DNA of 23,666 nucleotides, from positions 1 through 23,666 of the forward strand of contig MCFE01000962.1 of NCBI GenBank assembly GCA_002104905.1, written 5' to 3'. The stretch's first letter is position 1. Each line of letters opens with the position of its first letter. A program made the position numbers and the translations under genes. The stretch is from Basidiobolus meristosporus CBS 931.73. Taxonomy: Eukaryota > Basidiobolomycota > Basidiobolomycetes > Basidiobolales > Basidiobolaceae. Below the pieces are notes generated by a model. It ran no database searches, was not told the origin of the DNA, and was given only the letters and a program-made list of their open reading frames with translations. This document shows positions 1-23,666 of the stretch, piece by piece.

Positions 1-782
1 ATAGTTGTGAGCAGTGAACCATAATAATGTAAGAGATACTAGATGCGCATTAAAGACAGCTTGTAGATGATCCATGAGCTGCAACTGGCTTGTTTGAATC
101 ACTAATGTATTGTTATTGCCTTTATATCCAGGGGTAGCTGATAGTAAGCATGTTGAGTGAACTCAAATAATCAAAGAATGAGGAAAGCCAATGATAGGTA
201 CATGGGGATTAAGGTTGATTTTGCCACATTCAATCTTAGTATATTGCCAGGTATAATAATAAGATGGTTTGAGGAAGAAGCCTGAATGCATTCATGTTGC
301 ATACATGTATGATCTATGTGGGAGGCCATCTTCTAGTATATTGGCTTCTTACTGCAATGTCTTAATGTTAAAGTCATTTGCTGCCTATTAAAAACTTGGT
401 TTTGCTTACTTAAAATAGGAGAGAGTTGAGGCCATGTCAATCCTTCATAGGCACACAACTATTCATGCTTACTGGGATCTTCTTTACATCTAGTGTTGCA
501 CTTCCATCAACTTGGTATTAACAGACTTGGTATCTCTGTAATTGTTTGACTGCAGTGAATGCAGTGGCTTGCTAGCAGAATCAGCTCTATTAGGTGAATA
601 TTTAGGTGCAATTACAAGCTTTTACAACATCATTAAAGGTTCTGTTTAAGTAAGAGCAACTATGGTAATAAAGTCCAATGTTTACACTATATATCTAACT
701 TTTTATGCTTATTAGATAATAGATAATCTTACCAAGGGAGTCATATTTCAAGGAAAGCAGATAAAGGTCAATGAATACATGA
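1..782. other. No gene seen; AT-rich flank
   Basis: I see no supported coding region, RNA gene or recognisable repeat here. Short frames are broken on both strands. The last bases (783-788, TGTTGT) are the severed tip of the Rep-A repeat that resumes at 5481, after the Ty1/copia insertion. Confidence 0.5.
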
Positions 783-783
783 T

Positions 784-788
784 GTTGT
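784..788. repeat. Target site duplication, left copy (GTTGT)
   Basis: GTTGT directly precedes the 5' LTR and recurs directly after the 3' LTR at 5476-5480. Five base pairs is the usual Ty1/copia duplication length. The site resembles the LTR's own terminus (TGTTGT), so the boundary could be shifted by a few bases, but both LTRs measure exactly 350 bp with this placement. Confidence 0.9.
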
Positions 789-1138
789 TGTTGTAAAAAT
801 TTGTATTTTCCACCTAAATATTCACCTAACTTAGTCACTCAGATCATCACCTTCAAATCCTAGAGAATACTGACCAAATTCCTTGTCGGGATTTACTTAG
901 AATATTTTCACCAAAATACCAGGTACCCAGAACATGAAAATTTGATAAGTTGTCCAAACAGCCCCAAACTTTGCACACATGTTCTTGGGACCTTCCTTAA
1001 CCTATTCTACGTGTTTGTAATGCTAAGACCATGTAAAAGTATAAATACTACTTTTACATTCAATAAATCATTAAGTGAAAACCACATAATCTACTTGTTC
1101 TCCAAATCACTTCCAATATCTCCAAGACTCTTACAACA
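789..1138 (+). repeat. 5' LTR of the Ty1/copia element
   Basis: A 350-bp direct repeat of 5126-5475 with two substitutions, starting TG and ending CA. It carries a TATA box (1040-1047) and an AATAAA signal (1062-1067), so transcription and polyadenylation signals lie close together as expected for a short R region. Confidence 0.97.
1031..1067 (+). promoter_or_regulatory. LTR promoter with TATA box in a palindrome, and poly(A) signal
   Basis: TATAAATA at 1040-1047 lies at the centre of an 11-bp perfect inverted repeat (1031-1041 and 1049-1059, 7-nt loop). AATAAA follows at 1062-1067. The 3' LTR copy has the same arrangement (TATA at 5377-5384, AATAAA at 5399-5404). The diverged solo LTR at 6659-7015 keeps the same palindrome, TATA and AATAAA layout with altered arm bases. 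Confidence 0.7.
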
Positions 1139-1154
1139 GGTTATGAGCCCCAAG
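1139..1154 (+). other. Primer binding site, initiator tRNA-Met anticodon-arm type
   Basis: The 16 bases directly after the 5' LTR are complementary to an initiator tRNA-Met anticodon stem-loop, including the CAT anticodon (complement contains GGGCTCATAACC). This matches half-tRNA priming known for Drosophila copia and yeast Ty5, rather than the usual tRNA 3'-end (TGG...) site. The ATG that can open Gag-Pol (1143) lies inside this site. Confidence 0.85.
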
Positions 1155-4100
1155 CTGTCACTCTCTGCAATGTCTACTACTGCTATTACTGGAATTTTTC
1201 CCTCTGCTGAAAAGTTGGATGGATCTAACTACCAAGTGTGGAAGGTGAAGATGAAGATGCTGCTACAAGAAAGAGGCCTTTGGGATATTTTCATGGGAGA
1301 AGAATGCCCTCCTAAAAGCGTAGGAGAGGAAGCCTTAAAGTACCAGAAGAAAGAACAAAGTGCCTTTAACTGCATTTGCCTTAATGTCAAGGACAAATTG
1401 CTAATTCAATGCTCAAGAGCAAAAACGGCAAAGAATGCCTGGAAGGCATTAGAAGACACCTACCAGTCATGTTCAGCTGCCAAGAAAATGTATCTGAGAA
1501 GAAAACTCTTTACTACAAAGATGCTGCCAGGAGAAGAAATGAAAAATCTAATTAACAGAATTACCCTGCTGGTAGATGAGATGGAATCTGTGGGCGTACC
1601 AACTACTGATGAGGATGTGATAGTTACCATCCTGAATAGCCTGACAGACAAGTTTCAGGGCCTTGTATCAGCCCTAGAGTCCAGAACTGAAGATTTGACC
1701 TTAAATTACGTATATGGAAGGCTCCTGGATGAAGAATTAAGAAAATCAAGCGCTAATAAGAAGGAAGAAGAAAATGCTTTAATAAGCAATGATAACCAAC
1801 AAAGGAGGTACCCAAGACCCTACAAAGGCAACAGCAACCTATTTTGCAACTACTGCAAAAGGAAAGGACACACATCAGACCGGTGTTTCAAAAAGAGAGA
1901 TTATCAGCAAAAGAAGCCTGAATATGGAAATGCTGCAACAACTGAAGATAGACTATTCATATCTGCACTAAATATGACCACAAACAAGGATTCTCAGACG
2001 TGGTATATTGACTCTGGAGCTTCTCAACACTTTACACACCAAAAAGAACTTTTTACCCAATATCAAGAAATTCCAATTAAGAAGGTTTTCATGGGTGACA
2101 ATAGAACACTTGATGCAGTGGGAGAAGGAACTATCCAAGTAAACCTTAGAAGCAGTGAAGGGAGCCATACACTGACCTTGAAAGAAGTACTCTATGTACC
2201 AGAAATAGCCAAGAACCTACTCTCTGTAAGCAAGGCCACAGCAGAAGGACTCAGTTTCAGTTTTGACAATTCTGGATGCAGGATCACTGATCAAAATGGT
2301 GCCCATATTGCTTTGGGCATCAGAGATCAGAATCTATACAAGTTGACTTATATTCCATCATATCTGGAAGCCAATATAAGTAACTTAAATGAAGAAACAC
2401 CAATGCTTTGGCACAGGAGATTTGGACACATCAATTTTGATTATTTGTGTAAAATGATCAAAGATCAGCTAATTTCTGGAGTGAAAATTGATCCCCCAGC
2501 TAATTTGGAGCACTGTGAAGCCTGCATATATGGGAAACAAGCCAGACAACCATTCAAGAGCTCTGGGTTAATCAAAACTAAGAAAAAATTAGATCTAATT
2601 CACTCAGATCTGTGTGGACCTATGCAAAATTTATCCTTAGGCGGGATGAAGTATTTAATCACTTTTATTGATGATTATACAAGATACACATGGGTCTACT
2701 TCATGGAGAGAAAGGAAGAAGCTCTGTCTAAGTTCAGGGAGTTTAAAGCCATGGTGGAGAGAGAAACTGGTGAAAAAATCAAGAAAATACGCTCTGACAA
2801 TGGTGGAGAATATACCTCAAAACTCTTCATCCACTTCTGCAAAATTCATGGGATAAAGCAAGAGACTACTGTACCATACTCCCCACAGCAAAATGGAGTA
2901 GCAGAACAAGCTAACAGATCAATAATTGATATGGCAAGATCTATGATCCATGATCAAAAATTATCCTATGATTTTTGGGCGGAATCAGTTGCCACTGCTG
3001 TATATCTTAAAAATAGGAGTTATAACAGAATACTTCGTGATTCTACTCCATTTGAAGCATGGTATGGATACAGACCAAGTGCAGAACATCTAAGAATATT
3101 TGGGTGTACAGCATATGCCAAAAAACTGGCCGGAAATCAGTCAAAATTTGAGCCAAAAAGTGTAAAATGCATATTTTTGGGCTACTGCAATGAGAGTAAG
3201 GCATACAGACTCTACAATACCGAAGCAAAGAAGCTGATCAAGTCCAGGGATGTGTTGTTTGATGAAAATTCAAAATTTTCACAAAAAATGACATCAGATG
3301 ATGACGAAAATTTGATCTCAAGTCCACCAATTGTCAGGATTGAATCAGAGCAAAACAATGAAAATTTTTTCACTCCAGAGGACTCTACAACCGTGGTTCA
3401 GCCAGAATCAGTGCCCAGGAATATCCCAGAAGTGATCATTCCAGTATCAAATGCCCGGAGATCCAATCAGACAAGAAATAGCCCAAATTACTATATCAAT
3501 GAGGGTACAAACTTAGCCTATGCCTATTCAGTCCATGTTGATGAACCCCAGACTGTAAAAGAGGCCCTAAATAGCCCTCAGACAAAGTTTTGGAGATCTG
3601 CAATGACTGAGGAATATCAGGCACTGATGGAAAATCAAACTTGGGACTTAGTCAAATTACCAATCAACCGAAAATCAATTGGATGCAGATGGGTCTTCAA
3701 GACAAAATACAAGGCTGATGGTACAATTGAAAGATACAAAGCAAGACTTGTAGCCAAAGGATACTCTCAAACAAAAGGACTTAACTATACTGAGACCTTT
3801 GCACCGGTAGCCAAGTTTAATTCCATCAGATTAATATTGGCTATTGCAGCCAAATATAAGTTTTTTATTCATCAAATGGATGTAAAAACTGCATTTTTGA
3901 ATGGGGAACTTGATGAGGACATGTATATGGACCAGCCTGATGGGTTTGTTGACCAAGATAACCCCCATTTGGTCTGCAAGCTTAAAAAGTCACTATATGG
4001 TCTCAAACAATCACCAAGAGCCTGGAATTGCAAGATAGATTCTTATTTGGAATCTTTGAGTTTCAAAAGGAGTAATGCTGACTATAGTATATACTATAAG

Positions 4101-5114
4101 CCAGATAGAGCAAATCCAGTTCTATTAGCTCTATATGTGGATGATCTTATTATAGCCGCCAATAACCTAGAAACATTGGAAGAGACTAAATCCAGCCTAT
4201 CTAAGGAGTTCAAGATGTCCGATCTAGGAGAACTTAGTTACTACTTAGGGATTAAGTTCTCCATAGACAGAAGTACCCAGACTATTACCCTAAGCCAATC
4301 CAAGTATATTCAAGATATACTAAAGAAGTACAAAATGGAAGACTGTAAACCGGCAGCTACCCCAATGGAGACAAACCTTAACTTGGTCAAAACTCAACCA
4401 AATCAAGAGAGCTTGGTGCCATCTGAAAGCCCTGACTTTCCTTATCAATCTATGGTCGGCAGTCTGATGTATATCATGCTTGGAACACGTCCAGACATCT
4501 CATATTCAGTGGGAGTTGTCAGCCAACATAATCAGAATTATGGATCTGATCATATTGCAGCAGTTAAGCGGATTTTTAGATACCTAAAAGGAACTGCTGA
4601 TATCTGCTTAAGATACACTTATAATGATTCAGAACAGGATCTTGTGGGATACTCTGATGCTGGTTGGGGACGAAATTTAGAAGACAGAAGATCCACCACA
4701 GGATACACCTTTCTTTACTGTAAAGGAGCCATTTCATGGAATTCAAGAAAGCAACCAACCGTAGCACTTTCTACTACAGAGGCAGAGTATATGGCAGCCT
4801 GTGAAGCTACAAAAGAAGCAATGTGGTTAAGAAAGCTCTTTACAGATTTAGGCCTATGTCAAAAAACACCTATTACTTTATTTCAAGATAATCAAGGATG
4901 TATACAATTAGGTAGAAATCCAACTTTTCATGCTAGAACCAAGCACATAGATATTAGACATCATTTCATACGTGAAGCTATAGAGAATAACTTAGTTAGC
5001 TTAGTTTACTGTCCTACAGATGAAATGATTGCAGACATATTTACCAAACCATTAGCTAGAGACAAGTTTGAATATCTTAGGTCAAAATTAGGACTAGTCA
5101 GTACGAACATTTAG
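1143..5114 (+). CDS. Gag-Pol polyprotein of Ty1/copia retrotransposon
   Basis: A single uninterrupted frame of 1323 aa from the ATG at 1143; ATG 1170 is an alternative start. An in-frame ATG at 942 lies inside the LTR upstream of the TATA box, so it is not a plausible start. In order: UBN2-like Gag; CCHC zinc knuckle (C-X2-C-X4-H-X4-C, residues 235-248); aspartic protease DSGAS (290-294); integrase HHCC region starting near H424; integrase core D489, D552, E588 with exact D-X35-E spacing and the PQQNGVAE context; reverse transcriptase with YVDD (aspartates 1000-1001); RNase H with D1172 and E1213 and the copia-typical TEAEY and TKHIDIRHH motifs. The product would form particles, process itself, copy its RNA and integrate the cDNA. 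All inspected catalytic residues are present. Gag and Pol share one frame with no visible shift site, so how the Gag:Pol ratio is set is unclear. Confidence 0.97.
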   Translation: MSPKLSLSAMSTTAITGIFPSAEKLDGSNYQVWKVKMKMLLQERGLWDIFMGEECPPKSVGEEALKYQKKEQSAFNCICLNVKDKLLIQCSRAKTAKNAWKALEDTYQSCSAAKKMYLRRKLFTTKMLPGEEMKNLINRITLLVDEMESVGVPTTDEDVIVTILNSLTDKFQGLVSALESRTEDLTLNYVYGRLLDEELRKSSANKKEEENALISNDNQQRRYPRPYKGNSNLFCNYCKRKGHTSDRCFKKRDYQQKKPEYGNAATTEDRLFISALNMTTNKDSQTWYIDSGASQHFTHQKELFTQYQEIPIKKVFMGDNRTLDAVGEGTIQVNLRSSEGSHTLTLKEVLYVPEIAKNLLSVSKATAEGLSFSFDNSGCRITDQNGAHIALGIRDQNLYKLTYIPSYLEANISNLNEETPMLWHRRFGHINFDYLCKMIKDQLISGVKIDPPANLEHCEACIYGKQARQPFKSSGLIKTKKKLDLIHSDLCGPMQNLSLGGMKYLITFIDDYTRYTWVYFMERKEEALSKFREFKAMVERETGEKIKKIRSDNGGEYTSKLFIHFCKIHGIKQETTVPYSPQQNGVAEQANRSIIDMARSMIHDQKLSYDFWAESVATAVYLKNRSYNRILRDSTPFEAWYGYRPSAEHLRIFGCTAYAKKLAGNQSKFEPKSVKCIFLGYCNESKAYRLYNTEAKKLIKSRDVLFDENSKFSQKMTSDDDENLISSPPIVRIESEQNNENFFTPEDSTTVVQPESVPRNIPEVIIPVSNARRSNQTRNSPNYYINEGTNLAYAYSVHVDEPQTVKEALNSPQTKFWRSAMTEEYQALMENQTWDLVKLPINRKSIGCRWVFKTKYKADGTIERYKARLVAKGYSQTKGLNYTETFAPVAKFNSIRLILAIAAKYKFFIHQMDVKTAFLNGELDEDMYMDQPDGFVDQDNPHLVCKLKKSLYGLKQSPRAWNCKIDSYLESLSFKRSNADYSIYYKPDRANPVLLALYVDDLIIAANNLETLEETKSSLSKEFKMSDLGELSYYLGIKFSIDRSTQTITLSQSKYIQDILKKYKMEDCKPAATPMETNLNLVKTQPNQESLVPSESPDFPYQSMVGSLMYIMLGTRPDISYSVGVVSQHNQNYGSDHIAAVKRIFRYLKGTADICLRYTYNDSEQDLVGYSDAGWGRNLEDRRSTTGYTFLYCKGAISWNSRKQPTVALSTTEAEYMAACEATKEAMWLRKLFTDLGLCQKTPITLFQDNQGCIQLGRNPTFHARTKHIDIRHHFIREAIENNLVSLVYCPTDEMIADIFTKPLARDKFEYLRSKLGLVSTNI

Positions 5115-5116
5115 CT

Positions 5117-5125
5117 GAGTGGGAG
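5117..5125 (+). other. Polypurine tract
   Basis: GAGTGGGAG lies just after the Gag-Pol stop (5112-5114) and directly abuts the 3' LTR. It is short and has one T, but it holds the expected position for plus-strand priming. Confidence 0.7.
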
Positions 5126-5475
5126 TGTTGTAAAAATTCGTATTTTCCACCTAAATATTCACCTAACTTAGTCACTCAGATCATCACCTTCAAATCCTAG
5201 AGAATACTGACCAAATTCCTTGTCGGGATTTACTTAGAATATTTTCACCAAAATACCAGGTACCCAGAACATGAAAATTTGATAAGTTGTCCAAACAGCC
5301 CCAAACTTTGCACACATGTTCTTGGGACCTTCCTTAACCTATTCTACGTGTTTGTAATGCCAAGACCATGTAAAAGTATAAATACTACTTTTACATTCAA
5401 TAAATCATTAAGTGAAAACCACATAATCTACTTGTTCTCCAAATCACTTCCAATATCTCCAAGACTCTTACAACA
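5126..5475 (+). repeat. 3' LTR of the Ty1/copia element
   Basis: A 350-bp copy of 789-1138 with two substitutions, with the same TG...CA ends, TATA palindrome and AATAAA. The 91-aa open frame starting at 5279 is only the LTR read through into flanking DNA and is not a gene. Confidence 0.97.
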
Positions 5476-6053
5476 GTTGTATCCAAGAGAAAGTGTAATA
5501 AAACTCTTGAATGGTTTAACTGAACCAAAGGGACAATTAAGTGCAGAATCTTAGAATTGTCAGAGAGTGGCGGAAATATTAGCAGAAAGATTCTGATCTA
5601 ATATTGGTCTTGGATATAGCTGGGTTGGCTATAAAGGCAATGATATTTGTTTGCTAGGCAGGCTAGGCTTGGTGTTCTTTGGAGTGCTAGATATACTAGG
5701 CTTGGATAGAAACTAGAACGGAATTGTTGGATTCTTATTTTTGCTGAGACAGAATCTTAATTTTGTTGAGACACACACTAAACCAAAAGGTTCAGTACAC
5801 TTTATTTATACTCTTCTGATCAAGTTGAATTAGTAAGCGCCAAGGGACTGGATTGATTGAAATCAATTTGGGTGTTCATAGGTGCATAAGATAAATGAAA
5901 ATTACATCATCAATCAACTGATGTCTTGGCAACTGCACAGTGGTTGGATAGATCTCAGATGACTAATCATCTGGGAAGGCTTGGCAGATAGGTTGATAAC
6001 GTGATGACCATTTGAAAATAGATCAGGTGTGATAGCTAAAAATAGATTCTGAG
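5476..6053 (+). repeat. Rep-A dispersed repeat, copy 1 (split by the Ty1/copia insertion)
   Basis: From 5481 this is homologous over about 570 bp to 13948-14536, and over its first 200 bp or so to 12737-12945. Its first six bases (TGTTGT) are stranded at 783-788, left of the Ty1/copia element; 5476-5480 is the duplicated target. Homology to copy 3 ends near 6053. No coding frame is kept. The TGTTGTAT start is LTR-like, but I found neither a CA end nor a flanking duplication, so the element type is open. Confidence 0.75.
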
Positions 6054-6653
6054 GTGGGATCAAATAAACTGTAACTGGGATTTGTTATGTTTGGGTTAGG
6101 GAAAATCAGTTAGGGTACTAGATTTTCAAACGGAGTAAAATTGGCAAAGTTTTAAATGTTGATGCACAACACATGATATTTTTCAGGACTTGAAAGTACT
6201 AACCTAGCATGATGCATCAACCTTGCAGTTATGGAAGTGCTTTGAGCAACAAGTAGATACAGAGCATTGACTTAAAGGTCTATCAAATGTAAGAGTGATT
6301 CTCATCCATGACAAGGTCTTAGCACAAAAATACTTGGAGTATGCTATCATAGATCTCAGGTACATCTGTGCAAAGTCTGAGGGCTTTGGCCATCTTAGAG
6401 AATCTTTATGCTCTGTATACCAAGTATTATATTGGCATTTTCAAAGTAAATTCCAATCAAGATTTAAGCAATACATGGCAAACATATAAACAACAATATA
6501 TGTGGTTATGTAATGGAGTACATATCTGCAAGTATAAAGTTTGTTACACTAAGAGCCTTTTAGGGTTTGAATAGTCCAAGCAATCGGTATTGTGGTCCAG
6601 TGGACATTGATGAAGGCTGGGTTGCACACTTCTAAGAACTTTTCTGCATCAAT
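6054..6653. other. No gene seen
   Basis: AT-rich sequence without a supported gene. Two isolated TTAGGG-like hexamers occur near 6095-6115. The open frames here (60-70 codons) show no recognisable domain and overlap in different frames. Confidence 0.45.
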
Positions 6654-6658
6654 AAAAG

Positions 6659-7015
6659 TGTTGTCATTATTAGGTTGTCATCTATATATTCACGCTAACT
6701 GAGTCATTTATATCATTACCTACAAATCTTTGAGAATTCTGAGTAAATTTCTTGTCGCAATTTACTTAGAATATTGTCACCAAATTATCAGGTACCCAGA
6801 ACATGAGATCTTGTTAAGTTGCTCAAAAGACCCCAAGCTTTGCACACATATTCTTAGGACCTTCCTTAATAAGCTCTACAGGCTTGTTTGTCTTGCTTTA
6901 TCAAAAGTATAAATACCATACTTTTGATCAATAAATCTACAAGTGAAAACCACATAATCTGCTGTTCTTCCAATCACTTCCAATCACTTCCAATATCTCC
7001 AAAACTCTGACAGCA
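6659..7015 (+). repeat. Solo LTR, diverged relative of the 789-5475 element
   Basis: A 357-bp segment aligns end to end with the 350-bp LTRs but with many substitutions (roughly 75-80% identical by eye). It starts TGTTGTCA, ends TGACAGCA, and is flanked by the 5-bp duplication AAAAG (6654-6658 and 7016-7020). It keeps TATAAATA, the surrounding palindrome (arms 6900-6909 and 6919-6928) and AATAAA (6930-6935). A short tandem duplication (CAATCACTTC twice, 6971-6990) is specific to this copy. A single LTR with target duplication is the normal product of LTR-LTR recombination. Confidence 0.92.
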
Positions 7016-7227
7016 AAAAGTAGCACCTCAGATCAAGATATACTATTACTCTGACTCATACAAAGGGCTTTACACTCTGGCCAAAAGTTATGGTTATTTC
7101 GTAACTGCCAATTGCCAGGAATATTGCAAAGTAGCTTAAAGCACCAGGAATACATGCGGATTTATTCTTGAGCTTAAGCAGGTATATTTGATTATGCCCT
7201 GGAGGCAATAACCATCAGAGTAGGGAC

Positions 7228-7390
7228 CTGCCACACCGCGCTTGAGGGGCTAATAATTGCCAACCAGCGAAATAGCTATCTCGTTAATAAAACATATAAA
7301 AACCAAGTACTACAAAGGTATATTTCTGACAAGCGGGCATAAAAAGGGTCATGTTGTGAAAGCTTATAAAAAAGGCCCTAAGCACAGAAG
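7228..7390 (+). repeat. Flanking direct repeat, left copy
   Basis: Aligns in the same orientation with about 12565-12722, at roughly 70% identity by eye over some 140 bp. Shared landmarks include AATTGCCAAC, CATATAAA, CCAAGT-CTACAA, AAGGGTCAT-TTGTGAAAGC and CTAAGC. The two copies bracket the block of decayed genes. The repeat type is unknown. Confidence 0.6.
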
Positions 7391-7747
7391 TAGTAAAGAC
7401 AAAGGTATTGATTGACAACTGCTTCTAAAAAGATCCAATACAAATAATATCTGGTTGAAGCCAGCATAAACATCGCAAATATTTCCAGCCAAGTAGAGAT
7501 AAATACAATTTCGGGGGTAAAATGGATGTATTTGATAAAATATATCCGGTACATTGAATGTCACTTCGAGGCTTTGTGGAGTGCTACAATTCGAAATACT
7601 TGCAACAAAGCCATCAGAAGTAATCAACATATTTACCGAAGATTCAGTATGTAGATAGATTGTGGGGGTTGTAAGTCGTGCTTTCAGGCTTTGAAATATT
7701 GGGGCACCATCTAAAGCGAAAGTAAAGTCTCTGCCAACTATTCGCAA
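7364..7747 (-). CDS. Possible exon of an unrecognised gene
   Basis: An open frame of 127 codons with a hydrophobic, leucine-rich C-terminus. I do not recognise the protein. The N-terminal 75 residues or so have ordinary globular composition. On this strand a possible acceptor (AG before 7742) and a GTAAGC donor-like sequence just upstream suggest it may be one exon rather than a full gene. The C-terminal part overlaps the flanking repeat, so at least that end may not be genuine coding sequence. It may be spurious. Confidence 0.22.
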   Translation of the reverse strand: MRIVGRDFTFALDGAPIFQSLKARLTTPTIYLHTESSVNMLITSDGFVASISNCSTPQSLEVTFNVPDIFYQIHPFYPRNCIYLYLAGNICDVYAGFNQILFVLDLFRSSCQSIPLSLLLLCLGPFL

Positions 7748-7925
7748 TTAGGGTGACCAACGGCTTACCTATTGCTTAGTCAGTCAATGCGATTTCCTAT
7801 CAGCAACGAGAGTGGATCTCTACTCTTGGCGCTTCGATTACGTTATGCCCTTCTATTTTCATCGTCAGGTGGGAATATCACACTTGAGCGCTTCTTGTCG
7901 TATTCATTTCTTATGCGGTGAATGG

Positions 7926-7933
7926 TTTATAAA
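7926..7933 (+). promoter_or_regulatory. Candidate TATA box
   Basis: TTTATAAA stands about 45 nt before the ATG at 7978 of the broken secreted-protein gene. The similar placement of TATA boxes before the other two gene relics supports it. Confidence 0.4.
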
Positions 7934-7977
7934 CCGAAGTATCCATGCACAAAGATCCATCATTAAACCCCTACTCT

Positions 7978-8765
7978 ATGGCCGCCTACTACTTCTGCCT
8001 ACCGATTGTAATGGCCGCAGGGTTCGTCTAGCAACGGTACCGATCCGATCTTCCAGTATAATCGGAAGTACACGAACCTCTTCTGCGCCGATACCCAAGA
8101 TTGGTATAGTAGCCAATCTCCCAAAACATGGAGCGTCCTATACGGAACTTCGGTGAATGAGGAGTACAATAGTTTCCCACTAGCCAGCCATTGCCCATGG
8201 ACTACTACTGTTTATAAGTGTTACTGTTACTACAAAGATCACAGTTGTCGCCTGAATCCTAGGACATACAACAAAGGCCCCAAGCGATGTGATCAGAGCA
8301 GCTGTACTGAGACCATTGAAGTGGATATCGAGGATTCTTACACCGCAGAAGGTAGTGTTAATAGCGGTGTGAAAGCATTTGAGGGTCTTCTTGAGATTGG
8401 CGGAGCGGCAAAGTGCTCAACTACCAGCAAGGTCAGCACCAAAAAAACCATCGAGTCTCGCATGGTGAAAGGGGAAAGAAGTGGCAAGTCTCAATGCGGT
8501 GTGCGATGGCGAGATCTATGCTGAGGTATGGTGTTACAATCTTTTTGGGAAAACTGACCTCCATGAACAAAAGACGTACACAGCCCATAATGAGGCGCCG
8601 ATACTGATAGGGGATGCTTTGGCCACTAGCCAGAATTGCTACGACATCAACGATGACCCCGGTGTCAAGGGCAACTGTGATATACCAATAGGATCCTGGC
8701 TGCCTGAGTTTTTTTACTCCAAGACATTTACAATTTCAATTCTGTATTATCATATCCTTTCATAA
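7978..8765 (+). pseudogene. Secreted-type Cys-rich protein gene, broken by two frameshifts
   Basis: I do not recognise the family. Three consecutive frames together look like one protein of about 260 aa. First comes a short hydrophobic leader from ATG 7978, which could be a signal peptide. A Cys-rich middle part (open from about 8012 to 8470) contains CPW and repeated YKCYCYYKDHSC-like cysteines. A C-terminal part (about 8475-8765) has further cysteines and a GNCDIP motif. Frame changes coincide with G runs at 8020-8022 and 8471-8474, and at each the downstream frame fits if one base is surplus. The first break could instead be a 49-nt intron (8008-8056, GTAATG...CAG), which also restores the frame; the second has no good splice explanation. 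Assembly errors at G runs cannot be excluded. A role outside the cell is inferred only from the leader and cysteines. Confidence 0.55.
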
Positions 8766-9661
8766 AAGATGATTTCTATCGTCAAGTATGAGTCCCGTGG
8801 GTGAGTTTATTGCTTTGAATGCGGCGTCAACGCGGTTGCACAAATTGTTTTCTAGTAGTGTCAGGTGATGAGTATTTGCATGCATAATCTTTCATAGAAA
8901 CGCAAACATATAACGTAGTTGATCTGCATGCAATACAGCCGACAGAGATTTTTCAGAAATTGGTGACGCATTCATAACCACCTTGTCGCTTTTCCGGATG
9001 AGCCCTTTTTAAGGCTAATATTAACTAACACATACATGGAAGCCACTGTGAAAATCTCAGTAACGGCAAAAAGCATGCTTCCTAAATTGAGTATTACACA
9101 CCTACTTTATGCCTTGTGAGCAGGTGTCAGTAAAAGACACATTTGGATGTTCTTATAAAAGCAGATCTCTATCCGTTTGTTACGATATGAATTCCTTGCA
9201 ACCAGGTGCCAATGATAGTGTTGGTCCCAGCAGCCATATGGTGTGTGATTTGTAAGCTGCATTAACCTATTCGCACTGTACATTATCAATTGATACCCCC
9301 ACTACGGTACACAACTACATATTCCTAGCATGCCATGGATCAGCTGTTCCTTCATTATGTAATTATCTAAGCCTCAATTCCAGATCTTGCGAGGATGGTT
9401 GATTTCTAAACCCTAGCCCTAAGTGGTCATGCACTGGGATTGGATTGATCACGTACTTTCTGTATATCAGAACGGATCAGTCTTTATGTAATTGGGCATT
9501 GCATCAGTTAAGCATGCAGCGGCATTGGATCGAGATCATCCATTATTAAATGGGAGGTAGGAGTATTGAGCTCATACAAAGTTATTTGTGAGATAGGTTA
9601 GCAAAACTGCTTAGTGTGTACAGTGGGGTTTTCAGTGTTAAATGTTAGAAGCTGAGTTATC
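8766..9661. other. No intact gene; possible weak repeat remnant
   Basis: No supported coding region. The segment 9190-9290, read on the minus strand, shows weak similarity (scattered blocks such as TATGG-TGCTGG) to plus-strand 12428-12510, which suggests remnants of a shared degenerate element. A telomere-like CCCTAGCCCTAA occurs near 9410-9421. Confidence 0.4.
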
Positions 9662-10486
9662 TTATGGCAGAGATGCAGTGTACGCCAACCACTGGAGCAC
9701 GCGATACAACTCATCCGGGCCTGCTACATCCACTGCATGCTGACACTGCAATCCTCCAACAGCAAAGGCCAGGTCTGCCTTCTTGAGCATCGGTAGGTCG
9801 GAAGATCCGTCCCCAGCAGCGATGACAACTCAGTCAGGAAACTGTTTCTTGAGAGTATCCAAGGCTTTTCCCTTGTTCTCAGAAACTAAGCACAAATCCA
9901 CGTAGCCAGGAGTGGGGACACATCTGAAATCACTATCGGATGCCAACTCCGTGACCTTCCCGCAAACAGCAGCATACACTTGCGGTGAGACATCTCGAAG
10001 ATCAACCGCAAAGCCTGCCACTTTCTCATTCACCCTTAGTTTGCCCCAACCTCGCAATCTGAGATAATTTCGCATCTCCAAAAGATATAAGGAGTAATCT
10101 GGAGTATTGCTAGAGCTGACTTGGCCATCAATACCCAAGATTTCCACGCCACATTCAGATGAGATGGCAGCAAAAACATCGCGGCCAGCGTTCTCGAGTA
10201 GATACCCGAGAGCCTGGGCAGAGTTAATGCAGATAGGAAATTGGTGGTTCAAGGCTCGCAGAAAATCCTTGCGGCTTTCCGTCAGCGACCCCCCAAGACC
10301 GGCAAGTGTGCCATCAAAGTCAAACACTCCTAAGAGCCTGCGGCGGTTCGACCAAAGAAATACTATATCACCAGCTGTCATTATCCGAAGAATATCAGGG
10401 TGGGAAACACACAGCTTGGTCGCTAGCTGGTCTACCTCATATGGTTCAAGCGAGAATGGCAGCAAAGGGATGGAGAGTGATGGCAT
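9662..10486 (-). pseudogene. HAD-superfamily (Cof/IIB-like) phosphatase with an in-frame TGA
   Basis: Read from ATG 10486, which lies 55 nt downstream of a TATA box. Motif I is DFDGTL, whose first Asp is the expected nucleophile. A large alpha/beta cap segment follows, then a motif III-like NKGKAL lysine. An in-frame TGA (9830-9832) stops the chain just before motif IV. The same frame continues with GDGSSDLPML, the Mg-binding motif IV, and runs 55 more codons to TAA at 9662. With the TGA counted as a sense codon the protein is 274 aa, normal for small Cof-type hydrolases that dephosphorylate sugar or cofactor phosphates. The natural substrate cannot be told. A CGA-to-TGA transition is the simplest cause. 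The product as written lacks motif IV and should be inactive unless the stop is read through or spliced out. In-frame codons continue upstream to 10624 but precede the TATA box. Confidence 0.82.
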
Positions 10487-10540
10487 AGATGGGTATAGGT
10501 GCTGGCAGGAAAGGTGGTTGATGATGGGAAAAGCACTCAC

Positions 10541-10548
10541 CTTATATA
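10541..10548 (-). promoter_or_regulatory. Candidate TATA box of the HAD gene
   Basis: TATATAAG on the minus strand, 55 nt upstream of ATG 10486. It argues for that start over the in-frame codons further upstream. Confidence 0.5.
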
Positions 10549-10624
10549 CCCCACAAGTGGACTGTAGTTTCAGAGGACAGGGTCTAACCCACGCTGTGAC
10601 TGGATCGATCTCACTTGTTGTCAC

Positions 10625-11233
10625 ATCTTTGATCTGCAGATATGCTAGCTATTTCCATCTTTATATTGCAAGCTCATTTCCCTATTGTTGTGAGCCAAGA
10701 GTTTATCTGCTTGCATATCAGCACTAGAATTCTTGACGGACTATTGGAGAGTAAAAGATCCAATCGAAAAAATCCAGTGCAAGGCCAAGAGGTGCCATTC
10801 CAAAATACTAACCATCTACAGCTATCCGACTATAAATGAATGCATTACTTCGTTCTCGCTCTCATTTTTTTCCCCAATGTCAGACTTGGCGAGGATCGAC
10901 TGCCATTTCCTATGTGTGGCAAACAATGCCCATGGAATTACTATGAGTACTCCCCAGAGATAGCTTCCAATAGGCGAGTGTGCCAGCCATCGCTATCAGC
11001 CAAACTTCCCATGGTTGATGATGCTAGTGATGTTAGAAGGTGATCGCATGGTACATCTCAGCAGGTGAATCTGAATATAGACATGGACTCCTGTGTTAGT
11101 GTCCTAGTATAGAAGACATACTTCCTAGCGGTCAGCTGAAGAATTGTCCTAACTCTGCTTTGCTTCTTGGGGACCGTAACCTAGATAACCTACGGTATAT
11201 TCGCAATCTAACTGGAAGTTTTTTCTTGGAGAT
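10625..11233. other. No gene seen
   Basis: Several overlapping plus-strand frames of 60-76 codons occur (10642-11043), but none has a recognisable domain and they compete in different frames. I see no RNA gene or repeat. Confidence 0.4.
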
Positions 11234-11997
11234 TTATTGCGTCAACGTAGCTGCAGTATTTGGTGTATTCTGTAGAGTTAGAAGAGCCTCATTCTTTTCC
11301 ACATGGGCTGCTGAACAGGCTCGGATGATCGCCATCCAGGAGCGAACCAACAGATAGCTTGGGATCACAATCCAGATCCCGTTCATAGTGACGAAATAGA
11401 ACCAATAGTAAAGAGGATGAGGGTCGCTGTGAGGGCTTCCCTCGAAGAAGGTTGTAGCAAAGTAAAGAACATCCCCATACAGTTGGCAGATAGAAACCGA
11501 CAAAAGACCTAGGTGGCGACCGGGCGTTTGATTGAATACGCTGTGTAGAGTGCTAGGGGGCCATCCACGCACTAAATCGGCAAACTGTTAGAGCAATTTA
11601 ACACTAAAACTATTAACCCGATGGATCTCACCGCCGTGATTCGCTCCATGTTCAATACAAATGGATCACTGGAAAGGTAGCGGGAATCACCCTTGGAATA
11701 CTCCTTCCAGACCTGACCTAAGACAAATTGATCCCCAGCAAGAGAGGCGTAGTTTTGAATATAGTATCCCTCCAAGCCCACGTGAATAAGCCCAGCAAGT
11801 ACGCACCACATGAATAATAAGCGATCTTGAGTCTAGAGCTTCCTGTTTTCAAGGGCAATTTTTGCTGCTAGCAGAAGAATCGCTCCGAACGAGCCAAAGA
11901 CCACGCTCAGAATGTGCCCTGTTCCACTTGTGTTGGGAACATAATGCGGCAAAGAAAGGTTTCTTGGATAATACGGATGGCTATTGACGGTATTCAT
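11234..11997 (-). pseudogene. EBP-type sterol delta8-delta7 isomerase (EXPERA family), broken
   Basis: EBP proteins are multi-pass ER membrane enzymes that shift the sterol C8-C9 double bond; fungal relatives also occur outside ergosterol synthesis. Exon 1 (11632-11997) starts at ATG 11997 and holds a first membrane helix, the IHVGLEGYY segment with the family His and Glu, GDQF-LGQ-WKEY, DSRYLSSDPF and the MERITA glutamate. A 60-nt intron (11572-11631, GTGAGA...TTTAG, with CTAAC near its 3' end) separates exon 2 (11234-11571), which carries QLYGDVLYFAT, SDPHPLYYWFYFV and MNGIWIVIP. The rebuilt length of about 234 codons matches the roughly 230 aa usual for EBP. Two lesions are visible: an in-frame TAG at codon 55 (11833-11835, probably CAG to TAG) and a one-base deletion near 11522, between the GPLAL block and QLYGD. 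Key residues remain, so decay looks fairly recent. Confidence 0.88.
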
Positions 11998-12024
11998 TGA
12001 TGAACTCGGTCCAGCAAACCCCGG

Positions 12025-12032
12025 CCTTTATA
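12025..12032 (-). promoter_or_regulatory. Candidate TATA box of the EBP-like gene
   Basis: TATAAAGG on the minus strand, about 30 nt before ATG 11997. This is close for a TATA-directed start, so the leader would be very short. Confidence 0.45.
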
Positions 12033-12564
12033 ATGGCCACAGGACGGAGGTTCCTATTCATCCGTCCCGGGCAAACTATTTCTTCCACATTGGCATATGA
12101 AACCGCGATTTAGTTGATATTACTCGTTGAAATTTACTGTGTGCAAGCACGCTTATTAGGTAGTAGCCTTTTCTTGGCGTCTACTTTGTTGTGTTACTTT
12201 TTAGCTGCAATCCTACACGGTCAGGAAGTGCCAACCTACGCCTTGGGATTCGCTGTTTTAAATGAACTGCCTATTCCAACAATGTCTTGATGATGCAAAG
12301 CGTGTTTTGCGTATTCCCACTGTTTTATATGCGGAATATGGAAATACTGGTTAATGTTGTGATCAAATGCTTCTCAACATGCAAATGCATCCAACATTGA
12401 GAGTGAGATTATAAATGGTATAAAAGATTGGGCATCTTGTACTCAGCACATAAACTAGTGTTGTATGGTTGCTGGAGGCCAATGTATAATCACTCACTTA
12501 TTCAGCCAATGGAACTGACCAGCATTATCCTGCTTACAACTGATACCATAGTCAGCTGTATTTC
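12033..12564. other. No gene seen
   Basis: Intergenic sequence with no supported gene. Plus-strand 12428-12510 resembles minus-strand 9190-9290 weakly and may be a degenerate repeat fragment. Confidence 0.4.
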
Positions 12565-12722
12565 TTCAAAAACCCCAGAAGGGGTGGGTAACAATTGCCA
12601 ACAGGTAGTGTCTTTTTCTCAATAACTCATATAAAGATTCCAAGTGCTACAATGATAGCTTTTTACAAGTAAATACAGAGAAGGGTCATTTTGTGAAAGC
12701 CTATAAGATATGTCACTAAGCT
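12565..12722 (+). repeat. Flanking direct repeat, right copy
   Basis: The counterpart of 7228-7390 in the same orientation. It directly precedes Rep-A copy 2, so the gene island is bounded on the right by two different repeats. Confidence 0.6.
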
Positions 12723-12736
12723 TAAGAGGGGTTTTT

Positions 12737-12945
12737 TGTATCCAGGAGAAAAGTGTAATAGAGCTCCCAAACAGTTTAACTTAACCTAAGTGACAACTAA
12801 GTGTAGAATCTTAGAATAGTCAGAAAGTGGCGGAAATATCAGCAGAGAGATTATGGTCTAATATTGGTCTTGTGTATAGCTGGGTTTGGCTACAAAGGCA
12901 ACAGAGTTGGTTTGCAATGCAGGCTAGGCTTGGTGTTCTTGAGTG
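12737..12945 (+). repeat. Rep-A dispersed repeat, copy 2 (partial)
   Basis: Homologous to the first 200 bp or so of copies 1 and 3, from the TTGTATCCAGGAG start through GCAGGCTAGGCTTGGTGTTCTT. It then diverges into unrelated sequence, so it is truncated or belongs to a subfamily with a different 3' part. Confidence 0.75.
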
Positions 12946-13947
12946 TAGGTGTTATAGTAAGGGCTAGGAAAAGGTTAGAAGAGCAGGGGGTCTGGGGGAA
13001 GCAGTCCCCTAGAGAATAAAAAAGCAGGGGCTCTGGGGGATGCAATCTCCCATACTGCTCCAATACTCTTTAAATTCCCTTTGGATTACTTTTCTTTGAT
13101 TCTTGGTTCTGGTCTGTTAGGGTTACAATACCTCCTCCTAACCCTTATCACCCTAACCATAAATGTTTTTACCCTATGATTGGCACTGTGTCTTGTCATA
13201 TAGTGGGCATGTCTGGGCCAATATTGGTCTTCTGCCACTTTCTGTATGCTCTGTATAAGTCTTGATGATTATTTAATTAATAAATTGTTACTTTTGATGC
13301 TATATCTAATAATTAATGGGAATCATCCCAGTCTGGCCACAATCACATATTCAAATAAGCTTTGGGCACCATTAACTCCATGGCCCTAATATGATAAAAA
13401 AAATCATGACCAATGCAAATTTTCTGTAACCTAATTGCTTTTACCATATATAGAGTGTATCTCAAAGTTTAATATAAATTATAGCTATAATAGAAACTTT
13501 GTTTGACACCATTGCAACTACTACTTGTGTTCCATGGGCACATGTATCCTGCAGGGGTCATCAATCATCAGCAATGTGGTAATAAAGTGCTCTTATTTTT
13601 TATCATGGTAGTTTTATATTAGTCCCTAACACACTTTTCCCTATGAAAAATAATTTGTTCCTGCAGGTGGATCAAATCCAGATCAGCCATCAGGATCCCA
13701 TTTGGAAACTGTCACAATACCAGCATCTTGGAATTAGTGACCCTCTTAACAATCTTATGATGGGATCACAACAGTGTTTTGCTAATTTACTGCCAAATAA
13801 AGTTATAAAATTTGACAGAATTTGATTGGTGCTGTGATAATAACTGCATGGCATTGTTGCAGCCTTATTGCACTCTATAACAATTTTAAATGGATCTAAC
13901 TGGCCAAGACATCCAATTGCATTATATGGCAAAAATCTTGATGGTAT
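12946..13947. other. Non-coding; imperfect G-rich duplication, otherwise nothing
   Basis: No gene. Two imperfect 31-32-bp units (12981-13012 and 13022-13052) each contain GCAGGGG-CTGGGGGA-GCA-TC-CC and can fold as G/C-rich hairpins. Isolated telomere-like motifs occur on both strands: TTAGGGTT near 13118 and CCTAACCC near 13138 and 13152. The remainder (13200-13947) is AT-rich with only short, broken frames. Confidence 0.5.
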
Positions 13948-14536
13948 TGTTGTATTCAAGAGTGAAGCATAATAAAACTCTTGAATGAGTTAATTGAACG
14001 TAAGTGATAACTAAGCACAGAATCTTAGAATTGTCAAGGGTGACAGAAATATTAGCAGAGAAGTTCTGGTCTAACATTGGTTTTGTATATAGTTGAGTTG
14101 GGCTATAAAGGCAACAGAGTTGGTTTGCTATACAGGCTAGGCTTGGTGTTCTTGGGAATACTAGATGTGCTAGGCTTGGGTGGAAACTAGAACAGAATTG
14201 CTGAATTCTTAATTTTGCTGAGGCACAATTTTAATTTTGTTGAGACATACACTAAACCAAAAGGCTTAGTAATCTTTATTTATATTTTTCTGATCAAGTT
14301 GAATTAGTAAGCACCAAGAGACTGGACTAATTGAAATCTGTTGGGGTGTTGATAGGTGCATAAGATAAATGAAAAATTGCATCATTAATCAGCTGATGTC
14401 TTGGCAAATGCTAAGTAGTTGGATAAATCTCAGATGACTAATTACTTGGAAAGGCTTAGCAAATCAGTTGAGGACGTAATGACCAAATGAAAATTGATCA
14501 GGTGTGACAGCTAAAAATAGATTCTGAGAAGTGATA
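13948..14536 (+). repeat. Rep-A dispersed repeat, copy 3
   Basis: Collinear with copy 1 from TGTTGTATTCAAGAG to AAAAATAGATTCTGAG, with scattered substitutions. It has no coding frame. Its right end runs into GATAAGGGTTAAGGGG, where the first array element begins, so the retroelement array starts at or inside this copy. Confidence 0.78.
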
Positions 14537-14543
14537 AGGGTTA

Positions 14544-14937
14544 AGGGGGAGGAAAGTCACCAAGTGGTGAAATCTTTATTTACTTATGACAAGTATCTAA
14601 AGAAGCCAAGTTAATCTGAAGTTATTCCTAGAAAGCTAGGTCTGAGTGATATCTTCCTGGTAAGCCAGGTCTGAGAGTTGAGAAGCTGAGTGGCACTATA
14701 TTTCCTAGTTAGCTAGGTCTGAGAGAGGTTTCCTGGAAAGCCAGGCCTGAGAAGTGAGAATCTGAATATATCTGAGCTAAGTTATACTGGTTTGCAGTAG
14801 TTGAATTGTGGCTGGAATGGCCAGTAGACTGGGGGAACTGAGATGAATTTCTGGGCAATCACTGGCCATATTTACTAGGCAAATCTGGCCAATTAGCATT
14901 TCAAGGATTTCAGCCAATCAGAGCCTTTACTTTGCCC
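14544..14937 (-). mobile_element. SINE copy E1, truncated at its 5' end
   Basis: Matches the body and 3' tail of the full SINEs at 19837-20358, 20365-20888 and 20912-21432. It stops at TTTGCCC, where the others continue for roughly 110 bp into their tRNA-like head. The four 14-nt body hairpins are at 14627-14640, 14656-14669, 14704-14717 and 14732-14745. The 3' module is at 14558-14602. It has no Pol III promoter. TTAGGGGG follows at 14938. Confidence 0.85.
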
Positions 14938-14954
14938 TTAGGGGGAGGGAAAGT

Positions 14955-15010
14955 CACCAAGGTAGGTGAAATCTTTATTTGATTTCAGACAAGTCTAACT
15001 ACAAATAAAG
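14955..15010 (-). promoter_or_regulatory. Two-hairpin 3' module, ORF1-element version
   Basis: Hairpin A pairs CTTTATTTG (14973-14981) with CAAATAAAG (15002-15010), 9 perfect base pairs, with a nested AGAC/GTCT. Hairpin B is CACC/GGTG with a 6-nt loop (14955-14968). The LINE and SINE copies keep the same order and spacing with other bases. Recognition by the LINE reverse transcriptase is inferred. Confidence 0.7.
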
Positions 15011-15067
15011 AAGCCAGCTGGGAATAGAAAATTCCCAAAGTAAACACTAAGTTGAATATGAATAAAT

Positions 15068-15517
15068 CTAGGCTAAAGTTAAGGCAGTATCCCAGAGTAC
15101 ACTGGAGTTCAGGCTCATGGGGGAGTGAAGTAGATAAGCTTGAGAGATATAATGATCTTTGAGGAAGTGGGTAACAGCAGGTGAAGGGGAGTTTTTGATA
15201 AGTGAAGTGAATCTTGAGAGCATATATTCCTCTAATGAGATGGTCTTGTAAACTGGAGAATCAGGAAACTCTTTAAAGGCATGGTCAGTAGGCTCCCAGT
15301 AAAACTGGTCAGAGACATTTTGAGAGAATTGCTTAGCAATACTTTTGTCAAGTACTACCTCCAGAGTGTGATGGTTGATAAATCTCACGTTAACAATCTT
15401 GGATATATTGTAACCTTGTTGCTTGAGATACATCCTATGCTCAGATATAGGAATAAACTCCACATTGGTAAAGTAGCAGACAGCCCAGTCAGTAGCAGGA
15501 GGCAAATCAGAGGTGGC
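15068..15517 (-). CDS. C-terminal fragment of an ORF1-type (RRM-like) retroelement protein
   Basis: About 150 residues open from the truncation point to a TAG at 15068. The first 60 residues or so resemble the small RNA-binding fold seen in ORF1 proteins of fungal LINEs: an aromatic VCYFTNVEF strand, ISKIVNVRFI, then a strand LEVVLDKS. The remaining part is helical with no motif I recognise. The first codons in this frame lie in neighbouring LINE tail sequence (a TTG at 15538), so the native start is lost. In LINEs such proteins coat the RNA and act as chaperones. The assignment rests on pattern resemblance only. Confidence 0.45.
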   Translation of the reverse strand, partial: ATSDLPPATDWAVCYFTNVEFIPISEHRMYLKQQGYNISKIVNVRFINHHTLEVVLDKSIAKQFSQNVSDQFYWEPTDHAFKEFPDSPVYKTISLEEYMLSRFTSLIKNSPSPAVTHFLKDHYISQAYLLHSPMSLNSSVLWDTALTLA

Positions 15518-16265
15518 AGGGGGGGAGACAGTCACCAACAGGAGAGATCTTTATTTCAGTTGAAACAAAGAAGACAGCACTACTGTTGTAGCTTTGATAC
15601 AAGAGTGTGTAGTTGAGGGGAATTTGTAGGTAAGTTAATAACAAGTGATGATAGTTCTTCAGTGCTCAAGACACTGTTCAGTGGGAGGGGGGGTAGCAAG
15701 AGAGGTAAGAATGACTTGTGAACAACTTTAATGAGGGGAATATGACAAGGATTGATATTCATCATAAAGGGAGTGTGCTGCTGCAGATATTGCTGCCAAA
15801 GGTCTGTCAAGTACTTCAGGTAGGCCAGCTTGGGTTTTTCTGACTGCAGAATATAATGAGCAAACTCTTGACTTCAGGATCTCCAAGTATAGTTCTCCAG
15901 CAGGAGCCAGGTGTAGTGTGGTGTGTTCTCTTCCAGGCCTTATTCAGTGGGTTGTTGCAGTTGTGAAGTCTGAGGTATAATCTGGTTCTAAGGTAGAGAA
16001 GTCTGATCTTATAGGGTATAAACCCAAAAGCACCAAGAATAGCATGTCTGTAGGGGCATTCAGGCAGATGAGGCACCAAGGAGGTAATGCACCATACTGC
16101 AAACTTGTCAAGCTTAGTGCAGTCTCTAGAAGTAAGAGAGAGAAGTGGTAAGCCAAATTCCAGGACAGGGAAGACAAACTGCTTGAGTAGAAGGAGGCAG
16201 CTGGGAGCTGAAGTTGTAGGAGGAGTAACAGCCAGTAGCTTGTGGAGTGCCTGTCTTGCCAGGAT
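15518..16265 (-). mobile_element. LINE copy E3, 5'-truncated and degenerate
   Basis: Contains the last 750 bp or so of the LINE seen whole at 17285-19836, ending at CCAGGAT where TTAGGG (16266-16271) begins. Its tail hairpin B is damaged (CACC opposite GGAG at 15533-15544), whereas hairpin A (15549-15570) is intact. It is more diverged than the other LINE copies, consistent with an older insertion. Confidence 0.9.
15580..16265 (-). pseudogene. LINE ORF2 C-terminal fragment, frameshifted
   Basis: Encodes the C-terminal 220 residues or so of the LINE protein, downstream of the reverse transcriptase core. The frame breaks near 15868: the intact copies read CAAACTTCTTG and this one CAAACTCTTG, with further changes beside it. 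The upstream piece then ends early at 15816, and the original C-terminus lies in a separate frame (15580-15810). It is non-functional. Confidence 0.9.
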
Positions 16266-16271
16266 TTAGGG
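16266..16271 (+). repeat. Telomeric hexamer at the E3/E4 junction
   Basis: Exactly TTAGGG between the truncated 5' end of E3 and the G-rich terminus of E4. The same motif recurs at most other junctions of the array. Confidence 0.75.
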
Positions 16272-16495
16272 AGGGGGGGAGACAGTCACCAACAGGTGAA
16301 ATCTTTATTTCAGCTGAAACAAAGAAGCCAGCGCTACTGTTGTAGCTTTGATACAAGAGTGTGTAGCTGAGGGGAATTTGTAGGTAAGTTAATAAGAAGT
16401 GATGATAGTTCTTCAGTGCTCAAGACACTGTTCAGTGGGAAGGGGGGTAGCAAGAGAGGTAAGAATGACTTGTGAATAACATTAATGAGGGGAAT
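16272..16495 (-). mobile_element. LINE copy E4, extreme 3' fragment
   Basis: Only the last 220 bp or so of the LINE: the 3' module (16287-16323) and the final 54 codons or so (stop at 16334-16336). Homology stops after GGGGAAT at 16495, and unrelated sequence starting TGTTGTGTTGTA follows with no telomeric repeat at this end. Confidence 0.88.
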
Positions 16496-17184
16496 TGTTG
16501 TGTTGTATTATGATTAGTTTGGGGCTTGTTCTACAATGTAGAGACTAATCAACAATATACAACAACTTCCAGTATGCTAATACTGAAATAGTTTATTGGG
16601 AGTTTGATATACCAATAGAAGATATAACTTTCACTAATTTCCTCAATCTTGGGCTCAAAATATACTGTAGGCAGTGTTTATCACTTCTACAGCAGTGTTC
16701 TGACCTTCTGTCGACTAATGGGCTTATTTACTTTTATAGTAACTTTTCCTTATTTGGAGGTCACTTTCCTTTCTGAGAAAATATTTCCTAATATGGAAAT
16801 TTTGAACTCCCCTTTAACCTAAAGGGGTGTGTTGTAGAAGTCTCTAAAGGGGTCTTTAGACCTAAAGGGGTGTCTAAAGGGGTGTCTTTAGAGTAAAGGG
16901 GCTTCTTGTAGTGGTCTCTAAAGTGGACTTTACACTAAAGGGGTGCCTAAAGGGGCTTCTTTAGAGTAAAGGGGTTTCTTAAAGGGGTCTCTAAAGGGGT
17001 CTTTAGACTAAAGGGGTGTCTAAAGGGGTGTCTTTAGAGTAAAGGGGCTTCTTAGAGGGGACTTTTCCGACAGAAAAGTGGTAGTTTCTTGTAGAACTTA
17101 GATTGGATTCTTGTGGGCTTTGCAGTCTCTTTACTGATGTAGTACCGATCAAAGTCAGAATACTCAACAGTGCAAGTGATGCAG
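16496..17184. other. Unassigned insert within the array: hairpins and G-rich minisatellite
   Basis: No gene. It opens with TGTTG TGTTGT and a long imperfect hairpin: 16502-16508 with 16557-16563, and 16511-16518 with 16544-16551. It holds the TAAAGGGG minisatellite and then a perfect ACTTTTC/GAAAAGT hairpin (17061-17079). The TG-rich start and ACTCAACA near 17162-17169 recall an LTR, but the flanking five bases do not match, so I do not call one. TTAGGG at 17185-17190 ends the segment. Confidence 0.5.
16820..17057 (+). repeat. TAAAGGGG minisatellite
   Basis: Thirteen exact TAAAGGGG octamers plus one variant in about 240 bp, separated by short TCTTTAGA- or TGTC-type spacers. A higher-order unit repeats at a spacing of about 147 bp (16841 and 16988). 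GGGG runs recur every 10-25 nt on the same strand as TTAGGG, giving clear G-quadruplex potential. Confidence 0.88.
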
Positions 17185-17189
17185 TTAGG

Positions 17190-17272
17190 GGGGATGATCA
17201 TCACCAAAGGGTGAAATCTTTATTTAAATAATAAATAAAGAAGCCAAGTTTGAATATGAATATCTGAGATGC
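17190..17272 (-). mobile_element. Mini-element E5: little more than a 3' module
   Basis: An 83-bp unit between TTAGGG (17185-17190) and TTAGGGTTAGGG (17273-17284). It contains the GGCTTCTTT box, hairpin A and hairpin B, plus about 30 bp (ATTCATATTCAA) resembling the same region of E2. It is best read as a severely 5'-truncated E2-like copy or a deletion derivative. No coding capacity. Confidence 0.7.
17202..17240 (-). promoter_or_regulatory. Two-hairpin 3' module, mini-element version
   Basis: Hairpin A: CTTTATTTA (17218-17226) with TAAATAAAG (17232-17240), 9 perfect pairs and a 5-nt loop. Hairpin B: CACC/GGTG with loop AAAG (17202-17213). The outer end reads GATGATCAT where the LINE has GAGACAGT. 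Confidence 0.7.
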
Positions 17273-17284
17273 TTAGGGTTAGGG
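17273..17284 (+). repeat. Telomeric repeat at the E5/E6 junction, (TTAGGG)2
   Basis: Two exact TTAGGG units followed by extra G's that merge with the LINE terminus. The G-rich strand runs left to right, as at the other junctions. Confidence 0.85.
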
Positions 17285-17294
17285 GGGAGACAGT

Positions 17295-17332
17295 CACCAA
17301 CAGGTGAAATCTTTATTTCAGTTGAAACAAAG
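17295..17332 (-). promoter_or_regulatory. Two-hairpin 3' module, LINE version
   Basis: Hairpin A: 17311-17319 (CTTTATTTC) with 17324-17332 (GAAACAAAG), 9 pairs including one G-U wobble in the minus-strand RNA. Hairpin B: CACC/GGTG with loop AACA (17295-17306). The second LINE copy has it at 21449-21486, with the A-loop changed from AGTT to AGCT. Confidence 0.75.
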
Positions 17333-17341
17333 AAGCCAGCG

Positions 17342-19836
17342 CTACTGTTGTAGCTTTGATACAAGAGTGTGTAGCTGTGGGGAATTAGTAGGTAAGCTAA
17401 TAAGAAGTGATGATAGTACTTCTGTGCTCAAGACACTGTTCAGTGGGAAGGGGGGTAGCAAGAGAGGTAAGAATGACTTGTGAACAACATTAATGAGGGG
17501 AATGTGATAAGGATTGATATTCATCATAAAGGGAGTGTGCTGCTGCAGATATTGCTGCCAAAGGTCTGTCAAGTACTTCAGGTAGGCCAGCTTGGGGTTT
17601 TCTGACTGCAGAATAAATTCAGCAAACTTCTTGACTTCAGGATCTCCAAGTATAGCTCTCCAGCAGGAGCCAGGTGTTGTGTGGTGTGTTCTCTTCCAGG
17701 CCTTAATCAGTGGGTTGTTGCAGTTGTGAAGTCTGAGGTATAATCTGGTTCTAAGGTAGAGAAGTCTGATCTTATAGGGCATAAACCCAAAAGCACCAAG
17801 AATAGCATGTCTGTAGGGGCATTCAGGCAAATGAGGCACCAAGGAGGTAATGCACCATACTGCAAACTTGTCAAGCTTAGTGCAGTCTCTAGAAGTAAGA
17901 GAGAGAAGTGGTAAGCCAAATTCCAGGACAGGGAAGACAAACTGCTTGAGTAGAAGGAGGCAGCTGGGAGCTGAAGTTGTAGGAGGAGTAACAGCCAGTA
18001 GCTTGTGGAGTGCCTGTCTTGCCAGGATAATTCTCTTCTTCAGGTGTGCTCCAGAGTCTAGTCCAGTAGGAAGGAAAGGAAAGCCAAGATATGCAGCAGA
18101 AACCTGAGCAGGTAGAGTGGAGTTCTCCAAGTTGATGGGAGAGCCCAATGGTACTGTCTTTGCAATGGAAAGCTGGAGATTATTCTTCTGCAGATACTGG
18201 TGGATGGTCTGGGAGTCTTGTTGCACTTTGGAGGAGGATATTCTGATGTCATCAGCAAAGAGAGTAACCAGGCAGTCAGCTGAGAGTCTTGGGAAATCAT
18301 TCAGGAAGATGGCAAACAGTATAGGACCAAGCACAGAGCCTTGAACCACTCCATTAGGAACTGAGAACACAGCTGATTGCTCACTTGGGTGCAGAATTCT
18401 TGCTTGTGGATCCAGAAACAGAGACCTGACAAGGAGGGTGAGAGAGGTACTGGAGAAGCATTGCAACTTGGACCAAAGCAGATTTCTGTCAACTGAATCA
18501 AAGGCCTTAGTAATATCAAACAGAACTGAGGGATACTTGCACTGGAGAGTGTGATCTTGGCTAAGTATGACTGCATATTCCAAGGAGAGGCCAGGAACAA
18601 AGCCAAACTGTGCAGGATGAAACTTGAGGGAGTCAGAGTAGAGCTCCTGAGCAAGCAGAAGCTCAAACACCTTTCTGCAGGTGGGAAGCAGAGATATTGG
18701 CCTGTAGGAGCTAGGATCCAGGTGCTTTCCTTTGCCCTTGTACAGTGGCAGAACATTTGCAAAGGACCATTCCTCAGGAGTAGAAAGCTGGGCTGAGCAT
18801 TGCTGAAACAGTGGAAGCAGAAGTGCAGACATGGCCTTGGTACTAGTCTTCAGAAGCTCATAAGAGATTGTGTCCACACCTGGAGCAGTAGAGTTGGGAA
18901 GCCTCTTGAGCACATTATGGATTCTCCTTTGATCAAGTGCAAGTGGGATGGGCAGAGTCTTGAAGTCAGGATGAAAGCCAGGAGTTGAGTACTGCTTTGT
19001 AGAGAAGAAGATGTTAGCCAGCTGTTCTGTTGAAGGTAACTTCCTGGAAGAGGGCCTCATTGCCCTGTAGAGTCTTGATACTGTTCTTGTTATAGAGTTC
19101 GAAGATTGCAGAGGTAAGGAACTCATAATATGATCCCAGAGCTGAGTATGCAGAGTGTGGTGAATTGCCTTGGAGTGGTGTATTGCTGTCAGGAGGAGTT
19201 TCTCTGTTTTTGGGTTAGGGAAACTCAGGTAGCTTTGTTGCAGGGCTGAAACAATGGATTCCCATTTTCTTGAGGTAACAGCAGTAGTCTTGCATGGCAG
19301 TGAGAGGGAGGCAGACACCAGAATCAGATGCTTCACAAAGAGCCAGGCATAGTTGAGATCATCTGGCAGAGAAAGTAGCAAACTGGCAAGCTTCAAGTAG
19401 TTCCCAAAGTCTTTCTTCTGATTCTTGGTAGCTTTGTGGGTGAGCACAGTAAGTTTTGGCAGCTTCTTCTTCACAACTGGTTGCATAGAAAGGGACCAGG
19501 CTGGGTGGTCAGAGGCTCTCAAGGATCCTAGCTCAGCTCCGGAGAGTTGCTTGACTTCATTCACAAAGTAGAGGGCAGCAGCAGAAGGGCAGATCCAGTC
19601 AACATATCTTTTCTCAGATTGAGCACCTAGTGCTAGCAGATGGCTTTCTCTCAGGAAGTTCAGTAGGAATGTAGACCTTGGCTTCATTCTTGCAGTCAGA
19701 GTAGTCTTGTTCTCAGGATGGGGAATGTTGAGATCTCCAAGCAAGATAATAGGTGTTGATATAGATTGCTGGTATTTCTGGACTTTCTGGCATATAACTT
19801 GCACTTCCTGAAGGGCAAGACTTGGAGGCAGATAGC
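17342..19836 (-). CDS. LINE ORF2: APE endonuclease (partial) plus reverse transcriptase
   Basis: About 830 codons without interruption, ending CAACAGTAG. The native start is missing; the frame stays open into neighbouring SINE tail (TTG at 19855), which supplies the first six residues. Numbering from that TTG: the second half of an APE-type endonuclease with GDLN (40-43) and SDHPAW (115-120); reverse transcriptase with GVDTI (326-330), PLYKGKGKHLDPSSYRPISLL (370-390), motif A around D447 (FDITKAFD), motif B GVVQGSVLGP (502-511) and motif C FADD (533-536); then about 300 residues with conserved Cys/His but no named domain. The protein would nick target DNA and prime reverse transcription from the nick. 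Lacking the first half of the endonuclease, this copy is probably not autonomous. The clade looks jockey/I/Tad-like rather than the restriction-like-endonuclease type. Confidence 0.93.
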
Positions 19837-20358
19837 AGGGGAGGAAAGTCACCAAGTGGTGAAATCTTTATTTACTTATGACAAGTATCTAAAGAAGCCA
19901 AGTTAATCCGAAGTTATTCCTAGAAAGCTAGGTCTGAGAGATATCTTCCTGGTAAGCCAGGTCAGAGAGTTGAGAAGCTGAGTAGTACTATATTTCCTAG
20001 TTAGCTAGGTCTGAGAGTGGTTTCCTGGAAAGCCAGGCCTGAGAAGTGAGAACCTGAATATATCTGAGCTAAGTTATACTGGTTTGTGGTAGCTGAATTG
20101 TGGCCAGAATAGCCAGTAGACTGGGGGAACTGAGATGAATATCTGGGTGATCACTGGCCAAATTTACTAGGCAAATCTGGCCAATTAGCATTTCAAGGAT
20201 CTCAGCCAATCAGAGCCTTTACTTTGCCCAATGGTTGATCAAGCCATCTCCCAATGAGCACACATCAATTTATTAATCAAATTTTGCTGGATCCAGGATT
20301 TGAACCCACAACCATGGGTATGGAAGGGTTAGGGATAACCACAAGGCTAAGTGTTCTT
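19837..20358 (-). mobile_element. SINE copy E7, full length
   Basis: About 520 bp on the minus strand, with a tRNA-derived head, a body with four 14-nt hairpins (first at 19919-19932) and the shared 3' module (hairpin B at 19850-19861). The 5' end reads CCAAGAACACTTAGCC, preceded on that strand by CCCTAA. The 3' end abuts the truncated LINE E6 through a G run without a full TTAGGG. Confidence 0.9.
20296..20349 (-). promoter_or_regulatory. Internal Pol III promoter of SINE E7 (A and B boxes)
   Basis: B box GGTTCAAATCC (20296-20306) matches the tRNA consensus GGTTCRANNCC. An A-box-like TAGCCTTGTGG (20339-20349) lies upstream on the same strand. The equivalent boxes in E8 are at 20824-20834 and 20867-20877, and in E9 at 21368-21378 and 21411-21421. 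A CCCTAACCC sits between the boxes where a tRNA anticodon region would be. Confidence 0.8.
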
Positions 20359-20360
20359 GG

Positions 20361-20366
20361 TTAGGG
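20361..20366 (+). repeat. Telomeric hexamer at the E7/E8 junction
   Basis: TTAGGG directly follows the SINE 5' end (GTTCTTGG) and merges with the G-rich 3' terminus of the next SINE. Confidence 0.8.
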
Positions 20367-20888
20367 GGAGGAAAGTCACCAAGTGGTGAAATCTTTATTT
20401 ACTTATGACAAGTATCTAAAGAAGCCAAGTTAATCTGAAGTAATTCCTAGAAAGCTAGGTCTGAGAGATATCTTCCTGGTAAGCCAGGTCTGAGAGTTGA
20501 GAAGCTGAGTGGTACTATATTTCCTAGTTAGCTAGGTCTGAGAGTGGTTTCCTGGAAAGCCAGGCCTGAGAAGTGAGAATCTGAATATATCTGAGCTAAG
20601 TTATACTGGTTTGCGGTAGCTGAATTGTGGCCGGAATGGCCAGTAGACTGGGGGAACTGAGATGTAATTTCTGGGCGATCACTGGCCAAATTTACTAGGC
20701 AAATCTGGCCAATTAGCATTTCAAGGATTTCAGCCAATCAGAGCCTTTACTTTGCCCGATGGTTGATCAAGCCATCTCCCAATGAGCACACATCAATTTA
20801 TTAATCAAATTTTGCTGGATCCAGGATTTGAACCCACAACCATGCGTATGGAAGGGTTAGGGATAACCACAAGGCTAAGTGTTCTTGG
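20365..20888 (-). mobile_element. SINE copy E8, full length
   Basis: Collinear with E7 and E9, with few differences. Body hairpins at 20446-20459, 20475-20488, 20523-20536 and 20551-20564: each is CCTAG/CTAGG or CCTGG/CCAGG closing a 4-nt loop, and each is followed by a CTGAGA-type box. The 3' module begins at 20377. No protein is encoded. Confidence 0.9.
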
Positions 20889-20915
20889 TTAGGGTTAGGG
20901 TTAGGTAGGTAGGGG
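20889..20915 (+). repeat. Longest telomeric tract in the window
   Basis: TTAGGG, TTAGGG, then the variants TTAGG, TAGG and TAGGGG, sitting between the 5' end of E8 and the 3' end of E9. The shortened units are of the kind found where telomeric DNA has slipped or eroded at an insertion site. Confidence 0.88.
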
Positions 20916-21432
20916 AGGAAAGTCACCAAGTGGTGAAATCTTTATTTACTTATGACAAGTATCTAAAGAAGCCAAGTTAATCTGAAGTAATTCCTAGAAA
21001 GCTAGGTCTGAGAGATATCTTCCTGGTAAGCCAGGTCTGAGAGTTGAGAAGCTGAGTGGTACTATATTTCCTAGTTAGCTAGGTCTGAGAGAGGTTTCCT
21101 GGAAAGCCAGGCCTGAGAAGTGAGAATCTGAATATATCTGAGCTAAGTTATACTGGTTTGCGGTAGCTGGATTGTGGCTGGAAAGGCCAGTAGACTGGGG
21201 GAACTGAGATGAATTTCTGGGCAATCACTGGCCAAATTTACTAGGCAAATCTGGCCATTAGCATTTCAGGATTTCAGCCAATCAGAGCCTTTACTTTGCC
21301 CGATGGTTGATCAAGCCATCTCCCAATGAGCACACATCAATTTATTGATCAAATTTTGTTGGATCCAGGATTTGAACCCACAACCATGGTTATGGAAGGG
21401 TTAGGGATAACCACAAGGCTAAGTGTTCTTGG
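20912..21432 (-). mobile_element. SINE copy E9, full length
   Basis: Same layout as E8, with the module starting at 20924 and the Pol III boxes at 21368-21421. Single-base losses occur near 21255 and 21267 (GGCCATTAGC and TTTCAGG in place of GGCCAATTAGC and TTTCAAGG). TTAGGG (21433-21438) separates it from LINE E10. Confidence 0.9.
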
Positions 21433-21438
21433 TTAGGG
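21433..21438 (+). repeat. Telomeric hexamer at the E9/E10 junction
   Basis: TTAGGG directly after the SINE 5' end, leading into the LINE terminus GGGGAGACAGTC. Confidence 0.8.
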
Positions 21439-23666
21439 GGGAGACAGTCACCAACAGGTGAAATCTTTATTTCAGCTGAAACAAAGAAGCCAGCGCTACT
21501 GTTGTAGCTTTGATACAAGAGTGTGTAGCTGAGGGGAATTTGTAGGTAAGTTAATAAGAAGTGATGATAGTTCTTCAGTGCTCAAGACACTGTTCAGTGG
21601 GAAGGGGGGTAGCAAGAGAGGTAAGAATGACTTGTGAACAACATTAATGAGGGGAATGTGATAAGGATTGATATTCATCATAAAGGGAGTGTGCTGCTGC
21701 AGATATTGCTGCCAAAGGTCTGTCAAGTACTTCAGGTAGGCCAGCTTGGGTTTTTCTGACTGCAGAATAAATTCAGCAAACTTCTTGACTTCAGGATCTC
21801 CAAGTATAGTTCTCCAGCAGGAGTCAGGTGTAGTGTGGTGTGTTCTCTTCCAGGCCTTAATCAGTGGGTTGTTGCAGTTGTGAAGTCTGAGGTATAATCT
21901 GGTTCTAAGGTAGAGAAGTCTGATCTTATAGGGCATAAACCCAAAAGCACCAAGAATAGCATGTCTGTAGGGGCATTCAGGCAAATGAGGCACCAAGGAG
22001 GTAATGCACCATACTGCAAACTTGTCAAGCTTAGTGCAGTCTCTAGAAGTAAGAGAGAGAAGTGGTAAGCCAAATTCCAGGACAGGGAAGACAAACTGCT
22101 TGAGTAGAAGGAGGCAGCTGGGAGCTGAAGTTGTAGGAGGAGTAACAGCCAGTAGCTTGTGGAGTGCCTGTCTTGCCAGGATAATTCTCTTCTTCAGGTG
22201 TGCTCCAGAGTCTAGTCCAGTAGGAAGGAAAGGAAAGCCAAGATATGTAGCAGAAACCTGAGCAGGTAGAGTGGAGTTCTCCAAGTTGATGGGAGAGCCC
22301 AAAGGTACTGTCTTTGCAATGGAAAGCTGGAGATTATTCTTCTGCAGATACTGGTGGATGGTCTGGGAGTCTTGTTGCACATTGGAGGAGGATATTCTGA
22401 TGTCATCAGCAAAGAGAGTAACCAGGCAGTCAGCTGAGAGTCTTGGGAAATCATTCAGGAAGATGGCAAACAGTATAGGACCAAGCACAGAGCCTTGAAC
22501 CACTCCATTAGGAACTGAGAACACAGCTGATTGCTCACTTGGGTGCAGAATTCTTGCTTGTGGATCCAGAAACAGAGACCTGACAAGGAGGGTGAGAGAG
22601 GTACTGGAGAAGCATTGCAACTTGGACCAAAGCAGATTTCTGTCAACTGAATCAAAGGCCTTAGTAATATCAAACAGAACAGAGGGATACTTGCACTGGA
22701 GAGAGTGATCTTGGCTAAGTATGACTGCATATTCCAAGGAGAGGCCAGGAACAAAGCCAAACTGTGCAGGATGAAACTTGAGGGAGTCAGAGTAGAGCTC
22801 CTGAGCAAGCAGAAGCTCAAACACCTTTCTGCAGGTGGGCAGCAGAGATATTGGCCTGTAGGAGCTAGGATCCAGGTGCTTTCCTTTACCCTTGTACAGT
22901 GGCAGAACATTTGCAAAGGACCATTCCTCAGGAGTAGAAAGCTGGGCTGAGCATTGCTGAAACAGTGGAAGCAGAAGTGCAGACATGGCCTTGGTACTAG
23001 TCTTCAGAAGCTCATAGGAGATTGTGTCCACACCTGGAGCAGTAGAGTTGGGAAGCCTCTTGAGCACATTATGGATTCTCCTTTGATCAAGTGCAAGTGG
23101 GATGGGCAGAGTCTTGAAGTCAGGATGAAAGCCAGGAGTTGAGTACTGCTTTGTAGAGAAGAAGATGTTAGCCAGCTGTTCTGTTGAAGGTAACTTCCTG
23201 GAAGAGGGCCTCATTGCCCTGTAGAGTCTTGATACTGTTCTTGTTATAGAGTTAGAAGATTGCAGAGGCAAAGAACTCATAATATGATCCCAGAGCTGAG
23301 TATGCAGAGTGTGGTGAATTGTCTTGGAGTGGTGCTATTGCTGTCAGGAGGAGTTTCTCTGTTTTTGGGTTAGGGAAACTCAGGTAGCTTTGTTGCAGGG
23401 CTGAAACAATGGATTCCCATTTTCTTGAGGTAACAGCAGTAGTCTTGCATGGCAGTGAGAGGGAGGCAGACACCAGAATCAGATGCTTCACAAAGAGCCA
23501 GGCATAGTTGAGATCATCTGGCAGAGAAAGTAGCAAACTGGCAAGCTTCAAGTAGTTCCCAAAGTCTTTCTTCTGATTCTTGGTAGCTTTGTGGGTGAGC
23601 ACAGTAAGTTTTGGCAGCTTCTTCTTCACAACTGGTTGTATAGAAAGGGACCAGGCTGGGTGGTCA
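21439..23666 (-). mobile_element. LINE copy E10, continues beyond the window
   Basis: Nearly identical to E6 from the 3' terminus through the endonuclease SDHPAW motif, where the window ends. The 5' extent is therefore unknown, and this copy might be longer than E6. The 3' module is intact at 21449-21486. Confidence 0.95.
21496..23666 (-). pseudogene. LINE ORF2, second copy, with a one-base frameshift
   Basis: Encodes the same protein as E6 with all reverse transcriptase motifs (GVDTI, FDITKAFD, GVVQGSVLGP, FADD) intact in the downstream frame (from about 23330 to the stop at 21496). Near 23333 this copy reads GGTGCTATTG where E6 reads GGTGTATTG. The extra C breaks the frame between the endonuclease end and the reverse transcriptase. 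The upstream frame is open to the window edge and encodes DHPAW. The reverse transcriptase could be made only by internal initiation or frameshifting, so this copy is probably dead, or the base is a sequencing error. Confidence 0.9.

Follow-up and report, generated by a model that had tools for sequence, protein, structure and literature searches.

The stretch of DNA analysed here, which we call the window, is one entire contig (C1271, 23666 bases) of the 89 Mb genome of Basidiobolus meristosporus, assembled in 1311 contigs. A single HSP70 frame of mitochondrial type from this genome shows 100% identity to Basidiobolus meristosporus CBS 931.73 and 93% to B. ranarum. Elements of several kinds succeed one another along it and end in the same 3' module of two hairpins, and the question raised by this locus is what such a tail does and why LINEs, elements encoding only ORF1 and a SINE-like element should all carry it. 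The module probably serves as a common 3' recognition tail for a guild of non-LTR retroelements attached to telomeres, which LINE reverse transcriptase (RT) would copy onto chromosome ends. The features of the window are the following:

12570..12645, minus strand: degenerate, older module-like 3' end of lineage F9, farther from the chromosome end (relatives in L049 and L026)
14545..14936, minus strand: SINE copy 1, 5'-truncated (module 14555-14607)
14940..15519, minus strand: ORF1-A element (ORF1-only), 5'-truncated (module 14952-15015), with TTAGGGGG at its 3' junction
15520..16267, minus strand: LINE-A copy, 5'-truncated (module 15530-15575, hairpin B damaged)
16270..16496, minus strand: LINE-A copy, truncated (module 16284-16329)
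17187..17272, minus strand: "mini-element", a 5'-truncated ORF1-B element (module 17199-17245), with TTAGGGTTAGGG adjoining its 5' end
17281..19836, minus strand: LINE-A copy, 5'-truncated within the endonuclease region (module 17292-17337)
19840..20360, minus strand: SINE copy 2, apparently full length at about 520 bp and joined to the truncated LINE 5' end (module 19847-19899)
20361..20366, plus strand: telomeric unit TTAGGG at the junction of SINE copies 2 and 3, its G-run common to the element tail
20367..20888, minus strand: SINE copy 3 (module 20374-20426)
20889..20910, plus strand: short telomere-like tract TTAGGGTTAGGGTTAGGTAGGT at the junction of SINE copies 3 and 4
20911..21432, minus strand: SINE copy 4 (module 20921-20973)
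21437..23666, minus strand: LINE-A copy continuing past the contig end (module 21446-21491; frames 21496-23280 and 23252-23629)

By eye, zero to about three telomere-like units separate successive elements. The ORF1-A frame 15068-15538 encodes the C-terminal domain of ORF1, and the LINE-A copy at 17281..19836 carries an ORF2 frame (17342-19855) with an RVT_1 domain. The 10 module copies of the window, all on the minus strand, scored 51.9 to 68.4 bits with a covariance model, compared with at most 23.7 bits at control loci (40 of 198 control loci scored). Five of them, belonging to ORF1-A, three LINE copies and the mini-element, lie in or touch positions 14955-17332; the SINE modules lie beyond that segment, at 14555, 19847, 20374 and 20921.

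Read on the minus strand of the window, the module consists of GGCT, stem A, a UU spacer, stem B and a C-rich run. In four of the five main lineages stem A (UCUUU.../...AAAGA) has 10 bp; that of the SINE is interrupted by a 2x2 internal mismatch. Stem B (UCACC/GGUGA) has 5 bp and follows after the 2-nt spacer. In RNA folding, the modules of the five main lineages formed the same two hairpins, with z-scores from −2.29 to −4.35. The first-pass annotation of this segment had described such a two-hairpin module; it is real, and the arms and B loops were quoted correctly (the loops as read on the plus strand), but stems A and B are each 1 bp longer than written. Conservation of structure and not of sequence had also been claimed, which is wrong, since 40 of the 79 columns of the five-family alignment are invariant and thus the sequence is conserved, not the shape alone. 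Hairpin B is damaged in the LINE copy at 15530. In the whole genome, the exact pattern AAAGATTTCACCN{3,9}GGTGA gave 145 + 1552 = 1697 matches and its reversed control 0 + 0, while among 196 unrelated matches to the same pattern in other collections CTTCTTT was found upstream in 3 and CCCC downstream in 6. The presence of the module is well beyond chance.

The carriers of the module are three LINEs, two ORF1-only families and one SINE-like element. LINE-A has an ORF1 frame of 414 aa in L273, with a coiled-coil-like part and a C-terminal domain, and a zinc-finger-like stretch was seen by eye in a separate frame upstream of it. Its ORF2 is a 922-codon open frame in 71 among the 150 matches listed; in two of the 71 a stop is flagged within the matched part. 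LINE-B has a 949-codon open frame in 16 among 150 matches listed, many of the others being LINE-A, and an upstream ORF1 related to P0005. LINE-C is known from a third ORF2 C-terminus, which likewise ends in its own module in L020, and from a second module copy on C149. The ORF1-A element, of about 1 kb, contains a 271-codon single open frame (stop to stop) in 44 among about 150 matches listed, and ORF1-B, with frames of 285 and 336 codons, encodes a second ORF1-like protein; the mini-element, taken before as one of four element families, is a 5'-truncated copy of this longer element. In the SINE-like element (about 520 bp) no coding frame was noted. It has a B-box-like GGTTCAAATCC, recognised by eye only, and in the search for a tRNA-related region ARAGORN gave 0 and no tRNA was matched in Rfam at E<=10. 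In addition, lineages F8, SINE2 and F9 are older and represented by single or few degraded copies. The specific 3' tail is common to LINE and SINE, as in LINE/SINE partnerships of the stringent type. The single shared RT that had been proposed is not supported: at least three LINE lineages carry the module, and the SINE and ORF1-A tails (CTTTCC..) are, by eye, nearer to LINE-B than to the LINE-A of the window.

At the protein level, ORF2 of LINE-A contains an RVT_1 domain (PF00078, E 5.4e-25 in Pfam) and matched L1 ORF2 chains (best 3.8e-13). An N-terminal APE-like domain is recognisable with a score under the Pfam cut-offs, and GD[LI]N, D and SDH are retained. In its motif II, E is replaced by D in 4/4 clade members including the motif, while E is present in 8/8 outside LINEs aligned; this substitution may be taken as a lead for altered nicking, not as proof. 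A C-terminal restriction-like endonuclease was not found, Pfam giving only RVT_1 and Exo_endo_phos families, and no CCHC/RHD pattern was seen by eye in the C-terminus of LINE-A. Relatives of ORF2 in environmental assemblies had 80, 64, 63, 60 and 47% identity, followed by about 25-35% among the matches listed.

The bodies of these elements had been regarded as unrelated, which is not supported, as a C-terminal ORF1 domain is common to the LINEs and the ORF1-only elements. In this domain ORF1-A shares 44-49% identity with ORF1-B, 48% with a partial B. ranarum protein, 35% with LINE-A and 25% with LINE-B; ORF1-B and the B. ranarum protein share 50%, and LINE-A and LINE-B 48%. According to this pattern of pairwise identities, the ORF1-only elements look like a clade of their own with a B. 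ranarum member and not like recent LINE deletions. One pair of ORF1-B copies gave dN 0.036 and dS 0.169, an indication, from that single pair, that ORF1-B is under purifying selection. Between ORF1-A and ORF1-B pN was 0.35 and pS 0.78, and between the ORF2 of LINE-A and LINE-B 0.36 and 0.76, respectively.

With synonymous sites near saturation, the module of LINE-A and LINE-B is nonetheless near-identical, and this is a stronger argument than covariation. Selection on an RNA recognition tail, as first proposed, is thus supported: the module is kept at that distance, the folds are alike and the arms pair better within their own lineage than after swapping. Covariation itself is present but thin. 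Among seven lineages 96.2% of the cells pair and both sides change at 1/15 pairs (G-C, A-U, C-G, U-A); among nine lineages these values were 94.1% and 2/15, the innermost pair of stem A showed five standard pair types, and the changes in stem B were one-sided wobble only. Treating lineages as independent and with loops trimmed, the covariation score was 0.178 against 0.101 (sd 0.017) in shuffled alignments for seven lineages and 0.211 against 0.103 (sd 0.022) for nine, with 0/500 shuffles as high in both cases, while the count of both-sided pairs was unexceptional (reached by 333/500 and 71/500 shuffles, respectively), as was that of further pair types (213/500 and 73/500). In the LINE, ORF1 and mini arms full covariation is limited to one pair (C-G/G-C/A-U), and the SINE inner helix is different. 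Little can be learned from most of the stem pairs, as they are nearly invariant.

Under the same assumptions on lineages and loops, arm-swap permutations paired as well in 12/5040 cases for seven lineages, 2/120 for the five kept and 2/24 for the four previously considered. These results bear on the explanation that the module has no present function of its own, the elements having exchanged 3' ends by recombination or template switching in nested arrays and copies having spread by telomere recombination. The arrays are indeed nested and repetitive, and in MoTeR arrays expansion does take place through break-induced and D-loop events (PMC7367193), but arm sequences are lineage-specific and pair within the lineage, and the bases immediately upstream of the module differ among families in an informal comparison by eye. 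In attention to this, we regard exchange as quite improbable.

The location of the elements was missing from the first-pass annotation. The elements of B. meristosporus chromosome ends are telomeric and have one polarity, and this location indicates the likely meaning of the tail. Positions were taken for 74 of 141 listed matches on contigs of known size (32 of 41 + 42 of 100), a non-random sample to which some contigs contribute several matches. On contigs >=100 kb, 41 of 42 module matches lay <=25 kb from an end, compared with 26% expected from the share of bases <=25 kb from the ends of the 26 contigs of this size, and the 3' end pointed inward in 42/42. For contigs of all sizes the values were 73/74 within 25 kb and 63/74 inward from the nearer end, the latter count being limited by short contigs, in which the nearer end is ambiguous. 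The (TTAGGG)4 pattern, with 7428 forward and 81 reverse matches (control 0 + 13), mirrored the strand bias of the elements. At 11 right contig ends inspected, telomere repeats were terminal in five: in three contigs (C21, C22 and C1281) the element passes straight into TTAGGG and then the contig end, whereas the element and the terminal repeats of C1 and C23 are separated by other or degenerate sequence. The other six had no telomere repeats; in two of these, C284 and C217, the array has its inner side at the right end. The elements are thus inserted at telomeric repeats with the 5' end distal, as in the MoTeR/FoTeR type, and the ORF1-only elements coexist with RT-coding ones at chromosome ends, as HeT-A does with TART. 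A TERT RNA-binding domain was found in the genome, and this domain together with terminal (TTAGGG)n speaks against retroelements standing in place of telomerase repeats in the manner of HeT-A/TART.

The 3' junctions give further indications. The tail followed by CCCCTAA had 114 + 1334 = 1448 genome matches (control 2 + 3). In 100 distinct junctions the C-run comprised 1 to 10 C and was directly followed by TAA in 71, TAA being absent in 29; by family, TAA was found in 36/50 junctions of LINE-A, 11/19 of SINE, 14/16 of ORF1-A, 7/9 of LINE-B and 3/6 of ORF1-B. On the opposite strand such a junction reads TTA GGG(G)n and then continues into the element, which is the expectation if a TTAGGG 3' end pairs with the slippery C-run of the element RNA. 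The frequent contact with telomere-like sequence could also suggest a role at the DNA level, with the conserved feature serving telomeric proteins as a site for binding or nicking beside TTAGGG; the loops vary while pairing is kept in the stems, so that the constraint lies inside a single strand, and we give this explanation a very slight chance. The adjoining TAA is likewise compatible with a signal for RNA 3'-end formation or stability, in which AAUAAA in stem A would be the signal, hairpin B would be stabilising and RT would read only the C-run or a telomere-like end. In favour of such a signal, AATAAAG in stem A is invariant among the seven lineages first aligned. However, no poly(A) was present among the 3' junctions listed, SINE2 (L012) and F9 (L026), two older single copies without AATAAA, retain both hairpins, those of F9 with mismatches, and at stem A the covariation fits base pairing better than a linear signal. 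A role in 3'-end formation is unlikely.

The preferred reading, a recognition tail, can be set out as a series of steps, of which RT binding, C-run annealing, trans-mobilisation and telomerase healing are those that we infer. The RT of the APE-type LINEs A, B and C would bind the two hairpins, and the C-run just 3' of them would anneal to the G-rich telomere 3' end (TTAGGG), priming reverse transcription. Each copy would be added with its 3' end toward the centromere and its 5' body toward the chromosome end, and the ORF1-only and SINE-like elements, having the same tail, would be copied in trans. Truncated ends would be healed by the addition of TTAGGG, presumably through telomerase, before taking further elements, giving nested arrays. 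Since long open frames still include the endonuclease region, the enzyme may nick inside telomere tracts instead of a free end being used.

With respect to known systems, HAL1 (half-L1) is an ORF1-only relative of LINEs; the Basidiobolus ORF1-only elements differ in being telomeric and in having a B. ranarum protein among the members of their ORF1 lineage, and their nearest analogue is HeT-A. HeT-A, TART and TAHRE have a polarity at chromosome ends like that of the Basidiobolus elements. HeT-A, found with TART/TAHRE at Drosophila chromosome ends, has no RT of its own and supplies a telomere-targeting Gag (PMC5537684); that review has no mention of a SINE (0 occurrences). Drosophila is a telomerase exception, whereas the Basidiobolus genome keeps a TERT domain and TTAGGG arrays. 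MoTeR1/MoTeR2 of Pyricularia oryzae and FoTeR of Fusarium oxysporum are likewise fungal non-LTR elements located in TTAGGG telomeres. In MoTeR the 5' end is the one closest to the chromosome end, truncated copies are capped by telomere and interstitial telomere tracts occur, and MoTeR2 is a partner with 3' sequence in common (PMC7367193); FoTeR junctions contain telomeric repeats, and both MoTeR and FoTeR are elements with a C-terminal restriction-like endonuclease (PMC12857005). In contrast, the APE-like domain of the Basidiobolus elements is N-terminal, their guild comprises three LINE lineages together with ORF1-only elements and a SINE-like element, and their tail is a paired double hairpin. 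Of SART1 and TRAS1 in Bombyx mori, SART1 is a two-ORF LINE with an APE-like endonuclease specific for telomeric repeats, whose proteins recognise its 3' UTR in trans (PMC7265360), but it ends in poly(A) and not in a C-run. In stringent-type LINEs such as ZfL2 and UnaL2 the LINE protein recognises a 3' stem-loop, as demonstrated for ZfL2 by hairpin binding, and LINE-SINE pairs have a common 3' tail (PMC4176376); compared with ZfL2 and UnaL2/UnaSINE, the Basidiobolus tail has two hairpins and a telomeric location. Among the titles listed in literature searches, none treated telomeric elements of Basidiobolus.

More tentatively, and with considerable doubt on our part, a division of labour like that of HeT-A/TART may have evolved independently in this early-diverging fungus with a telomerase gene. 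In such a case the ORF1-only elements would supply a telomere-homing ORF1p and the three LINEs the RT, the SINE-like element would ride along, and all would enter through one two-hairpin tail, its C-run acting like a telomerase RNA template on the TTAGGG end, possibly without a normal endonuclease (E to D).

If the recognition tail is confirmed, an APE-type, multi-partner guild of telomere retroelements would be added to the fungi, where the two telomeric families compared here, MoTeR and FoTeR, carry a restriction-like endonuclease. It would be an independent case of ORF1-only beside RT-coding elements at chromosome ends with a telomerase gene still present, and the compact module of 46 positions would provide a clear substrate for assays of LINE RT recognition. 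The origin of HeT-A/TART-like systems would thereby become directly testable.

One further genomic locus carries an older, SINE-like version of the two-hairpin module:

L012, 3001-3053, plus strand, older SINE-like module

Its stem A carries a compensated change, from A-U to U-A, and its stem B wobble changes. A distinct 3' end, AATCAATAAAAGA[AG]TTTA.., was found without the two-hairpin module at L003:976, L025:953, and L024:2455. It too abuts CCCCTAACCC, or a sequence close to it, and is perhaps that of a further telomere-attached element.

Within the element array, about 690 bp of other sequence (window 16497-17188) include many short repeats of the CCCCTTTAG type at about 16860-17060. The window also contains a long open frame of 1390 aa (942-5114), identified by domain search as copia-type, with gag, integrase, and RVT_2 domains. 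Given that the repeats flanking this frame (about 794-1140 and 5130-5475) appear near-identical by eye, this is perhaps a young LTR element. Three stretches near AGTGTAATAAAACTCTTGAATG, at about 5480, 12750, and 13960, were similar by eye; they perhaps represent a dispersed repeat that does not belong to the module families.

In the B. meristosporus assembly, an HSP70 cluster of five frames of 651-664 aa lies within about 14 kb of contig C416 (1828-15285). Telomere repeat matches in the assembly were almost all on a single strand (7428 vs. 81). Contigs C979, C846, and C424 (195-313 kb) showed mirrored element matches at both ends and may therefore be near-complete small chromosomes.
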